DNA from: Friedmanniella luteola
Lineage (GTDB): Bacteria; Actinomycetota; Actinomycetes; Propionibacteriales; Propionibacteriaceae
Assembly (NCBI RefSeq): GCF_900105065.1
Contig: NZ_LT629749.1
Span: 4,154,001 to 4,218,000, forward strand
Length of the DNA: 64,000 nucleotides
Reading direction: 5' to 3'
In this document: piece by piece, positions 1-64,000 of the stretch
Layout of the letters: each line of letters opens with the position of its first letter
Numbering within the stretch: the first letter of the stretch is position 1
The notes under the pieces: model-generated
Seen by the model: the letters and a program-made list of their open reading frames with translations, nothing else
The model's database searches: none
What the model was told of the DNA's origin: nothing
Position numbers and translations under genes: made by a program

Positions 1-31
1 CCCGCGGCCCGGGCTCTCGACCGGGCTCTAC

Positions 32-217
32 ATGAACACCCGCCGCATCGGTGCCATCGTGTCTGGGCCTCTGATCGCTCTCGGGTCCCTCACGGTGCTG
101 GGTAATCGGGGCATCTTCCTCGGCTGCGCCGTCGTCACCGCCGCAGCACTGGTCGTCATCAGCGTCGCCAGCCGACGGCCAGCGCAGAGGCCTCAGGTAG
201 CTGACTCGACTACGTGA
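32..217 (+). CDS. small two-helix membrane protein, hypothetical
   Basis: Predicted 61-residue protein with two hydrophobic segments (about residues 6-25 and 29-47), a short cytoplasmic-type start MNTRRI and a basic tail SRRPAQR, so it is probably a small inner-membrane protein. I do not recognise a family. It lies on the same strand as rep, xis and int and is probably cargo of the integrated element whose right end is at tRNA-Lys. No clear ribosome binding site precedes the ATG, so the start is uncertain. Confidence 0.4.
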   Translation: MNTRRIGAIVSGPLIALGSLTVLGNRGIFLGCAVVTAAALVVISVASRRPAQRPQVADSTT

Positions 218-539
218 CCAACGTCCCTGCTGCTCGCGGTAGATGACCCTCGGCATGTCGTTCGTACCTCTTGGGTCAGCAAGCCACGGGTTCTGTCAGG
301 GGCGTGTGTCATGCTTGTCTTAGCAGATTGAACGCGCGCCACAAACACCACGGCTTAATGCCTGGGGGTCGGCTCCCCACCCTGGCCTACGGGTCTACAC
401 ACACTCGCCGCACAAAACGCCTCACTTGCTGCGCTGGCTGCCAACACCTCTGAACTGTTGCGTCTCGGTGCGGCTGCGAACCCCCGCATCGAAGGCCTCG
501 CCCCTCTCGTGGCGGCGGTAGTCGGCCACCCTCAAGACC
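218..539. other. non-coding stretch upstream of rep
   Basis: About 320 bases with no convincing gene. A 60-codon open frame on the plus strand (271-453) has no ribosome binding site and a composition unlike a protein. In RepSA-type elements replication and control sites can lie around rep, so this may hold promoter or origin sequence; apart from the inverted repeat starting at 540 I see no motif. Confidence 0.4.
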
Positions 540-583
540 GGGTGTGCCGCGCGGCGGGTTCGCACTAGCCGCGCGGCACACCC
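540..583. repeat. perfect 16-bp inverted repeat at the 5' end of rep
   Basis: GGGTGTGCCGCGCGGC at 540-555 is repeated as its exact reverse complement at 568-583 with a 12-base loop. It overlaps the most upstream possible GTG start of rep (544). It could be a rep operator, an attenuator, or a rolling-circle origin/nick hairpin; the sequence alone does not decide between these. Confidence 0.6.
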
Positions 584-2139
584 TCTGGGTGGTGATCGTC
601 ACCGTGGACCTCTCAACGCTCGAGCCCCGACCTGCGGCTGACCACGACCGCGTCTGGCGGCGCGACGACGATGAGGACTCTGACCGCGGTGTCCTCAAGC
701 TCGACAACCTGAGCCCTGAGGTGTCGCAGCTGGTCCTGGCCCGGCTGGTGTCGAAGAACTTCGGCGCCTGGGCCGACACCCTGGCCAGGGTCGGCAACTG
801 CGTCCGACCGGTCCGACTCCGCGGAACCTCCGACCGCATTGACCCGACGACCGGTGAGGTGCTGTCGAGCTTCTCCAGCACCGATCACCCCTTAGGGGTG
901 GTGCACGTACGGTGCGGGAACCGTCGGGCGTCGGAGTGCCCGTCCTGCTCCCGGCTCTACGCCGCCGACATGTTCCACCTCATCCGCGCCGGCGTGACCG
1001 GGGGCAAGACCGTCCCGGAGTCGGTGGGCGATCATCCGCTGCTGTTCGTCACCCTCACCGCCCCCTCCTTCGGCCGCGTCCACACGTCAGGTCGGTGCCA
1101 CCCCGCCGACACGACCCGCCGGTGCCCGCACGGCCGCCCGCTCGACTGCGGGGTCGTCCATGCCGAGGGCGTCGAGGGCCGAAGGGCTGCTGGCCTGCTG
1201 GGGCAGCCGCTGTGTGCGGACTGCTATGACTACGCCTCGCACGTGGTGTGGCAGTGGTTTGCCCCGGACCTGTGGCGCCGGTTCACGATCGCCCTGCACC
1301 GCAGCCTCGCCCACCACCTCGGCATCCCCGCCCTCGCGCTGCCGGAGGTGGCGACGGTGCAGTACGCCAAGGTGGCGGAGTTCCAACGCCGCGGGGCCGT
1401 CCACTTCCACGCCCTCATCCGCCTCGATGGCCCCCGCACCACCGACGGGGTCACGAATCCGCCGGGTGCGGTGACGGCCGACCTGCTCGCCCGCTTGGTG
1501 ACCGAGGCGGCGTCTGCGGTGCAGCTGCACGTGCCCGCGGTCGACGACCTGGACGTGCCCCGACGGCTGGTGTTCGGTCGTCAGCTCGACGTGCGGGTCG
1601 TCCGTTCCCACCGTCCCGATGACGACCAGGCGCTCACTGCGGCCCAGGTTGCCGGCTACCTGGCCAAGTACTCCACGAAGACCGCCAGTGACGACGTCGC
1701 GACCACCACTGCCCACCACCGCCGGCTGCATACGACCATCGCCGACCTGGACCTCCGCGCCCAGGTGGCCACCCTCGCCACCGGTCACAGTCCCTACCAG
1801 TTGTTGGGGCACTGGGGGCGGATGCTCGGGTTCCGCGGCCACTTCGCGACCAAGTCCCGCCGTTACTCGATCACCCTCGGCCAGCTGCGCCGCGCCCGGC
1901 AACGCGCTCAGGCGCGCATCGCTGCCAGCCGTGCCACCGGTACCCCGCTGGACCTGGCGAGCCTCGAAGCTGACCTGCTCGCTGATGAGGAGGAGAGCAC
2001 CCTCGTCGTCGGCCGCTGGTCCTATCTCGGCTCCGGCTGGGCCGACGAGGGCGAGACCGCCCTGGCCACCGCCGCTGCCGCACGAGCCCGCGAGTACGCC
2101 CAGGAAAGAGCGGCGCAGCGTAGGACTCCAGCTCAGTGA
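544..2139 (+). CDS. RepSA-type replication initiator of an integrative element
   Basis: Replication initiator of the pSAM2/RepSA family, which starts rolling-circle replication of actinomycete integrative conjugative elements. Visible signatures are a zinc-ribbon-like cysteine cluster (CGNRRASECPSCS, about residue 124), a second Cys/His cluster (CHPADTTRRCPHG), the HUH-like metal motif HFHALIRLDG (about residue 285) and the YLAKYSTK tyrosine/lysine motif (about residue 375). Length of about 530 residues suits the family. The upstream GTG at 544 lies inside a perfect hairpin and has no ribosome binding site; GTGs at 589, 592 or 604 (start MDLSTLEP) are good alternatives. The stop overlaps the next open frame as GTGA, indicating an operon with xis and int. 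Confidence 0.85.
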   Translation: MPRGGFALAARHTLWVVIVTVDLSTLEPRPAADHDRVWRRDDDEDSDRGVLKLDNLSPEVSQLVLARLVSKNFGAWADTLARVGNCVRPVRLRGTSDRIDPTTGEVLSSFSSTDHPLGVVHVRCGNRRASECPSCSRLYAADMFHLIRAGVTGGKTVPESVGDHPLLFVTLTAPSFGRVHTSGRCHPADTTRRCPHGRPLDCGVVHAEGVEGRRAAGLLGQPLCADCYDYASHVVWQWFAPDLWRRFTIALHRSLAHHLGIPALALPEVATVQYAKVAEFQRRGAVHFHALIRLDGPRTTDGVTNPPGAVTADLLARLVTEAASAVQLHVPAVDDLDVPRRLVFGRQLDVRVVRSHRPDDDQALTAAQVAGYLAKYSTKTASDDVATTTAHHRRLHTTIADLDLRAQVATLATGHSPYQLLGHWGRMLGFRGHFATKSRRYSITLGQLRRARQRAQARIAASRATGTPLDLASLEADLLADEEESTLVVGRWSYLGSGWADEGETALATAAAARAREYAQERAAQRRTPAQ

Positions 2140-2159
2140 CGACGTGGAAGGTGGAACGG

Positions 2160-2351
2160 ATGGCGCAGATCGCTGACCGGCTCTGGTCGGTCAAGGACGT
2201 GAGTGAGTACCTCGGGGTGCCGGTGCACACGCTGTACGCGTGGCGCAGCGCGGGCACTGGTCCGCCTGGCCGGAGGGTGGGCCGGCTCCTGCGCTACCGG
2301 CAGCAGGATGTCCGCGACTGGGTGGCCTCGCTGTCCACGGAGGTGGCTTGA
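2160..2351 (+). CDS. excisionase-like MerR/HTH_17 DNA-binding protein
   Basis: Small (63-residue) winged-helix protein: LWSVKDVSEYLGVPVHTLYAWR, then GRRVGRLLRYRQQDVRDWV, the standard helix-turn-helix_17/excisionase pattern. It would bind arm sites near the attachment site and steer the integrase towards excision. The ATG at 2160 follows a GGAAGG-type ribosome binding site; a GTG at 2136 overlapping the rep stop would add eight residues. Its TGA overlaps the integrase ATG by one base, so the two are translationally coupled. Confidence 0.85.
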   Translation: MAQIADRLWSVKDVSEYLGVPVHTLYAWRSAGTGPPGRRVGRLLRYRQQDVRDWVASLSTEVA

Positions 2352-3520
2352 TGAAGCCTCTCGGGCTCGGCGAGCACGGCGGGCTCTCGGTAGTCCGAGA
2401 GGGATCGGGCTTCGTCGCCTACCTGCGGTACCGCGACCACGCCGGTCGGGGCCATCGGCTGAAGCGGGCCGGCAAGTCCCGCGCAGAGGCCTCGCGAAGG
2501 GCGCTCAAGGCCTACAGCGATGCGTTGGGGATGACGGGTAGTGCGGATTTCACCGCTCGCAGCACCTTCGACGAAGCGGCCGCCCTGTGGTTGGCCACGT
2601 TCGAGGGTCAGGTGCAGCGCGGGGCTCGGTCACCCTCGACGTTGGACGAGTACCGCTACCTGGTGAAGCGGGTCATCTCGCCCGGAGTCGGGTCGCTGAG
2701 ACTGGGTGAGCTGACGACCCCGCGGCTCGACCGGTTCGTCCAAGCGGTGCTGGCTGACCGCGGCTACGCCACGGCGAAGCTCACACGCTCGGTGCTGTCC
2801 GGGATCTGCGGCTGGCTCGTTCGTCAGGGGGCCATCGTGAGCAACCCGGTGCGCGACCTCACGCCTCTCGAGCAGAACCGGGACAGGACGGCTCGGGCGC
2901 TGTCGGCCGAGGAGGTGGTCTCCTGGCTGGCGCTGCTCGACGCTGACGACTTCGCTCGGCGGCTCGAGCTGCCGGAGCTGGCCCGCTTCATGCTGGCCAC
3001 CGGGCTTCGTCTCGGGGAGGCGCTCGGGGTCACCTGGGCCGATCTCGACCTGGTCGTCGGGTCGGTGACGGTGCAGCGCACCATCATTCGCGTGCAGGGG
3101 CAGGGGCTGGTGGCGAAGCGGGTGAAGTCGCGGGCGTCTGAGCGCCGACTGTTGCTGCCGTCGTGGTGCGTCGACCTGCTCAAGGCGCGTCGGGTGCGGC
3201 TTGGCGCCTTCGACGGTCCGGTGTTCGCCGACGCGAAAGGTGGTTGGCGGGACCGGAGCAACGTCGGCAAGGCCTTCCGGCGGGTGCGGGACGGGTCGGA
3301 CTTCGAGTGGGTGAAGACTCACACCTTCCGCAAGACGGTGGCGACCCTGCTCGATGGCAGCGGCGCCAGCGCCCGCATGATCGCTGACCAGCTGGGCCAC
3401 TCGCGGGTCTCGATGACACAGGACGTCTACCTCGGCCGGCGAGTCGCCAACGCAGGCAACCTGGCTGCCCTGGAGTCCTATGGGCCCTCGCCGACTGACG
3501 CCGACACGGAGGGCAGTTGA
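2351..3520 (+). CDS. tyrosine recombinase/site-specific integrase
   Basis: Phage-type tyrosine integrase of 389 residues. There is an N-terminal AP2-like arm-binding segment (about 1-60), a SAM-like core-binding domain (about 75-160) and a C-terminal catalytic domain with the full set of active residues: Arg220 (TGLRLGEALG), His324 and Arg327 (HTFRKT), His350 (LGHSR) and Tyr360 (MTQDVYLGR). The ATG overlaps the xis stop. The gene points at the 3' end of tRNA-Lys, only 82 bases away, the usual arrangement for an integrase using a tRNA attachment site. The element therefore extends leftward out of the window. Confidence 0.95.
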   Translation: MKPLGLGEHGGLSVVREGSGFVAYLRYRDHAGRGHRLKRAGKSRAEASRRALKAYSDALGMTGSADFTARSTFDEAAALWLATFEGQVQRGARSPSTLDEYRYLVKRVISPGVGSLRLGELTTPRLDRFVQAVLADRGYATAKLTRSVLSGICGWLVRQGAIVSNPVRDLTPLEQNRDRTARALSAEEVVSWLALLDADDFARRLELPELARFMLATGLRLGEALGVTWADLDLVVGSVTVQRTIIRVQGQGLVAKRVKSRASERRLLLPSWCVDLLKARRVRLGAFDGPVFADAKGGWRDRSNVGKAFRRVRDGSDFEWVKTHTFRKTVATLLDGSGASARMIADQLGHSRVSMTQDVYLGRRVANAGNLAALESYGPSPTDADTEGS

Positions 3521-3521
3521 T

Positions 3522-3545
3522 GCATTCGTCCCCGCATTCGTCCCC
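3522..3545. repeat. tandem 12-bp repeat between int and tRNA-Lys
   Basis: GCATTCGTCCCC occurs twice head to tail (3522-3533 and 3534-3545) directly after the integrase stop. Directly repeated short elements in this position are typical of integrase arm-type or excisionase binding sites; this role is inferred from position only. Confidence 0.6.
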
Positions 3546-3602
3546 GGTGACAGCGTCCGTAGGGCTAGCGTCGGCCTCAAGTAGCGCTGGCTAGGTGTTT
3601 TG

Positions 3603-3650
3603 TAGGCCCCGTGGGACTCGAACCCACAACCCGCGGATTAAAAGTCCGCT
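3603..3650. other. probable attachment site (3' half of tRNA-Lys)
   Basis: Integrases of this kind recombine within the 3' half of a tRNA gene, and this end of tRNA-Lys is the one next to int, with a tandem repeat between them. The 3' half from the anticodon loop to the discriminator is the likely att core. The partner copy, which should repeat part of this sequence, would lie left of the window, so the exact core cannot be fixed here. Confidence 0.45.
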
Positions 3651-3675
3651 GCTCTGCCAGTTGAGCTAGAGGCCC
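3603..3675 (-). tRNA. tRNA-Lys (anticodon TTT)
   Basis: Complete cloverleaf on the minus strand: acceptor GGGCCTC paired with GGGGCCT (one G-U), D-arm GCTC..GAGC, anticodon loop CTTTTAA (anticodon TTT at 3640-3642), T-arm GTGGGTTCGAGTCCCAC, discriminator A. CCA is not encoded. Its 3' end faces the integrase. Confidence 0.95.
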
Positions 3676-3788
3676 GAGACATCGAGGCGTCGACCGGAAC
3701 CCTGTGGGGAGCTCCCCCTCAGACGTGCCGCCGGACCCCTGTGCCCGGGCCCCATCATGGCAGACCGTGCCGCCCTCGACCGGACCGG

Positions 3789-4571
3789 TCAGCGGCGCAG
3801 GTACCCGGCGACACCGCGCGCCAGGCCGGCCGCGTACACGTCGTCGCAGAAGCGGTCGGAGCGCATGTGCTGGGCGTCGGTGGCGTTGAGCATGTTGCCC
3901 AGCTCGACCATCACGGCGGGCGCCGCGCTCAGGTTCAGGGTGCCCATGTCGTCGCGGGTGTCGTAGCCGTCGCCTCCGTAGTAGTTGGCGCGGGGCACCC
4001 CCGCCCTCCCCAGGCCGGCCCGCACGTGGCTGCTGAGGGTGCGGGAGTCGCGGTGGATGTCGTCGGTGATGCCCTTCCGGTAGGCGGGCCGGATGATGAA
4101 GAAGCCGTGGAAGCGGGCCGGGGCGCTGTCGGCGTGGAGGGAGACGAGCACGTCGGCGTCGACCTTCCCCGCCATCCGGCCCCGGACGTCCACGCACGGG
4201 CCCCACGCGCGCTTCGAGTCCGTGGTCCGCGTCAGCCGCACGGTGGCGCCCTGGGCGACCAGCCGGCGCCGCAGGTGCTCCGCCACCGCGAGGGTGAACG
4301 TCGACTCCGGGTAGTGCCCGCTGGTCGCGGCCCCCACGCTGTTGCACGGCTTGCGGAGCCCGCCGGCGTCCACCGGCCGGTTGATCTGACGGAGGTGGGT
4401 CGCGTTCCCCAGCTGGTGGCCGGGGTCGATGAGCACGACCTTGCCCGCCAGTGGTCGTGAGGCGGCGACGGCAGGCGCCGCGGCGGCCGGGCTGCCCGCC
4501 GGCACCAGGACCGGCGCGGCCGCGGCCAGCAGGGAGGCGGCGGCCGCCAGGAGGCGACGAGCAGGGGACAC
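3789..4571 (-). CDS. secreted N-acetylmuramoyl-L-alanine amidase (Amidase_3)
   Basis: Zinc amidase that cleaves the bond between muramic acid and the stem peptide of peptidoglycan. The GTG at 4571 is preceded by GGAAGG and opens a signal peptide (MSPARRLLAAAASLLAAAAP, then an Ala/Pro-rich cleavage region), giving 260 residues. Amidase_3 hallmarks follow: VLIDPGHQ (zinc His), PEST (zinc Glu), a second zinc His in SLHADS, and the catalytic Glu in VMVELGNM near the C-terminus. The order, spacing and length fit a single-domain secreted enzyme. The open frame extends upstream to 4874, but that part has no protein-like features. Confidence 0.9.
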   Translation of the reverse strand: MSPARRLLAAAASLLAAAAPVLVPAGSPAAAAPAVAASRPLAGKVVLIDPGHQLGNATHLRQINRPVDAGGLRKPCNSVGAATSGHYPESTFTLAVAEHLRRRLVAQGATVRLTRTTDSKRAWGPCVDVRGRMAGKVDADVLVSLHADSAPARFHGFFIIRPAYRKGITDDIHRDSRTLSSHVRAGLGRAGVPRANYYGGDGYDTRDDMGTLNLSAAPAVMVELGNMLNATDAQHMRSDRFCDDVYAAGLARGVAGYLRR

Positions 4572-4773
4572 GGGGGGACCTTCCGTCAGCAGACCCCCGA
4601 GGCAGCAGCTGATGCTAACCGCGCCGCGCCGCGCCCCGGCCGCCGGCGGTACGAGCCCGACGTCCTCAGCCGATCCTGAGGGGACCCACGGCCGGAGCTG
4701 ACGGCGGCCGGAGGTGCCCGGGTCAGCCTGGGCCGACCGCTCGACGGCCCCCGACGTCCCCAGGAGCACCCGC

Positions 4774-6216
4774 ATGAACCGACTGACCGGCGCCCTCGCC
4801 GCCGCCGCCCTCGTCTCGTCCGTCTCGGCAGGGCTGACGTTGCCCGCCCACGCGGCCCCGGAGTCCGGGCCCACGGCCCGCTACATCGTCCGCACCGACG
4901 CGGTCGGTGGCGCCGACGACGCGGCGCAGGACGTCCGCCGCCTCGGGGGTGACGTCGAGCACGTCTACTCCGAGGTCTTCCCGGGCCTCGCGGCGACGCT
5001 CACCGCCGACCAGGCGCGCCGCCTGCGCGCCTCCGACGAGGTCGCCGAGGTCGTCCCCGACCGCCTCTTCCACGCCACCGGAGTGCAGACCAACGCACCC
5101 TGGGCCCTGGACCGCCTGGACCAGCGGCCCGTCGCCGGCAACAAGACCTACCGCTACGACACCACCGGTGAGGGCGCCTTCGCCTTCGTCCTCGACACCG
5201 GCCTGCGGTTCGGGCACCAGCAGTTCGGCGGACGGGCCGTCAGCGGCTACGACTTCGTCGACCTGGACGACGACGCCTCCGACTGCGACGGCCACGGGAC
5301 CCACGTGGCCGGCAGCATCGGCGGCGCGGGCTACGGCGTCGCCAAGGGCGTCACCCTGGTCGGGGTGCGAGTGCTGGACTGCGAGGGCGCGGGCTACGCC
5401 AGCGACATCATCTGGGCCCTCGACTGGGTGGCCGAGGTCGCCGCCGACGTCCCCGCCGTCGTCAACCTGAGCCTCGGCGGCCCCGCCCTGGACGAGCTGG
5501 ACGAGGCCGTGGAGCGGACGGTCCGGGCCGGCATCCCTGTCGTCGTGGCCGCCGGCAACGAGAACGGTGACGCCTGCGACGTGAGCCCGGCCCGGGTGCC
5601 CGCCGCGATCACCGTCGCCGCCGTCGACAGCGCCGACCGGCGGGCCCGCTTCTCCAACCGCGGTCGCTGCGTCGACCTGTTCGCGCCCGGCGTCGCGGTC
5701 CGCTCCGCCTCCAACCTCTCGAACACCGCGACCGAGGTGATGAGCGGCACCTCGATGGCCGCGCCGCACGTCACGGGGGCCGTCGCCCGCTACCTGGGGG
5801 CCCACCCGACCGCGACGCCGGCCCAGGCGGTCGGGGCGCTGACCCGCACCGCCGGCGCGGACGCCGTCCGGGACCGGGCCGGCTCCCCGGACCGCCTGCT
5901 CTACACCGGTCCGGTCACCGCCCCCGGCAAGCCGACCAAGGTCGCCGCGAAGAAGAACGACCGTGCCAGGACGGCGACCGTCTCCTGGTCGACCCCCGTC
6001 GCCGACGGCGGCAGAGCGGTCACCGGCTACCGGGTCACCCGCAACGGGAAGGACGCGCGCGGCCAGGGTCCCGTCACGGTGACGGTCTCGGCCGGGACGC
6101 GGAGCCACACCTTCCCCCGGCTGCGGAAGGGCTCGGCCTACACGTTCACCGTCCGGGCTGTGAACGCGGTGGGCGCCGGCGCGCCGATGAGCACCTCGGT
6201 CCCCAAGCTCCGCTGA
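4774..6216 (+). CDS. secreted subtilisin-family (S8) serine protease with FnIII domain
   Basis: Extracellular protease of 480 residues. The ATG at 4774 has AGGAG eight bases upstream and opens a signal peptide ending AHAAPES. An I9 propeptide (about 30-105, YIVRTD..VPD) is followed by the S8 catalytic domain with Asp141 (FVLDTGL), His174 (DGHGTHVAG) and Ser327 (SGTSMAAPH). A fibronectin type III domain (about 388-480, PGKPTKVAAKK..VRAVNAVGAG) ends the protein, as in actinobacterial aqualysin-like proteases. It is divergent from the amidase; the two form a secreted enzyme group with the hydrolase at 6533. Confidence 0.93.
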   Translation: MNRLTGALAAAALVSSVSAGLTLPAHAAPESGPTARYIVRTDAVGGADDAAQDVRRLGGDVEHVYSEVFPGLAATLTADQARRLRASDEVAEVVPDRLFHATGVQTNAPWALDRLDQRPVAGNKTYRYDTTGEGAFAFVLDTGLRFGHQQFGGRAVSGYDFVDLDDDASDCDGHGTHVAGSIGGAGYGVAKGVTLVGVRVLDCEGAGYASDIIWALDWVAEVAADVPAVVNLSLGGPALDELDEAVERTVRAGIPVVVAAGNENGDACDVSPARVPAAITVAAVDSADRRARFSNRGRCVDLFAPGVAVRSASNLSNTATEVMSGTSMAAPHVTGAVARYLGAHPTATPAQAVGALTRTAGADAVRDRAGSPDRLLYTGPVTAPGKPTKVAAKKNDRARTATVSWSTPVADGGRAVTGYRVTRNGKDARGQGPVTVTVSAGTRSHTFPRLRKGSAYTFTVRAVNAVGAGAPMSTSVPKLR

Positions 6217-6532
6217 CCCAGCGGTCCCCGTCGCCTGGGACGCACCAGCCACGTGCCGGCTGGCCGTCAGGCCATCCCTGGGGCGGGGCCCCGCACCCCG
6301 GTCCGGCTCCGGAGCAACCGGACCGGGACGTTCGTCATGTGACAGTTGGGACGACTGTTACATGACTGAAACAACAGGAACGGCGATCCATCGGTACTGT
6401 CTCCCGCGTGGTCCGGTACACCGCAGCCGACGGCTGCTGACCTGCGGGGGCAGGGCGGACCCATCCCCGAGCGAGGCGCCGCCCCGCTGCACCGCACCCG
6501 GGCGACCGGGCGACCGAACGAGGACCTCCCCC
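6217..6532. other. intergenic region before the peptidoglycan hydrolase
   Basis: About 316 bases without a convincing gene. It holds an imperfect inverted repeat at 6336-6364 (separate entry) and a possible weak hairpin CCAGCC/GGCTGG at 6245-6263 after the protease stop. An open frame reads through from 6362 into the next gene but is not needed for it. Confidence 0.4.
6336..6364. promoter_or_regulatory. 11-bp near-perfect inverted repeat, probable operator
   Basis: CATGTGACAGT (6336-6346) and ACTGTTACATG (6354-6364) match as inverted repeats at 10 of 11 positions with a 7-base spacer. The element is AT-rich against a very GC-rich background and lies about 170 bases before the peptidoglycan hydrolase start, as expected for a regulator site of a cell-wall gene. 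The regulator is not identifiable here. Confidence 0.5.
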
Positions 6533-7408
6533 ATGCTCCGCAAGCTCGCACTCCCCCTCTTCAGCCTGCTCACCCTGCTGGGCCTGGTGGTCGTCGCTGC
6601 TCCGGCCCACGCGGCGCCGGCCCCCGTGCTCCCCGTCGTCGACATGACGGCGCTGACGGCCGCGGCCCACGTCGAGGGCTACCGGGGCAACCAGCCGGGG
6701 CTCGGTGACGACCCCTCCACCCGTCTGGTCCAGCGCGCCCTCACCGCCAAGGGCTTCCGCGTCGTCGCCGACGGCCACTACGGCCGCGCCACCACCGCCG
6801 CCTACATCAAGTACCAGCGCTCCCTCGGCTACAAGGGGGTCGACGCCAACGGGATCCCGGGTCCGCAGTCGCTGGCCCGGCTGGGCAAGGGTCGCTTCGC
6901 GGTGGCTCGCGTGGTCCAGGTCGGCAGCCGGAACGACCGGTACGGCACGAAGCGCGTCAACTCCCGGACGCGCCAGATGCTGACGGCGGCCGACGCCACC
7001 CTGGCGTGGAAGATCACCGTCTCGCAGGGCTCGTACTGCATCCTCACCAAGGCCGGTTGCGCCAAGGCCTCGGCCGGCACCCACGACGCCGGCGGGACCA
7101 TCGACATCAAGGTGAGCAGCCTCAGCACCACCGAGCGCTGGAAGACCGTGCAGGCCCTCCGCAAGGTCGGCTTCGCGGCCTGGCTGCGGCTGCCCAGCCA
7201 GTGCGGCGGCTGCTGGCCCGCCCACATCCACGCCACCGCCATCGGCGACACGGACCTGTGGCAGAAGAACGGCCGCTACACCAACCGCGACCAGGTCGCC
7301 GACTACTACGTCGGCCGCAACGGCCTGGCCGGCCACGCCAAGGACAACACCCCGACCCGCTACCGCGCCCCCTTCACCACCTGGGAGCGCTACGCCGGGA
7401 TCGTCTGA
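6533..7408 (+). CDS. secreted peptidoglycan-binding protein with M15-like peptidase domain
   Basis: 291-residue exported protein. The ATG at 6533 opens a signal peptide (MLRKLALPLFSLLTLLGL..APAHAAPA). A peptidoglycan-binding helical domain follows (about 70-115, TRLVQRALTAKGF..GHYGRATTAAYIKYQ). The C-terminal part (about 140-230) carries GTHDAGGTIDI and HIHATAIG, which match the zinc-ligand pattern of M15/VanY-type D-Ala-D-Ala carboxypeptidases. It probably trims peptidoglycan stem peptides. The open frame begins at 6362 but the upstream 57 codons lack protein character. Confidence 0.8.
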   Translation: MLRKLALPLFSLLTLLGLVVVAAPAHAAPAPVLPVVDMTALTAAAHVEGYRGNQPGLGDDPSTRLVQRALTAKGFRVVADGHYGRATTAAYIKYQRSLGYKGVDANGIPGPQSLARLGKGRFAVARVVQVGSRNDRYGTKRVNSRTRQMLTAADATLAWKITVSQGSYCILTKAGCAKASAGTHDAGGTIDIKVSSLSTTERWKTVQALRKVGFAAWLRLPSQCGGCWPAHIHATAIGDTDLWQKNGRYTNRDQVADYYVGRNGLAGHAKDNTPTRYRAPFTTWERYAGIV

Positions 7409-7432
7409 GCCCGGCACCGGCCCACCGGGTCA

Positions 7433-7465
7433 GACGCCCGCCGACCCTGAGGGGCGGCGGGCGTC
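7433..7465. terminator. bidirectional hairpin terminator
   Basis: GACGCCCGCCG (7433-7443) pairs perfectly with CGGCGGGCGTC (7455-7465); the 11-base loop itself contains CCC/GGG. It lies between convergent genes (hydrolase and the binding-protein remnant). No U-tract follows, as is common in high-GC actinobacteria. Confidence 0.65.
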
Positions 7466-7481
7466 CGGCCGGCAGGAGCGG

Positions 7482-8018
7482 TCAGGACTCGAAGCCGAGG
7501 GGCAGGTACTGCTCCACGTTGTCCTTGGTGACGACCGGCGCGTTCAGCACGATGCGCTTGGGCACCTCCACCTGGACCAGGTCCGAGAGCCCCTTGTTCT
7601 GGGCGATCAGCCGCGCCAGTCGGATCCCGTCCGCAGCCTGGGTGGGCGGGTAGATGACGGTGGCCGCCATCTCGCCGTCCTGGATCCACTTCATCGCGTT
7701 GGCCGAGCCCGCACCGCCGATGAAGGCGAACTCGTCCCGGCTCGCGTTGTCGAACGCGGCCTTGACGCCGACACCCTGGTCGTCGTCGTGGTTCCAGACG
7801 ATGTCGATCTTGGGCGCGGCCTGCAGGAGGTTGGACGCGGCCTTCTCGCCCGACTCGACGGTGAACTCGGCGGCGACCCGGTTGTCGACGTCCTGCCCGC
7901 AGCCCTGGAGCGCGTCCTTGAAGCCCTTCGACCGGTCCTGGGTGAGCGGCAGGGAGTCGATGCCGGCGATCTCGGCGATCACCGCGTCCTTGCCGAGGTT
8001 CTTCTCCTCCACCACCTG
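7482..8018 (-). pseudogene. ABC sugar-binding protein, N-terminal half missing
   Basis: About 178 codons encode the C-terminal part of a ribose-type periplasmic binding protein (Peripla_BP_4): starting QVVEEKNLGKDAV, then DRSKGFKDAL, VWNHDDDQGVGV, GGAGSANAMKWIQDG, and ending LPLGFES. The signal peptide, lipobox and first roughly 130-150 residues are absent. Homology begins about 15 bases after the xylulokinase stop, with no start codon or ribosome binding site at the join. A deletion has therefore apparently fused the operon end to the inside of this gene, and probably removed transporter genes that once stood between. No matching ATPase or permease is nearby. Confidence 0.8.
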
Positions 8019-8032
8019 TGCGCGGCCAGCCC

Positions 8033-9520
8033 TCAGAGCTTGTCGAACCACGGCTCCAGGCGCTGGTAGGCCTCCATGAAGAGGGCGTACTCCCCCGCGT
8101 AGCGGTCGTGGCGGGCCCCGTCGGGCGTCTGCGAGGTGAGCTCCTCGGAGAACCGGCCGGCGACCTCGAAGTCGTCGAAGATGCCGACGCCCACCCCCCC
8201 GACGATCGCCGCACCCACCGCCGTCGCCTCGTCGACCAGGTTCCGCCGGGTCACGGGTACGCCCCAGACGTCGGCGAACACCTGCAGCAGCAGCTGCGCG
8301 TTGGCGGCCCCGCCGATGGCGTCGACGGCCGTGATCGGGGTCCCGTTCTCGACGAACGCCAGCAGCCCGGTGTAGAGGTTGAAGGCCACCCCCTCGAGCA
8401 CGGCGCGCGTCAGGTGGGCCGGACCGTGGTGGCGGCCGAGACCGGCGAAGACCGCCCGCGCCGCCGGGTTCCAGTAGGGCGAGCGCTCCCCCAGCAGGTG
8501 CGGCAGGAAGTAGAGCCCGTCCTCGCTGGCCTGCACGTCGGCGGCCTCGGCGAGCAGCCGCCCGTACCGGTCGTCCTGGCCCGGGGCGAGGGTGTCGATC
8601 ACCCACTCCAGCGAGGCACCGCCGGCCTGCATGGTGGCGGTGGGCACGTAGCGGCCGGGGAGCACGTGGTTGAACGTCATGCTGCGCATCTGCGGGTCGT
8701 GCAGGGGCGCGTCCGCCGCCACGGACACCCAGGAGGAGGAGCCGAGGTAGGCGTAGGCCCCGGACTCCGGCCCCAGGATGCCGGCGCCGAGGGCGCCCAT
8801 CGGGCCGTCCCCGCCCCCCATCACCACGGGCGTGCCGGCGGCCAGGCCGGTCGCGGTGGCCGCCTCGGCACTCACCCGGCCGACGACCGCCGTCGAGGCG
8901 ACGATGTCCGGGAACAGCGACCCGGGCAGCGAGGACGCGTCCAGCAGCTCGTCGGACCAGCGCCCGGCCGCCTGGTCGTAGGCGTTGGTGCTGGAGGCGT
9001 CGGACGGGTCGGTGGCCAGCACCCCGGTGAGCCGGAAGGCCACGTAGTCCTTCGCCAGCACGACCTTCTCGGCGCGGGCGAAGGCGTCCGGTTCATGATC
9101 ACGGACCCACATGATCTTGGACAGCGAGTACGTCGGGTTGAGCCGGTGGCCGGTGATCGCGTAGCCGCGCTCCATCCCCACCTTCTCCACCAGGGTGGCG
9201 GTCTGGGCGACCGAGCGCGTGTCGGCCCAGATGATGGCGGGCCGGACGGGGACCCCGGCGCCGTCCAGCAGGACCGCGCCCATCATCTGGCCCGAGAAGG
9301 AGACGACCTCGACGTCGGCCGGCGCGACGGCGGCCTGCGCCAGCAGGTCCCGGGTGGCCCGGCAGACGGCGTCCCACCAGTCCCCGGCGTCCTGCTCGGC
9401 CTTGCCGCGCGGGCCGAAGTCGGTGCCGTAGGTGGAGGTGACGGCGGCGACGACCCGGCCCGCGTCGCTGACCAGGGTCGCCTTGTCGCCGGTGGTGCCC
9501 AGGTCGTGCGAGATGATCAT
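8033..9520 (-). CDS. xylB: xylulokinase-like FGGY carbohydrate kinase
   Basis: 495-residue ATP-dependent sugar kinase. The N-terminal FGGY domain starts SHDLGTTGDKATL (phosphate loop), with VSFSGQMMG and IIWADTRS; the C-terminal domain contains YLGSSSWVS, GGASLEW, EGVAFNL and GGAANAQLLLQVFADV (adenine-binding region). Closest in pattern to XylB, phosphorylating a ketopentose or similar ketose; the exact substrate cannot be told. The ATG overlaps the stop of the cupin isomerase by ATGA, so it is translationally coupled within operon A. A normal C-terminus (EPWFDKL) shows that the deletion behind it did not damage the kinase. Confidence 0.88.
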   Translation of the reverse strand: MIISHDLGTTGDKATLVSDAGRVVAAVTSTYGTDFGPRGKAEQDAGDWWDAVCRATRDLLAQAAVAPADVEVVSFSGQMMGAVLLDGAGVPVRPAIIWADTRSVAQTATLVEKVGMERGYAITGHRLNPTYSLSKIMWVRDHEPDAFARAEKVVLAKDYVAFRLTGVLATDPSDASSTNAYDQAAGRWSDELLDASSLPGSLFPDIVASTAVVGRVSAEAATATGLAAGTPVVMGGGDGPMGALGAGILGPESGAYAYLGSSSWVSVAADAPLHDPQMRSMTFNHVLPGRYVPTATMQAGGASLEWVIDTLAPGQDDRYGRLLAEAADVQASEDGLYFLPHLLGERSPYWNPAARAVFAGLGRHHGPAHLTRAVLEGVAFNLYTGLLAFVENGTPITAVDAIGGAANAQLLLQVFADVWGVPVTRRNLVDEATAVGAAIVGGVGVGIFDDFEVAGRFSEELTSQTPDGARHDRYAGEYALFMEAYQRLEPWFDKL

Positions 9521-10134
9521 GGTCGCGGGAGCAGCTGGTAGCCGCGGTGGTCGGGGTTCTCGCGCACCCGGTAGCCCCCGCCGTCCACCTCGACCAGCGA
9601 GCGCATCCCGCCGGCCCGCTCGATGATCGCGTAGTCCTGGCCGGCGTCGGCGGCGTAGGTGAACAAGGTGGCGAAGCGCTCGTCGCCGACGTTGACGCTG
9701 CGGTGCACCCAGTGGCCGGGCACGTAGACGGCCTTGCCCGGGGTGACCTCGATGACGTGGCTCTGACCGTCGAGGGTGTCCAGGACCATCACGCCGCGAC
9801 CACTCAGCCCGACGTAGAGCTCGGAGCGGTCGGAGACGGCGTGCAGGTGGCCGCGGGTCATCGCGTACTCCTGGCCGACGGTGCCGGGCTCGAGGACGCT
9901 GATGCCGGTGATCAGCCCACCCGGGCCGTCCTCGGTCTGCGTGGTCTCCACCCAGTACACGGGGCTGCCGTCGTCGGTCGAGAGGCGGTGGGCGTACGCG
10001 TCGGGGTCGCGGTAGAGACCCTCCAGGTCGGGCAGGAACTTCTCGTACCGGCCGTTGCTGCCCTCCAGCCGGCCCTCCTCGGGCCGCAGGGTCAAGGTCA
10101 CCGGCGGCACCGGCCGCACCTCGGGTTCGGTCAT
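9517..10134 (-). CDS. cupin-type glucose-6-phosphate isomerase
   Basis: 205-residue cupin enzyme of the PF06560 family interconverting glucose-6-phosphate and fructose-6-phosphate (or acting on a related sugar phosphate). Family motifs are very clear: PVYWVET, SVLEPGTVGQEYAMTRGHLHA (metal-binding His residues), YVGLSGRGVMVL, YVPGHWVHRSVNVGDE, FATLFTYAADAGQDYAII and NPDHRGY. The metal is bound by the two His of GHLHA, a Glu and the later His. Both ends overlap neighbours by four bases (ATGA). In a catabolic operon it may feed a pathway-specific ketose phosphate into glycolysis. Confidence 0.9.
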   Translation of the reverse strand: MTEPEVRPVPPVTLTLRPEEGRLEGSNGRYEKFLPDLEGLYRDPDAYAHRLSTDDGSPVYWVETTQTEDGPGGLITGISVLEPGTVGQEYAMTRGHLHAVSDRSELYVGLSGRGVMVLDTLDGQSHVIEVTPGKAVYVPGHWVHRSVNVGDERFATLFTYAADAGQDYAIIERAGGMRSLVEVDGGGYRVRENPDHRGYQLLPRP

Positions 10135-11138
10135 GTCTGCTCCTCCGTGCTCACGGTCGTCCCGGTCCCGCTGAGCCAGCGGGCGGGGTTGGTCTCCAGC
10201 AGGGCCGTCACCAGGGCCGGTGAGGCCGCGCGCTCCAGCCGCGGCAGCACGCGCTCCCCCAGGTGGGCCAGGCCCGGCATCCCGCCGTACCCGCGGTAGC
10301 GGGTGGCCCGGGCCACGTCCCCGCCCAGCAGCAGGCGCTCGGTCGCGCCCTGCTCGGCGGCGCGCAGCAGGCAGTCCAGCAGCAGGCTGTCCGGCCAGCG
10401 CTGGCTGCGGGCCCAGCCGTCGTAGCCGAGGTAGGCGCCGGCGGCGGCCAGCTCGGCGTGCAGGCCCGGGTCGGGGTTGCGGTCGACGTGGGCCAGGGCG
10501 ACGGCGGAGGCGGGCACGCCGAGCACCTCCAGCGTCGCCAGCACCTCGAACGTGGCGCTGCCGTGCTCCAGGTGAACCAGGACGGCCGCCCCGGTCCGCG
10601 CCCAGGTGGCGGCGACCGCGGCCAGCACCCGCTGCTCGAAGGCTCCGATGCTCCAGTAGCCGATCCCGGCCTTGACCACGGCCGCGCGCACCGGGCCGCC
10701 GTCCGGGCCGACCGCGCGAGGGCCCCGTCCAGGACCGTCGACGGCGGGCTGGCCGTCGGTGACGTCGGCGGTGAACCGCTCGGCCAGCTGGTCCTCGGTC
10801 AGCTCGAGCAGCCAGTGCCCGGCTCCGTAGTGGGGCTCGCGGTGGGCGCCGGTGGTGGCGACGACGTGCAGGCCGCTGGCCGCGGCGAGGCGGGCCAGCG
10901 CCTCGGGACGACGACCGAGCCCCGTCGGGGTGGCGTCGACGACCGCCGGGAAGCCGGAGGCGCGCAGCGAGACGGCCTCGACGAGGCTCCGGGGCTCGTC
11001 GTCCAGCGCGTCGCCGGGCAGCAGCGGGCTGACCTGGAAGAAGTGCTCGTGGTAGTTCGTCCTCCCCAGCGTCACCGCGGGGACGTCGCCCAGCACCGTG
11101 CTGACCGCCGGGTCCGGCGGGCCGGCCAGCGGGCTCAC
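10131..11138 (-). CDS. phosphotriesterase-family metal hydrolase (probable lactonase)
   Basis: 335-residue TIM-barrel amidohydrolase. Metal ligands are visible in family order: HEH (NYHEHFF), the carboxylated Lys in VVKAGIGYWS, His in VLVHLEHG, His in ALAHVDRNPD, and Asp in LLLGGDVAR. The C-terminus has the NPARWL signature. Members next to sugar dehydrogenases and aldolases are usually lactonases opening sugar-acid lactones; that role is inferred from context. The GTG start at 11138 overlaps the upstream stop as GTGA, and its own stop overlaps the isomerase start. Confidence 0.82.
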   Translation of the reverse strand: MSPLAGPPDPAVSTVLGDVPAVTLGRTNYHEHFFQVSPLLPGDALDDEPRSLVEAVSLRASGFPAVVDATPTGLGRRPEALARLAAASGLHVVATTGAHREPHYGAGHWLLELTEDQLAERFTADVTDGQPAVDGPGRGPRAVGPDGGPVRAAVVKAGIGYWSIGAFEQRVLAAVAATWARTGAAVLVHLEHGSATFEVLATLEVLGVPASAVALAHVDRNPDPGLHAELAAAGAYLGYDGWARSQRWPDSLLLDCLLRAAEQGATERLLLGGDVARATRYRGYGGMPGLAHLGERVLPRLERAASPALVTALLETNPARWLSGTGTTVSTEEQT

Positions 11139-12061
11139 CGGTGCTCGGACGCGATCCGGCCGAGCTCGTCGACGGTCGCCGGCGGCATCGGGATGTCGAA
11201 CACCTCGGCGACGGCCTGCGTCCAGCCGTGCACGAAGTAGAGCCAACCGTCCTCGACGTGCAGCCCGCGGGCGCCCTGCTGCGCCAGCGCCTGGTGCCAG
11301 AAGTCCAGCGGGCCGCGGTAGTTGAACTCCCAGACCACCCCGCGCTCGGGGAAGCGGACCGATCCCGAGACCGGGGAGCCGGGCCGGTCCTTGCCCATGC
11401 CGGTCGCGTTGACGACCAGGCTGGTCGGCGGCAGCTCCGCCACCAGGGCGTCGACGTCGTCGGCGTCGCGCGTGACGACGTAGCGGACAAGGTCCGCGGG
11501 CAGCCCGGCGCGCTGGTGGACGGCGCGGGCGTGGTCCAGCGGTTCCGGGGTGAGCGCGGTGCAGGTGATCCGCACCGGTCGGTCGGACCGGCCGCCGAGC
11601 TGGTGGCTGAGCGCGGTGCCGGCCCCGCCCGAGCCGAGGACGAGCGCCTCACCGCCGCCGGCGGCGAAGTGGTCGGGGGCCAGGAACTCCTCGAGGGCCA
11701 GCCGCGCGGTGACCGGGTCCTTGGCGCTGCCCACCAGCCGGTCGCCGCGCTTGGCGATGCACGAGATCTCCCCGAAGGTCTCGGCCAGCTCGTCGCAGTC
11801 GTCGAAGAGGTCGCGGGCGGCGGCGTGCACGGCCATCTTGTGGGTGGTGACCAGGGCGCCCCACTGCTCGGGGTCGTCACGGATGGCGGTGACGACGTCG
11901 CGGTAGACCTTCGGCGGGGCGTCCAGCGGCACGTCGTGCCCGACCAGCCGGCGGGTGGGGAGCCCGAGGGCGTCGGCCCACTCGGGGAACACGGTGCGGA
12001 TCGACGAACCGGCGGTGCTCACCCCGACGAAGCCCATGGAGGAGGCGGAGCCGCGGGTCAC
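11135..12061 (-). CDS. shikimate dehydrogenase-like NAD(P)-dependent oxidoreductase
   Basis: 308 residues. The N-terminal substrate domain contains FVGVSTAGSSI and GALVTTHKMAV (catalytic Lys region), followed by a Rossmann fold with LVLGSGGAGTALS and the LVVNATGMGKD motif of shikimate dehydrogenases. It lacks the usual context of aromatic biosynthesis: it sits in a sugar-acid operon between an aldolase and a lactonase, and ends with a long tail (LYFVHGWTQAVAEVFDIPM). A catabolic dehydrogenase acting on a polyhydroxy acid is more likely. Start GTG overlaps the aldolase stop (GTGA). Confidence 0.78.
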   Translation of the reverse strand: MTRGSASSMGFVGVSTAGSSIRTVFPEWADALGLPTRRLVGHDVPLDAPPKVYRDVVTAIRDDPEQWGALVTTHKMAVHAAARDLFDDCDELAETFGEISCIAKRGDRLVGSAKDPVTARLALEEFLAPDHFAAGGGEALVLGSGGAGTALSHQLGGRSDRPVRITCTALTPEPLDHARAVHQRAGLPADLVRYVVTRDADDVDALVAELPPTSLVVNATGMGKDRPGSPVSGSVRFPERGVVWEFNYRGPLDFWHQALAQQGARGLHVEDGWLYFVHGWTQAVAEVFDIPMPPATVDELGRIASEHR

Positions 12062-12750
12062 GCCTGCGCCCCCCGTGCCCGGCGGGCGGCGTCGCTGAAC
12101 TGCCGGGCGTTGGCGGTGATGGTCGCCCAGTCGCCGTCGGCCATGGCCGTCGCCGGGCAGAGCTCACCGCCGGCGCCGACGGCGACCGCCCCGGCCGCCA
12201 GCCACTCCGCGAGGTTGCCGGCGTTGACGCCACCGGTGGGCACGAAGTCGACCTGCGGGAACGGCCCGCGCAGCGCCTTGAGGTAGGCGGGCCCGCCGAG
12301 GGAGGCGGGGAACAGCTTGACCACGTGCACGCCGAGCCGGAGCGCGGTCATCACCTCGCTGGGGGTGAGGGCGCCGGAGAGCACGGTGACCCCGCTGCCG
12401 AGCATGGCGCCGGCGAGCTCGGCGTCCGTGCCCGGGCTGACCAGGAACTCCGCGCCCGCCTCGACAGCCTCGCGGGCCTGCCGGGGCTCCAGCACGGTGC
12501 CGGCCCCGAGGTGGACGGCGTCCCCGTGCCGGCGGCGGACCTCCCGGATCACGGCGGCAGCGTCGGGCGTGCTGTAGGTGATCTCGATGCCGGTGACGCC
12601 ACCAGCCACCAGCGCGTCGGTGGCCAGGATGCCCGCCTCGGCGGTCGGGGCGCGGAGGACGGCGACGACGGTGGCGGCGCGCAGACCGCGGAGGTCCTTC
12701 GACGAGCTCGAGACGGCGTCGTCGGCGGCGCGGTCGGTCGGGTCGGTCAT
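12058..12750 (-). CDS. bifunctional KDPG/KHG-type aldolase
   Basis: 230-residue class I aldolase splitting 2-keto-3-deoxy-6-phosphogluconate or a related 2-keto-3-deoxy acid phosphate into pyruvate and an aldehyde. Seen: VVAVLRAPTA, GIEITYSTPDA (catalytic Glu), GAGTVL, FLVSPGTD, VVKLFPAS (Schiff-base Lys) and FVPTGGVNAGN. The N-terminal 18 residues are an acidic Ser-rich extension. Both ends overlap neighbours by four bases. The only carbon-carbon-cleaving enzyme in operon A, so the pathway probably ends in pyruvate. Confidence 0.88.
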   Translation of the reverse strand: MTDPTDRAADDAVSSSSKDLRGLRAATVVAVLRAPTAEAGILATDALVAGGVTGIEITYSTPDAAAVIREVRRRHGDAVHLGAGTVLEPRQAREAVEAGAEFLVSPGTDAELAGAMLGSGVTVLSGALTPSEVMTALRLGVHVVKLFPASLGGPAYLKALRGPFPQVDFVPTGGVNAGNLAEWLAAGAVAVGAGGELCPATAMADGDWATITANARQFSDAARRARGAQA

Positions 12751-13721
12751 CGGCGGCCTCCGGGCAGCGGGACGAGGTGCGGCGGCTGGTCGCCCCGCAG
12801 GTGGGCGAGCACGGCGTCGACCGCGCCGCGGCCCATGCCGTCGACCGCCTGCACCGTCTGCGCCGCCGAGTGCGGGGTGAACAGCGTGCGGTCGAGCAGG
12901 TCGTCGGCGAGCAGCGGGTTGGCGTGGTCGCCGGACTCGCTGCCCAGCACGTCGGAGGCGTAGCAGCGCAGCCGTCCGGCGCGGAGCGCCCCCGCCAGGG
13001 CCGGTTCGTCGACGAGCGCGGCCCGCGCGGTGTTGACCAGGACGAGGTGGGGCCGGACGAGTCCGAGGAGGTGCTCGTCGACGACGACCTCCTCCCCCGG
13101 GGCGTGCAGCGAGATGACGTCCGAGCGGCCGGCCAGGGCGTCGAGCTCGACGCCCTCGATCCCGAGCCGTTGCAGCTCGGCCGGCGGCACCCAGGGGTCG
13201 AAGCCCAGCAGCGTGCTGCCGAACCCGCCGAGCCGGGCGGCGACGGCGCGGCCGATCCGCCCGAGGCCGACGATGCCGACCGTCAGCGTTCCGAGCTCGC
13301 GGGTGCGCTGGACGGCCCACCGGCCGGCGCGGACACCGCGGTCTCCCGGGGCCACGTCCCGGAGGGCGGCGAGCACGAGGGCCAGAGCGTGGTCGGCGAC
13401 GGCGCCGGTGTTGGCGCCCGGGGTGTTGGTGACGAGCACCCCGCGGGCAGCGGCGGCCTCGAGGTCGACGGCGTCCACGCCGACGCCGTAGCGGGCGACG
13501 AGGTGCAGGCCGGGGGCGGCGTCGAGGTGGGCCGCGCTGACCGGGCCGGTGCCCGCGATCCAGGCCGTGGCGTCGGCGAGCAGGGGCCGGAGCACGTCGA
13601 GCTCGTGGGTGGAGGGCCCGGTGACGATGCGGCAGCCGGCCGCCTCCAGCTCGCCCGCCAGATCGAGGTCGCCGGAGGAGAAGGACCGGCTGGTGACCAG
13701 CACGAGGGGCGACGACGGCAC
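12747..13721 (-). CDS. D-isomer-specific 2-hydroxyacid dehydrogenase
   Basis: 324-residue NAD-dependent dehydrogenase, first gene of operon A. Seen: VARYGVGVDAVDL, NTPGANTGAVADHAL, the Rossmann motif VGIVGLGRIGRAVA, LVNTARAALVD (catalytic Arg in ARA), and FTPHSAAQT with the catalytic His. It would interconvert a 2-hydroxy acid and a 2-keto acid. The GTG at 13721 lies six bases after a TACCTT -10 box, so the message is probably leaderless. Its stop overlaps the aldolase ATG. Confidence 0.88.
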   Translation of the reverse strand: MPSSPLVLVTSRSFSSGDLDLAGELEAAGCRIVTGPSTHELDVLRPLLADATAWIAGTGPVSAAHLDAAPGLHLVARYGVGVDAVDLEAAAARGVLVTNTPGANTGAVADHALALVLAALRDVAPGDRGVRAGRWAVQRTRELGTLTVGIVGLGRIGRAVAARLGGFGSTLLGFDPWVPPAELQRLGIEGVELDALAGRSDVISLHAPGEEVVVDEHLLGLVRPHLVLVNTARAALVDEPALAGALRAGRLRCYASDVLGSESGDHANPLLADDLLDRTLFTPHSAAQTVQAVDGMGRGAVDAVLAHLRGDQPPHLVPLPGGRR

Positions 13722-13727
13722 CCGTTG

Positions 13728-13766
13728 AAGGTAGTCCTGTACGTACAGGAGGTCAACCACTACACT
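13728..13766. promoter_or_regulatory. divergent leaderless promoters with a 16-bp palindromic GntR operator
   Basis: TCCTGTACGTACAGGA (13735-13750) is a perfect palindrome. On the minus strand it occupies the 17-base spacer of TTGACC (13756-13751) and TACCTT (13733-13728), which drives operon A with the GTG six bases downstream. On the plus strand TACACT (13761-13766) lies six bases before the GntR ATG at 13773, with the palindrome covering its -35 region. A repressor bound here would block both directions; the adjacent GntR is the obvious candidate. Confidence 0.8.
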
Positions 13767-13772
13767 GCCCGG

Positions 13773-14558
13773 ATGACCAGCGCGATCGACCGGACGTCGC
13801 CGCTGCCGTTCTACTACCAGCTGAAGCAGATCCTGCTCACCGAGATCCGCGAGCGCGACCTCGCGGCCGGCGACCGGCTGCCCGGCGACCACGAGCTCTG
13901 CGCCACCTTCGACGTCTCGCGGACCGTCGTGCGGCAGGCGCTGGCCGAGCTGGAGACCGAGGGCGTCATCGTCCGGGTCAAGGGCCGCGGCACCTTCGTC
14001 GCGCCCGAGAAGACGGCCGAGCGCCTGGTCCAGTCCCTCACCGGCCTCTACGAGGACGTCGCCGCCCGCGGCTCCCACCTGCGCAGCGAGGTGCGCCGCC
14101 AGGAGGTCGTGCCGGCCGACGAGCAGATCGCCGCCCAGCTGGAGATCCAGCCCGGCTCGCCGGTCGTGGTGGTCGAGCGGCTCCGCTTCGTCGACGACGA
14201 GCCCTGGGTGCTGGCCACCACCTACCTGCCCCACGACGTCGCCCCCGGCCTGGTGGACGACGACCTCACCGACCAGTCGCTCTACGCGCTGCTGGAGCGG
14301 CGCTACGACGTCCACCTCACCCACGGCCGCCGCGGGGTCGAGGCCGCCGTCGCCGGCGACGCGCTGGCCGCCGACCTGGCGATCAAGCCGGGCGACCCGG
14401 TGCTCGTGCTGCGCAGCACTTCCCACGCCGGCGACCGGCCGGTGGAGATGTTCGTCGCCTACCACCGCGGCGACCGCAGCCGCTTCGAGGTGACGCTCAG
14501 CCGCACCCGGCCGACCGACGCGCAGCTCGAGCCGCTGATGCGGGTCACCGCTCCCTGA
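13773..14558 (+). CDS. GntR-family (HutC subfamily) transcriptional regulator
   Basis: 261 residues: an N-terminal GntR winged helix (PFYYQLKQILLTEIRE, AGDRLPGDHELCATFDVSRTVVRQALAELETEG, VKGRGTFVA) followed by a UTRA ligand-binding domain (about 95-250, with VVVVERLRFVDDEPW and PVEMFVAYHRGDRSRF). It probably represses operons A and B and itself through TCCTGT-N4-ACAGG palindromes at 13735 and 19843, released by a sugar or sugar-phosphate ligand (inference). The transcript seems leaderless. Confidence 0.93.
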   Translation: MTSAIDRTSPLPFYYQLKQILLTEIRERDLAAGDRLPGDHELCATFDVSRTVVRQALAELETEGVIVRVKGRGTFVAPEKTAERLVQSLTGLYEDVAARGSHLRSEVRRQEVVPADEQIAAQLEIQPGSPVVVVERLRFVDDEPWVLATTYLPHDVAPGLVDDDLTDQSLYALLERRYDVHLTHGRRGVEAAVAGDALAADLAIKPGDPVLVLRSTSHAGDRPVEMFVAYHRGDRSRFEVTLSRTRPTDAQLEPLMRVTAP

Positions 14559-14562
14559 GGAC

Positions 14563-14586
14563 CGCTCCCTGAGCCTGGCGAAGGGC
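14563..14586. repeat. dispersed repeat copy (half of palindrome)
   Basis: GCTCCCTGAGCCTGGCGAAGGG just after the GntR stop resembles one arm of the full palindrome at 23358-23394, differing at one position (GG for GT). Likely a decayed copy of a dispersed intergenic repeat. Confidence 0.55.
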
Positions 14587-14672
14587 CCAGCCAACGCCGG
14601 ACGTCGACTGCGCGCTCCAGCAGGCCCCCGAGGCGGGTGAGATCTGCTGTGGCGCGCACTCGGCCGGGGGCG

Positions 14673-15317
14673 TCAGGCTCGCCCGCTCCCCTCCATCCAC
14701 GTGAGGACGTCGAGCACCCTCAGGACTGACACGTCCTCGGGCAGGGCCGCTCGGGCTCGGAGGTCGAGCAGCCGATGGTGAAGAGCGCCGCCATCGGCTC
14801 GCAGCGCAGCGTGCAGCGGGATCCACAGGTCGTCACCGCCACCCATCAGATGGTCCTTGATGACCGAGTCGAAGATCGGTATCAGGCGGGGACGCTTCCT
14901 CGCCATCAACTTGCTCGCCGTGGTCGGTCCGAGCTCGGGAAGCCCGCGCAGCGTCTTCCACAGCTCCCAGGCGCTCGGTAGACCGTCGCGATCGATCGAC
15001 CGGAGTTCGACGAGGTCGAGATCCCTCGGGATGGCCTGCAGGTGGCGGTTGATCACGTCGGCCTGAGGCCCGAGGATCTCGACGACCGCCCGTCCCTTCA
15101 CCTCGATCCCCAGCAGTGCGACGGATACCAGGTCGTCAGCGGTGAAGCGGTCGGCGTCCGCCTCCCGCCTCCCGTTCGGGTCGAAGGTGTCCCAGGCGCC
15201 GCCGGTGTACCCGGCGTTGTGACCGGACAGCGGAGCGTAGTAGCGGCGCAGGACCGTCGACGCTCGCTCCTCAGAGCCGGTGTCAAGAAGGGCAGGCAGG
15301 GTCAGGACGGCGGTCAT
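14673..15317 (-). CDS. DUF6308 family protein
   Basis: 214-residue protein of unknown function. The ATG at 15317 has AGGAAG upstream. Recognisable family features are RYYAPLSGHNAGYTGGAWDTFD near the N-terminus, FTADDLVSVALLGIEV, and KLMARKRPRLIPIFDSVIKD in the second half. The latter resembles the helix-hairpin-helix-like core of the DUF6308 family. It is a monocistronic minus-strand gene between the GntR gene and operon B, with strong hairpins upstream; no link to sugar use is evident. Confidence 0.7.
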   Translation of the reverse strand: MTAVLTLPALLDTGSEERASTVLRRYYAPLSGHNAGYTGGAWDTFDPNGRREADADRFTADDLVSVALLGIEVKGRAVVEILGPQADVINRHLQAIPRDLDLVELRSIDRDGLPSAWELWKTLRGLPELGPTTASKLMARKRPRLIPIFDSVIKDHLMGGGDDLWIPLHAALRADGGALHHRLLDLRARAALPEDVSVLRVLDVLTWMEGSGRA

Positions 15318-15400
15318 GATCTTCCTTGTCGCTGGAGGTCCGGCCGACGCTAGCCTCCCAGGACCACCGCGTGCTGGAACTCCTGCACCCGCCGCCGAAC

Positions 15401-15440
15401 GTGCAGCGATCTGCCGCGTACTCGCGGCACATCGCTGCAC
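15401..15440. terminator. long inverted repeat after operon B
   Basis: GTGCAGCGAT (15401-15410) and GCCGCG (15413-15418) pair with CGCGGC (15423-15428) and ATCGCTGCAC (15431-15440), giving a 10+6 bp stem with one 2x2 internal loop. It begins 19 bases past the stop of the isomerase gene on the minus strand, so it is most likely the operon terminator, although it also lies before the DUF6308 gene and could control it. Confidence 0.6.
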
Positions 15441-15458
15441 ACTCCCGACGAGGAACCC

Positions 15459-16808
15459 TCAGATGTGCTGGACCCCCAGCCCGAGCACCGGCGCGACCAG
15501 CTCGAGCCGCCGCCGCAGGTCGCCGGTGGCGAGCACCGCGTGGTGCGAGGGCAGGGCCTCGACGTAGCGGTAGCCGTCCGCGACGCGCAGCACGGCGCCG
15601 TTGAGGCAGTCGGAGTTCTCGAACTGGTGGTAGCCCGTCAGGTCGGCCGGCGTCACGGTCAGGGTGTCCATCGTCGACGTGAGCTTGACGATCGTCGTGT
15701 CCCCCTCGGCGATCCGGGCGTCGAGGGCGTGCGCGTTGGGGTCGACGATCTCCAGCACCCGCGGCTGGACCGACCAGGACGTCGCGAACGACGGCGGCAC
15801 CACCCCGAGGAAGCCGCAGTGGGCCACCAGGATGTGGTCCGCCGGCCGCTCCCGGACGGCCGGGAAGTACGGGATCTTCTCGTGCTTGAGCGCGGCGTCA
15901 CCCATGAGGAACGGGTACAGGTTGGTCATCATCACCGGCGCCTGCAGGGTCTGCCAGGTGAGGAACTCCGTCATCATCGACGTCAGGTCGGCCTCGCAGC
16001 CCCACATCAGCCCGCGCTCCTCGAACAGCAGGCTCCAGGCCAGGCACGGCGTCGTCGGGGAGGTCATGGACTCGTTGAGGCAGTTGATGCCCGCGGCGAT
16101 GACGTCGGGGGTCTCGTCCAGCTCGTCGGACAGCGCGAGGTAGAGCCGCAGCGCCTCGGCCCGGGCCCGCCAGGCCAGGGCCCCCAGCTCCACCCCGGAG
16201 GAGATCCGCTCGTGCGCGTCGACGACGCGCGCCTCGGGCACGGCCGCCGCCCGGGCCGCGAGCTCGCGCCACGAGCGCCGCTCCACCGTGACGCCGAGGC
16301 GCTCCTGGAGGTCGGCGACGCACTCCTCCTCCCACCAGTAGAAGCGCTTGAAGATGTCGGGCTGCATGCCGGCGCCGAGGTCGTCGAGGTAGGCCAGCAT
16401 CCGCGAGCGCGGCAGCGTCTGGCGCACCGCCAGCCCGCGCAGCACGTCGACCAGCTCCTGCCGCGACGTCGGCGCCACGGTGTCGACGCCGCGTCGGCGC
16501 AGGTAGTCCCGGATCTCCCAGTCCCACATCGAGACCGTGCCGAACTCCGACGTCACGACCAGCAGCGGCACCCGGACCCGCCGGAACTCCTCCAGCAGGC
16601 GGTAGGCCAGGCCGCTCATGTCCGGCACGACGACGGCCGTGACGTCGTCGGCCACCGGGTCGCAGACCCAGGCAGCGGGCCGCCACTCGACCAGCCCGTC
16701 GGACAGCTCGACGAGGGCCGCCAGCTGGCGGGTGAAGGACTCCCCCGGCTCCCGCTCGAGCGAGACCGGCAGCAGGACCGGCCGGACCAGGGTCACCGCG
16801 GCGGTCAC
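15459..16808 (-). CDS. L-fucose/L-arabinose isomerase family protein
   Basis: 449-residue sugar isomerase-like protein, last gene of operon B. A Rossmann-like N-terminal region (VTAAVTLVRPVLLP, TAVVVPDMSGLAYRLLEEF) is followed by the isomerase core: DLGAGMQPDIFKRFYWWEEEC, AGINCLNESMTSPTTPCLAW, FEERGLMWGCEADL (metal-binding Glu region), and a C-terminal beta-domain with FLGVVPPSFA. The fold suggests aldose-ketose isomerisation; the true substrate is unknown. The GTG start overlaps the alcohol dehydrogenase stop (GTGA). Confidence 0.75.
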   Translation of the reverse strand: MTAAVTLVRPVLLPVSLEREPGESFTRQLAALVELSDGLVEWRPAAWVCDPVADDVTAVVVPDMSGLAYRLLEEFRRVRVPLLVVTSEFGTVSMWDWEIRDYLRRRGVDTVAPTSRQELVDVLRGLAVRQTLPRSRMLAYLDDLGAGMQPDIFKRFYWWEEECVADLQERLGVTVERRSWRELAARAAAVPEARVVDAHERISSGVELGALAWRARAEALRLYLALSDELDETPDVIAAGINCLNESMTSPTTPCLAWSLLFEERGLMWGCEADLTSMMTEFLTWQTLQAPVMMTNLYPFLMGDAALKHEKIPYFPAVRERPADHILVAHCGFLGVVPPSFATSWSVQPRVLEIVDPNAHALDARIAEGDTTIVKLTSTMDTLTVTPADLTGYHQFENSDCLNGAVLRVADGYRYVEALPSHHAVLATGDLRRRLELVAPVLGLGVQHI

Positions 16809-17830
16809 GGGACGATCACCGCCTTCACCACGGAGCTGTCCGCGACGGCCGCCAGTGCCTCGGCGTACTGGTCCAGCCCGAAGCGCTTGGTGACCAGGCC
16901 GCTCGGGTCGACGCGGCCGTTGCGCAGCGCGCTGAGCGCCCGGTCGAACGCGAACTGCTGGGCGAAGGAGCCCTTGATCGTCAGCTCGCGGCGGAAGATG
17001 TCGTACGGCGCCACCGGCCACTGCGCCGCCTCGGCCGTCATCCCGTAGACGAACACGGTGCCGCCGGTGCGGACCAGGCCGAGCGTGGTGCCCAGCACGG
17101 CCAGGGCCCCGGTCGCGTCGATGACGACGTCGAACCCGTCGGGCGCCAGCTCGCGCAACCGCGCCTGGGACCCCTCGGGGTCGCCGCGGTCCAGCTGCAC
17201 CACCGCATCGGCACCCCGGGCCGTGGCCAGCTCGAGCTTGGCCGCCGTCGGCGCGGCGACCACCAGCCGGCCCGCCCCGGACCGGGCGAGCAGCGAGGTG
17301 AGGATCAGCCCGGTCGGCCCCGCGCCGAACAGCAGCACGTCCGCGCCGGGCGCCAGGTCCAGCATGTCCAGCCCGTGCACCACGCAGGCGACCGGCTCGG
17401 TCAGCACGGCGACCTCGGGGTCGAGGTCGTCGACGACGAAGCACCGGTTGGCGTCGGTCAGCACCTGCTCGGCGAAGCCGCCGGGCGCGTTGACGCCCTG
17501 CGCGACCCCGTGCAGGCAGTACGCCGGCCGGGCCCGCCGGCACTCGACGCAGTGCCCGCAGGCGGCGCAGTTGTCGACGACGACGCGGCGGCCCAGCAGG
17601 TCGGCGTCCACCCCGGCACCCAGCGCGACGACCTCACCGACGAACTCGTGGCCCGGGGTCAGCGGGTAGGTCGGGCCGAACTCGCCGACGTGCAGGTGGG
17701 CGTCGGTGCCGCAGACGCCGGCGACGAGGACCTTCAGCCGCACCTCACCGGGCCCGGGGTCGGGGACGGGCAGCTCGGCGACGCTGAAGTGCTCGGGTCG
17801 GTCGTAGACGACGGCGCGCATGGTCTCCAT
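16805..17830 (-). CDS. zinc-dependent alcohol/polyol dehydrogenase
   Basis: 341-residue medium-chain dehydrogenase. The GroES-like N-terminal domain has the catalytic zinc ligands Cys in GVCGTDAH and HE in TPGHEFVGEV, and a structural zinc site CAACGHCVECRRARPAYC. The Rossmann motif VLLFGAGPTGL binds NAD(P). Similar to sorbitol/threonine dehydrogenases, so a polyol or sugar alcohol is the likely substrate. The ATG at 17830 has GGAAGG upstream; the second ATG (17821) is a possible alternative. Confidence 0.9.
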   Translation of the reverse strand: METMRAVVYDRPEHFSVAELPVPDPGPGEVRLKVLVAGVCGTDAHLHVGEFGPTYPLTPGHEFVGEVVALGAGVDADLLGRRVVVDNCAACGHCVECRRARPAYCLHGVAQGVNAPGGFAEQVLTDANRCFVVDDLDPEVAVLTEPVACVVHGLDMLDLAPGADVLLFGAGPTGLILTSLLARSGAGRLVVAAPTAAKLELATARGADAVVQLDRGDPEGSQARLRELAPDGFDVVIDATGALAVLGTTLGLVRTGGTVFVYGMTAEAAQWPVAPYDIFRRELTIKGSFAQQFAFDRALSALRNGRVDPSGLVTKRFGLDQYAEALAAVADSSVVKAVIVP

Positions 17831-17868
17831 GACGGGTCCTTCCATCGGTCGGGGGTTGGCGGGGCCGG

Positions 17869-18594
17869 TCAGGCGAGGGTGTAGCCGCCGTCCATCAGCA
17901 TCTCGGTGCCGCAGCAGAATCCGGCCTCGTCGCTGAGCAGCCACGCGGCGGCGGCGGCGACCTCGGCCGGCTCGGCGAACCGGCGCAGCGGGGTCACCGA
18001 CTTCCACTGCTGGTGCAGGTCGTGCTTGCTGCCCAGCAGCGGGGTGTCGACGTAGCCCGGTGACAGGGCGTTCACCCGGACGCCGCGGGACGCCCACTCG
18101 TAGGCCAGCGACTTCGTCATGGCCACCAGGCCGCCCTTCGACGCGTTGTACGCGACCTGCTGCTGCGGGGTGTTGACGACGTGCGCGCCCGACATCGACG
18201 CGATGGTGACGATCCGCCCCGCGCCCTGGCCGAGCATCACCCGGCCGACCTGCTGGCAGGTGACGAAGACGCCCGTCAGGTTGACCCCGATCGTCCGGGA
18301 CCAGACGTCCAGCCCCATGTCCTCGGCCGGCGTCGGCTCCTCCGACAGCCCCGCGGCGGCCACCAGGCCGTCGATCCGGCCGGCCGCCCCCACCACCGTC
18401 GCGACCGCGTCCGCGACCGAGCCCTCGTCGAGCACGTCCACCTCCACGAAGGTGCCGACGACGTCGGCCGGCCGACGGCGGTCGAGGGAGAAGACCTGCG
18501 CGCCGCGCTCCGCCTGCCAGGCGGCGCACGCGTGGCCGACGCCACCCGCCCCACCGGTGACGACGACGACCGAGCCCTCCGGCCAGCCGGCCAT
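17869..18594 (-). CDS. short-chain dehydrogenase/reductase (SDR)
   Basis: 241-residue classical SDR: cofactor motif VTGGAGGVGHACA, LVAAAGLSEEP (NNAG-like), catalytic Ser in IASMSGAH, YNASK active-site Tyr/Lys, and LSPGYVDTPL. It oxidises or reduces a sugar or polyol within operon B. The ATG overlaps the stop of the upstream Gfo/Idh gene by one base. Confidence 0.9.
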   Translation of the reverse strand: MAGWPEGSVVVVTGGAGGVGHACAAWQAERGAQVFSLDRRRPADVVGTFVEVDVLDEGSVADAVATVVGAAGRIDGLVAAAGLSEEPTPAEDMGLDVWSRTIGVNLTGVFVTCQQVGRVMLGQGAGRIVTIASMSGAHVVNTPQQQVAYNASKGGLVAMTKSLAYEWASRGVRVNALSPGYVDTPLLGSKHDLHQQWKSVTPLRRFAEPAEVAAAAAWLLSDEAGFCCGTEMLMDGGYTLA

Positions 18595-19727
18595 CAGGCG
18601 GCCGTCGCGCCGGGGGCGGTGTCGGACCAGCCCTCGACCGAGGTGGTCACCGAGGCGCCCGTGCGGATGGACTCGCCGAGGGCGAGGGAGATCTGGTGGT
18701 CCTCGCAGGCCTCGGCCAGCGGGTAGGGCTCCGGCCCCTCGCCGCGGGCCCAGGCCCCGGTGGCGGCCAGCAGGTCGGCGACGGCGAGGTCGTCCTCCGA
18801 GAAGCGGGCACCCGCGAAGGCGTTCCGCCAGACCACCCGGCCGTCGAAGCTGACGTGCTGCAGGTCGACGCCCTCGAGGTTGAGGTCGAGCCCGGCCTGC
18901 CGCCGGACCAGCGAGGACTCGACCGGGGTCCAGGGGTCGGCGAGCCGGGTCACCCGCTCGTCGACGATCTCGCCGCGGCTGCCGCGGACGACGATCCGCC
19001 GGGCGCGCAGCGGGTTCCACCACTGGTTGTCGGTGAAGTCGTAGAGCCCCATCCGGCCGTCGCCGAAGTCGAGGGTGGCCAGGGTGGTGGCGAGCGGCTC
19101 CGGCTCCGCGGACCCGGACCAGCCGGAGGGGCTCAGCGGGTTGGCCAGCGGAGCGGTGAAGGACTGGGCGTGCACCGTGACCGGCCCGCGGCCGACGCCG
19201 AGGAAACCGCGGATCATCGAGACCGCGTGGTACAGGTGAGTCGAGCTGACCTGCACCGAGCTGACGTCGCCGATCACACCCTCGCGGACGACGGCCAGCC
19301 GGGCCGCGTGCTGCGGCATCAGCAGGTACTGCTCCGCCACCTGCACCAGTCCGGTGTCGCCCACCGCCGCCCAGAGCGACCGCAGGCCGTCGAGGTCGGC
19401 GGCCGGCGGCGTCTCGGCCAGCACCCGGACACCAGCCCCGGCGAGCCGGGCGGTCGTCGGGCCCATCTCGCCCCAGGGCACGCACGGGATGACGAGCTCC
19501 GGCTCGGCGGCCAGCAGCTCCTCCTCACTGCCGAAGGTGGGGACGCCCCAGTCGCGGGCCACCTCGGCCGCCCGCTCCGGGCGACGGGAGATCACGCCGG
19601 TGACGGCGAAGGCCCCGGGGGCCTGGCGGGCCAGCCGGGCGAAGAACTCCGACCTCCAGCCGGTGCCGATCAGTCCGAAGCGGACGGGCGCCGGCGAACC
19701 GGCGTCGGGCCTGCGCGTGCTGGTCAC
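18594..19727 (-). CDS. Gfo/Idh/MocA family oxidoreductase
   Basis: 377-residue NAD(P)-dependent sugar or inositol oxidoreductase, first gene of operon B. N-terminal Rossmann fold FGLIGTGWRSEFFARLA, then VLAETPPA, which replaces the common EKP motif, so the usual catalytic Lys is not obvious. The C-terminal alpha/beta domain includes THLYHAVSMIRGFLGV and MGLYDFTDNQWW. The GTG start at 19727 has AGGAG upstream. A GntR-type operator and -10/-35 elements lie about 115 bases before it. Confidence 0.87.
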   Translation of the reverse strand: MTSTRRPDAGSPAPVRFGLIGTGWRSEFFARLARQAPGAFAVTGVISRRPERAAEVARDWGVPTFGSEEELLAAEPELVIPCVPWGEMGPTTARLAGAGVRVLAETPPAADLDGLRSLWAAVGDTGLVQVAEQYLLMPQHAARLAVVREGVIGDVSSVQVSSTHLYHAVSMIRGFLGVGRGPVTVHAQSFTAPLANPLSPSGWSGSAEPEPLATTLATLDFGDGRMGLYDFTDNQWWNPLRARRIVVRGSRGEIVDERVTRLADPWTPVESSLVRRQAGLDLNLEGVDLQHVSFDGRVVWRNAFAGARFSEDDLAVADLLAATGAWARGEGPEPYPLAEACEDHQISLALGESIRTGASVTTSVEGWSDTAPGATAA

Positions 19728-19841
19728 ATCACTCCTGTGTGCGTGCGGGTCGAGAGAGGCGGAGCCGAGGGGCCGGCCTCGCGAGCGAGCCGGCGGCGGG
19801 GAGGCGGAGGGTCTTGTCTTCCCCCGGGGTGCCGGGTTAGC

Positions 19842-19871
19842 ATCCTGTCATTACAGGTTTCGGCCTGTCAA
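19842..19871 (-). promoter_or_regulatory. operon B promoter with GntR-type palindrome
   Basis: TCCTGTCATTACAGGT (19843-19858) matches the operator at 13735 (TCCTGT-N4-ACAGG) in every arm position but the last base. On the minus strand TTGACA (19871-19866) is followed after 18 bases by CAGGAT (19847-19842), so the palindrome covers spacer and -10 of the probable operon B promoter. A half site CCTGTCA follows at 19864. Confidence 0.65.
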
Positions 19872-19934
19872 TCACCGCGAAACCGGCTCGACCCGGAGTG
19901 ACACCACCGCATCGTGCAGCTCCACTCGTGGTCA

Positions 19935-19966
19935 TTGACAAACTTTCTTACATTGAGTTAGGAAGT
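19935..19966 (+). promoter_or_regulatory. operon C promoter with ROK-type operator
   Basis: TTGACA (19935-19940), an 18-base spacer and TAGGAA (19959-19964) form a plausible promoter for the ABC operon. The 25 bases 19942-19966 (ACTTTCTTAC ... AGGAAGT, an imperfect dyad) agree at 19 of 25 positions with 27928-27952 just upstream of the ROK regulator gene, so both are probably ROK binding sites. Confidence 0.65.
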
Positions 19967-20036
19967 GTACGCAGCCGGCGGCCGTCCCGTCCGGTCACCC
20001 ACCTGAGCTCACGCAGCTCTCTCAACGAGGAGAACC

Positions 20037-21413
20037 ATGCAGGACCAGACCGCGGCCCCGCAGGCCGTCGACACCACCTCGGCCGCCAGCAGCGCGACCA
20101 CCCCGTTCCGCCGGCGCACCCTGCTCCGCGCCGCCCTCGGCGGCGCCGCAGTCCTGGGCACCGGCTCCCTGCTCGCGGCGTGCAGCAGCGACGACAGCTC
20201 CCCCTCCGCCGGCGGGAGCGGCAACGCCGGCGGCAGCCCCGCCACCGTCCGGATGTGGAGCTGGTACGGCGAGCAGAAGGACGAGTTCCCCAAGCTCGTG
20301 GCCAAGTTCCAGGAGGCCAACCCGAACATCAAGGTCGAGAACCGCGTGTTCGGCACCCCCGACCAGTACCTCCCCGCCCTGCAGGCCGCCGTCGCGGCCG
20401 GCGACGTGCCCGAGATCTTCGCCCCGCACACCCGGGCGCTGACCTACGGCACGGGTGGCATCTCCGCCGACCTCAAGGCCGACCTCGGCGACGCCTTCCT
20501 CTCCGACTTCTTCGACTCGGCCAACCAGGAGTACACCCTGGACGGCAAGCAGTACGCGATCGGCTGGATGGCCCAGACCTTCGGCCTGTTCTACAACCCG
20601 GACCTGCTGGACAAGGCCGGCGTGGACCCGGAGTCGCTCGAGACCTGGGACGACCTGATCGAGGCCGCGCCGAAGATCAAGGCCATCGACAAGTACGGCG
20701 TCTCGTTCAGCGCCAACCCCGGGACGAGCGCGATGGACTTCTTCCTGCCGCTGCTCACCCAGGTCTCCGACGACCCGACCTTCTTCCTCAAGCTCGACCA
20801 GGGCCTGGACGGGCTCACCTGGGAGGACCCGGTGGTGGTCCAGGCGCTCGAGCTGCAGAAGCGGATCGTCGACGCCGGCGTCTTCCAGCCGGGCACCACG
20901 GGCACCTCGGGCGACCAGGCGCCGCAGATCTTCTACACCGAGAAGTCCGCGATGCTGTTCAACGGCTCCTGGAGCCCGCAGGGCTTCATCCAGAACGCCT
21001 CGAAGGAGTTCGTCAAGAAGTACAAGGTGATGAAGAACCCGGCCATCGCGGCGGGGAAGAAGCACTGGACGGCGAACCAGGCCGGTGCGGGCTGGGCGGT
21101 CGCGGAGACCAGCAAGAACAAGGACGCCGCGCTGACCTTCATCAAGTTCCTCTACGACCAGGCGAACTACTCCCCCACCATGAACAACTCGAACTCGATG
21201 CCGGCCACCAAGAGCGCGGCGGCGGTCATCGAGAACCCGGTGATGAAGCAGATGACCTCCTGGCTGATCGAGGGCGAGGGCTGCCCGCACATCCCGTTCG
21301 GCAACGGCACCGTCGCGGCCGCGGACCCGCTCGTCCAGCTCTTCGAGGGCAAGGGCGACCCGGCCGCCGTGGCCAAGCAGATGCAGGCGGCCGTGGAAAA
21401 CGCCAAGGGCTGA
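20037..21413 (+). CDS. ABC transporter carbohydrate-binding lipoprotein (CUT1)
   Basis: 458-residue extracellular solute-binding protein family 1. A twin-arginine-type signal (FRRRTLLRAALGGAAVLG) runs into a lipobox LAAC, so it is a Tat-exported lipoprotein anchored at Cys48-49. The mature part begins with a Ser/Gly-rich linker, then VRMWSWYGEQKDEFPKLV, GDVPEIFAP, NPDLLDKAGV and AMLFNGSWSPQG, typical of oligosaccharide binders. A strong purine-rich GAGGAG precedes the ATG. With two permeases downstream but no ATPase, it probably uses a shared MsiK-type ATPase elsewhere. Confidence 0.93.
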   Translation: MQDQTAAPQAVDTTSAASSATTPFRRRTLLRAALGGAAVLGTGSLLAACSSDDSSPSAGGSGNAGGSPATVRMWSWYGEQKDEFPKLVAKFQEANPNIKVENRVFGTPDQYLPALQAAVAAGDVPEIFAPHTRALTYGTGGISADLKADLGDAFLSDFFDSANQEYTLDGKQYAIGWMAQTFGLFYNPDLLDKAGVDPESLETWDDLIEAAPKIKAIDKYGVSFSANPGTSAMDFFLPLLTQVSDDPTFFLKLDQGLDGLTWEDPVVVQALELQKRIVDAGVFQPGTTGTSGDQAPQIFYTEKSAMLFNGSWSPQGFIQNASKEFVKKYKVMKNPAIAAGKKHWTANQAGAGWAVAETSKNKDAALTFIKFLYDQANYSPTMNNSNSMPATKSAAAVIENPVMKQMTSWLIEGEGCPHIPFGNGTVAAADPLVQLFEGKGDPAAVAKQMQAAVENAKG

Positions 21414-21414
21414 C

Positions 21415-22380
21415 ATGACGACCACTGCACCTCCGCAGGTGGTCGTCCCGCACGGACCCGTTCCGTCCCGCGAGGGGCGGTTCGGGTCCCGGCTCAAGCG
21501 CTCGCAACGGCTGGCCGGGTACCTGTTCGTGCTGCCCACCCTGGCGCTGTTCCTGGCCTTCGTCGGCTGGCCGATCGTCCAGACGATCTACCTCAGCCTC
21601 ACCAAGTGGAGCGGGTTCGGCGACAAGACCTTCGTGGGGCTCGACAACTACACCCGGATGGTCGGGGACCCGACCGCCCACCGGGCCCTGTTCGTCACCC
21701 TGCTCTTCACCGCCGTCACCACCGTGGTGCAGACCGTGCTCGGCATCGTCATCGCGGTGCTGGTCAACGAGGTGTGGCGCAAGGTCGGCGTCGTCGTCCG
21801 GACCATCCTCTTCATCCCCGGCATCGTTTCCTTCGTGGTCAGCGGCGTCCTCTGGAAGCTGATCTACGACCCGAACGTCGGCACGCTCAACCGGGTGCTG
21901 GGCTCGCTCGGCCTCGAGGGCCTGCAGCACATCTGGCTGGCGGACCGCGCCACCGTGCTGCCGGCGATCATGGTCGTCGCGATCTGGGGCGGCATCGGCA
22001 TGAACATGCTGATCTTCTTCGCCGGCATCCAGGGCATCGACCCGGGCCTGTACGAGGCGGCGCAGGTCGACGGCGCCGGCCCCTTCCAGCGGTTCTTCCA
22101 CATCACCGTGCCGAGCCTGCGGGTGGTGACGGGGATCGTCGTGAGCCTCGGCCTGCTCAACGGCTTCAAGGTCTTCGACATCATCTACGTGATGACCGGC
22201 GGAGGACCGAACCACGCCAGCGAGGTGTTCGGCACCTACCTGTACAACCTGGCGTTCGGCTCGACCTCCGGCTCGCTGCCCCAGTTCGGCTACGCCTCGG
22301 CGTTCAGCGTCGTGGTCATGATCATGTGCATCCTCGCCGTCATCATCCAGATGGCGATCACCCGGAGGGCGGAGCGGTGA
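21415..22380 (+). CDS. ABC sugar transporter permease, MalF type
   Basis: 321-residue inner-membrane permease with six hydrophobic segments. It starts one base after the binding-protein stop. The cytoplasmic EAA loop is EAAQVDGAGPFQRFFHITVPSL, which docks on the ATPase. N-terminal segment AGYLFVLPTLALFLAFVGWP is typical of UgpA/MalF-like sugar permeases. Confidence 0.93.
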   Translation: MTTTAPPQVVVPHGPVPSREGRFGSRLKRSQRLAGYLFVLPTLALFLAFVGWPIVQTIYLSLTKWSGFGDKTFVGLDNYTRMVGDPTAHRALFVTLLFTAVTTVVQTVLGIVIAVLVNEVWRKVGVVVRTILFIPGIVSFVVSGVLWKLIYDPNVGTLNRVLGSLGLEGLQHIWLADRATVLPAIMVVAIWGGIGMNMLIFFAGIQGIDPGLYEAAQVDGAGPFQRFFHITVPSLRVVTGIVVSLGLLNGFKVFDIIYVMTGGGPNHASEVFGTYLYNLAFGSTSGSLPQFGYASAFSVVVMIMCILAVIIQMAITRRAER

Positions 22381-23270
22381 CCGCGACGTTGGAGACCCCC
22401 AACCCGAGCACCGCGGTCCGGACGGCGCCCCGCCGGCGGACCGGCACCCGCCGTCGGCTCCCGTTCGGCAAGACGTTCGCGACCTTCGTCCTGGCGCCGA
22501 TCTGCGCCCTGATGGTGTTCCCGTTCGTCTGGTTGCTGCTCACCTCGCTGCGACCGCAGAACACCGTGTTCTCGGGCCCCTTCTTCCCCCGGTCCTTCAC
22601 CGCGGCGGCCTACCCCAAGGCGTGGACCTCGATCGAGTTCCCGCTGCACTTCTGGAACAGCCTCTGGATCACCTCGGTCACCGTGGCCGGCGTGCTGGTG
22701 TTCGCCACCCTCAGCGGCTACGCGTTCGCCAAGCTGGACTTCCCGTTCAAGAACACGCTCTACCTGCTGCTGCTCACCACGCTGATGATGCCCTCGACGG
22801 CGCTGATCATCCCGCTCTACCTGCAGCTGAAGAACCTCGGGCTGCTGGACACCCAGAGCGGGCTGCTCGTCCTCTACATCTCGGGGTCGGCGCCGTTCTC
22901 GATGTTCCTCATGCGGGCGTTCTTCCAGACCCTGCCGGACGAGCTCGTCGAGGCCGCGCGGGTCGACGGCTCCAGCGAGCTGACGATCTTCCTCCGGGTG
23001 ATCCTGCCGCTGGCGCGGCCGGGCATCGCCACCGTGGTGATCTTCCAGTTCCTGCAGACCTGGAACGAGTTCCTGATGGCCAACACGGTGCTGCAGGACA
23101 CGGACAAGCTGCCCCTGCAGCCGGTGCTGTTCAGCCTCACCGGGCAGTACTCCACCGACTGGCCCACCCTGACGGCGGGCCTGACGCTGTCGATCATCCC
23201 CGTGGTGGTCGTCTACGTCCGGATGCAGAACCAGTTCGTCGCCGGCATGACCCTCGGCGCGGTCAAGTAG
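22377..23270 (+). CDS. ABC sugar transporter permease, MalG type
   Basis: 297-residue second permease. The GTG at 22377 overlaps the MalF-type stop (GTGA) and has GGAGGGCGGAG before it. Six membrane segments follow a basic N-terminus; the EAA loop reads EAARVDGSSELTIFLRVILPL, and LKNLGLLDTQSGL plus GMTLGAVK at the end are family features. It forms the transport channel with the MalF-type subunit. Confidence 0.93.
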   Translation: MTATLETPNPSTAVRTAPRRRTGTRRRLPFGKTFATFVLAPICALMVFPFVWLLLTSLRPQNTVFSGPFFPRSFTAAAYPKAWTSIEFPLHFWNSLWITSVTVAGVLVFATLSGYAFAKLDFPFKNTLYLLLLTTLMMPSTALIIPLYLQLKNLGLLDTQSGLLVLYISGSAPFSMFLMRAFFQTLPDELVEAARVDGSSELTIFLRVILPLARPGIATVVIFQFLQTWNEFLMANTVLQDTDKLPLQPVLFSLTGQYSTDWPTLTAGLTLSIIPVVVVYVRMQNQFVAGMTLGAVK

Positions 23271-23357
23271 CCGCACCCCGGCCCCAGGGCCCGGCGAGCC
23301 TCGGGGAGCCCACCAGGGCTCCCGGGAGCCGACCGCTCCCCGAGCCGACCACCGCTC

Positions 23358-23394
23358 CCTGAGCCTGTCGAAGGGCCCCTTCGACAGGCTCAGG
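23358..23394. repeat. 36-bp palindromic dispersed repeat
   Basis: CCTGAGCCTGTCGAAGGG (23358-23375) is followed after one base by its exact reverse complement (23377-23394). It lies between the MalG permease and the VOC gene and can fold into a long hairpin, so it may attenuate read-through to the distal genes. A degenerate half copy is at 14563. Confidence 0.85.
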
Positions 23395-23437
23395 ACGCGC
23401 CACCCCAACCCCAGCACCCACAGGAACGAGCTCCGCC

Positions 23438-24217
23438 ATGCCCATCCAGAACGTGATCGTCAACGCCACCGACGTCCAGCGCTCGGTCGACTTCTACACC
23501 AAGTACCTCGACGCCGAGCTGGTCGGCGAGGCGACCGCCGAGCGCGCCGTGCTCGACCTCGTCACCGCCACGCTCGAGCTCCGCGCCGTCCCGGCCGCGG
23601 AGAGCACCTGGGTCCCCGACGACCTGCAGCGCGGCTTCCGGCACGTCGGCTTCAAGGTCGACCGGGTCGACCCCCGCGCCGACGTCCTCAAGGGCGCCGA
23701 GGTGCCCTTCCACCTCGACCCGCTGGACGCGGAGGGCGGGGTGCGGATCTGCTTCTTCTACGACCCGGACGGCACGCTGCTGGAGCTCGTCGAGGGCGAC
23801 CTGCAGTACGCGCGGGTGCTCGACGCCGACGGCGTGGCCGCCGAGCGGGCCCTCGGCGTCCCGGACCGCCCGCGCTTCGACCACGTCGCCGTGACGGTCG
23901 ACGACCGGGCGGCCACCGACGCCTTCTACTCCCCGCTCGGCTTCTCCTTCATCGGCACGATCGAGCAGCCGCACGACCCGCGGGGGTTCAGCATCGGCTA
24001 CCTGAAGTCGGGCGCTACCGTGCTCGAGGTGTTCACCTACGAGGCGGAGAAGCAGAGCCGCACCCCGCAGCCCGACGCCCCGGGCTTCGCCTGGGCCGAG
24101 ATCAGCGGCGCGGCGCCGACCACCGGCGTGACGCCGGTGACCACGGCGTCCGGCGCCGGTGTGCTGGCCGACGCCGACGGCTTCCTCTTCGCGCCGACCG
24201 GGGGCCCCGCCGCGTGA
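23438..24217 (+). CDS. two-domain VOC (glyoxalase/dioxygenase) family protein
   Basis: 259 residues with two vicinal-oxygen-chelate modules: NVIVNATDVQRSVDFYTKYL..FFYDPDGTLLELVEG (1-125), and FDHVAVTVDDRAATDAFYSPLGF..GATVLEVFTY (about 145-205). Metal ligands such as His in FRHVGFKV and Glu in LELVEG are present. Substrate unknown. It follows the transporter genes in the same orientation and its stop overlaps the aldo/keto reductase start, so it is probably part of sugar use rather than general detoxification. Confidence 0.8.
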   Translation: MPIQNVIVNATDVQRSVDFYTKYLDAELVGEATAERAVLDLVTATLELRAVPAAESTWVPDDLQRGFRHVGFKVDRVDPRADVLKGAEVPFHLDPLDAEGGVRICFFYDPDGTLLELVEGDLQYARVLDADGVAAERALGVPDRPRFDHVAVTVDDRAATDAFYSPLGFSFIGTIEQPHDPRGFSIGYLKSGATVLEVFTYEAEKQSRTPQPDAPGFAWAEISGAAPTTGVTPVTTASGAGVLADADGFLFAPTGGPAA

Positions 24218-25176
24218 CCGCACCGGGCAGCGAGGACTGGCTCCGACCGCTCGGCCGCACCGGCCTGCAGGTGACGGCGGTGGCCGTCGGCGGCGCCCCG
24301 CTGGGGAGCATGCCGGAGAACTTCGGCCACGAGGTCGCCTACGACGACGGCGTCGCGCTGGCCGCCTACGTCCTGGACTCCCCGGTCCGGGTGCTCGACA
24401 CCTCCAACGGCTACAGCGGCGGGGAGTCCGAGCGCCGGATCGGCGCGGCCATCGCCCAGCGCGGCGGGGTGCCGGCGGACTTCCTGGTCACCACGAAGGT
24501 CGACGCCCGGGGCACGGACTACTCCGGCGCCCGCGTCCGGGCCAGCGTCGCGGAGTCCCGGCAACGGCTCGGGCTCGACCAGCTGCCGCTGGTCTACCTG
24601 CACGACCCCGAGTTCCACGACTTCGACGAGCTCTCCGCGCCGGGCGGCGCGGTCGACACCCTGATGGCGCTGCGGGACGAGGGCGTCATCGGCCACGTCG
24701 GGCTGGCGGGCGGCACCGCGCAGGAGATGCAGCGCTACCTGGCCCTCGGCGGCTTCGAGGTGCTGCTGGTGCACAACCGCTGGACGCTGGTCGACCGCAG
24801 CGCCACCGAGCTCGTCGCGCAGGCCGAGGACCTCGGTGTCGCCCTGGTCAACGCGGCCGTCTACGGCGGCGGCCTGCTGGCCAAGCCGGGCAGCACCACG
24901 AAGTACGGCTACCGCGAGGCGAGCCCGGTGACGCTGCAGGCGGTCGAGGCCATGCGCGCCGTCTGCGCGGAGCACGGCACCGACCTGGCCACCGCCGCTC
25001 TCCAGGCCTCCGTCCGGGACCCCCGCGTCAGCACCACGGTGGTCGGGCTCAGCCGGCCCGCGCGGCTCGATGCCCTGGTCGCCTCGTTGGGTACCGCGCT
25101 GCCCGACGCCTTGTTCGACACGTTGGAGGAGCTCCGCCCGCCGCGCGAGCACTGGCTCGACTTCTCACCGTCCTGA
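24214..25176 (+). CDS. aldo/keto reductase (D-threo-aldose/L-fucose dehydrogenase-like)
   Basis: 320-residue TIM-barrel NAD(P)-dependent reductase. Seen: LGRTGLQVTAVAVGGAPLG, LDTSNGYSGGESERRIG (catalytic Asp and Tyr region), TTKVDARG (Lys), LPLVYLHDPEFHDFDE (His) and VVGLSRPARLDALV (cofactor). The pattern matches the D-threo-aldose 1-dehydrogenase group, which oxidises L-fucose or D-arabinose. The GTG start overlaps the VOC stop (GTGA). Confidence 0.87.
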   Translation: MTAPGSEDWLRPLGRTGLQVTAVAVGGAPLGSMPENFGHEVAYDDGVALAAYVLDSPVRVLDTSNGYSGGESERRIGAAIAQRGGVPADFLVTTKVDARGTDYSGARVRASVAESRQRLGLDQLPLVYLHDPEFHDFDELSAPGGAVDTLMALRDEGVIGHVGLAGGTAQEMQRYLALGGFEVLLVHNRWTLVDRSATELVAQAEDLGVALVNAAVYGGGLLAKPGSTTKYGYREASPVTLQAVEAMRAVCAEHGTDLATAALQASVRDPRVSTTVVGLSRPARLDALVASLGTALPDALFDTLEELRPPREHWLDFSPS

Positions 25177-25211
25177 CCACCCGCCCCACCCCGTCCCACC
25201 CGAGGAGACCC

Positions 25212-26591
25212 ATGACCACCCCCACCCGCCTGCCCGCCGACTTCGTCTGGGGGACGGCGACCGCGTCGTACCAGATCGAGGGCGCCGTCGACGAGGACGG
25301 CCGCGGATCCAGCATCTGGGACACGTTCGTCCGCACCCCCGGCGCGATCTCCGACGGCACCGTGGGGGACGTGGCCGACGACCACTACCACCGCTACGCC
25401 GAGGACATCGCCCTGATGGCGTCGCTGGGCTTCAACGCCTACCGGTTCTCCATCGCCTGGCCGCGCATCCAGGCCACCGGGACGGGCCCGGCCAACCAGG
25501 CCGGCCTCGACTTCTACCGGCGGATCGCCGAGACCTGCCACGAGAACGGCATCACCCCCTGGGCGACGCTCTACCACTGGGACCTGCCGCAGGCCCTGGA
25601 GGACGAGGGCGGCTGGTTGAACCTCGACACCGCCGCCGCCTTCCGGGACTACGCGGCCCTCACCCACGACGCTCTCGGTGACGTCATCCAGCACTGGATC
25701 ACGCTCAACGAGCCGTGGTGCTCGGCCTTCCTGGGCTACGGCAACGGCGTGCACGCCCCCGGCAAGCAGGTCGGCACCGACGCGTTCAAGGCGGCGCACC
25801 ACCTGCTGCTGGGTCACGGGCTGGCGATGAACGCCCTGCGCGAGAGCCGGCACACGGACTCGATCCTGGGCATCACGCTCAACCTCTACTCGGTGCGCGC
25901 AGCCTCGGACTCCGAGGTCGACCGCGAGGCCGCCCGCCGGACCGACGGCATCGGCAACCGGCTGTTCCTCGACCCGGTGCTGCGGGGCGCGTACCCCAGC
26001 GACGTGCTGCTGGACGCCGGCCTCAGCGACTGGTTCGAGGAGCGGAGCGGCGACCTGGAGGTCATCAAGGCGCCGGTCGACTTCATGGGCATCAACTACT
26101 ACAGCCGGCACACCGCCGCCGGACCGGAGGACGGGGTCTGGAGCGACCCCTCCGTCCCCAGCGCCGCACCGGGCAGCGAGAACGTCCGGATGGTCGACAC
26201 CGGCGCCGACAAGACGCTGATGGGCTGGGAGATCCACCCGGACGGGCTCGTCGACGTCGTCGCCATGGTGGCCGAGCGCTCGGGCGACCTGCCGATCTAC
26301 ATCACCGAGAACGGTGCGGCGTACGAGGACCAGCTGGGCGCCGACGGCCAGGTCGAGGACGAGGAGCGCCGGCACTACTTCGAACTGCACACCGCGGCCT
26401 GCGCCGACGCCGTCGAGCAGGGCCTGCCGCTCAAGGGCTACTTCGCCTGGAGCTTCATGGACAACTTCGAGTGGGCGTTCGGCTTCAGCCGCCGGTTCGG
26501 GATCGTGCACGTCGACTACGACACCCAGGTGCGCACGGTGAAGAAGAGCGGCCACTGGTTCCGCGACTTCCTGGCGGCCCAGCAGGGCTGA
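25212..26591 (+). CDS. GH1 family beta-glucosidase
   Basis: 459-residue retaining glycosidase without signal peptide, so cytoplasmic. Family 1 features: FVWGTATASYQIEGA at the N-terminus, acid/base Glu167 in TLNEPW, nucleophile Glu366 in YITENGAAY, and the aglycone motif WSFMDNFEWAFGFSRRFG near the C-terminus. GAGGAG lies before the ATG at 25212. Placed after the ABC transporter, it probably hydrolyses an imported beta-linked disaccharide or glycoside to supply the island's substrate. Confidence 0.95.
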   Translation: MTTPTRLPADFVWGTATASYQIEGAVDEDGRGSSIWDTFVRTPGAISDGTVGDVADDHYHRYAEDIALMASLGFNAYRFSIAWPRIQATGTGPANQAGLDFYRRIAETCHENGITPWATLYHWDLPQALEDEGGWLNLDTAAAFRDYAALTHDALGDVIQHWITLNEPWCSAFLGYGNGVHAPGKQVGTDAFKAAHHLLLGHGLAMNALRESRHTDSILGITLNLYSVRAASDSEVDREAARRTDGIGNRLFLDPVLRGAYPSDVLLDAGLSDWFEERSGDLEVIKAPVDFMGINYYSRHTAAGPEDGVWSDPSVPSAAPGSENVRMVDTGADKTLMGWEIHPDGLVDVVAMVAERSGDLPIYITENGAAYEDQLGADGQVEDEERRHYFELHTAACADAVEQGLPLKGYFAWSFMDNFEWAFGFSRRFGIVHVDYDTQVRTVKKSGHWFRDFLAAQQG

Positions 26592-26622
26592 GGGCTCCCG
26601 CCGGGCCGACGGGTCAGACCGG

Positions 26623-26642
26623 GTGACGGTCCCGGCCGTCAC
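26623..26642. terminator. hairpin terminator between convergent genes
   Basis: GTGACGG (26623-26629) pairs with CCGTCAC (26636-26642) around a 6-base loop, between the beta-glucosidase and ROK stops. Probably serves both directions; no U-tract is present. Confidence 0.5.
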
Positions 26643-26673
26643 AGCGTCTGGCAGGTCGGCCCGGTCGGCGGGT

Positions 26674-27909
26674 TCAGCGAGCGGCCAGGGCCATCCGGCT
26701 GGACGTCTGGTGGGGCGTCAGCCGGCTGTGCAGCACCAGGGAGGCCGCGCCGAGGGCGGCGGAGATGTCGCTGGACTTCGAGAGCCCGACCTTCGTGGGG
26801 TGCACCGCGCGGACGAAGCTCAACCGCTCGAGGTCCTGCCAGATGCGGCGGAGGTAGATCTCTCCCGCCGCCCCGAAACCCGGGCCGGCCAGGATGATCT
26901 GGTCCAGGTCCAGCAGGTTGGTCACCGAGACCAGCGCCCGGGACAGGTAGAACGCGGACTCCTCGATCACCGGCAGCGCCTGCTCGTGGTCGGCGGCGGC
27001 CGCGCGGGCGACGCGCTCGGCGTCCTGCCGGATCGTCCCCGGCTCCCCCTGCAGCCCCAGCTCGTCGGCCAGGCCCGGCTGCTCCAGGGCCCGCTCCACG
27101 ATCCGGGCCGGAGCGGCCAGCATCTCCAGGCAGCCCTGGCTGCCGCACCAGCACGGCGGCCCGTGGACGTCGAGCACCATGTGCCCGATCTCGCCGACGT
27201 TGGAGGACGAGCCGCGGTAGATGTCCCCGTTGGTGACCAGGCCGAGCCCGAAACCGGTGGCCATGTAGACGGTGGCGAAGTCGGCGGAGGCCGGGATCCT
27301 GCCCACCCAGAACTCCCCGATCGCCGCGCAGGTGGAGTCGTTCTCTACGACGACGGCCAGGTCGGTCGCCGAGCTGAGGGTCTCCTCGATGTCGAAGAGC
27401 TCCCAGTCGTCGGCCTGGGGGTTGCTGCGCAGCACGTGGTGCGCGCTGTCCTGGCGGCCCGCGACGGCCATCCCGATGCCCATCAGCGTCGACCGGTCGA
27501 CGCCCGCCGACTCCACCAGCCCGGCGAGCTCGGCGGCGATCCGGGTGATGACCTCGCCCGGCGGCTCGTGGCCGATGCCGTCGGCGTCCAGCCGGGCGAT
27601 CACCTCCCCGCTGAGGTCGGTGACGAGGTAGGTGATGCTGGCGAAGTCCAGGGAGACCCCGACGGCGTGCCGCGAGCGCGCGTTGAGCTGCAGCAGGGTG
27701 CGTCGCTTGCCCCCGGTCCGGTCGCCGAACCCGACCTCGGCGATCAGGCCCTCGGTCAGCAGCTGCTTGACGATGCGGGAGATCGACGCCCCGGTGAGGC
27801 CCGAGCGGTCGGCCAGCTCGATCCGGCTGACGACGCCGCTGGAGCGGATCAGGTCGAGGATCGCGCTGTGGGTCTCGACCGCCGTCGCCCCCTTCAGGTG
27901 CTTGGCCAC
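26674..27909 (-). CDS. ROK-family transcriptional repressor
   Basis: 411 residues. The N-terminal winged helix (IRSSGVVSRIELADRSGLTGASISRIVKQLL) is followed by a ROK sugar-binding/kinase-like domain with VVVENDSTCAAIGE and the zinc motif GH-x11-CWCGSQGCLE (GHMVLDVHGPPCWCGSQGCLE split). An ATP site is poorly conserved, as in regulators such as NagC/XylR. The GTG start lies 18 bases from a 25-bp element shared with the ABC operon promoter. It probably represses the transporter/glucosidase operon and itself until the imported sugar binds. Confidence 0.92.
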   Translation of the reverse strand: MAKHLKGATAVETHSAILDLIRSSGVVSRIELADRSGLTGASISRIVKQLLTEGLIAEVGFGDRTGGKRRTLLQLNARSRHAVGVSLDFASITYLVTDLSGEVIARLDADGIGHEPPGEVITRIAAELAGLVESAGVDRSTLMGIGMAVAGRQDSAHHVLRSNPQADDWELFDIEETLSSATDLAVVVENDSTCAAIGEFWVGRIPASADFATVYMATGFGLGLVTNGDIYRGSSSNVGEIGHMVLDVHGPPCWCGSQGCLEMLAAPARIVERALEQPGLADELGLQGEPGTIRQDAERVARAAAADHEQALPVIEESAFYLSRALVSVTNLLDLDQIILAGPGFGAAGEIYLRRIWQDLERLSFVRAVHPTKVGLSKSSDISAALGAASLVLHSRLTPHQTSSRMALAAR

Positions 27910-27927
27910 GTCACGTCCACGACCGGC

Positions 27928-27952
27928 ACTTTATTACCTTGGTTGACGAAGT
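27928..27952. promoter_or_regulatory. probable ROK operator (autoregulation)
   Basis: ACTTTATTAC ... ACGAAGT (25 bases) matches 19942-19966 in front of the ABC operon at 19 of 25 positions in the same orientation. It lies 18 to 43 bases upstream of the ROK start, where a promoter is expected. Confidence 0.65.
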
Positions 27953-27965
27953 CTCCACCCCGCGG

Positions 27966-28358
27966 TCAGCCCGTGTACAGGCAGAAGGGGTGGCCCGCCG
28001 GGTCGACGTGCACCCGCACGTCGTCCTGCGGCTGGAAGGCGCTCGCGGGGGCGCCGCAGGCCTCGGCGTGCGCGCTCGCGGCCGCCAGGTCGTCGACCTC
28101 GATCTCCAGGTGCAGCTGCATCTGCTGGTCCTGGGGGCTCGCGGGGGGCCACACCGGCGCGACGTGGTGGGCCTCGGTCTGGAAGGCCAGGCTCACACCG
28201 CCGTCGGGGTCGCGGAGCACCGCCCAGTCCTCGGACGCCTCCTCGACCTCCCAGCCCAGCAGCCGCTGGTAGAAGGCGAGCAGGGCGGGGACGTCGCGGC
28301 AGCCGACGTTGACGTGGCTGAGCCGCAGCCGTGGCGCACCGGCGACCGGTCCGTTCAC
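27966..28358 (-). CDS. VOC family protein (glyoxalase-like)
   Basis: 130-residue single VOC module: LRLSHVNVGCRDVPALLAFYQRLLGW, AVLRDPDGGVSLAFQ, LHLEIEVDDLAAASAHAEACGA and VHVDPAGHPFCLYTG at the C-terminus. His and Glu positions typical of metal binding are present. The GTG at 28358 overlaps the stop of the DUF1992 gene (GTGA). No specific substrate can be named. Confidence 0.82.
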   Translation of the reverse strand: MNGPVAGAPRLRLSHVNVGCRDVPALLAFYQRLLGWEVEEASEDWAVLRDPDGGVSLAFQTEAHHVAPVWPPASPQDQQMQLHLEIEVDDLAAASAHAEACGAPASAFQPQDDVRVHVDPAGHPFCLYTG

Positions 28359-28732
28359 CGGGACCGCCGCCAGCGCTCGAGGGCGGCGTCCACGTCGACG
28401 GTGGGCACGAAGAGCGGCACCCCGTCGGGCGGGCGGCGGCGCAGGTCGAGGATCCGCCGGTTGAGGTCCTCCACCAGCGCCCGCGCGACGGCCTCGTCGC
28501 GCTGGTCGGCCAGGGTGGCGGGCAGCTGCTCGACCTCCCGGCGCAGGGCCAGACCCGGCGGCAGCGGTGCCGAGATCTTCTCCCGCTCGATCAGCCCCTT
28601 GACCCACCAGTCCGGGTCGTGCGGGCCCTTGATGCCCGGGATCGGGCGGCCGGCGCCGGGCAGGTCGTCGAACGCGCCCCGCTCCTGCGCCTCGCGGACC
28701 TGGCGGTCCACCCAGCTCTCGTACCGCTCCAT
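28355..28732 (-). CDS. DUF1992 (DnaJ homologue subfamily C member 28-like) protein
   Basis: 125 residues. The family signature MERYESWVDRQVREAQERG, FDDLPGAGRPIPG and DPDWWVKGLIERE is unmistakable, followed by LPATLADQRDEAVARALVEDLNRRIL. The function is unknown; the name reflects similarity to DNAJC28, but there is no J domain here. GGAGGGG precedes the ATG at 28732. Coupled with the VOC gene downstream. Confidence 0.88.
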   Translation of the reverse strand: MERYESWVDRQVREAQERGAFDDLPGAGRPIPGIKGPHDPDWWVKGLIEREKISAPLPPGLALRREVEQLPATLADQRDEAVARALVEDLNRRILDLRRRPPDGVPLFVPTVDVDAALERWRRSR

Positions 28733-28819
28733 GCGTGGCCCCTCCGCAGATGACACGTGCGCCCGAGCCTAGCCACCGCACGCCGGGTCGGTGCGGCTCC
28801 GGTGTGCCACCCTGGGTCC

Positions 28820-29524
28820 GTGGACCCCTGGAGCATCGGGCTGGCGGTGCTGGTGGTCGTGGGCCTGGCGGCCGTCGTCTTCGGCGCCCTCTACGACCGC
28901 GCGCGCAACCGGCGCCGCGCCGCCGAGATGCTGGCGCCGCCCGACCGGGTGATCCCGCACTTCCGGGCCGACGCCCCGACCCCGCACTACCTCTCCGAGC
29001 TGCAGGCCCGCCGGCCGGCCGAGGAGGCCCGGCCCGCCGTGCTCGACGACGCGACCCGTGCGGAGGTCGAGCGCCAGCTGGCGGCCGACAGCGGCCCGGA
29101 CGTGGGTTCGGGCTGGGCGTCGGCGGACTTCGTCACCGACGCGGCGACCGGCTGGGCCGTGCTGGAGGACCCCGTCGTGCTCGTCTGCGCCGACGAGGTG
29201 GCCAGCCTCCGGGAGCTGCTGGGCCTGCTGGAACGGCTGCTGCTGAGCCGGACGCCGCTGGTCCTGGTCGCTCCCCGGGTCTCCCGCGAGGTGCTGGCCA
29301 CCCTGGAGGTGAACCGGATCCGCGGCCTCCTGGCCGTGGTCGTGGTGCTGGTGGGCGACCCGGCCGCCCGGGACGCCCTCGCCTCCGGCTGCGGCGCCAC
29401 CGCGGTCGACCGGGCCGACCGGCAGGCCGGCTACCTCCCGCCCGAGGCCCTCGGCCGCTGCCGCCGCTGGGTCAGCACCGACCGGCGCAGCCTGGCCGTC
29501 ACCCGGGAGACCAGCGCCGCCTGA
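28820..29524 (+). CDS. membrane-anchored GroEL apical-domain-like protein
   Basis: 234 residues. One N-terminal transmembrane helix (about residues 5-24) with a basic flank RARNRRR, a linker, then from about residue 96 to 225 a sequence that follows the GroEL apical domain in order: GWASADFVTD (GroEL GYLSPYF), WAVLEDPVVLVCADEVASLRELL, LERLLLSRTPLVLVAPRVS, LATLEVNRIRGLLAVVVV, and finally GYLPPEALGRCRRWVS matching the ATLEDLGQAKRV segment. No equatorial or ATPase domain is present, so it cannot be a working chaperonin by itself. A membrane-tethered peptide-binding platform is a possible role (inference). Start GTG at 28820, possibly leaderless (CACCCT six bases before). Confidence 0.75.
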   Translation: MDPWSIGLAVLVVVGLAAVVFGALYDRARNRRRAAEMLAPPDRVIPHFRADAPTPHYLSELQARRPAEEARPAVLDDATRAEVERQLAADSGPDVGSGWASADFVTDAATGWAVLEDPVVLVCADEVASLRELLGLLERLLLSRTPLVLVAPRVSREVLATLEVNRIRGLLAVVVVLVGDPAARDALASGCGATAVDRADRQAGYLPPEALGRCRRWVSTDRRSLAVTRETSAA

Positions 29525-29542
29525 GACCCCTACGCTGCCCGT

Positions 29543-29923
29543 GTGGCGGAGACGGGTGCGGACCGGCGGTGGCCGCGGCAGGTCTACGGCGTCGGCAGCG
29601 AGCCCGACCCCCGCTTCAGCTTCGCCAACGAGCGCACGTTCCTCGCCTGGGTGCGGACGGCCCTGGGGTTCGTCGCCGCGGGGGTGGCGCTGGCCGCGGT
29701 CGGCCGGCTGGGCGCCGGGCTCGACGTCGAGGCCCGGGTCGCCGCGCTGCTGCTGGTCCTCGCGGGGATGGTCAGCGGGGTGGGGGCGCTGGCCCGGTGG
29801 ATCCGCAACGAGCGTGCACTCCGGCTGGACGAGCCGCTGCCGTCCTCGGCCCTGCTGCTGGTGGTCACCGGGATCGTCGTGCTGGCTGCGGCGGTGGCCC
29901 TGGTCGTGGTCACGTTCGCGTGA
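29543..29923 (+). CDS. DUF202/YidH family membrane protein
   Basis: 126 residues with the family signature DPRFSFANERTFLAWVRTALGFVAAGVAL and three membrane helices. Function unknown (YidH-like). A TACGCT -10 box lies six bases before the GTG start, suggesting a leaderless message. Followed four bases later by a second member of the same family, so the pair may form a heteromer. Confidence 0.87.
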   Translation: MAETGADRRWPRQVYGVGSEPDPRFSFANERTFLAWVRTALGFVAAGVALAAVGRLGAGLDVEARVAALLLVLAGMVSGVGALARWIRNERALRLDEPLPSSALLLVVTGIVVLAAAVALVVVTFA

Positions 29924-29927
29924 GCCG

Positions 29928-30281
29928 GTGAGCCCGCCCCCCGCCGCGCGTCCCGGGCCGTGGGACCCGGGCCTGCAGAGCGAGCGGACGGCGCTGGCCT
30001 GGCAGCGGACCCTGCTCTCGGGGCTGGCCTGCGCGCTGGTCGTCGCCCGGCTGCTGGCGCTGGTGTCCGGGCCCGCCGCCGTGGTGACGGGGATCGCCGC
30101 CCTCGTCACCACCGCTGCGCTGGCCGTGCTGGCGCGGCGCCGCTCCCGGCGCAACGACGCCGCCCTGCGTCAGCACCGGCCGCTCGCGGACGCCCGGGCT
30201 CCCCTGCTGCTCTGCGTGCTCGTGGTGCTCACCGCCGCCGGGGCGGCCGTCGTCGTGCTGGGTGCGGGCCCTCAGTCGTAG
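29928..30281 (+). CDS. DUF202 family membrane protein, second copy
   Basis: 117 residues. DPGLQSERTALAWQRTLLSGLACALV is the divergent DUF202 signature; three hydrophobic segments follow with a basic loop RRRSRRNDAALRQHRP. It starts four bases after the first DUF202 gene. Its 3' end overlaps the convergent metallopeptidase gene by ten bases. Confidence 0.83.
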   Translation: MSPPPAARPGPWDPGLQSERTALAWQRTLLSGLACALVVARLLALVSGPAAVVTGIAALVTTAALAVLARRRSRRNDAALRQHRPLADARAPLLLCVLVVLTAAGAAVVVLGAGPQS

Positions 30282-30625
30282 CCGAGCTCGTGCAGCCGGT
30301 CGTCGTCGATGCCGAAGTGGTGGGCGATCTCGTGCACGACGGTGATGTGCACCTCCTCGACGACGTCCTCGTGGGTGTCGCAGACCGCGAGGATCGGCAG
30401 CCGGTAGATGAGGATGCGGTCCGGCAGCACCCCGGCGTAGAAGTCGCCGCGCTCGGTCAGCGGGACCCCGTCGTAGAGGCCGAGCAGGCCGGCCAGGTCG
30501 GGCGGTGGTGCGTCCTCCACCAGGATCACGCAGTTCTCGACCAGTGCGAGCAGCTCGTCCGGCACCTCGTCGAGCGCCTGCTGGACCAGGAGCTCGAACT
30601 CCTGGGCCGCCATGGCCACCGTCAC
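30272..30625 (-). CDS. zincin-like metallopeptidase family protein (PF06262)
   Basis: 117 residues with VVHEIAHHFGID near the C-terminus: the HExxH zinc motif of the small minimal-gluzincin-like family. FELLVQQALDEVPDELL is the typical N-terminus. The GTG at 30625 overlaps the upstream stop as GTGA; the ATG at 30613 is an alternative. No signal peptide, so cytoplasmic. Substrates of this family are unknown. Confidence 0.85.
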   Translation of the reverse strand: MTVAMAAQEFELLVQQALDEVPDELLALVENCVILVEDAPPPDLAGLLGLYDGVPLTERGDFYAGVLPDRILIYRLPILAVCDTHEDVVEEVHITVVHEIAHHFGIDDDRLHELGYD

Positions 30626-31290
30626 CCCGCCACCTCGGAGGCGGCACGCGGAGCCGGGCCGAGGAGCCGGTCGAGCCACCAGACCAGCGCCGACAGGGCG
30701 AAGAGGAAGACGGCGATGCCGAGCGCCGCCACGGTCACGGCCGCCGCACCGTTCGCGCCGACGTCGAGGAAGGGGTAGGGGTACCAGCCGGTCAGGGCGC
30801 CGACGACCAGGGTGTAGAAGAGCCAGACGAAGGGGTAGACCAGCGCCAGCAGCACGACCCGCCGGTCCACCCGCCGACGCGGCCCGAACAGCACCCAGCC
30901 GACGACGGCCAGCAGGGGCACGGCGACGTGCAGCAGCTTGTCGACCGCGTAGGACCACCCGGCCAGGTCGAGCAGCGGGCGGAGCAGGAACCAGTGCACG
31001 ATGCCGGTGATGGTGATCGCGACGACCGCGTCCAGCCGCAGCACCCGCCAGACCGGCCCGTCGACGTGGGGGTCGCGGGCCGCCGCCACCGTCGTCGCCA
31101 GCACGAGCAGGTTCGACAGGATCGTGAAGTAGCTGACGAGGTGGAACAGCCGCTCGGCCAGGCCGGGCGGGTCGACCTCGACCAGGGTGGCGCTGCCCTG
31201 GACGGTGAGCACGAGCTGCGCCAGCAGGGCGAACGCCGCGACGAGGGCCGTCAGACCGTGGAACACGCGCGCCGCCGGGGTCGACCTCAT
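30622..31290 (-). CDS. Pr6Pr family membrane protein
   Basis: 222 residues with about six to seven transmembrane helices and the family features FHLVSYFTILSNLLVL, ITGIVHWFLLRP, HVAVPLLAVVGWVLFGPR, and VYPFVWLFYTLVVGALTGWYPYPFLD. Function not established. ATG at 31290 chosen as the start; a GTG at 31311 is possible. Its stop overlaps the metallopeptidase start (GTGA). Confidence 0.82.
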   Translation of the reverse strand: MRSTPAARVFHGLTALVAAFALLAQLVLTVQGSATLVEVDPPGLAERLFHLVSYFTILSNLLVLATTVAAARDPHVDGPVWRVLRLDAVVAITITGIVHWFLLRPLLDLAGWSYAVDKLLHVAVPLLAVVGWVLFGPRRRVDRRVVLLALVYPFVWLFYTLVVGALTGWYPYPFLDVGANGAAAVTVAALGIAVFLFALSALVWWLDRLLGPAPRAASEVAG

Positions 31291-31407
31291 GCGCGGCAGC
31301 CTAGTGGCCACCGCCCAGGCCTCCGGACACCTGAATCACATTGATGAAACTACACCGGTGCTATCCGCGTGTCGGCTTGCCAGACCGTCCAAATCGTTAC
31401 TCAACCC

Positions 31408-31437
31408 TTGCTTCGTCCCCTGGGACACGCTTAGAGT
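31408..31437 (+). promoter_or_regulatory. promoter of the SH3-domain hydrolase gene
   Basis: TTGCTT (31408-31413), 18 bases, TAGAGT (31432-31437). Transcription from here would leave a leader of about 105 bases before the ATG at 31549, long enough for a structured control element; I could not match it to a known riboswitch. Confidence 0.45.
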
Positions 31438-31548
31438 CCTGAGCAACCTGGGGTTCCTGTGACGGACGTGACGCGATTGTTGTGCTGTCTCTCCCAGGGC
31501 TCGGGTGCACGCAGAGCCGTCGCCGACGGCCTCCAGGAGGGACTCCGA

Positions 31549-32874
31549 ATGCACGTCATCCGAGCAGGTCTGAGGACCGGAGCACAGCTGCTCGTCTGCG
31601 CCGCGCTGGTGGTGGGGCTCCTGGGCACCGCCCCGGCGGCCGCCGCCGTCAGCACCGCGACCGCGACCGAGGCGCTCAACGTCCGCAGCGGGCCGGGCAC
31701 CACCTACGAGGTGCTCGGCACCCTCGAGCAGGGCCAGAAGGTCAGCACGCTGGGCACCAGCAAGGGCTGGACGGCGATCGAGTTCCGGGACGCGAAGGCC
31801 TACGTCGCGGCGAAGTACCTGAAGCAGGCGACGGCGGCCACCCCCGTCGTCAGCACCCCGGCCGTCGCGCCGGGCAGCCTGCGCGCCACCACGACCGCGG
31901 TCAACGTCCGGCGCGGGGCGGGCACCTCCCACGCCGTCCTCAAGGTGCTGGCCGGCGGCGCCCGGGTGACGATGACCGGACGCACCAGCGGCGGCTTCGC
32001 CGAGGTGGTGCTGGGCGCCCGCACCGGCTGGGTGTCGACGCGCTACCTCAAGGCCGCGCGCGGCGTGCCGGCCGTCGTCGGCACCCGCGTGGCCACGGCC
32101 GTGCTGGACATCCGCTCCACCTCGGCGGCCAGGTACACCCGGATCGCCGAGGTCAAGAAGGGCACCAGGCTCTCCATCACCGGCGCCGTGGCCAACGGCC
32201 GCGCCCAGGTCGTCTACGCCAAGGCGGCCCGCTGGGTCACGGCGAAGTACCTGGCGACGCCCGCGGCGACGCAGCCGAGCGTCCCCGAACTGCCTCGGGT
32301 CACCGGCACCCGCTACGCGACCGCCACCCTGGACATCCGGTCCACCAGCGCCGACCGGTACACCGCCGTCGCGGAGGTGCCGCGGGGCACCGCCCTCAGC
32401 ATCACCGGCACGGTGGTCGACGGCCGGATGCAGATCGTCTGGAACAAGGCCGCCCGCTGGGTCACGGCCAAGTACCTCTCCACCAGCCGACCGTCGGTCG
32501 ACAACGGCGCCGGCGCGTCGGTCGAGCGGGGGCTGGTGCCGAACGCGATCAAGGTGCACCGCGCCGCGCGGCTCCAGTTCCCGCGCATCACCACCTACTA
32601 CGGCGTCCGCCCGGACTCCATCCCCGACCACCCCTCCGGCCGGGCGCTGGACCTGATGCTGCCGAGCTACACCTCGGCCAGCGGCAAGGCCCTGGGCGGT
32701 CAGGTCGCCGCCTGGGCCCGCGCCAACGCCAAGGCGCTCGGGATCCAGTACGTGATCTGGAACCAGCGCATCTGGAACATCCAGCGCGACAAGGAGGGCT
32801 GGCGCCCCATGGCTGACCGGGGCGGCGACTCGGCCAACCACAAGAACCACGTGCACATCACCGTCTACAGGTGA
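31549..32874 (+). CDS. secreted protein with four SH3b domains and M15-like C-terminal domain
   Basis: 441 residues. AGGAGG precedes the ATG; the signal peptide runs MHVIRAGLRTGAQLLVCAALVVG to APAAAA. Four bacterial SH3 modules follow, each with a LNVRSGPGTTYEVLG or LDIRSTSAARYT type core and ending in a KYL-type strand. The last two are nearly duplicates (TRVATAVLDIRSTSA / TRYATATLDIRSTSA). The C-terminal domain (about 325-441) has HPSGRALDLMLP and NHKNHVHITV, the zinc ligands of a peptidase M15-type hydrolase. It probably binds and trims peptidoglycan. Confidence 0.88.
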   Translation: MHVIRAGLRTGAQLLVCAALVVGLLGTAPAAAAVSTATATEALNVRSGPGTTYEVLGTLEQGQKVSTLGTSKGWTAIEFRDAKAYVAAKYLKQATAATPVVSTPAVAPGSLRATTTAVNVRRGAGTSHAVLKVLAGGARVTMTGRTSGGFAEVVLGARTGWVSTRYLKAARGVPAVVGTRVATAVLDIRSTSAARYTRIAEVKKGTRLSITGAVANGRAQVVYAKAARWVTAKYLATPAATQPSVPELPRVTGTRYATATLDIRSTSADRYTAVAEVPRGTALSITGTVVDGRMQIVWNKAARWVTAKYLSTSRPSVDNGAGASVERGLVPNAIKVHRAARLQFPRITTYYGVRPDSIPDHPSGRALDLMLPSYTSASGKALGGQVAAWARANAKALGIQYVIWNQRIWNIQRDKEGWRPMADRGGDSANHKNHVHITVYR

Positions 32875-32897
32875 GCTGACGGGCGGGCCGGCCGGAC

Positions 32898-32926
32898 GGT
32901 GCTCGGCGGTATAGTCGCCGAGCACC
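32898..32926. promoter_or_regulatory. perfect 11-bp inverted repeat with a TATAGT -10 box in its loop
   Basis: GGTGCTCGGCG (32898-32908) and CGCCGAGCACC (32916-32926) are exact inverted repeats; the 7-base loop GTATAGT holds a canonical -10 (32910-32915). It lies between the SH3 protein stop and tRNA-Glu, so it may both terminate the former and start the latter. Confidence 0.7.
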
Positions 32927-32928
32927 AG

Positions 32929-33001
32929 GTCCCCATCGTCTAGCGGCCTAGGACACCGCCCTTTCAAGGCGGCAGCGCGGGTTCGAATCCCGTTGGGGAT
33001 G
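32929..33001 (+). tRNA. tRNA-Glu (anticodon TTC)
   Basis: Acceptor GTCCCCA pairs with TGGGGAT (one G-U), anticodon loop CTTTCAA gives TTC, T-arm GCGGGTTCGAATCCCGT, discriminator G. CCA follows directly at 33002-33004 and may be encoded. Confidence 0.95.
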
Positions 33002-33004
33002 CCA

Positions 33005-33540
33005 GCAGATGTGGCTTTCGACCAGCCGATGGCGGTCGGGCCAGGATCGGTCAGCCCCGCCGGGAGCTCGGACACGGGAGTGGGTCCCTCAAGGGTCTGC
33101 AGCAGGGCGTCGAGCCGGTCCGTCCTCGAACAGCCCGCCGTAGCGGGCCAGGGCGAACGCCACGCCGTTGTGCGCCGCCCACTCCGACACCTCACGGACG
33201 TTGCCACCGGCGGCGACCAGAAGGGCCACGCAACGGTGCCGCAGGCCGGGGACGGCGAGGCCGTCGAGGCCCGCCGGCTCGACTGCTGGCCGCCAGGCTC
33301 CAGGGCGGAGGCCGACCGGAAGAGCGGACCACCCGGCTCGCGGTGAAGTCGAGGGCGTGCGGGTTCTGCCCCGACGCGTCCGCCAGGTGCTGCTCGAGCC
33401 GCCTCATCACCGAGCGGTCGATCGGGACGGTCCATCGCCCTCCTGGTCCTGGCGCACCGCTGACGACCCCCGACCAGGATCACCGCGACAAGACCGGCCA
33501 ACTCGACGCAGCACGGTGCCGCCGACGACGAGCAGCCCGC
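33005..33540. other. non-coding or degenerate stretch after tRNA-Glu
   Basis: About 535 bases in which every open frame is short, lacks a ribosome binding site and reads as low-complexity Arg/Pro/Ser. I recognise no gene. It opens a region to 39.4 kb with several gene remnants, consistent with past integration and decay beside a tRNA gene. Confidence 0.45.
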
Positions 33541-33680
33541 CACGACCATCGCCCGCTGCGGGCGGGTCGATCTGCCGTGCATCGACGAGCTCGGCTTCTC
33601 CCGATGCACCGGTCCCGGGGCCCAGAGACCTCTGCGTGTCCTCGTCGCGGGTCACCACGCTCGATCCACCCTCAACCGAC
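33540..33680 (+). pseudogene. possible IstB-like ATP-binding fragment
   Basis: One plus frame reads CGRVDLPCIDELGFSRCTG and then VLVAGHHARSTLN. This resembles the Walker B region of IS21-type IstB helpers (DLLIIDELGY..R..RSTI). No Walker A, start codon or terminal repeats are visible. If real it is a heavily decayed insertion-sequence remnant; chance similarity cannot be excluded. Confidence 0.25.
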
Positions 33681-33915
33681 TTCATCTCGAAGCCGCTGGC
33701 CGTCAAGCATGCCCGCATGCTCTCCGGACAGCCGTCGGGACCGATCTCCTCCGGTGCGGCCGCCGGCAAGGCGGTCGAACCCGCCGCGGCGGCGGTCACC
33801 ACGACAGAGTCCCGGCACCGCGCGCAGCGTCGACAGCCCAGGACCCACCCACGGCGAGCACCACGGGAACGGTGACCGTCATGGCGGCGCGTGAGCGCCT
33901 CGTCCTGCGATCCAT
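33640..33915 (-). pseudogene. frameshifted secreted-protein gene remnant
   Basis: The ATG at 33915 has a strong GGAGGAG ribosome binding site and opens a signal-peptide-like stretch (MDRRTRRSRAAMTVTVPVVL, then AVGGSWAVDAARG). That frame stops after about 38 codons (at TCGTGGTGA). A second minus frame continues with AAAAGSTALPAAAPEEIGPD and CLTASGFEMKSVEGGSSVVT before losing protein character. Best explained as a small exported protein with a frameshift and lost 3' end. No family recognised. Confidence 0.4.
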
Positions 33916-33982
33916 GTCGTCTCCTCCGACGCCTGGCAACGTCACGCCCGCCAGACGTGCGTCCACCCAGGGCCCGCCGTCC

Positions 33983-35299
33983 TCAGCCCGGCGCGGACTC
34001 GGCGCCGGCGGCGCGGCTGACCTCGGCCAGCCGCTGCTCCAGGAAGGTGCGCTCCGCGACGTTCGCCGTGAGCTCCATCGCGCGCCGGTACGACTGAGCC
34101 GCGCCGGCGGCGTCGCCGAGGCGGCGCAGCAGGTCGGCGCGGGTGGCGGGGAGGTAGGGGTAGTCGGCGAGCCGGGGATCGGTCGCCAGCTCGTCGAGGA
34201 GCGGCAGGGCGGCGGCCGGACCGTCGGCGAACGCCACGGCGGCGGCCCGGTTGAGCGCGACCACCGGGGTGCTCCACACCGCCAGCAGCCGGTCGTAGAG
34301 GTGCACGACGCGCGGCCAGTCGGTCTGCTCCAGGGACGGCGCCACCGCGTGCACGCCGGCGATCGCCGCCTGCAGGGTGAACCGCCCCGGTGGGCCGGAC
34401 GCCAGCGCGCCGGCCGTCATCGTGAGCCCCTCCAGGATCGCGCGCTGGTCCCAGCGCGTCCGGTCCTGGTCGGCGAGCAGGAGCAGCCGGCCCTGCTCGT
34501 CGGTCCGGGTGGCCCGGCGCGCGTCGGTGAGGAGCAGCAGGCCCAGCAGGCCGCGGGTCTCGGCCTGCTCGGGGAGCAGCGCGGCGAGGGTGCGCGCGAG
34601 GTGCAGGGCCCGGTCGCAGAGCTCCTGACGGACGAGCGCGTCCCCCTCGCCGGCCGTGTGGCCGGTGCTGAAGAGCAGGTGGACGGCGGTGAGCACGCTG
34701 TCCAGGCGCTCGGGCAGTTCCGCCCGGCCCGGAACCCGGTAGGGGATCCGCGCTTCGGAGATCTTCTTCTTGGCCCGGGTGATCCGTGCCGCCATCGTCG
34801 GCTCGGACACCAGGAAGGCCCGGGCGACGTCGGCCGTGGGAACGCCGCAGACCAGGCGCAGGGTGAGGGCGACGCGGGCCTCGGGGGCGAGGGTGGGGTG
34901 GCAGCAGGTGAACACGAGCCGGAGCCGGTCGTCCGGCACCGCGGCGTCGGGCCAGTCCAGGTCGGCCGGGTCGTGCGGATCGACGGTCGCCGGCTCCACG
35001 AGCAGCGGGAGCTTGCGCCGGAGGGTGACCTCGCGACGCAACCGGTCCAGCGCCTTGTTCCGCGCCGCCGTGGTCAGCCACGCGCCGGGCCGCTCCGGGA
35101 CGCCGTCGCGCGTCCAGGCCTGCAGCGCGCTGACGTACGCCTCCTGCGCGCACTCCTCCGCGACGTCCAGGTCGCCCGCGACGCGCACGGTGGCGGACAG
35201 CACGAAGGCCCACTCGGAGCGGTGGGCCTGCGCGAGCGCGGCAGCGACCGCGTCCGCCTGCCTGGCGGACGCGGTCGGCTCGTGGCTGGGAGCGATCAG
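33983..35299 (-). CDS. ECF sigma factor, ECF42/SigJ-like with C-terminal TPR-like extension
   Basis: About 438 residues. Sigma region 2 (HRSEWAFVLSATVRVAGDLDVAEECAQEAYVSALQAW, divided) and region 4 (LTLRLVCGVPTADVARAFLVSEPTMAARITRAKKKI) are followed by a long helical extension (GLLGLLLLTDARR, DWPRVVHLYDRLL, LNRAAAVAFADGP, RRLGDAAGAAQSYRRAMELT), the mark of ECF42. These sigmas are encoded beside YciI/DGPF proteins, as here. There is no ATG/GTG/TTG near the expected start; the best candidate is a CTG at 35299 overlapping the YciI stop as CTGA. A longer frame begins inside yciI but is not needed. Confidence 0.85.
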   Translation of the reverse strand: MIAPSHEPTASARQADAVAAALAQAHRSEWAFVLSATVRVAGDLDVAEECAQEAYVSALQAWTRDGVPERPGAWLTTAARNKALDRLRREVTLRRKLPLLVEPATVDPHDPADLDWPDAAVPDDRLRLVFTCCHPTLAPEARVALTLRLVCGVPTADVARAFLVSEPTMAARITRAKKKISEARIPYRVPGRAELPERLDSVLTAVHLLFSTGHTAGEGDALVRQELCDRALHLARTLAALLPEQAETRGLLGLLLLTDARRATRTDEQGRLLLLADQDRTRWDQRAILEGLTMTAGALASGPPGRFTLQAAIAGVHAVAPSLEQTDWPRVVHLYDRLLAVWSTPVVALNRAAAVAFADGPAAALPLLDELATDPRLADYPYLPATRADLLRRLGDAAGAAQSYRRAMELTANVAERTFLEQRLAEVSRAAGAESAPG

Positions 35300-35655
35300 A
35301 ACGGGTTCGTCGTGGGGTCCACGACCGGGCGGACCTCGACGCCGCCGAAGGGGGCCGGGCACAGCTTGGCGATCTCGACGGCGTGGTCGAGATCGCGCGC
35401 CTCGACGACGTAGAAGCCGCCGAGAGCCTCCTTGGTCTCGACGAACGGGCCGTCCGTCACCGTGCCGCCGGCACCCTTGATCGTGGTGGCCGTCGTCGTG
35501 GCCGCGAGCGCTTCCCCGCCCGCGAGGGACCCGTCGAGCTCGAAGACCTGCTTGACGAAGGTGCTGTGCGCGTCGACCAGCGCGCCCCACGCCTCGGGCG
35601 ACATGGTCGCGTAGCGCGCCTGGTCTTCGTAGATGAGGATTGCGTACTTGGCCAT
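35296..35655 (-). CDS. YciI/DGPF-domain protein, partner of ECF42 sigma
   Basis: 119 residues: KYAILIYEDQARY, VDAHSTFVKQV, then the family motif TVTDGPFVETKEALGGFYVVEARDLDHAVEIA. AGGAGG lies before the ATG at 35655. Ferredoxin-like YCII fold; in ECF42 systems the DGPF protein is co-transcribed with the sigma factor, and the stop here overlaps the presumed sigma start by four bases. Confidence 0.93.
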   Translation of the reverse strand: MAKYAILIYEDQARYATMSPEAWGALVDAHSTFVKQVFELDGSLAGGEALAATTTATTIKGAGGTVTDGPFVETKEALGGFYVVEARDLDHAVEIAKLCPAPFGGVEVRPVVDPTTNPF

Positions 35656-35893
35656 GGAGCTGCCTCCTGCACTGGGTCGCGGGCCGGCCTGTCCGGCTCC
35701 GTCATCAACTACGACGAACACCCTGCCGCCGGATCGACAGCCACGCCTGGATCTTCTCCAAGATCTTCCGGCGCCGCCGCCATGCGTGCCGGGGTCCGCT
35801 CGGCGTGCCCCCGCCGGCCAGGGCTCCGGTCCTGCGCGGAGGTGGTCCCCTCGACCGGGACCTGGTCCGACCAGCCTCGCTACAGTGCCGAGC

Positions 35894-36403
35894 GTGGTGG
35901 AAGTGCTGGCTCTGCACGGCTCCCCGGGGTCGGGGAAGAGCACCATCGCGCGCGCCCTGTCCGAGGCGCTCCGAGCGGCCGACGTGGCCCACGGCGTCAT
36001 CGACCTCGACGACCTGAGCCTGGTGCACCCCTATCCCGGCCGGTCGTTCCCCCGGGAGAACCTCCGTGCCATCTGGCCCCACTACGTCGCGGCCGCCCCG
36101 GACATCAAGGTGATCATCCCGACGGTGTTCGCGGACGAGCACGAGGTGGACCTGCTGCGCGAGGTCACCCCCGGCGCCAGGCTCATGGTCTGCGAGACGG
36201 CGGCACCCGTCGCGGTGCTGAAGCAGCGCGTGACCGAACGGGAGCCCACGGACGCGTGGCGCGCCGGGTTGCGGCAGTGGGTCGACGTCTACCACGCCCG
36301 GTCCGATCACGAGCGCATCCGGGACTTCCAGGTGGCCACCCACCCCGCGACGGTGGAGGAGTCGGTGCGCGAGATCCTGCGACTGACCGGGTGGGCGGCG
36401 TAG
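35894..36403 (+). CDS. P-loop kinase (AAA_33/gluconokinase-like)
   Basis: 169 residues: Walker A ALHGSPGSGKSTIARALSEAL near the N-terminus, VIDLDDLSLVHPYPG (Walker B-like), and a C-terminal lid helix with AVLKQRVTEREPTD. A small-molecule or nucleotide kinase; substrate not identifiable. TACAGT lies seven bases before the GTG at 35894, so the message is probably leaderless. Confidence 0.75.
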   Translation: MVEVLALHGSPGSGKSTIARALSEALRAADVAHGVIDLDDLSLVHPYPGRSFPRENLRAIWPHYVAAAPDIKVIIPTVFADEHEVDLLREVTPGARLMVCETAAPVAVLKQRVTEREPTDAWRAGLRQWVDVYHARSDHERIRDFQVATHPATVEESVREILRLTGWAA

Positions 36404-36801
36404 GTTTCGCGGGCTCGACAGCGTGCGCCGCCGCCCCCACGGTGGAGGACGTCGGCATCGCCGTCCGCGACCTCGGAGCGACGACCGCCTTCGTCACCGA
36501 CCGCGGGCTGACCGTCCTGGCCGGGACACCGTCAGGGGCGGGTGGGCGGTCACGGTCGACGAGGCCCGCGAGATCGCCGTGCAGCCCGGCTGCCACCCGC
36601 TCGGGGTGTGGCCACCTACGGGGACGTCGACGAGCTCAGCCACGTGCGCGGCCAGCGGCATCATCGTGAGGCCCGCCCAGGAGCGGGCCACGCGCTGGCG
36701 GAGTCGGGGCGGCAGCACGCCGCTCAGCACGCAGCCACCGGGGGCCGACGCCCGCCCGGTATTGGCGTGCACCGACGAGCGGCCAGCCCTAGGTTGCGGG
36801 C
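36404..36801 (+). pseudogene. broken VOC (glyoxalase-like) gene in an otherwise empty interval
   Basis: From 36436 a plus frame reads PTVEDVGIAVRDLGATTAFVTDRGLTVLAG, the first half of a VOC domain. It ends after about 35 codons in a frame that degrades. Pieces of the missing end are seen in other frames (YGDVDELSHVRG near 36620 and GIIVRPAQE near 36660, like the family end VRGPEGIIVxLAE). The gene thus has an internal deletion and at least one frameshift. The rest of the 400-base interval holds only the APH promoter. Confidence 0.5.
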
Positions 36802-37725
36802 GTGGACCTCTCGCACCTCGGCACACCCATCCGACCGGTGGTCCGCGTCCACGGCGGGTTCGCCAACCGGGTGTACCGGCTCGACACCGACCAGGGGTCG
36901 TTCGCGGTGAAGGAGCTGAACCTCCTGGACCGCCGCTGGACCTACCACCTCGAGGACGTGTTCAGGTTCGAGCGGGCGGCGTTCGACGCCGGCATTCCGA
37001 TGCCCGAGCCCATCGCGGCCGGCGACCGCACGCTCGTCCACCGCTGGGTCGAGGGGGAGGCGGTGCCCGAGGCTCCGGTGTCGGCGGGGTACGCCTTCGA
37101 GATCGGTGAGATCCTCGCGCGCCTCCACGCCCTCGAGGTCCCGTGGCCCTCCGGGTCGACCGAGGACCCGGCGTCCCAGGACTGGTCCGAGCTCGCCGAG
37201 CGGGCGGTGGCGACCGGTCAGCCGTGGGCCGAGGACCTCGCCGCCCGGGTCGACACGTTCGTCGCGATCGCCGATCTCGTGGACACCTGCGAACGGCCGG
37301 GACCCGTCGTGCTGACCCACGGCGACGTCCAACCGTGGAACCTGCTCGCTCGGGAGGGTCGCCCGGTGGTTCTCGACTGGGAGCTCTCGGGACTGCTGGA
37401 CCTGTCCGGTGAGCTGGGCTCGACGGCGCTGAGCCTCGCGAAGGGGCCCGGCTTCGACGACCTCGAGCCCGCCGTCTTCCGCGCGGTCCTGGACGGCTAC
37501 GTCGCCGGCGGCGGAGCGCTGCCGCCGCCGGGTCCGAGCTGGTTCGTGCTCATGATCGGCGGCTGGCTGGGGCACACGCGCTGGAACATCCTCCGCTGCC
37601 TCACCGGGGTCGAGGTGGGCACCGGCCCCGACCTCGCGCTGTCGCACGCGTCCGTCCGCAACGGGGTGCGGGGCCTCCCCGACCTGTTCGGCCGACTCCC
37701 GGAGCTCCAGGCGGTCCTCCTGTGA
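36802..37725 (+). CDS. aminoglycoside phosphotransferase (APH)-family protein
   Basis: 307-residue kinase-like protein: GGFANRVYRLDTDQGSFAVKEL (nucleotide-binding Lys), catalytic loop VLTHGDVQPWNLLA (Asp), and metal-binding VVLDWELSGLLD. Members phosphorylate small molecules such as aminoglycosides, choline or homoserine; this one cannot be assigned and need not confer resistance. TAGGTT lies six bases before the GTG start, giving a leaderless message. Confidence 0.85.
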   Translation: MDLSHLGTPIRPVVRVHGGFANRVYRLDTDQGSFAVKELNLLDRRWTYHLEDVFRFERAAFDAGIPMPEPIAAGDRTLVHRWVEGEAVPEAPVSAGYAFEIGEILARLHALEVPWPSGSTEDPASQDWSELAERAVATGQPWAEDLAARVDTFVAIADLVDTCERPGPVVLTHGDVQPWNLLAREGRPVVLDWELSGLLDLSGELGSTALSLAKGPGFDDLEPAVFRAVLDGYVAGGGALPPPGPSWFVLMIGGWLGHTRWNILRCLTGVEVGTGPDLALSHASVRNGVRGLPDLFGRLPELQAVLL

Positions 37726-37839
37726 CCGGGAGGTTCCCAGCTCGCGGTCCCGCGCCCAGGTCTCGCAGCACCGGGCCCCGGTCCACCGCCCTCCGACCTC
37801 GACCGGTCGTCGCCGGCCGCGTCGTCCTACGCCTGGGCT

Positions 37840-38000
37840 CCAGCAGGCGATGGCTTCGGCCTGGGCCAGGACCTCCGCTTCGGCGATGGCCACCGCGAAG
37901 CCGAATGCCTCGGTGATCCTCGCGGCCGCCGACACGACGCGGGGCGTGCCGACGATGGGGCCACGGCGATCAGCACACCCTGGACGTCCTGCTCTCTCAT
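37840..38000 (-). pseudogene. carboxymuconolactone decarboxylase-like C-terminal fragment
   Basis: Starting at an ATG at 38000 the minus strand reads MREQDVQGVLIAVAP, then needs a one-base shift to continue PIVGTPRVVSAAARITEAFG and FAVAIAEAEVLAQAE. This resembles the end of the CMD family (VGVLVAVAPxVGxxRVVSAA). The catalytic CxxC-containing part is missing. The fragment immediately follows a DUF1269 fragment, sharing the TCAT at 37997-38000. Confidence 0.45.
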
Positions 38001-38170
38001 CTGCGCCCGGGCGGTCGAGGGGCTTCGGCGCCCTGGACGGTGGCTGACCAGGCCCACATCGCGGCGTCGTCGATCACGATGAGCCCCTCGTCCTGCCGCT
38101 CCTTCAGCCGCCGCACGGCCTGCGGAGCGCCGTCCGGGCTCTATCACTCCCACGCGGTCAGGTTGGCCAT
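37997..38170 (-). pseudogene. DUF1269 membrane-protein gene remnant with in-frame stops
   Basis: GGAGG precedes an ATG at 38170. The frame reads MANLTAWE, two stop codons, then SPDGAPQAVRRLKERQDEG and LIVIDDAAMWAWS. Intact DUF1269 proteins begin MANLTVWKFDSPDGAEQAL..QGLITIxDAAVVSW, so the stops replace the conserved FD pair. The Gly-rich membrane part that should follow is gone. A clear pseudogene. Confidence 0.65.
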
Positions 38171-38500
38171 CAGGTACCTCCAGGACCGTCGATCCGGGGC
38201 TCCCTCGGACGACGTCGTCCGAGGGTCGGTGGGTCGGGCGCACCGAGCTGAGCACCGACCCGCGCACCTGCGGCTCACCGTGGACCGGGTGTCCCCTCGC
38301 CGACGTCGTCGGTGGTTCTTCACCTCGTCAGGAGGAGCCGGCTGCGGCGCCACCGCAGGGCGGGTCGCCCGGCGCGGGGGTCGAGCCGGCGCGCTGAGCC
38401 ACCCGCCCGCGCCGCGTTGACGCGGCTGCTGGACAGCGAGGAGGGTGAGGAGGGCGCAGCCCGGACGACGACGAGCGCACTGCCCAGCGAGGAGGCCAGG

Positions 38501-38890
38501 GTGGCCGTGCACCGCACGCAGGACCTGATGGACCGGTACTTCGCGGCCATGGGCGCCGACGAGGACTTCTCCGCGTTCTTCGAGGAGGACGTCACCTGGC
38601 TGATGGTGGACAGCGGCCACGAGGTCCGCGGCGCCGGACCCGTCCGCGCCTACCTGCTCGAGCTGCACAGCAGGATGCTGAGCGGTGAGCAACGCCCGCT
38701 GGTGGTGACGGACGGTCACGCGATCCTGGAGGGGCGGTCGGTGAACCCCGGAGGCGGGAACGGGTCGGGCCTGGCCTTCTGCCTGGTGTACGACGTCGGC
38801 GACGAGCGCATCGCGGCCATGCGGTGCTACGGCACCCTCGCTCGCCTGATGCCCGCGGGCGACGAGGACGGACGGCCCGACCACACCTGA
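38501..38890 (+). CDS. SnoaL/NTF2-like fold protein
   Basis: 129 residues: TQDLMDRYFAAMGADEDFSAFFEEDVTWLMVDSG, EVRGAGPVRAYLLELH, and ERIAAMRCYGTLARLM, the cone-shaped NTF2-like pattern. The GTG at 38501 has AGGAGG at good distance. Function unassigned; such proteins range from isomerases to stress proteins. Confidence 0.7.
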   Translation: MAVHRTQDLMDRYFAAMGADEDFSAFFEEDVTWLMVDSGHEVRGAGPVRAYLLELHSRMLSGEQRPLVVTDGHAILEGRSVNPGGGNGSGLAFCLVYDVGDERIAAMRCYGTLARLMPAGDEDGRPDHT

Positions 38891-39012
38891 CGGGGTTCCG
38901 GGGGCCGCCTCCGCCGGGGACCCGGGAGGTGCTGGGCAACGGACACGGGCCCGCCAGCCGATGACTCCGACGGCCGGGCGAGGTCGGTGCTGGGACGACC
39001 CCGAGGAGGACG

Positions 39013-39354
39013 CATGACCCACCTGCTGGTCCGGACCGGTTCCACGCAGAGCCGATCGACCACCACCACGACGAGCGGAGCACGATGAGCACGCAGGAGC
39101 TCGACCTGGCGCGCATCGACCTGCCCGGGATCCGGCTCGTCCCGGCGCCGGGCCACACCCGCGGCACGCAGGTCGTCGTCGTCGAGACGGGCGGGCGCCT
39201 GGCCGTCATCGGCGGCGACCGGGCGGTCTTCATCGCCGAGCTCGACGAGCCGCGCACCGAGGGCCAGCGCCTGGTCCGCGCGCTCGACCCCCAGCTGGTC
39301 TGGCCCGCCCACGAGCACGAGCGGTGGCGACCGCCCGCGCCCCGCGCCACCTGA
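39013..39354 (+). pseudogene. metallo-beta-lactamase-fold protein, N-terminal half missing
   Basis: The C-terminal half of an MBL protein is clear: LARIDLPGIRLVPAPGHTRGTQVVVVETGGRLAVIGGD, split by ordinary residues, then LVWPAHEHE. These supply the second His/Asp ligands. The HxHxDH metal motif is absent: upstream the same frame runs through FHAEPIDHHHDERST and then out of protein character. Reading from the ATG at 39085 would give an 89-residue truncated product that cannot form a normal metal site. Confidence 0.55.
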
Positions 39355-39627
39355 ACGGGAGGACGCCGCCTCCGTCCCGGTGGGAACCGGCAGGTCCCGT
39401 CGGGCGGTCAGCAGCCGTGGCTGATCCGGTCGCGCATCGCCTCCTCGGGCCAGGGGAGGCCGCTGGTCCCACCGTCCACTCCACCCGACCGCGGCCGGGC
39501 GCAAGGGACCGCAGACTGGTCCCCGACCCCACCACGTCGGACCGTCGTCCGGGGGCACCCCGAGAAACCCCCTGCCTGACCCTCGTGGGCTTGCCCGGGC
39601 ACCGGCCCGACGGCCTACGTTGAGCGC

Positions 39628-40557
39628 GTGGCGGTCATCGAGGCGCAGCAAGTCACCAAGCGGTACCCCCGGGTGACCGCGCTCGACGGTCTCGACCTGA
39701 CCGTCGGCGACGGGGTCACCGGCCTGGTGGGCGCCAACGGGGCGGGCAAGTCGACGCTGATCAAGATCCTCCTCGGGCTCCTGCCGCTCACCAGCGGTCG
39801 GGCCCGGGTGTTCGGCCACGACGTGGCCACCGACGGCGCCACGATCCGGGCCCTCGTCGGCTACATGCCCGAGCACGAGTGCCTCCCCGCCGACGTCTCC
39901 GCCAACGACTTCGTGGTGCACATGGGCGAGATGTCGGGCCTGCCGCACCCCGCGGCGCGCGAGCGGGCGGCCGACGTGCTGCGGCAGGTCGGCCTGGCCG
40001 AGGAGCGGTACCGCCCCATGGGCGGCTACTCGACGGGGATGAAGCAGCGGGCGAAGCTCGCCCAGGCCCTGGTGCACGACCCCCGCCTGGTCCTGCTGGA
40101 CGAGCCGACCAACGGCCTGGACCCGCGGTCCCGGGACGACATGCTCGCGCTGGTGCGCAAGATCGGCACCGAGTTCGGCATCGCCGTGCTGGTCACCTCC
40201 CACCTGCTGGGCGAGCTGGAGCGGGTCAGCGACCACGTCGTGGTGCTGGACGCCGGACGGCTGCTCCGGTCCTCGGCCACCACCGACTACCTGCACACCA
40301 CCGGCACGCTGCTGGTCGAGGTGCTGGGCGGCCGGCGGGAGACCGAGCAGCTGGTGCAGGCCCTGGTCGGCGCCGGCGTGGTGGCCGCCGTCGCCGGCAC
40401 GATGGTCGAGGTCGAGGCCGCCGACAGCTCCGCCCACGACACCGTCCGTGACCTCACCGTGGAGCTGGGGCTCGGCCTGGTGCGGATGCAGGAACGCCAC
40501 CACCACATCGAGGACGTGTTCCGCGACGAGGAGGCCGGCCGTGTCCAGCCCGTCTGA
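39628..40557 (+). CDS. ABC transporter ATP-binding protein
   Basis: 309 residues: Walker A GANGAGKSTLI, Q-loop region MPEHECLP, signature YSTGMKQRAKLAQ, Walker B LVLLDEPTNGLD, H-loop TSHLL. The C-terminal 90 residues (TGTLLVEVLGGRRE..) are the extra domain found in CcmA/NatA-like exporters. TACGTT lies six bases before the GTG start, so the operon is probably read from a leaderless message. First of four coupled genes encoding two ATPase/permease pairs. Confidence 0.92.
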   Translation: MAVIEAQQVTKRYPRVTALDGLDLTVGDGVTGLVGANGAGKSTLIKILLGLLPLTSGRARVFGHDVATDGATIRALVGYMPEHECLPADVSANDFVVHMGEMSGLPHPAARERAADVLRQVGLAEERYRPMGGYSTGMKQRAKLAQALVHDPRLVLLDEPTNGLDPRSRDDMLALVRKIGTEFGIAVLVTSHLLGELERVSDHVVVLDAGRLLRSSATTDYLHTTGTLLVEVLGGRRETEQLVQALVGAGVVAAVAGTMVEVEAADSSAHDTVRDLTVELGLGLVRMQERHHHIEDVFRDEEAGRVQPV

Positions 40558-41446
40558 GACCCGTCCCACCGGGACCATCCACGACATCGGCTACCGCCCC
40601 TACGAGGGCGTCCGGCTGGGTGAGGGTGCCGTCGCCTGGTCGCTGTTCCGCACCGGGCTCCGGCACTCCTTCGGCCTCGGCCGCTCACTCCGGTCCAAGG
40701 TGCTGCCGATGACCCTGCTCGGGGCCATGCTCCTGCCGGCGGTGATCCTCGTGGCCGTGCTGGTGCAGGCCCGCGACGCCCTCGGGCTGACCGGCCAGAT
40801 CGTGCCGTACTCGCGGTACGCCATGGTGACCCAGGTGGTGATCTCGGTCTTCGTGGCCGCCCAGGCTCCCGCCCTGGTCTCCCGCGACCTCCGGTTCCGC
40901 ACCATCACCCTCTACCTGGCCCGGCCCCTGCGCCGCAGCACCTACGTCCTGGTCCGGCTGGCGTCCCTGCTGGTCGCGGTCTTCGCGCTGGTCACCGCCC
41001 CGTTGCTGGTCCTCTACGTCGGGGGCCTGCTGGCCGACCTCCCACCCGGGCGGGAGACCCGGCTGTTCCTCGAGGCCGTGCTCGCCGCCCTGCTGCTCGC
41101 CGCGCTGCTGTCGGGGCTGGCCGCCCTCATCGCGGCCGTGACGACCCGGCGTGGCCTCGCCGTCGCGGCGATCATCGTCGTGCTGGTGGTCAGCTTCACC
41201 GCCGTCGCGGCCGTCCAGGGCATCGGCACCGAGCAGGGGATGCCCCGGCTGGCCCAGCTCGCCGGCCTGTTCTCGCCCTACACCCTCGTCGACGGCCTGC
41301 AGGTCTGGCTGTTCGACGCCGCCGCCTCCACGCCGGCGCCCCCGACCGGCCGCACCGGCGTGCTGTTCGCCCTCACGGCCCTGGTCGTCATCGCCGGGTC
41401 GGTGGTCGGCCTGCTGACCCGCTACCGGAGGACGACCGCGCTGTGA
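40541..41446 (+). CDS. ABC-2 type exporter permease
   Basis: 301 residues with six hydrophobic segments after a cytoplasmic start GTIHDIGYRPYEGVRLG, typical of ABC-2 permeases of unknown substrate in actinobacteria. GTG at 40541 has AGGAGG upstream and overlaps the ATPase end by 17 bases. Large periplasmic loop RDALGLTGQIVPYS; LARPLRRSTYVLVRLASLL is the coupling-region motif. Confidence 0.88.
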   Translation: MSSPSETRPTGTIHDIGYRPYEGVRLGEGAVAWSLFRTGLRHSFGLGRSLRSKVLPMTLLGAMLLPAVILVAVLVQARDALGLTGQIVPYSRYAMVTQVVISVFVAAQAPALVSRDLRFRTITLYLARPLRRSTYVLVRLASLLVAVFALVTAPLLVLYVGGLLADLPPGRETRLFLEAVLAALLLAALLSGLAALIAAVTTRRGLAVAAIIVVLVVSFTAVAAVQGIGTEQGMPRLAQLAGLFSPYTLVDGLQVWLFDAAASTPAPPTGRTGVLFALTALVVIAGSVVGLLTRYRRTTAL

Positions 41447-42357
41447 GCACCCTCGAGCTCGACCACGTCTCCCGCTGGTACGGCAACGTCGTCGCCGTCA
41501 ACGACGTGTCGATGACGATCGGACCCGGGGTGACCGGCCTCCTCGGCCCGAACGGCGCCGGGAAGTCGACCCTGATCGCGCTGATGGCCGGCTTCCTCGC
41601 CCCCTCGGTGGGCAGCGTGACCCTCGACGGCCGGCCGCTGTGGCGCAACGAGCAGATCTACCGCGACATCGGCCTGGTGCCCGAGCCCGAGGCCCTCTTC
41701 GACTACCTCACCGGCCGGCAGTTCGTCCTCGCCAACGCCCGGCTGCACGGCGTCCCCGATCCCGGTGCCGCGGCGGAGCGGGCGCTCGCGGTGGTCGAGA
41801 TGTCCGACGCCGCGTCCCGGACGATCGCCACCTACAGCAAGGGCATGCGGCAGCGGGTGAAGATGGCCTCGGCCCTGGTCCACGACCCCTCGGTCCTGCT
41901 GCTCGACGAACCCTTCAACGGCATGGACCCCCGGCAGCGGCTGCACCTCATGGAGCTGCTCCGACGGATGGGCGGTGACGGACGGACCGTCCTCTTCAGC
42001 TCCCACATCCTCGAGGAGGTCGAGCAGGTGGCCCGACAGATCGAGGTGGTGGTGGCCGGTCGGCATGCGGCGTCCGGCGACTTCGGGGCCATCCGTCGCC
42101 TGATGACGGACCGGCCCAACCGCTACGTGGTGCGGTCAGCCGACGACCGCGCCCTCGCCCGGGCGCTCCTGGGGGACGTGTCGGTCCGGGCCGTGTCGCT
42201 GCGACCACAGGGGGGCGTCGAGGTGGAGGCCACCGACTTCGGGCGGTTCAGCGTCGCCCTCCCCCGGCTGGCGCGGGACCTCGGTGTCCGGTTGTTCGAG
42301 GTGTCGCCCACCGACGAGTCGCTGGAGAGCGTCTTCTCCTACCTGGTCGCGTCATGA
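41443..42357 (+). CDS. ABC transporter ATP-binding protein (second)
   Basis: 304 residues: Walker A GPNGAGKSTLI, signature YSKGMRQRVKMAS, Walker B VLLLDEPFNGMD, H-loop SSHIL. GTG overlaps the previous stop (GTGA). About 30-40 percent similar by eye to the first ATPase; each precedes its own permease, so the unit may form a heteromeric exporter or arose by duplication of an ATPase-permease pair. Confidence 0.92.
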   Translation: MSTLELDHVSRWYGNVVAVNDVSMTIGPGVTGLLGPNGAGKSTLIALMAGFLAPSVGSVTLDGRPLWRNEQIYRDIGLVPEPEALFDYLTGRQFVLANARLHGVPDPGAAAERALAVVEMSDAASRTIATYSKGMRQRVKMASALVHDPSVLLLDEPFNGMDPRQRLHLMELLRRMGGDGRTVLFSSHILEEVEQVARQIEVVVAGRHAASGDFGAIRRLMTDRPNRYVVRSADDRALARALLGDVSVRAVSLRPQGGVEVEATDFGRFSVALPRLARDLGVRLFEVSPTDESLESVFSYLVAS

Positions 42358-43130
42358 CCGCCCCGGTCGCCGACAAGGGCACGAGGGCCGCGGCCCCGAC
42401 CGGCAGCGGCGGGCCGGTCAACACGACGGTGGCGTGGCTCGGGCTGCGCAGCCTGTTCGGTCGGCGCCGCGGCGTCCTGCTCGTCGTCCTGCCCGTGGTG
42501 CTGCTGGCGCTGGCCGTCCTGGTGCGCGTGCTGGTGGACGGCAGCGCCGGGGCGCCCGACCTCCTCCACCAGCTCGGGCTCGTCGTGGTCGTGCCGCTGG
42601 TGGCCCTCATCGCGACCACCGGGGTGCTCAGCTCGGAGATCGACGACGGATCGGTGGTCTACCTGCTGGCCAAGCCGCTCTCCCGGCTGACGATCGTGGT
42701 CAGCAAGCTGCTCGTGGCCTCCGGCTGCGTGCTCGTGTTCGCGGCAGCGCCGCTGCTGGTCGCCGGGCTGGTCCTGCGGCCCGACGCACCGCGGCTCGCC
42801 CTCGGCTTCGCGGTCGGCGGCCTCGCCGGTGGTCTGACCTACTGCGCGCTCTTCGCGCTGGCCTCGGTCCTCACCCGGCACGCGGTCGTCGTCGGGTTGG
42901 TCTACGTCCTGATCTGGGAGGGTCTGCTCGGCGGGCTGCTGGACGGCATCCGCTGGCTGAGCGTGACCTGGTGGTCGGCCGCGATCACCGACGAGATCAC
43001 CGGCGGCCCGGCCCTGGTCGAGAAGATGAGCCTGACCTACGCCGTCGCGGCCACGGTCGTGGTCGTCCTCGGCGCCAGCTGGCTGGCCAGCCACCGGCTG
43101 CGGGGCTACAACTACACCGCTGACGAGTAG
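42354..43130 (+). CDS. ABC-2 type exporter permease (second)
   Basis: 258 residues, six membrane segments. WLGLRSLFGRRRGVLLVVLPVV at the N-terminus, IDDGSVVYLLAKPLSRLTIVVSKLL as the coupling region. ATG overlaps the ATPase stop (ATGA). Ends the four-gene exporter operon. Confidence 0.88.
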   Translation: MTAPVADKGTRAAAPTGSGGPVNTTVAWLGLRSLFGRRRGVLLVVLPVVLLALAVLVRVLVDGSAGAPDLLHQLGLVVVVPLVALIATTGVLSSEIDDGSVVYLLAKPLSRLTIVVSKLLVASGCVLVFAAAPLLVAGLVLRPDAPRLALGFAVGGLAGGLTYCALFALASVLTRHAVVVGLVYVLIWEGLLGGLLDGIRWLSVTWWSAAITDEITGGPALVEKMSLTYAVAATVVVVLGASWLASHRLRGYNYTADE

Positions 43131-43174
43131 GCCCGCCGCCCCCGCGGCTCCCGGGCCGTGGAGCCCTCGACGCG

Positions 43175-43612
43175 ATGAGTCTGCCGGGGATCCTCGGTCT
43201 GCCCTCCAGCGACCCGACCCACCCGAGGAGCGAGGAGGACTCCGAGGTCCGCGACCCCTGGGTCACCGCGATGTGGGGCCCGCCCGCCACGGTGGTGTCG
43301 ACGACCCTGGACGCCCCGCTCGACCGGCCCGACGCGACCGTCGAGCACGGAGACGCCGTCGACGTCGTCGCCCGCCTCAAGGAGGAGTCGGACGTGCCGT
43401 TGCGCTCGCACGGCAGCCTCTCGATGAACCGGGCCCTGATGGCTGCCGGCCTCGTCGACCACGTCCAGGTGACCCTCTTCCCGGTGATCACCGGGGAGAC
43501 GGGGCTGGACCCGGTCTTCGGGGGAGCAGCCGACGTCGACCTGGAGCTGCTCGAGAGCCGGACCCCGGACGGCCACGTCCTCGAGCTCACCTACCGTCCC
43601 ACCCTGCACTGA
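43175..43612 (+). pseudogene. dihydrofolate reductase-like (RibD C-terminal) protein, 5' truncated
   Basis: From about residue 38 the sequence is a typical DHFR-family protein: TVVSTTLDAPLDRPDATV, VARLKEESDVPLRSHGSLSMNRALMAAGLVDHVQVTLFPV, TGLDPVFGG and YRPTLH. The usual first 70 or so residues, including the first strand of the nucleotide fold (SLDGY region), are replaced by a Pro/Ser-rich stretch MSLPGILGLPSSDPTHP. No good ribosome binding site precedes the ATG. Probably non-functional; an intact relative lies at 43966. Confidence 0.6.
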
Positions 43613-43627
43613 CCCGGAGGAGAGACC

Positions 43628-43927
43628 ATGCCCACGAAGATCACCCTCATCATCGACAACCCCGCCGACCCGGCCGCGTTCGAGCAGGCGTACCCCGGCC
43701 TGGTGCGGGTCGCCCGGAGCCTCCCGGGATTGCAGCGGCTGGAGTCCGCGAAGGTCTGGCCGAAGGAGGACGGCACACCCACCCCCGCCCACCGGACCCT
43801 CGACCTGTACTTCGCCGGCTACGACGACGCCTCCGCCGCCGTGACGACCCCCGAAGCCGGCCAGCTCTTCGGCCAGCTCGCCACCACCGGGGCGTCCTTC
43901 ACCGGGCTCTTCTCCGACATCGAGTAG
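43628..43927 (+). CDS. EthD-domain protein
   Basis: 99 residues: KITLIIDNPADPAAFEQAYPGLVRVARSLPGL, LESAKVWP, RTLDLYFAGYDDASAAVTTPEAGQLFGQL, a ferredoxin-like EthD fold. GGAGGAG precedes the ATG. Related proteins accompany P450 and polyketide-type enzymes but this one stands alone; function unknown. Confidence 0.75.
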   Translation: MPTKITLIIDNPADPAAFEQAYPGLVRVARSLPGLQRLESAKVWPKEDGTPTPAHRTLDLYFAGYDDASAAVTTPEAGQLFGQLATTGASFTGLFSDIE

Positions 43928-43965
43928 CGGCGGGGTCCACCTGCTCAGGCGCGGGGCTCAGGGGC

Positions 43966-44523
43966 TCAGCGGGTCCGGTAGCGCGCGTAGACGAGGCCCG
44001 TGGCGAAGGCCCGCTCCTCGACCAGCTGGAGGTCGAGGCGCACCCCGTCCGGGAAGAACCGCTTGCCGCCGCCGACCACGCTCGTGGTGATGAAGAGGTG
44101 GTACTCGTCCACCAGACCAGCGGCGATCGCCTGGGCCGCGAGGGTCGGGCCGTCCACGCTGAGGTCCTGCTCCGCCTCGGCCTTGAGCCTGCGCACCGCG
44201 TCCGGGTCGAAGGACCGCTCGACCCTCGTCCTCGCGCTGGACACCGCCGGGAGCGTCGTGGAGTACACGACCTTCTCGGCCGCCTGCCAGCCGCGGGCGT
44301 ACCGCACGATGTGCGGCGGCGCGTCGGGATCGGTGTGGGCGGTCTCCCAGAACACCATCGTCTCGTACATCCGCCGGCCGTAGAGGTACGTGCCGACGTG
44401 GCGGAAGGTGTCGTCGATGAAGGTGTGGACCTCCTCGTCCTCGGCTCCCAGACCGAGGTCGCCCTCCGCCGCCTCCGCGTAGCCGTCGAGCGAGGTGATC
44501 ATCGCGTAGATGAGCTTGGCCAT
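43966..44523 (-). CDS. dihydrofolate reductase family protein (RibD C-terminal domain)
   Basis: 185 residues: AKLIYAMITSLDGYAEAAEGD at the N-terminus, YLYGRRMYETMVFWE, VYSTTLPAV, LKAEAEQDLSVDGPTLAAQAIAAGLVDEYHLF, and FFPDGVRLDLQLVEERAF. The nucleotide-binding GPTLA turn is intact. GGAGGAG precedes the ATG. A NADPH-dependent reductase of unknown substrate rather than FolA itself. Confidence 0.87.
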   Translation of the reverse strand: MAKLIYAMITSLDGYAEAAEGDLGLGAEDEEVHTFIDDTFRHVGTYLYGRRMYETMVFWETAHTDPDAPPHIVRYARGWQAAEKVVYSTTLPAVSSARTRVERSFDPDAVRRLKAEAEQDLSVDGPTLAAQAIAAGLVDEYHLFITTSVVGGGKRFFPDGVRLDLQLVEERAFATGLVYARYRTR

Positions 44524-44596
44524 GGTTCTCCTCCGGGTGCGGGCCCCGGCCCTCGGCCGCGGTCCCGCCGGCTGTGACCCCGGCCCCACGCAGAAC

Positions 44597-45154
44597 TCAT
44601 CGACCGGCGCCGGTTCCCCGGTGTCGGGGCTGGCCGCTGCGGCCGGCGCTGCGGGGCTGCGCACCGGCCTGGCAGCGCCGCAGGATCTCGTCGACGACCT
44701 GCTCGACCGGGGCGGTGGCGTCGATCACGACGCCGTCCGGGACGTCTCCCCCCGTCTGGTGCCAGTGCACGATCCGCGCGCGCTCCGTCGGCCTCCCCCC
44801 ACCCCACGCGTCGTCGGGTCGCTCGTCCAGGCGCCGGTTCAGCGTGGCGAGGTCGACCTCCAGGACGAAGACGCCGTCGAACAGGTCGAGGAACGTCGCG
44901 AAGTTCCTCGAGCCCCCGCAGAAGAAGGTGACCGCCGCCGTCTGGTCGGCGGCCAGGGCCCTGACCCTGCCGACGTCCCACAGGTGGTGCTCGTGCCCGC
45001 CGCCCTCCACCGGTTCGCCCGTCTCCGGGTCGCCCTGGTAGGCGAGCTCGCGGTCGCCGTGGACGGCGTGGTGGCCGCGCCGCTGCAGCTCGTCGCAGAC
45101 GGACGTCTTGCCGGTGCCGGAGAGGCCTTCGACCAGGTAGTTCCTCGTCCCCAT
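44597..45154 (-). CDS. P-loop NTPase/small-molecule kinase (AAA_18-like)
   Basis: 185 residues beginning MGTRNYLVEGLSGTGKTSVCDEL with a clear Walker A, then HGDRELAYQGDPETG, a central lid with CGGSRNFATFLDLFDGVFVLE, and a long disordered Arg/Pro/Gly tail. TATCCT lies seven bases before the ATG at 45154, indicating a leaderless message, so the upstream ATG at 45172 is less likely. Substrate unknown. Confidence 0.8.
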   Translation of the reverse strand: MGTRNYLVEGLSGTGKTSVCDELQRRGHHAVHGDRELAYQGDPETGEPVEGGGHEHHLWDVGRVRALAADQTAAVTFFCGGSRNFATFLDLFDGVFVLEVDLATLNRRLDERPDDAWGGGRPTERARIVHWHQTGGDVPDGVVIDATAPVEQVVDEILRRCQAGAQPRSAGRSGQPRHRGTGAGR

Positions 45155-45175
45155 GTCCGGCAGGATAGGCACCCG

Positions 45176-45631
45176 TCAGCGCCAGCCCGGCCCCTGCTGA
45201 CCGGCCGGGGTCGGCGCGCGCGCCCGGCAGGCCGATCGGACCACGCGCACGGACGGGCTGGCGTCGCCCCCGGAGGACCGTTGATCCCGGAGGACGTCGT
45301 GGAGGGCGCCGTAGGCCGCGTCGGACAGCCCCATCTCCTGGTAGTCGTCGCTGTGGTCGGGGTGGTCGTCGATCTCCTGCACCCAGTACCGGACCTGCTG
45401 GACGCAGCGGTCCACCCACGCCGCGGCCGACGCCCCGGCGGTCGCGGGCTCGGGCGAGGGGCGGGCCGACCGGGACGCCGGACGGTGGGGTTCCCCGTCG
45501 GCCGGCGGGGTCGCACACGCCGGTACCAGCCCCAGCAGCAGGCCGGCCAGCGCGGCCGCGCAGGTCCCCCGCCTGGTGCCCGTCCCGCCCGCGGCGCCAG
45601 GACCTCGTCGGCTGTGCCGCTCCGTCCTCAT
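45176..45631 (-). CDS. small lipoprotein, hypothetical
   Basis: 151 residues. GGAGGTGG precedes the ATG at 45631; a basic start MRTERHSRRG and hydrophobic LAGLLLGLVPACAT give a type II signal with lipobox Cys. The mature part holds a Pro/Ser-rich linker and one compact segment AAWVDRCVQQVRYWVQEID, MGLSDAAYGALHDVLR. Lies 22 bases from the neighbouring kinase gene on the same strand. No family recognised. Confidence 0.65.
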   Translation of the reverse strand: MRTERHSRRGPGAAGGTGTRRGTCAAALAGLLLGLVPACATPPADGEPHRPASRSARPSPEPATAGASAAAWVDRCVQQVRYWVQEIDDHPDHSDDYQEMGLSDAAYGALHDVLRDQRSSGGDASPSVRVVRSACRARAPTPAGQQGPGWR

Positions 45632-45828
45632 CGCCACCTCCGCAGTCGGGCGGACGGGCCGAGCGTAGCGGCGTCCGTGGTGGTGACGGCCCGCCACCGC
45701 GGCCGGGCGCCGGTCCCGGTCGGCTCCGCCGGGCTTCGCACGGCACCTGCGCCGCCGCGTCGGCCGCAGTACTGTCGAGACGCTTCCTGGTCAACCCACG
45801 GGTACCGCCGGATCGGAACGGGGCAGCA

Positions 45829-46727
45829 ATGGGTGCTGAAGACGGGTCCGTCGTCGCGGCTGAGCGCCGACCGGGCAGGAGCTCACGGGCCGCGCCACCG
45901 GCCACCGCACGGCCGAAGGCCCGACCCCGGGCCCTCGTCGCCGGGGCGGCCGCGGCCCTGCTCTGGCTACCGACCAGCGCAGCGGCCGACACGACGGTCG
46001 AGGCCGAGCTGGTGGAGCAGAACGGGAGCGGCGTGACCGGCACCGCCACCCTCACCGTGACCGAGGGCGGCGGCCTCCGGGTGGTCATCCGTCGCGCGGG
46101 CTCACCGCGGGCCAGCCCCACGCGCAGCACGTCCACGGCAACACCAGCGGGGCGCACTTCGCCTGCGCCACGGTGGAGGAGGACGACCAGGACGGGGACG
46201 GCGTCCTCACGAACGAGGAGGCGAGTGGTGAGTACGGCACCATCTTCCTGCCGCTGACCACGCGGGGCGGGGCCGCGCCCGAGGACGGGCTCGACACCCG
46301 CCGGATGCCGGTGGCCGACCGGGACGGCCGCGTCGACTACGACCGGACCTTCCCGGCCGACGTGCTGCCCGAGGGGCTGGTGGAGCACCTGTCCTCGCTG
46401 CACGTCGTCCAGCACGGCATCGACGTCAACGACAACGGCCGCTTCGACGTGGAAGCCCTCGGCGTCTCGACCTTCGCCCAGAGCCTGGGGGCGGAGGGGG
46501 TGCCGGAGGAGGCCACCGACCCGGCCAGCTGCGGCGTGGTGGTGGGGGCCGGCGCCGCCCACCCGGCCCACGCCGGCGTCGAGACGGGCGGGACCCCGGT
46601 CGCGACGGCCGAACCGCCGCTCGCCGCCTCGGGCACCGCCCTCCTGCTGGCCGCCGCCGCGCTGCTGCTCCCGCGGCGCTGGCGACGTCCCCCGCGTGGC
46701 CCGGCTGCTGGTGACGACCCGGCGTAG
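45829..46727 (+). pseudogene. sortase-substrate surface protein (CHRD-like) with a frameshift
   Basis: Two overlapping frames join into one protein. Frame 1 (from 45829) has a long signal peptide region (RALVAGAAAALLWLPTSAAAD) and DTTVEAELVEQNGSGVTGTATLTVTEGG. Near 46090 the reading must shift back one base to continue RGLTAGQPHAQHVHGNTSGAHFACATVEEDDQDGDG and on to 46727. The join restores a CHRD-like domain (HAQHVHG). The C-terminus LAASG, hydrophobic helix, RRWRRPPR is a sortase sorting signal. A class F-type sortase follows directly. One base seems lost in the run GTCGCGCGGG; real mutation or sequencing error. Confidence 0.65.
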
Positions 46728-47433
46728 CCCGCTCCGTCCCCGCGACGTCCGCGTGGCGCGGGTCCTCGCGGCGGCCGCACTCGCGCTGGTGGGGGTGGTG
46801 CTCCTGGGCGCCGGCCTCGCCGGGACCCCGGCCCCCCCACCCACGGTCCTCGCCCCACCCGTCGCCACCCCGCCGTCGACGCCCGGCCCTTCGCCGGGGA
46901 CCGTCCGACGTCCCGCCCCCAGCACCCCTGCACGCGAGGTCGGGGACCGGATCAGCGGTCCGGTGCTGCCGGACTCCGAGCCGGCCTCCCTGACGATCCC
47001 GGACCTCGACCTCCGTTCCCCGCTGGTCGACCTGGGCCTCGACGCCGACGGCGCCCTGGAGGTGCCGCAGGACCCGGGGCGGGCCGGCTGGTTCGCCCGC
47101 GGCGCCGCGCCCGGTGCGCTGGGGCCCGCGGTCATCGCGGGGCACGTGACCTGGGACGGCGCCCCCGCGGTCTTCCACCGGCTGGCCGCTCTGCGCCGGG
47201 GCGACGCCGTGCTCGTCACCCGTGACGACGGCAGGACGGCCGAGTTCACGGTGACCCGGGTCGCCCAGTTCGCCAAGTCCCAGTTCCCGACGGACGCCGT
47301 CTACGGCCCCATCGACCACGCCGGGCTGCGGCTGATCACCTGCGGTGGCACCTACGACGCCGCCCGGCACCGCTACCTCGACAACGTCGTCGTCTTCGCC
47401 CGGCTGTCGGCGACGCGCGGGCCCCGGCCCTAG
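46696..47433 (+). CDS. class F-type sortase
   Basis: 245 residues: one membrane helix near the N-terminus, a Pro-rich stalk, then the sortase barrel with IPDLDLRSPLVDLGLDADGALEVP, catalytic His in VIAGHVTWDG, catalytic Cys in LRLITCGG and Arg in YLDNVVVFAR. The pattern fits single-enzyme class F sortases of actinobacteria. It starts inside the end of the frameshifted surface protein gene (GTG 46696; GTG 46753 possible), so the two were one operon and the surface protein is its likely substrate. Confidence 0.88.
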   Translation: MARLLVTTRRSPLRPRDVRVARVLAAAALALVGVVLLGAGLAGTPAPPPTVLAPPVATPPSTPGPSPGTVRRPAPSTPAREVGDRISGPVLPDSEPASLTIPDLDLRSPLVDLGLDADGALEVPQDPGRAGWFARGAAPGALGPAVIAGHVTWDGAPAVFHRLAALRRGDAVLVTRDDGRTAEFTVTRVAQFAKSQFPTDAVYGPIDHAGLRLITCGGTYDAARHRYLDNVVVFARLSATRGPRP

Positions 47434-47445
47434 GCGCTCGTCGGC

Positions 47446-48729
47446 TCAGGCCTGGCCCACGACGAGCAGGACGGGCTCGGAGGCGACGCCCGCCTCGGGG
47501 TCGAGGACCCGGAGCCGGTACCGGCCGGGCTGCCCGAGCTCCACGTAGGTGGTGAACCACCCGGTGCCGTCGGCCCGGGTGGGCAGCGGGAAGGCGCGCC
47601 AGGTGCCGCGCTCCCAGCGCTGGACCCGCAGGAAGGTGCTGCCCGTCCCACCGCTGTGGGTCCCGCGGAGCTGCACGGCCTTGAAGGGCTCGGCCGGTCC
47701 GGCCGGCGGCAGCAGCGCGAGCCGCACGCCCGCGGGCGTCGACGCAAGACCGCCCTGCGGGGCCCCGGCCGCCGGGTCTGGGGCCGGTGAGGTCGCCCGG
47801 GTCGCCGGCGGGCCCGAGGACGCGGGGCCCCCGAGCAGCCAGGCCCCACCCGTGGTGACCAGGACCAGCGCCACGGACCCGACCAGCACCCCCGCTCGAC
47901 GCCGGGAGCGGGCCGGGGCGGCCGACGAGTCGACCGCCGACCCCACCGGCTCCGACCGCCCCCGCAGGCGGTCGCGCAGCTCGAGCGCACTCGGCCGGGC
48001 CGCCGGATCACCGTCCAGCGCGGCCACCAGCGACGCCCGGAGGGCGGGCTGCACGTCCCAGAGCGGCGGGACGGCCACCCGGCCCGACGACCGCGCTGCG
48101 CGGCGCGGACCGACGCTCTGCGGGGGCGGCTGCCCGGTCAGCAGCGCGTACAGGGTGGCGGCGAGGCCGTAGACGTCGCCGGCCGCTCCCGCCCCGCGCC
48201 TGGCCTCGGGTGCCGCGTACCCCGGCTCGGCCGACGACCGCCCGTCGCGCCCGGCCGCGTGCACCACCGCCGCACCGAAGTCGACCAGCACCGGGTCGTC
48301 GTGCTCGTCGAGGAGGATGTTGCCGGGGCTGACGCGGCCGTGCACCACCCCGGCGGCGTGCGCGGTGGCGAGCGCGTCGGCGACCACCGCCCCCAGCCGG
48401 CGGACCCGCTCCTGCCCGCACCGCTCGGGGAGCTCCAGCCAGCGGGCCAGCGCTCCCCCGGTGACGAGGTCCTCGACGACGTAGGGCCGTCCACCGGGCA
48501 GCACGCCGGCGTCGTGCACGGTGACCACGCCGGGGTGCCACGCCAGCCGGGCGGCCCGCGCCGTCAGCCGCAGGAACGCCTGCTGCACGGTCTCGTCCAC
48601 GGGGCCGGTGCAGACCTTGACCGCCACCCGACGGTCCAGGGCCGGCTGCCGCGCCTCCCAGACCGCGGCGCTCCGACCGTGGGCGAGCAGCCGCCACCCC
48701 TCCAGCCCGCCGATGTCCGGGTGCTCCAC
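47446..48729 (-). CDS. Ser/Thr protein kinase-like protein with degenerate catalytic loop
   Basis: 427 residues. Kinase domain (about 5-265): VAVKV (ATP Lys), YVVEDLVTGGAL, catalytic loop VVHGRVSPGNILL, metal loop VDFGAAVV, and YAAPEA. The loop has HGR where HRD/HGD is expected, so the catalytic Asp is replaced by Arg and the following Lys by Ser; activity is doubtful. A membrane helix (AGVLVGSVALVLVTTGGAWLL, about 290-310) leads to an extracellular immunoglobulin-like domain (LRGTHSGGTGSTFLRVQRWE..YRLRVLDPEAG). GTG 48729 has AGGAGGTGG upstream. Confidence 0.85.
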   Translation of the reverse strand: MEHPDIGGLEGWRLLAHGRSAAVWEARQPALDRRVAVKVCTGPVDETVQQAFLRLTARAARLAWHPGVVTVHDAGVLPGGRPYVVEDLVTGGALARWLELPERCGQERVRRLGAVVADALATAHAAGVVHGRVSPGNILLDEHDDPVLVDFGAAVVHAAGRDGRSSAEPGYAAPEARRGAGAAGDVYGLAATLYALLTGQPPPQSVGPRRAARSSGRVAVPPLWDVQPALRASLVAALDGDPAARPSALELRDRLRGRSEPVGSAVDSSAAPARSRRRAGVLVGSVALVLVTTGGAWLLGGPASSGPPATRATSPAPDPAAGAPQGGLASTPAGVRLALLPPAGPAEPFKAVQLRGTHSGGTGSTFLRVQRWERGTWRAFPLPTRADGTGWFTTYVELGQPGRYRLRVLDPEAGVASEPVLLVVGQA

Positions 48730-48806
48730 CGTCCACCTCCTACCGGGCCATTCAACCGCGGCCGCGCCGCCGGCGGGCGAGGTACGGCCAGTCCCGGGTG
48801 GACGGC

Positions 48807-50549
48807 TCAGAACCCCGGAGGCTCCGCGTAGGCGCCCCACTCCCGGACCAGCACGCCGCACATCTCACCCAGCGTCGCCTCGGCCCGGGCGGCCTCCAGC
48901 AGCGGTGGCACCAGGTTGCCGTCGCCGCGCGCGGCGACGAGCAGCCCCGTCAGGGCGGCGTCGACCCGCGGCTGGTCCCGCCGCGCCCGGCGCTCGGCCA
49001 GCTGCCGTCGCTGCTCGGTCTCCACCTCCGGCCCGATCCGCAGGGTCTGCGGCACCGCGGTGACGGAGTCGACGTGGCTGTTCACCCCGACCACCCGCTT
49101 CTGGCCGCCCTCGAGCTGCTGCTGGTAGCGGTAGGCCGAGGCGGCGATCTCGCTGGTGAACCAGCCGTCCTCGATGCCCTGCAGCAGCCCAGAGGTCATC
49201 GGCCCGACCGGGTGCCGGCCGCCGGGCACGGCGCGCTCCCCGCGCTCCAGGATCGCCGCGAAGACCCGCTCCGCCTCGGCCTCCAACCGGTCGGTCAGCG
49301 CCTCGACGTACCACGAGCCGCCGAGCGGGTCGGCCACGTGGGTCACCCCGGTCTCCTCCGCGATCACCTGCTGGGTGCGCAGCGCGATCTCGGCGGACTC
49401 CGCCGTCGGGAGGGCGAGCGTCTCGTCGAGGGCGTTGGTGTGCAGCGAGCTGGTCCCGCCCAGCACGGCCGACAGCGCCTCCAGCGCCGTCCGCGTCACG
49501 TTGTTGTAGGGCTGCTGCGCGGTCAGCGAGACCCCGGCCGTCTGGGCGTGGAACCGCAGCCGCTGGGCGCGGGCCGTCGTCGCCCCGTACCGGTCCCGCA
49601 GCCAGCGTGCCCAGATCCGGCGGGCGGCCCGGAACTTCGCGATCTCCTCGAAGAAGTCGATGTGGGCGTCGAAGAAGAAGCTGAGGCCCGGCGCGAAGCG
49701 GTCGACGTCGAGCCCGCGCGACAACCCCAGCTCCACGTAGCCGAACCCGTCGGCGAGCGTGTAGGCCAGCTCCTGCGCAGCCGTCGAGCCGGCCTCCCGG
49801 ATGTGGTAGCCGGACACGCTCAGCGGCTTGTAGGCGGGGATGGTCGAGGTGCAGAACTCCATCAGGTCGCCGATCAGCCGCAGGTGCGGTCCGGGGGCGA
49901 AGAGCCACTCCTTCTGGGCGATGTACTCCTTGAAGATGTCGGTCTGCAGGGTGCCGTCCAGGCCGGCCACGTCGACGCCCTGCCGCTCGGCGGCGACGAG
50001 GTACAGGCAGAACACCGGGACGGCCGGGCCCGAGATCGTCATCGACGTCGTCACCGCGCCGAGGTCGATCCCCGCGAACAGCCGGTCCATGTCCTCCGCG
50101 GAGTCCACCGCGACCCCGCAGTGCCCGACCTCCCCGAGCGCGCGCGGGTCGTCGGAGTCCAGCCCCATCAGCGTCGGGAGGTCGAAGGCGACGCTCAGCC
50201 CGCCGCCCCCACCGGCCAGGAGGGCGCGGTAGCGCTCGTTGGTCTGCCGGGCGTCCCCGAAGCCGGCGAACTGGCGGATGGTCCACGGTCGGCCGCGGTA
50301 GCCGGTCGCGTGCGGGCCGCGGGTGAAGGGGAACTCACCCGGCCAGCCGATCCGCCCCAGCCGCGGGTCGACGGCGTCCTCCGGCGGGCCGTAGACCGGG
50401 TCCACCTCCGTGCCGGAGAGCGTGGTGGCGTCGTCGTCCCGCACGCCCCCGGCGGCGTGGGCCGCCGCGTAGGCGGCCGCCCAGCGAGCGCGGCCGGCCG
50501 CGTCGTCGCTGGCTCCGCCGGCAGCCTCCGGCGGCGGGGCACCACCCAT
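48807..50549 (-). CDS. methylmalonyl-CoA-mutase-type acyl-CoA mutase large subunit
   Basis: 580-residue catalytic subunit. FPFTRGPHATGYRGRPWTIRQFAGFGDARQTNERYR, LSVAFDLPTLMGLD, VSGYHIREAGSTAAQELAYTLADGFGYVE and NNVTRTALEALSAVLGGTSSLHTNALDE are hallmarks of the family. There is no B12-binding domain, so it needs a separate small subunit not seen here. It could act on methylmalonyl-, isobutyryl- or another acyl-CoA. TAGGAT lies seven bases before the ATG: leaderless. Located beside, but not in an operon with, the acyl-CoA genes. Confidence 0.87.
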   Translation of the reverse strand: MGGAPPPEAAGGASDDAAGRARWAAAYAAAHAAGGVRDDDATTLSGTEVDPVYGPPEDAVDPRLGRIGWPGEFPFTRGPHATGYRGRPWTIRQFAGFGDARQTNERYRALLAGGGGGLSVAFDLPTLMGLDSDDPRALGEVGHCGVAVDSAEDMDRLFAGIDLGAVTTSMTISGPAVPVFCLYLVAAERQGVDVAGLDGTLQTDIFKEYIAQKEWLFAPGPHLRLIGDLMEFCTSTIPAYKPLSVSGYHIREAGSTAAQELAYTLADGFGYVELGLSRGLDVDRFAPGLSFFFDAHIDFFEEIAKFRAARRIWARWLRDRYGATTARAQRLRFHAQTAGVSLTAQQPYNNVTRTALEALSAVLGGTSSLHTNALDETLALPTAESAEIALRTQQVIAEETGVTHVADPLGGSWYVEALTDRLEAEAERVFAAILERGERAVPGGRHPVGPMTSGLLQGIEDGWFTSEIAASAYRYQQQLEGGQKRVVGVNSHVDSVTAVPQTLRIGPEVETEQRRQLAERRARRDQPRVDAALTGLLVAARGDGNLVPPLLEAARAEATLGEMCGVLVREWGAYAEPPGF

Positions 50550-50556
50550 GCGGCCG

Positions 50557-50645
50557 ATCCTAGGGCGCTCGACGGCATGGCGGAGCGGTCCCGGACGACC
50601 CCCCGCGTTCTCGCACTGTCCAGGTCCGGCCCTGGGCGCTACGGT
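50557..50645. promoter_or_regulatory. divergent promoters of the mutase and CBS genes
   Basis: On the minus strand TAGGAT (50562-50557) precedes the mutase ATG by seven bases. On the plus strand TACGGT (50640-50645) precedes the CBS gene, which also has AGGAGG before its ATG. No operator-like palindrome seen between. Confidence 0.5.
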
Positions 50646-50662
50646 GCGCCCAGGAGGCGGAC

Positions 50663-51109
50663 ATGCGGATCTCGGACATCCTCGGCGCGAAGGGCGCCGA
50701 CGTCGTGCACATCGGCCCGGACGCCCCCGTCCGTGCGCTGGTCGCGCTGCTGCGCGCGCACAACCTGGGGGCGGTCGTGGTCTCCACCGACGGCCGGACC
50801 ATCGCCGGGATCGTGTCCGAGCGCGACGTCATCCGGCAGCTGGCCGACGGCGCCGACGTGCTCGACCAGCCCGTCCGCAGCGTGATGAGCGCCGACGTGC
50901 ACCGCAGCACCCCCCACGACAGCGTCCGCTCGGTGATGGAGACCATGACCGAGCGGCGGGTCCGGCACGTGCCGGTGGTCGACGAGCAGGACCGGCTGGT
51001 CGGCATCGTGAGCATCGGCGACCTGGTGAAGTCCCAGATCTCCGAGCTCGAGTTCGAGCGCGACCAGCTGGAGGGCTACGTCTCGGGAGCCGGCGCCGGA
51101 CACGGATGA
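50663..51109 (+). CDS. CBS-domain pair protein
   Basis: 148 residues with two CBS motifs: VRALVALLRAHNLGAVVVSTDGRTIAGIVSERDVI and SVRSVMETMTERRVRHVPVVDEQDRLVGIVSIGDLV. Such stand-alone pairs bind adenine nucleotides and regulate partner proteins. Conserved in actinobacteria; partner unknown. AGGAGG before ATG. Confidence 0.9.
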   Translation: MRISDILGAKGADVVHIGPDAPVRALVALLRAHNLGAVVVSTDGRTIAGIVSERDVIRQLADGADVLDQPVRSVMSADVHRSTPHDSVRSVMETMTERRVRHVPVVDEQDRLVGIVSIGDLVKSQISELEFERDQLEGYVSGAGAGHG

Positions 51110-51169
51110 TCATGATCGGCCCGACCTCACCGGGCAGCCATCATCAGCCGGACGAGCGGCTCATGGTCA

Positions 51170-52324
51170 TCAGTACGAGCGCGGCAGCCCCAGGGAGTGC
51201 TGGGCCACGTAGTTCAAGATCATCTCGCGGCTGACCGGGGCGATCCGCAGCAGCCGCGCCAGCCCCCACAGCGGGATGAGCCCGTACTCGGTGGAGACGC
51301 CGTTGCCGCCGTGGGCCTGGATGGCGGCGTCCAGCGCCGCCAGCGCCGCCTCCGCCGCCGCGTACTTGGCCATGTTCGCGGCCTCCCCGGCGGGCTGGCC
51401 CTGGTCGTGCAGCCACGCGGCCTTCGCGGTCATCAGCGCGGCGAGCTCGATCTCGATCTTCGCCTGCGCCAGCGGGTGGGCGACGCCCTGGTGCGCGCCG
51501 ACGGGTGTGCCCCAGACCGTCCGCTCGCCCACGTAGCGGCTGGCCCGGGCGAGGGCGTAGCGGCCGATCCCCACGGCTAGCGCCGCTCCCGTGACCCGCT
51601 CCGGGTTGAGCCCGGCGAAGACCTGGCGGAAGCCGGCCCCCTCCGTGCCGACCAGCCGGTCGCGCCCCACCCGGACGCCGTCGAGGAACAGCGTGAACTG
51701 GCGCTCGGGCAGGGCCACCGCGACCGGCAGCGGCTGGGCGACCAGCCCGGGGGCGTCGGTGTCGACGACGAACAGCGACAGGGCCGCCTCGCCGGTGTGC
51801 TCGTCGGTCCCGGTCCGGGCCACGACGAGGACCGCGTCCGCCTCGTCGACGCCGGAGATGTAGTACTTCTGGCCGTCCAGCCGGTACCCGTCGCCGTCGG
51901 CCACGGCCGTGGTGGCCAACCGGTGGGTGTTGGAACCCGCGTCGGGCTCGGTGATCGCGAACGCGATCCTCGTCGTCCCCGCCGCCAGGCCGGGCAGCCA
52001 CCGCGAGCGCTGCTCCTCCGTGCCGTGGCGGGTGATCATCTCCGCGGCGATGGCGGTGTTGACGATCATGAGCAGCAGCGGGCAGCCCTGCGCGGCGGAC
52101 TCCTCGCAGACGATCGCCAGCTCGGCGAGGCCGCCGCCGCCACCGCCGTAGGCCTCGGGGATGCTGGCCCCCAGGTACCCGTGGCGGCCCAGCGTCTGCC
52201 ACAGCTCGGTGGGGAACTCGCGCGCCTCGGCCTTGCGGGCGTAGTAGGCGCCGCCGAAGTCGGCGGCGATCTCGGCCACCGCCCGCCGCAGCTCGGTGTG
52301 CTCGTCGACGACCGCGAAGTCCAT
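51170..52324 (-). CDS. acyl-CoA dehydrogenase
   Basis: 384-residue FAD enzyme: PEAYGGGGGGLAELAIVCEE, FAITEPDAGSNTHRLATTA (FAD-binding), YYISGVDEADAVLVVART, and a C-terminal helical domain ending in IQAHGGNGVSTEYGLIPLWGLARL. It oxidises an acyl-CoA to the 2-enoyl-CoA. Divergent from the carboxylase operon, so citronellyl-CoA or isovaleryl-CoA type substrates are plausible (inference). A TACAGT -10 (minus, 52416-52411) lies upstream. Confidence 0.88.
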   Translation of the reverse strand: MDFAVVDEHTELRRAVAEIAADFGGAYYARKAEAREFPTELWQTLGRHGYLGASIPEAYGGGGGGLAELAIVCEESAAQGCPLLLMIVNTAIAAEMITRHGTEEQRSRWLPGLAAGTTRIAFAITEPDAGSNTHRLATTAVADGDGYRLDGQKYYISGVDEADAVLVVARTGTDEHTGEAALSLFVVDTDAPGLVAQPLPVAVALPERQFTLFLDGVRVGRDRLVGTEGAGFRQVFAGLNPERVTGAALAVGIGRYALARASRYVGERTVWGTPVGAHQGVAHPLAQAKIEIELAALMTAKAAWLHDQGQPAGEAANMAKYAAAEAALAALDAAIQAHGGNGVSTEYGLIPLWGLARLLRIAPVSREMILNYVAQHSLGLPRSY

Positions 52325-52515
52325 CCCGCACCTGCCTCTCGCCTCGGCCCCGGGACGGCCGGACACCAGCACCGGCAGCGGGCCGGCGGTGCCCCGTCGC
52401 ACCCGTGGGAACTGTAGCGCCGCGCCGCTCTTGACGGCCGTGACGGCGTGGCTGAGGGTGGAGCCACCGGTGGCCCGGTCGTGCGCCGGCCCCGACCTCG
52501 ACGGAGAGGCTCGCC

Positions 52516-52545
52516 ATGCACCTCGGCGCGGACGTCACCCGGTGA
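52516..52545 (+). CDS. 9-codon leader peptide coupled to the carboxylase beta gene
   Basis: GGAGAGG is followed by ATG at 52516 and the frame MHLGADVTR, whose TGA (52543-52545) overlaps the carboxylase GTG as GTGA. The carboxylase start has no ribosome binding site of its own, so ribosomes finishing this ORF probably restart on it. The peptide itself need not have a function. Confidence 0.45.
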   Translation: MHLGADVTR

Positions 52546-54140
52546 CCGTGCTGACCAGCCGGCTGGACACGTCCGGCGCGGAGTACGCCCGGAACCGGGC
52601 CGCGCTGCTGGCGCAGGTGGACGCGCTGCGGGCCGCGTCGGCGAAGGCGGTGGGGGGCGGCGGGGAGACGTACGTGACGCGGCACCGGGCCCGTGGGCGG
52701 CTGCTGGCCCGCGAGCGGGTCGAGCTGCTGCTGGACCCCGACACGGCGTTCCTCGAGCTCTCCACCCTGGCCGGCTGGGGCACGGGGTCCGCCACCGGCG
52801 CGGGGATCGTCACCGGCATCGGCGTGGTGAGCGGCACCGAGTGCGTCGTCATCGCCCACGACCCGACCGTCCGGGGCGGGACGATGAACCCCTGGACGCT
52901 GCGCAAGAACCTGCGGGCGCTGGAGATCGCCCGGGTCAACCGGCTCCCGGTCGTCTACCTGGTGGAGTCGGGCGGTGCCGACCTGGCCAGCCAGGCCGAG
53001 CTGTTCATCCCCTTCGGCCGGGTCTTCGCCGAGCTCACTGCCCTGTCAGCCGCCGGCGTGCCGAGTGTCGCCCTCGTCTTCGGCGGGGCCACCGCCGGCG
53101 GGGCCTACGTGCCGGCGATGTGCGACCACGCCGTCCTGGTGGACCAGCAGGCCCAGGTGTTCCTCGGCGGCCCTCCGCTGGTGAAGATGGCGACCGGGGA
53201 GGACGCCGACGCCGAGCAGCTGGGCGGAGCCGCCATGCACGCGCGGGTCTCAGGGCTGGCCGACCAGCTCGCGGTCGACGAGCGGGACGCCCTCCGGCTG
53301 GGCCGGGCCGTCGTCGCGCGGTGGCACTGGCGCAAGGCCGGTCCCGAGCCGAGGGCGGCCCCCCGGCCGCCGCGCTACCCGGCCGAGGAGATCCTCGGCG
53401 TGGTCTCCGCCGACCACCGCGTGCCCTTCGACCCCCGGGAGGTGCTGGCCCGGCTGGTCGACGACTCCGACCTGGACGAGTACAAGCCGCTGTACGGCAC
53501 CTCGCTGGTCACCGGCTGGGCCACCCTGCACGGCTACGACGTCGGGGTCCTCGCCAACCACCGCGGCGTGCTCTTCGGCGAGGAGGCCGAGAAGGCGACC
53601 GAGTTCATCCTGCTCGCCAACCAGAGCGACACCCCGCTGCTCTTCCTGGCGAACACCACCGGCTACATGGTCGGCACCCGCTACGAGCAGGCCGGGATCA
53701 TCAAGGACGGCGCCAAGATGATCAACGCGGTCGCCAACAGCACCGTGCCGCACCTCACCGTCACCATGGCCGCCTCCTTCGGGGCCGGGAACTACGGCAT
53801 GGCCGGCCGGGCGCTGGACCCCCGCTTCACCTTCAGCTGGCCCGGCATGCGGCAGGCGGTGATGGGCGCGACCCAGCTCGCCGGGGTGCTCTCGCTCGTC
53901 GCCCGCGCCTCCGCCGAGGCCCGCGGCCGGCCGTTCGACGAGCAGGCCGACGACGGCCGCCGCCGCGCCGTCGAGGAGCAGATCGACGCCGAGTCCCGCG
54001 CCTTCGCGATGTCGGGCCGGGTCTACGACGACGGCGTCCTCGACCCCCGCGACACCCGGGACGCGCTGGGCGTCGCGCTGTCGGCCACCCACTCCGCCCC
54101 CGTCACCGGCCGCCGCGGCTTCGGCGTGTTCCGGATGTGA
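52542..54140 (+). CDS. acyl-CoA carboxylase beta (carboxyltransferase) subunit
   Basis: 532 residues with both carboxyltransferase halves: RERVELLLDPDTAFLELSTLAGWG, VYLVESGGADLASQAE, FGGATAGGAYVPAMCDHAVLVDQQ, then LANHRGVLFGEEAEKATEFILLAN, FLANTTGYMVGTRYEQAGIIKDGAKMINAVANSTVPHLTV, GNYGMAGRALDPRF. Pattern closest to methylcrotonyl-/geranyl-CoA carboxylases. First large gene of a coupled operon with the biotin subunit, hydratase and AtuA-like gene. Confidence 0.92.
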   Translation: MTVLTSRLDTSGAEYARNRAALLAQVDALRAASAKAVGGGGETYVTRHRARGRLLARERVELLLDPDTAFLELSTLAGWGTGSATGAGIVTGIGVVSGTECVVIAHDPTVRGGTMNPWTLRKNLRALEIARVNRLPVVYLVESGGADLASQAELFIPFGRVFAELTALSAAGVPSVALVFGGATAGGAYVPAMCDHAVLVDQQAQVFLGGPPLVKMATGEDADAEQLGGAAMHARVSGLADQLAVDERDALRLGRAVVARWHWRKAGPEPRAAPRPPRYPAEEILGVVSADHRVPFDPREVLARLVDDSDLDEYKPLYGTSLVTGWATLHGYDVGVLANHRGVLFGEEAEKATEFILLANQSDTPLLFLANTTGYMVGTRYEQAGIIKDGAKMINAVANSTVPHLTVTMAASFGAGNYGMAGRALDPRFTFSWPGMRQAVMGATQLAGVLSLVARASAEARGRPFDEQADDGRRRAVEEQIDAESRAFAMSGRVYDDGVLDPRDTRDALGVALSATHSAPVTGRRGFGVFRM

Positions 54141-56155
54141 CGACGCCCCCTGCGGCTCCGTCCCGGACGCCGATCCGCACCCTGCTGGTGGCCAACCGCG
54201 GCGAGATCGCCTGCCGGGTGCTGCGCACCGCCCAGGCCCTGGGGATGCGGACCGTCGCCGTGTTCTCCGACGCCGACGTGGACGCCCCGCACGTCGGCCA
54301 GGCCGACCTCGCCGTCCGGCTGCCCGGCGTCGCCGCCGCCGACACCTATCTGCGCGGCGACCTGCTGGTCCGGGCGGCGCTCCGCACGGGCGCGGACGCG
54401 GTCCACCCCGGCTACGGCTTCCTGTCCGAGAACGCCGACTTCGTCCGCCAGGTCGCCGACGCCGGCCTGGTGTTCGTCGGGCCCTCGGCCGACGTCGTGG
54501 CCGCGATGGGCTCGAAGGTGGAGGCGAAGGCGAGGATGGCGGCGGCCGGGGTGCCGGTGCTGCCCGGCGCGACGGTGACCGACGACGCCGACATCGCCGC
54601 ACTCGGCCGCTGCGTCGGCTACCCGCTGCTGGTCAAGGCCTCCGCCGGCGGCGGCGGCCGCGGGATGCGCGTCGTCCCCGGGCCGGCGGACCTGGCCGGC
54701 GCGGTCGCCGCCGCCCGGCGGGAGGCCGCGGCGGCGTTCGGCGACGACACCGTCTTCCTCGAGCGCTACCTGCGCGACCCGCGGCACGTCGAGGTCCAGA
54801 TCTTCGGGGACGCGGCGGGCACGGTCGTCTCCCTGTTCGAGCGGGAGTGCTCGGTGCAGCGCCGGTTCCAGAAGGTCGTGGAGGAAGCGCCGTCCCCGGC
54901 CGTGACGCCCGAGCTCCGTGAGCGGCTGAGCGCCGCGGCGACCACCGCCGGCCGGGCGCTGGGCTACGTCGGCGCGGGCACCGTCGAGTTCGTCCTGGAC
55001 GCCGGCGGCGACTTCCACTTCCTCGAGGTCAACACCCGGCTGCAGGTGGAGCACCCGGTCACCGAGCTGGTCACGGGGCTGGACCTCGTGCGGCTGCAGC
55101 TGCTGGTGGCCCAGGGCGAGCCGCTGCCGGCCGAGGCCCGGACGGCGCGGCTGTCGGGGCACGCCGTCGAGGTGCGCCTCTACGCCGAGGACCCGGTCGC
55201 CGGCTACCGGCCCACCACCGGTCGGCTGCGGGCCTTCGCCGTGCCCGGACCGGTCCGGGTCGACGCCGGCGTGGCGGCCGGGCAGGTGGTCGGCCCGCAC
55301 TACGACGCCCTGCTGGCCAAGGTCGTCGCGCACGCACCCACCCGGGGTGAGGCGGCCGCCGTGCTGGCCGGCGCCCTGCGGGCCGCACGCCTGCACGGCG
55401 TCGGCACCAACCGCGACCTGCTCGTCGCCGTGCTCGGCGAGCCGGAGTTCCTGGCCGGAGGCACCGACACCGGCTACCTCGAGCGGCACCCGCCGGCGGC
55501 CCTGCTGGTGCCCGACCCCGCCGCCCGCGCCGACGCGGTCACCGCGGCCGTCGTCGCCCTCCGCGCCGTCCGGCGCGCCGCCGCCGCGGTGCAGCGCAGC
55601 GTCACGGCGGGCTGGCGCAACGTCACCTCCGCCGACCCGGTCGTCCGGCTGGCCTGGTCCGACGGCGGCGTGCTCGACGTGGGCTACCAGGTGGTCGGCG
55701 ACACGGTCCGGGTGCGGCTGGGCGACCAACCGCTCGGCCCGGCCGCCCGGGTGGGCGTCGTCGGCGAGGACGGCGGCCACCGGGTGACGCTGGAGCGGGA
55801 CGGAGTGCGGCGGAGCTGGCACGTCGCGGTGGAGGGCGACCACCTCGACGTCAGCTCCAGCGCCGGCTCCCTCGACCTCCGGGTGGTCGACCTGCTGCCC
55901 GAACCCGAGGCGGCGGGCCCGGCCGGGTCGCTGGCCGCGCCCCTGCCCGGCCTGGTCGTCCGCACCGAGGCCGCACCGGGCGAGCCGGTGGCGCTCGGCC
56001 AGCCCCTGCTCGTCCTGGAGGCGATGAAGATGGAGCACGTGGTGCGCGCACCCCACGACGGGGTGCTCACCTCCCTGCTGGTCCGCACCGGTGACCAGGT
56101 CGAGGTCGGGCAGCCGCTGGCCGTGCTCGGCGGGCCGACGGGCGGTGCGGAGTGA
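54137..56155 (+). CDS. acyl-CoA carboxylase alpha (biotin carboxylase/BCCP) subunit
   Basis: 672 residues. Biotin carboxylase N-domain LLVANRGEIACRVLRTA, HPGYGFLSENADF, ATP-grasp with KASAGGGGRGMRVV and VEVQIFGD, EVNTRLQVEHPVTE; then a linker and a C-terminal biotinyl domain with LEAMKMEHVV, where the Lys carries biotin. GTG overlaps the beta subunit stop (GTGA). Size and layout fit methylcrotonyl/geranyl-CoA carboxylase alpha chains. Confidence 0.95.
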   Translation: MTTPPAAPSRTPIRTLLVANRGEIACRVLRTAQALGMRTVAVFSDADVDAPHVGQADLAVRLPGVAAADTYLRGDLLVRAALRTGADAVHPGYGFLSENADFVRQVADAGLVFVGPSADVVAAMGSKVEAKARMAAAGVPVLPGATVTDDADIAALGRCVGYPLLVKASAGGGGRGMRVVPGPADLAGAVAAARREAAAAFGDDTVFLERYLRDPRHVEVQIFGDAAGTVVSLFERECSVQRRFQKVVEEAPSPAVTPELRERLSAAATTAGRALGYVGAGTVEFVLDAGGDFHFLEVNTRLQVEHPVTELVTGLDLVRLQLLVAQGEPLPAEARTARLSGHAVEVRLYAEDPVAGYRPTTGRLRAFAVPGPVRVDAGVAAGQVVGPHYDALLAKVVAHAPTRGEAAAVLAGALRAARLHGVGTNRDLLVAVLGEPEFLAGGTDTGYLERHPPAALLVPDPAARADAVTAAVVALRAVRRAAAAVQRSVTAGWRNVTSADPVVRLAWSDGGVLDVGYQVVGDTVRVRLGDQPLGPAARVGVVGEDGGHRVTLERDGVRRSWHVAVEGDHLDVSSSAGSLDLRVVDLLPEPEAAGPAGSLAAPLPGLVVRTEAAPGEPVALGQPLLVLEAMKMEHVVRAPHDGVLTSLLVRTGDQVEVGQPLAVLGGPTGGAE

Positions 56156-56919
56156 GCGCCCAGGTCGTCCGCTACGAGCACCGGGGGCCGGTGGCCTGGG
56201 TGACCATCGACCGGCCGGAGGCGCGCAACGCCCTCGACCGGGCGGTCCGCGCGGGGCTCTTCGCCGCCACCGCCCGCTTCGACGCCGACCCCGGGGCGGC
56301 GGTCATGGTGCTGACGGGAGCCGGGGACGTCGCCTTCAGCGCCGGCGCCGACCTCAAGGAGATGGCCGCCGAGGGGCTGACCGTGCCACCCCCGGACTTC
56401 CTGCCCCAGTTCGGCCGCAACGCCGGCAGCGCCAAGCCGATCATCGCCGCGGTCAACGGGCTGGCCTACGCCGGCGGCTTCCTGCTGGTGCAGAGCTGCG
56501 ACCTGGTCTTCGCCGCCGAGCACGCCCGGTTCGCGGTCCCCGAGGCGGCGGTGGGCCGCGGCGCCCCCTGGGCCGCACCCCTGGCGTCGCTCATCCCGCC
56601 GAAGGCCGCGCTGCAGCTGCTGCTGACGGGGGAGCCCATCACGGCGGCCCGGGCGCACGCCCTCGGGCTGGTGAGCGAGGTGGTGGAGGCCGCGCAGCTG
56701 CAGGAGCGGGTGCAGGCGTGCGCCGAGCGGATCGCGGCCAACGCGCCGCTCTCGGTGCGCGCCGCCAAGCAGATGGTCCTCACCACCCGGGGGCTGCCGC
56801 CGGACCAGGCCTTCGCCGAGGCCGAGCGGATCTTCGCCCCCGTCTACCGCTCGGCCGACGCGCAGGAGGGCCCGCGGGCCTTCGCCGAGCACCGGCCACC
56901 CCGGTGGAGCGGACGATGA
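56152..56919 (+). CDS. enoyl-CoA hydratase/isomerase family protein
   Basis: 255-residue crotonase: GPVAWVTIDRPEARNALD, VMVLTGAGDVAFSAGADLKEM (oxyanion hole), VNGLAYAGGFLLVQSCDLVFAAEHARFAVPE, and LLLTGEPITAARAHALGLVSEVV. One of the two usual catalytic Glu positions is replaced around AVGRGAPWA. In context it would hydrate the carboxylated enoyl-CoA (glutaconyl-type). Both ends overlap neighbours by four bases. Confidence 0.9.
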   Translation: MSAQVVRYEHRGPVAWVTIDRPEARNALDRAVRAGLFAATARFDADPGAAVMVLTGAGDVAFSAGADLKEMAAEGLTVPPPDFLPQFGRNAGSAKPIIAAVNGLAYAGGFLLVQSCDLVFAAEHARFAVPEAAVGRGAPWAAPLASLIPPKAALQLLLTGEPITAARAHALGLVSEVVEAAQLQERVQACAERIAANAPLSVRAAKQMVLTTRGLPPDQAFAEAERIFAPVYRSADAQEGPRAFAEHRPPRWSGR

Positions 56920-58757
56920 CCGCCACGGGCGGGCCGGGCGGGAGCGCGCCGCGGCGTCCGGTGCGGATCGGCAACGCCTCCGGCTTCTACGGCGACCGGC
57001 TCGCCGCCGCGCAGGAGATGGTGGAGGGCGGCGACCTCGACGTCCTGACCGGCGACTACCTGGCCGAGCTCACCCTCTACCTGCTGCACAAGGCGCGCCT
57101 GAAGGATCCCGACGCCGGCTACGCCTCGACCTTCCTGACCCAGCTGGAGACCGTCCTCGGCACCTGCCTGGACCGCGGGACCAAGATCGTCAGCAACGCG
57201 GGCGGGCTGAACCCCGGCGGGCTCGCCCGGGAGATCCGGGCGCTCGCCGCCCGGTTGGGGCTCGACGTCGCGGTCGCCCACGTCGACGGGGACGACCTGG
57301 TCGACGCCCTGCCGGGGCTGCTCGCGGCCGGGCAGCCGCTGGCCCACCTCGACACCGGGCAGCCGCTCGCCGCGGCCGGCGTCACCCCGGTGACCGCGAA
57401 CGCCTACCTCGGCGGCTGGCCGATCGTCACCGCGCTCGCCGCCGGCGCCGACGTCGTGGTGACGGGCCGGGTCACCGACGCCTCCCTGGTCGTCGGGCCG
57501 GCTGCGTGGTGGCACGGCTGGACGCCCGCCGACCTCGACCCGCTGGCCGGCGCCGTGGCGGCCGGCCACGTCGTCGAGTGCGGCGCCCAGGCCACCGGCG
57601 GCAACTACGCCTTCTTCCGCGAGGTCACCGACCGCCGCTACCCCGGCTTCCCGATCGCCGAGGTGGCCGCCGACGGCACCGCGGTGATCACGAAGCACCC
57701 GGGGACCGGCGGACTGGTGTCGGTGGGCACCGTCACGGCCCAGCTGCTGTACGAGACCGCCGAGCCCGCCTACGCCGGGCCGGACGTCACCACCTGGTTC
57801 GACACCCTGGACGTCCAGCAGGCCGGGCCGGACCGGGTCCGCGTCGCCGGGGCCCGGGGCACGCCGCCGACCGGCCAGGTCAAGGTGGCGCTCAACTACA
57901 CCGGCGGCTACCGCAACACGATGACGATGGTGCTCACCGGTCTCGACCTCGAGGCGAAGGCGGCGGCCGCGGAGCAGCTGCTGTTCGACCTGCTCGGCGG
58001 CCGGGACAGCGTCGACGCGGTCGACGTCCGGCTGCTCCGGTCCGACCACCCGGACGCGCGGACCCAGGCCGAGGCCACGGCGCACCTCGTGGTGACGGTC
58101 AAGGACCGCGATCCCGCGAAGGTGGGCCGGCGTTTCTCCAGCACCGTCCTGGAGCTGACGCTGGCCAGCTACCCCGGCTTCCACACCACCACCCCGCCCA
58201 CCCGGGAGAGCGCGTACGGGGTCTACTGGCCGACCCTCGTCCCCGCCGCGGTGGTCCCCGCCCGGGTCGTCCTGCCCGACGGCTCCGCGGTGCTCGTGCC
58301 CGCGGAACCCGGCGACCCGGTGGCGGCCGCCCGGCCGCCCGCGCCCCCGGCCCCTCCCCTGGCGACGGCCGTGGCGCCCGGGGGTCCGACGGCGGTGGTG
58401 CCGCTGGGCCTGGTGGCCGGGGCCCGGTCCGGGGACAAGGGCGGCAACGCGAACGTCGGCTTCTGGACGCGGACCGACGGCGGGTACGCCTGGCTGGAGG
58501 GCTTCCTCACCGTCGAGCGGCTGCGGGCCCTGCTGCCCGAGGCCGACGGGCTCGAGGTGCGGCGCTACCGGCTGCCGAACCTGCGCGCGCTCAACTTCGT
58601 CGTGGTCGGCCTGCTCGGGGAGGGCGTCGCGTCCTCCACCCGGCCCGACCCGCAGGCCAAGGCGCTCGGTGAGTTCCTGCGCTCCCGACTGGTGCCCGTG
58701 CCGGTGGCTCTGCTGCCCCCCGACCCCACGCCCGGAGGGCCGCACCCCGTCCCCTGA
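56916..58757 (+). CDS. AtuA-family protein (acyclic terpene utilization, DUF1446 + ferredoxin-like)
   Basis: 613 residues. The N-terminal DUF1446/AtuA domain has RIGNASGFYGDRLAAAQEMVEGGDLDVLTGDYLAELTL, IVSNAGGLNPGGLAREI and GADVVVTGRVTDASLVVGPAAWWHGW, ECGAQATGGNYAFF. A Pro-rich linker (about 475-505) leads to the AtuA-like C-terminal domain LVAGARSGDKGGNANVGFW. Its biochemical activity is not settled; the family marks citronellol/geraniol catabolic clusters. ATG overlaps the hydratase stop. Confidence 0.9.
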   Translation: MTATGGPGGSAPRRPVRIGNASGFYGDRLAAAQEMVEGGDLDVLTGDYLAELTLYLLHKARLKDPDAGYASTFLTQLETVLGTCLDRGTKIVSNAGGLNPGGLAREIRALAARLGLDVAVAHVDGDDLVDALPGLLAAGQPLAHLDTGQPLAAAGVTPVTANAYLGGWPIVTALAAGADVVVTGRVTDASLVVGPAAWWHGWTPADLDPLAGAVAAGHVVECGAQATGGNYAFFREVTDRRYPGFPIAEVAADGTAVITKHPGTGGLVSVGTVTAQLLYETAEPAYAGPDVTTWFDTLDVQQAGPDRVRVAGARGTPPTGQVKVALNYTGGYRNTMTMVLTGLDLEAKAAAAEQLLFDLLGGRDSVDAVDVRLLRSDHPDARTQAEATAHLVVTVKDRDPAKVGRRFSSTVLELTLASYPGFHTTTPPTRESAYGVYWPTLVPAAVVPARVVLPDGSAVLVPAEPGDPVAAARPPAPPAPPLATAVAPGGPTAVVPLGLVAGARSGDKGGNANVGFWTRTDGGYAWLEGFLTVERLRALLPEADGLEVRRYRLPNLRALNFVVVGLLGEGVASSTRPDPQAKALGEFLRSRLVPVPVALLPPDPTPGGPHPVP

Positions 58758-58773
58758 GCACGCTCAGGGGACG
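58748..58773. terminator. bidirectional hairpin terminator after the AtuA gene
   Basis: CGTCCCCTGAG (58748-58758) and CTCAGGGGACG (58763-58773) pair perfectly around a CACG loop. The stem includes the AtuA stop codon and lies seven bases from the convergent UspA stop. Confidence 0.75.
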
Positions 58774-58779
58774 GACGCG

Positions 58780-59178
58780 TCACTGCGCCGCGGGCTTGAC
58801 CGCCGTCACCGGGCAGCCGGCGTCGAGCAGCAGCTGCTGGGCGGTGCTGCCGAAGATCAGCTTGCCGACCGGGGAGCGGCGGCGGAGCCCGATCACCAGC
58901 AGGTCCGCCCCGACCTCGGCGACCGTGGCGAGGATCGCCTCGGCGGCCGGCCGCCCGTCGACCGGCTGCCGGACCTCGTGCTCGACCCCCGCCTGCTCGA
59001 GCTCGGCGTGCAGCGCATCGAGGTCGGGCTGGCTGGCGAACAGCGGGGAGGCGTAGTTGCCGTCCTTGCCCGTGTTGACGACGACGAGCGAGCCGCCGAG
59101 GGCCAGCGCGGTCGCCTTCGCGTGGTCGAGGGCCGCCTGGCCCTCGCGGGTGGGGGTGTAGCCGACGACGATCTTCAT
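58780..59178 (-). CDS. universal stress protein (UspA family)
   Basis: 132 residues: MKIVVGYTPTREGQAALDHA, LALGGSLVVVNTGKD and the ATP-binding tail GLRRRSPVGKLIFGSTAQQLLLDAGCPVTAV (G-x2-G-x9-G-S type). GAGGAG precedes the ATG at 59178. Nucleotide-binding stress protein; partner unknown. Confidence 0.92.
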   Translation of the reverse strand: MKIVVGYTPTREGQAALDHAKATALALGGSLVVVNTGKDGNYASPLFASQPDLDALHAELEQAGVEHEVRQPVDGRPAAEAILATVAEVGADLLVIGLRRRSPVGKLIFGSTAQQLLLDAGCPVTAVKPAAQ

Positions 59179-59364
59179 GGGGCTCCTCGGGTGCGACGGG
59201 ACAGCGGACCGTGCGCCCATCCTGGCCGTCCGGAGCCGCGGAGGGAACCGGTCGGGGGCGGCGACCTGTCGATCACCGCCCCGCGGGCCGCGGTGGGCGC
59301 GCCCGGGTCCAGCGCCCGTCCCCGCGGCACGACCGGCCCGCGGACCTCGGCCCGTCGACGGCGC

Positions 59365-59730
59365 TCAGGCCTCCCGGGCGGGCGCGTGCCAGGCAGCACC
59401 CGGAGCCGTCTCGACCAGGACCAGGAGCAGGTTGTCCTTCTTGATCCCGACCTTCGCGACCTCGTCGGCGACGGCGGCCAGGCCGCGCTGCTTCTGCTCG
59501 TCGGTGTAGCCCGGGGAGGCCAGGACCTCGATGAAGACGATGTCGGTGCGGTCGGCGTCGGGGAACGTCCGCGAGTAGACCAGCTCGCCCTGGTCGTGCA
59601 GCCGGAACACCTGGAACAGGTCCTCGGGCGTCATGTCCAGCCCGGACACCAGTCCGGCGTGGACGGCGTCGCTGATCTGGCTCATCTTGGGCGCGAGCTC
59701 GCGGTGCATGTCGATGCGCACGTGCGGCAT
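59365..59730 (-). CDS. tautomerase family protein
   Basis: 121 residues beginning MPHVRID, leaving an N-terminal catalytic Pro after Met removal. GLDMTPEDLFQVFRLHDQGELVYSRTF and FIEVLASPGYTDEQKQRGLAAVADE follow the Tautomerase_2 pattern. AGGAGG precedes the ATG. An AT-rich inverted repeat lies 50 bases upstream and may be its operator. Confidence 0.87.
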   Translation of the reverse strand: MPHVRIDMHRELAPKMSQISDAVHAGLVSGLDMTPEDLFQVFRLHDQGELVYSRTFPDADRTDIVFIEVLASPGYTDEQKQRGLAAVADEVAKVGIKKDNLLLVLVETAPGAAWHAPAREA

Positions 59731-59779
59731 GAGGTCCTCCTGGTCGGCCGACGGACGACCGTCGTCCGCCGCTGAGCCA

Positions 59780-59798
59780 TTGTTACAGAAAGTAACAA
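59780..59798. promoter_or_regulatory. TTGTTAC-N5-GTAACAA inverted repeat, probable operator
   Basis: TTGTTAC (59780-59786) and GTAACAA (59792-59798) are exact inverted repeats around AGAAA, in an AT-rich island within about 190 bases between the S55 peptidase and the tautomerase. On the minus strand TAACAAT overlaps it as a possible -10. The form is that of a TetR/MarR site; no such regulator gene is in the window. Confidence 0.55.
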
Positions 59799-59922
59799 GG
59801 ATTTGCCGGTCGCCCTCCGGCCCGGGCAGCCGGTCGCCCCCGCCGCTCCCGGCCGCCCCCGCCCGGGCGGGAGCGTCGGGGAGCGACGGGGGCGACGTGC
59901 CGAGCCGCGGCGGACCGGCCGC

Positions 59923-61791
59923 TCAGCGGCGGACCTGCACCCCCACGGAGGCGGCGCCGGTGACCGTGTAGCGCTGCCGGACCCGGAGGTCCTTGACCGT
60001 GCGGACGTCCTCGTCGTCCTCCGAGCCGAGCAGCAGGCTGATCTGCAGGTCGTCGTTGTGCGGGGCGGAGACGATCCCCTTGATGACCGCGTCCAGGTCG
60101 TCGGCGAGCCCCTCGTCGCACGCCGTCGGGTCGAGGAAGCAGCCCTCGCCCTCGCCCTCGTCCTCGCCGGGCAGGAGGGTCGCCTGACCACCGGCGACCA
60201 GCAGCAGGCCGCTCTTGCCCTGCGTCTTCGCCGGCACCTTGACGATGCTGACCACCCGGCGCACGGTGCTGCTCCGGAACGCCTTGAGAGTGGTCCGCAC
60301 CTTGATCGTGTCGCCCGCCTTCACCGTGACGGCCGCCCGGACCTTGTAGGCCCCCTTGCCGACGGCCACCTCGGTCTTCCCGACCCGGTACTGCCGGAAG
60401 TCCCCGGTCACGTTGGACTCCAGCGCGACGCTGCGGATGGTCACCGCCTCGTCGTCCTGGTCCACCAGCGCGTCGAGCGCGGCGGCCAGGTCGAACGCGG
60501 GCTCGGCGGCGATGTCGTCGCGCGAGGCCCACGCGTTGGTCCGGCTGACGGTGAAGCTCGTGCCGCCCGCACGGGTGCCGGTGATCACCCAGCGGCTGCT
60601 CGCGCGGCCGTCCCCGATCTCGTCGACGACGTTGTCGTAGTTGGCCAGCGCGGCGTAGGCGGCGACCTCGGGCAGCAGGTCCCGAGCGCTCACCCGCGTC
60701 GTCCCGGTGCGGGCCGCTCCCGTGGTCGAGTTCCGGACCGTCGTGGTGACGGGGACCGTCATGGGCAGCACCCCGAGCCGGGCCCGCAGACCGGAGGTCC
60801 GGTCCTGGTCCACGGTGCCGACGGGGTCGCCCACGGTCGCGAGCTTGAAGGCCCCGAAGGTGTCGTCGCGGATGATGGCCAGCGAGCTGCCGGTGCTGGC
60901 GCCGTAGGAGACGGCGCCGGCCAGGGCGTACGGGTGCCCGAAGGCCAGCGCCTGGCCGCCGCAGACGGCGGTGGTGGTGCCCGTGCCCGCCACCGTCACG
61001 TCGCCGTAGGAGAGCACGCTGGTGAAGTTGCCGCCGGGGACCGGGACGGCTAGCGGGCTCGACGCGGCGGGCGCCGCCCGACCGGACCCGGCGTGCGCGA
61101 GGACGGAGAGGCCGGCGGCGTCCGCCCCGGCCTGGAAGCGGGCCACCCGTGCGGGGCCGAGGCCGCTCAGCGAGAGCGGCACGGGCAGCCGCTGGAGCCC
61201 GCCGCGGGGGACGGCCGCCGCGGCACGGGCGTCGACCTGCCGCCGGAGACCGCTGGGCAGGGCCACCTGACGGGGTTCCCGGACGGCGGCCGCCGCGCGG
61301 ACGGCGGGCCGGCCGAGGTCGAGCAGGTCGAGCATGTCGGCCGCCGGCGTGACACCGCCGATCGGGGAGTTGGCGCTGGTGAAGCCGTAGGAGACCGAGC
61401 CCAGCAGCCGGCCGCCGACGTAGACCGGCGAGCCGGACATGCCGGCCCAGATCCCGCCACCGCCCTGGTCGACGACGTGCCCGCCGGCCAGGTCGGAGAC
61501 CTCGACGACGATCATGTCCTTCCCGGCGCCGATGCCGTCGGGCAGCACGCCCAGGACCTCCACGGCGAACGGCTTGGGGGTGGTGCCCCGGACGACGGTC
61601 AGCCCCTCGCCGACGAGGCCGGGGGTCACCTCCGCCACCGGCACGACGGCCGGGCACGGGTCCGCCGCGGCCGGCCGGACGACCGGTCCCTCGGCGGCGG
61701 CGGGGGTGGCCAGCACCCCGGCCACCAGGGCGACCGCCAACCCGGCTCCGGCCGACCTGACCTGCCACCGACGTCGTCCTGCACCCTGCAT
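59923..61791 (-). CDS. SpoIVB-type serine peptidase (family S55), secreted
   Basis: 622 residues. GAGGAG precedes the ATG at 61791; the signal peptide (SAGAGLAVALVAGVLATPAAAE) leads to TPGLVGEGLTVVRGTTPKPFAVEVLGVLPDG, a PDZ-like region, and GIWAGMSGSPVYVGGRLLGSVSYGF, the S55 catalytic Ser motif (GMSGSP). LAFGHPYALAGAVSYG and a long C-terminal region with beta-sandwich character (AAVTVKAGDTIKVRTTLKAF) follow, ending with an acidic loop EDEGEGEGCF. Bacillus SpoIVB is a sporulation signalling protease; in actinobacteria such proteins are exported with unknown targets. Confidence 0.85.
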   Translation of the reverse strand: MQGAGRRRWQVRSAGAGLAVALVAGVLATPAAAEGPVVRPAAADPCPAVVPVAEVTPGLVGEGLTVVRGTTPKPFAVEVLGVLPDGIGAGKDMIVVEVSDLAGGHVVDQGGGGIWAGMSGSPVYVGGRLLGSVSYGFTSANSPIGGVTPAADMLDLLDLGRPAVRAAAAVREPRQVALPSGLRRQVDARAAAAVPRGGLQRLPVPLSLSGLGPARVARFQAGADAAGLSVLAHAGSGRAAPAASSPLAVPVPGGNFTSVLSYGDVTVAGTGTTTAVCGGQALAFGHPYALAGAVSYGASTGSSLAIIRDDTFGAFKLATVGDPVGTVDQDRTSGLRARLGVLPMTVPVTTTVRNSTTGAARTGTTRVSARDLLPEVAAYAALANYDNVVDEIGDGRASSRWVITGTRAGGTSFTVSRTNAWASRDDIAAEPAFDLAAALDALVDQDDEAVTIRSVALESNVTGDFRQYRVGKTEVAVGKGAYKVRAAVTVKAGDTIKVRTTLKAFRSSTVRRVVSIVKVPAKTQGKSGLLLVAGGQATLLPGEDEGEGEGCFLDPTACDEGLADDLDAVIKGIVSAPHNDDLQISLLLGSEDDEDVRTVKDLRVRQRYTVTGAASVGVQVRR

Positions 61792-61997
61792 CCGGACTCC
61801 TCGCGTCCTCGGCGGCCCTGCCGCCCCTGGCTCGGCGGGCGGCGCCCGACGATGCACGCACGGAACGTAGCGTCCGGAGCGGGCGGTCGAGGTCGCGGTC
61901 GGCGCACGGAAAGGTCACGATTCGGGCCGAGGACCGACCCCGGAGAGGGGCGCCCGGGCCCGGTCGGCACGATTTCCAGGCACCCGGTCACCTAGGC

Positions 61998-62003
61998 TAT
62001 AGT
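61998..62003 (+). promoter_or_regulatory. -10 box of the tRNA-Asp/tRNA-Phe transcript
   Basis: TATAGT lies 43 bases before tRNA-Asp; a matching -35 is weak. A small hairpin GCACCC/GGGTGC (62011-62027) lies in the leader. Confidence 0.5.
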
Positions 62004-62046
62004 TTCGCGGGCACCCGGTGAGGGTGCAGCGAGTAGGGCCCAGCAA

Positions 62047-62120
62047 GGCCCCGTAGCGCAGTTGGTTAGCGCGCCGCCCTGTCACGGCGGAGGTCGCGGG
62101 TTCGAGTCCCGTCGGGGTCG
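62047..62120 (+). tRNA. tRNA-Asp (anticodon GTC)
   Basis: Acceptor GGCCCCG pairs with CGGGGTC, D-arm GCGC..GCGC, anticodon loop CTGTCAC gives GTC, T-arm CGCGGGTTCGAGTCCCGT, discriminator G. The Asp-Phe order is common in actinobacteria. Confidence 0.96.
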
Positions 62121-62208
62121 CGAGAGCGGTGATGTCTCCATCCGGAGGCTCACCGCTTCTGTGTTCGTCAGCCGGTGCGGGAGCAGTCCCCCGCCGGCTG
62201 CCGGGCTC

Positions 62209-62282
62209 GGCCAGGTAGCTCAGCTGGTAGCAGCGTTCGCCTGAAAAGTGAAAGGTCGCCGGTTCGAACCCGGCCCTGGCCA
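62209..62282 (+). tRNA. tRNA-Phe (anticodon GAA)
   Basis: Acceptor GGCCAGG pairs with CCTGGCC, anticodon stem TTCGC/GTGAA with loop CTGAAAA (GAA), T-arm GCCGGTTCGAACCCGGC, discriminator A. The D-arm is slightly irregular (GCTC..CAGC). Confidence 0.94.
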
Positions 62283-62633
62283 CCTTCTCCCCCCGCCCGG
62301 CGTGGCAGCGCGCCACCCGGACCCGCTCCTCGGGCCGGACGGCGTAGCCCAGACCCTCGTCCCCCCGGGCCGTGCATCCAAAGCGTCGACGGGCTCCGAA
62401 TCCTCCCGTACGGCGTCGGGGACCACCCGTGGTCCGACCGCGCGGCGTGCACGACGAGAGGACACCACCGGTGAGCAGAGGGGCGACGCTCCGGCCTGCC
62501 GTGCCCGCCGGGCGCGTCGGTGCGGTGCTGCGCCCCCGACGGGTTCGGTGTCCGGGCACCCGGTCGATTAGAGTGACGGCCACCGGCCACGGGGGCTGGT
62601 GAGGTGCTCAGACCACGGAGGGAACCAGCGGTC
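62283..62633. other. intergenic region before the ECF sigma gene
   Basis: About 350 bases with no gene recognised; open frames here are basic, low-complexity and lack ribosome binding sites. A TAGAGT -10 (62569-62574) probably starts the sigma/anti-sigma operon. Confidence 0.45.
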
Positions 62634-63191
62634 GTGACCGTGACGCCGGACGACGACCTGAGCCTGGTCGTCGAGGCGTTCGTCGCGGGCGACGAGCGGG
62701 CCCTCGAGAAGCTCTACCGGCGGTTCTCCGCCCTCGTCTTCACCGTCGCCCTGCGCTCCCTCGGCGACGTGACCGAGGCCGAGGACGTGGTGCAGAAGGT
62801 CTTCGTCGCCGCCTGGACCGGCCGGCACACCTACAAGGCCGAGCGCGCCAGCATCTCCGCCTGGCTGATGGGCATCACCCGCAACAAGGTGGCCGACACC
62901 CACGCCGCCCGCGCCAAGCAGCGCAAGATCCAGAACGAGGTCGGGTCCAACCTGCCGCTGGCGCCCGACACCCTCGACATCGCCGAACGGCTGATCATCG
63001 CCGACGAGATCGCCAAGCTCGACGCGGTCCCCCAGAAGGTGCTGAGGATGGCGTTCTACGAGGACCTGACCCACGCGCAGATCGCCGAGCGGATGCAGCT
63101 GCCACCGGGCACGGTGAAGAGCCACATCCGCCGCAGCCTGATCAAGCTCCGACGCCGGATGGAGGTCTACAGCCATGCACACGAGTCCTGA
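62634..63191 (+). CDS. ECF sigma-70 family sigma factor (SigK-like)
   Basis: 185 residues. Region 2: FVAGDERALEKLYRRFSALVFTVALRSLG, EAEDVVQKVFVAAW; region 4: VPQKVLRMAFYEDLTHAQIAERMQLPPGTVKSHIRRSLIKLRRRM. GTG at 62634 chosen because GGAGGG lies ten bases upstream; GTG 62604 is possible. Overlaps the anti-sigma gene by 17 bases, so both are co-translated. Confidence 0.93.
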   Translation: MTVTPDDDLSLVVEAFVAGDERALEKLYRRFSALVFTVALRSLGDVTEAEDVVQKVFVAAWTGRHTYKAERASISAWLMGITRNKVADTHAARAKQRKIQNEVGSNLPLAPDTLDIAERLIIADEIAKLDAVPQKVLRMAFYEDLTHAQIAERMQLPPGTVKSHIRRSLIKLRRRMEVYSHAHES

Positions 63192-63921
63192 CCTCCTCGC
63201 CCTCCTGGCCCTCGGCGAGGACGTCGCGGACGACGAGGACCTGGTGCACGTCGCCGGCTGCCCCGACTGCCGCGCCGAGCTGGCCGCCTTCACCGCCGCG
63301 GCGGGCAGCGCGCGCCGGGCCGGTGAGGCGACGCTGGTCGCCCCTCGCCCCGAGGTCTGGCAGCAGATCAGCCGCGAGCTGCACCTGCACGAGGCCGTCG
63401 CGGCGTCCGGGCCGACCGCCCCGCCGGCCGATCCGCCCGGCCCGGCGGCGCAGCCCGGGGACGACCGGCCCGCCGAGCGCCGGCGCGTCCGGGTGGCCGC
63501 CTTCGTGCTGGCCGCCGCGCTGGCCCTGGCCGTGGGCGTCGGGCTGGGGACCAACCTCGACCGGGTGGGTCCCGGCGCGACGCGTGAGGTGGCGACCGTC
63601 TCCCTGAACGCCCTGCCGGGCTGGCCCGGTTCGTCGGGCCAGGCCGTCGTCGAGGAGGACCGCGACGGCAACCGCACGCTGGTGGTCACGGTGACCTCAC
63701 CGGAGCCGGCCAGCGGGCCCCGCGAGGTGTGGATGTCCACGCCCACGGCGGAGCCGATGATCGCCATGGGCTACCTCCAGGACGGCCGGGGCCGGTTCCC
63801 CATCGCCCCGTCGGTGGACCTGCAGCAGTTCCGGCTGGTCGACGTCTCCCAGGAGCCCGCCGGGGACCAGGACTTCCGCCACTCGGGTGACTCGATGGTG
63901 CGCGGCAAGCTGCCGGTGTGA
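63175..63921 (+). CDS. anti-sigma factor, zinc-finger and RskA C-terminal domain
   Basis: 248 residues. The cytoplasmic N-terminus has HVAGCPDCRAEL, the H-x3-C-x2-C anti-sigma zinc motif, then a membrane helix (VAAFVLAAALALAVGVGLG, about 112-130) and an extracytoplasmic RskA-type domain (NALPGWPGSSGQAVVEED, EVWMSTPTAEPMIAMGYL). It should hold the upstream ECF sigma at the membrane until regulated proteolysis frees it. Confidence 0.92.
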   Translation: MHTSPDLLALLALGEDVADDEDLVHVAGCPDCRAELAAFTAAAGSARRAGEATLVAPRPEVWQQISRELHLHEAVAASGPTAPPADPPGPAAQPGDDRPAERRRVRVAAFVLAAALALAVGVGLGTNLDRVGPGATREVATVSLNALPGWPGSSGQAVVEEDRDGNRTLVVTVTSPEPASGPREVWMSTPTAEPMIAMGYLQDGRGRFPIAPSVDLQQFRLVDVSQEPAGDQDFRHSGDSMVRGKLPV

Positions 63922-64000
63922 CCGCGCGGTCGTCCGCCGGGCTCTTCACCAAGCACGCCGACGGCGCCGACCCCGGGTTCTTCGCGGCCGAGGCCGCCGG
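63918..64000 (+). CDS. fructosamine kinase family protein, 5' end only
   Basis: Partial gene running off the window. GTG at 63918 overlaps the anti-sigma stop as GTGA. The 27 visible residues include GLFTKHADGADPGFFAAEAA, matching the N-terminus of fructosamine-3-kinase-like proteins (FxKxxxxxPGFFxAEAAGL). The identification rests on this short stretch. Confidence 0.6.
   Translation, partial: MTARSSAGLFTKHADGADPGFFAAEAA

Follow-up and report, generated by a model that had tools for sequence, protein, structure and literature searches.

A candidate GntR operator inside the promoter spacer of a divergent sugar-acid catabolic operon in Friedmanniella luteola

In a 64,000-nucleotide stretch of the Friedmanniella luteola genome (hereafter the window), a perfect palindrome lies between a catabolic operon and a divergently transcribed gene for a GntR-family regulator. 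This layout raises the question of whether the palindrome is an operator through which the regulator could control both the operon and its own gene. Family and PDB searches of the cluster proteins gave enzyme classes only, with the operon assigned to sugar-acid breakdown; judging by gene spacing, the operon genes are probably co-transcribed. The features under discussion are the following.

8033-12750, minus strand: remaining catabolic operon, encoding a KDPG/KHG aldolase, a shikimate-dehydrogenase-like protein, a phosphotriesterase-like hydrolase, a GPI-type cupin and an FGGY (xylulokinase-like) kinase
12747-13721, minus strand: D-2-hydroxyacid dehydrogenase gene, first of the catabolic operon (Pfam 2-Hacid_dh and 2-Hacid_dh_C), with a GTG start and predicted to be leaderless
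13721-13719, minus strand: GTG start of the dehydrogenase, 6 nt (CAACGG) after the -10
13733-13728, minus strand: -10-like TACCTT of the catabolic operon, 2 nt off the operator core
13750-13734, minus strand: 17-bp promoter spacer TCCTGTACGTACAGGAC, of which the palindrome makes up 16 bp
13735-13750, no strand: perfect 16-bp palindrome TCCTGTACGTACAGGA, putative GntR operator, its register kept in orthologous clusters
13736-13749, no strand: operator core CCTGT-N4-ACAGG, inside the palindrome
13756-13751, minus strand: TTGACC, -35-like element of the catabolic operon, 1 nt off the operator core
13761-13766, plus strand: -10-like TACACT of gntR, followed by GCCCGG (6 nt) and the ATG at 13773
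13773-14558, plus strand: gntR, divergent from the operon, encoding a GntR HTH (Pfam 1.2e-19) and a UTRA domain (1.6e-38)
19844-19857, no strand: second exact operator CCTGTCATTACAGG, flanked by oxidoreductase genes (minus) and an ABC sugar transporter (plus)

Other proteins of the neighbourhood are less readily classified. The one encoded at 11135-12061 had no Pfam match at the cut-offs used and is a distant shikimate-dehydrogenase relative, and the one at 15459-16808, likewise without a Pfam match at these cut-offs, is isomerase-like by eye only. A gene for a DUF6308 protein (14673-15323; Pfam 1.9e-60) is located between gntR and the isomerase-like gene.

The original prediction had placed the palindrome in a 17-bp spacer between TTGACC and TACCTT, with the GTG of the operon six bases past its -10 and the ATG of gntR six bases past TACACT. 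All spacer positions proved exact, and both start-codon distances are those found in the sequence. On the gntR side, the -35 position at 17-bp spacing corresponds to 13738-13743, which reads TGTACG (weak) and falls within the palindrome. The pattern TTG[AC]CN-N16-18-TANNNT occurs a single time in the window, both strands scanned. A simple sigma-70 scanner called no promoter in 13500-14000 at its limit of four TATAAT matches, TACCTT scoring three of six.

The palindrome as such carries little weight. The window holds eight perfect 16-bp palindromes versus about five expected from base composition, and CCTGTN4ACAGG at up to one mismatch gave 53 matches in the genome versus 88 for a reversed-pattern control. 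Since both occur at about chance frequency, we dropped rarity as evidence, and the weight rests on placement; by the counts given below, the placement of the site and its conservation exceed chance. The exact 16-mer has a single copy in the 4.72-Mb genome, the next-best place having two mismatches, and CCTGTN4ACAGG has three exact copies there. Two of these three belong to the present cluster, where they are separated by 6.1 kb and both lie between divergent genes. The remaining copy (L034), presumably near ribosomal genes, as the adjacent frames resemble proteins S7 and S12, lacks a TTGAC-type hexamer 1 nt away and was treated as a chance occurrence.

To follow the site beyond this genome, we assembled GntR relatives from 24 loci of named genomes, twelve of which (L010-L021) encode proteins 50-68% identical, and from a second search, which covered 96 genomes and matched in 33; six of them, the window's own not counted, reached 51-91% identity. 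The register was defined as -35 hexamer, 1 nt, CCTGTN4ACAGG, 2 nt, -10 hexamer. This rule came from 19 loci, and nine further loci were fetched once it was fixed, giving 28 scanned in all (positions 4000-26000 in the case of the window). A hexamer matching TTGACA in at least five of six positions ended 1 nt before the operator at 19 of the 23 distinct exact sites (the rule-suggesting loci gave 15 of 18 and the later ones 4 of 5), the background frequency being 0.0015 per hexamer and strand; many of these sites come from related species and are not independent, so the figures are counts rather than independent trials. At up to one operator mismatch the same hexamer was present at 23 of 45 sites, and in F. 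luteola outside the cluster at none of 13, these being one exact site plus 12 of the 50 places with one mismatch. Two more near-exact sites in the later loci have TTGAAA and TTGCCC at the offset and TACACT as the -10.

Counted by locus, a 17-bp-register site (operator with at most one mismatch, TTG hexamer with at least four of six matches) is held by 16 of the 28. Two of the remaining 12, G003 and G017 (loci L082 and L083), have a version with an 18-bp spacer, and ten have neither; no in-register site at up to one mismatch was found in L084, L015, L017, L018, L019, L021, L154 (a locus of only 4.7 kb), L155 or L157. L017 does have an in-register site with two mismatches, and L018 and L021 carry, by eye, degenerate operator copies after TTGACA. 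G016 (L081; GntR 65% identical) has an exact operator outside the register; there the dehydrogenase gene is preceded by GGAGGTATTTCCATG, which suggests a ribosome-site-led start. The membership of L158 is unsure, because its GntR is 50% identical and its gene surroundings differ. As a separate observation, operator-like copies stand in tandem in the Blastococcus and Serinicoccus clusters (L017 868-905 and L021 918-960), where one copy immediately precedes a TTGAC hexamer and the other, degenerate, follows it.

The genes behind the composite of promoter and operator vary. It lies upstream of the dehydrogenase gene in the window, G018 and G014, and in G014 also upstream of an SDR gene beside gntR, with a GTG 6 nt past the -10. 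It precedes aldolase, cupin and kinase genes in three Saccharopolyspora species (Pseudonocardiaceae), and a cupin gene in three Plantactinospora species (Micromonosporaceae). The motif-conservation check proposed with the original prediction thus came out in its favour, the register recurring in orthologous clusters both within the genus and in Saccharopolyspora and Plantactinospora. Because these other actinobacterial relatives keep the same layout, we read the palindrome as very probably the divergent GntR regulator's own binding site.

The -10 element is similarly fixed. A.A...T hexamer was found at the set offset in 22 of 24 promoters, and in 0-5 of 24 at each of ten neighbouring offsets, these 24 having been picked from 33 rows after inspection, with.A...T at the offset in one of the nine dropped. 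The rows dropped were window 19844 and L079 17868 (TTAGCA), L017 868 and 892, L152 10119 and, with a two-mismatch operator and TGGACA, L010 2834, L011 1704, L012 1641 and L013 1684; none of the nine has a start codon at 6-7 nt. L153, whose -35 matches at only four of six positions, was retained. The -10-like hexamer is absent from L010 8315 and L152 14679.

How widely does the arrangement extend? Scanning the class for TTGAC-N0-12-CCTGTN4ACAGG produced 23 matches in 20 of 394 genomes versus 21 for the reversed control, and five matches had a 2-base gap, two of them the window and G018 and the remainder scattered. As the scan neither peaked at this gap nor exceeded its control, the register is not general among actinobacteria. 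The TTGAC pattern with two mismatches matched 20 of 20 genomes and is too loose to discriminate, and searches around G431 and G418, in guessed families, were negative in 22 and 5 genomes, respectively, and carry no weight. Operators with other centres (CATG, CCGG, CATT) are also present in this regulon. The class-wide scan further brought up, in G492 (L132, L138), two divergently oriented TTGACA plus CCTGT-N4-ACAGG sites at a distance of 65 bp, with ATAG/CTAT centres, which perhaps belong to another regulator's system.

Within the order, the composite site tracks the regulator. The pattern TTGAN{2,4}CNTGTN4ACANGNNTANNNT matched in 5 of 391 genomes (G000, G018, G014, G003 and G017), at one place each and always beside a gntR orthologue; since it was written after the G003 and G017 sites were known, the positives are partly circular; this does not affect the lack of matches in the remaining 386 genomes. 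Reversing the composite pattern gave one match in the same 391 genomes, and a slightly looser pattern, in a genus scan, returned the same five of 20 genomes. The composite site is therefore conserved beside the orthologous regulator. G016 has a gntR orthologue and an operator and lacks the composite; in G042 (51%), operator and composite are both absent.

The congeners also differ in how many operators serve the two directions. In the window, G018 and G014, a single operator stands for both, and the gntR -10 begins 11 nt beyond it. G003 and G017 have a wider intergenic region and two operators, one per promoter: the dehydrogenase promoter carries CTTGTCCGGACAGG in its 18-bp spacer, and the gntR side a copy, CCTGTACGGACAA, with one (G003) or two (G017) mismatches, 12 nt before the gntR -10. 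Two operators at separated promoters fit the prediction for a repressor that needs to cover each promoter. The register, the co-occurrence with gntR and this operator-per-promoter arrangement in two congeners all support, on comparative grounds, the original view of the palindrome as an operator common to both promoters.

The second exact operator sits differently relative to its promoter-like hexamers than the 13735-13750 site, and has TTAGCA in place of the TTGAC flank. Toward its minus-strand genes (Gfo/Idh, SDR, zinc-ADH and isomerase-like, the last by eye only), it overlaps a -10-like CAGGAT that stands 18 bp past TTGACA. On the plus strand, TAGCAT, itself 18 bp past TTGTCT, adjoins it on the 5' side. 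G018 retains the second operator, CAGGAT, TAGCAT and the minus-strand TTGACA, with TTGTCA replacing TTGTCT. Nearby, at 19935-19966, an imperfect inverted repeat, TTGACAAACTTTCTTACATTGAGTTAGGAAGT, lies beside TTGACA upstream of the ABC substrate-binding protein; it is identical in G018 and is possibly another regulator's site.

We next consider the start codons, as the original prediction had both messages without a 5' UTR. The gap from the -10 to the dehydrogenase start is 6, 6, 7, 6 and 6 nt in the window, G018, G014, G003 and G017, that is, 6-7 nt in five of the six congeners with a close gntR orthologue (window counted), while the intervening bases change, as from CAACGG in the window to TCCCTG in G018. 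On the gntR side it is 6 nt in the window, G018, G014 and G017 and, by eye, 7 in G003. The G014 SDR gene has a gap of 6 nt, and its GTG aligns with the Met of the window homologue. Over all ATG and GTG triplets in the window, TANNNT-N-RTG has 6 and 8 cases at gaps 6 and 7, with 0-4 at any of the other gaps between 3 and 11. These spacings resemble those of leaderless actinobacterial genes, and in the TANNNT hexamer 6 nt before ATG or GTG we see no sequence difference from them: in Mycobacterium tuberculosis, TANNNT is centred 7-12 bp 5' of mapped starts (PMC3898074), and leaderless genes are frequent among Actinobacteria, their share exceeding twenty percent (PMC3160421). Among the 24 promoters, a start codon lies 6-7 nt past the -10 in all four of the genus and in none of the 20 others, so register and leaderless start are separable, and by this comparison leaderlessness is a separate lineage-level trait rather than part of the switch. 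The claim thus holds up within the genus, where both messages probably begin at or within 1-2 bases of the start codon, and does not carry over to the same-register promoters outside it. It could still be that the genus messages are not leaderless and that translation uses a later in-frame start codon or transcription comes from further upstream. The window dehydrogenase indeed has an in-frame GTG six codons downstream, and N-terminal length varies among congeners. Given the recurrence of the 6-7 nt spacing in five species, the Met alignment in G014 and the 14 window cases at gaps 6-7, we regard this as unlikely.

Taken together, we consider it highly probable that a HutC/UTRA-type GntR autorepressor blocks both promoters through the 13735-13750 operator and is released by an inducer. 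Without inducer, a GntR dimer on CCTGT-N4-ACAGG would occupy the spacer of the catabolic operon together with the -35 position of gntR and would sterically keep RNA polymerase off both promoters; a pathway metabolite binding the UTRA domain would then release GntR. Through the operator at 19844, this regulator would also govern the remaining half of the cluster.

Other readings of the same bases were weighed. The TTGAC and -10-like flanks might be parts of an extended GntR recognition site, the real promoters lying elsewhere: TTGACA contains TGACA, akin to the operator half-site, the flank distance is fixed, and L152 14679 is flanked by TTGACA and, on the opposite side, by its mirror TGTCAA. 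Exact or near-exact operators nevertheless occur without the flank (window 19844 with TTAGCA, the gntR-side copies of G003 and G017, and L152 10119), and start codons stand 6-7 nt past the -10 in six genus promoters, which makes an extended site quite improbable. GntR might instead activate from within the spacer, or co-bind with RNA polymerase, as MerR-type regulators act in the promoter spacer. Yet the best solved relatives, DasR and YvoA, are named repressors, and the spacer has a normal 17 bp (18 in G003 and G017) with fair hexamers, so that no promoter distortion would be needed; we hold activation to be very improbable. As for a chance palindrome in a GC-rich genome, the eight found in the window speak for it, but the register in the later-fetched loci and the co-occurrence with gntR contradict it, and we give it practically no credence. 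Blockage of both promoters by GntR thus remains our preferred explanation.

Beyond this locus, we lean slightly toward a portable unit combining operator and promoter, about 29 bp long, whose strict register has persisted in different actinobacterial families and which is set before whichever gene (dehydrogenase, aldolase, cupin, kinase or SDR) leads the rearranged cluster. If so, the change from one operator to two when the promoters separate would amount to a natural experiment on repression by spacer occupancy. Shared versus separate operators, and leaderless versus other promoters in one register, make such repression easily testable. The analysis also tentatively links a DNA site with a HutC-type regulator scoring below every named NCBIfam cut-off, and yields a predicted regulon for a sugar-acid pathway, with two sites in the window.

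With regard to known systems, the regulator belongs to the HutC (UTRA) group of the GntR family, both Pfam domains scoring above curated cut-offs. All 23 NCBIfam models matched for named HutC-type equivalogs (HutC, PhnF, TreR and others) stayed below theirs, the HutC model reaching 141 of 220 bits. The best PDB matches were DasR (2.4e-36) and YvoA (4e-33), which similarly combine a GntR HTH with UTRA, a regulator beside sugar catabolic genes and a palindromic operator; we take CCTGT-N4-ACAGG to differ from the DasR site. Literature searches found neither CCTGTNNNNACAGG nor TGTCATGACA together with GntR, and combined wordings gave no match, other wordings leading to GabR, CrtR and other regulators. 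Operators inside promoter spacers are a known kind, and the effector domain of AraR differs from that of UTRA-type GntR proteins. The Bacillus subtilis AraR consensus is At(T/A)tGTaCGTAcaa(A/T)T (PMC4218819), which has the TGTACGTACA core in common with the window palindrome, and the AraR DNA-binding domain is of the GntR type. Closer in layout is PxpR of Corynebacterium glutamicum, a GntR repressor divergent from its catabolic operon, with a leaderless gene and an inverted-repeat site (PMC13274462). There, however, 143 bp separate the predicted site from the start of pxpR, and autoregulation was judged unlikely by the authors (PMC13274462), whereas in the window one site falls in both promoters. 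CrtR of C. glutamicum, of the MarR type, is a divergent autorepressor over the -10/-35 region, with crtR cited as leaderless (PMC5401885); it differs in regulator family, and crtE transcription starts 114 nt before its start codon. Divergent autorepressors and leaderless actinobacterial genes are thus already known kinds, and the switch itself is ordinary in type.
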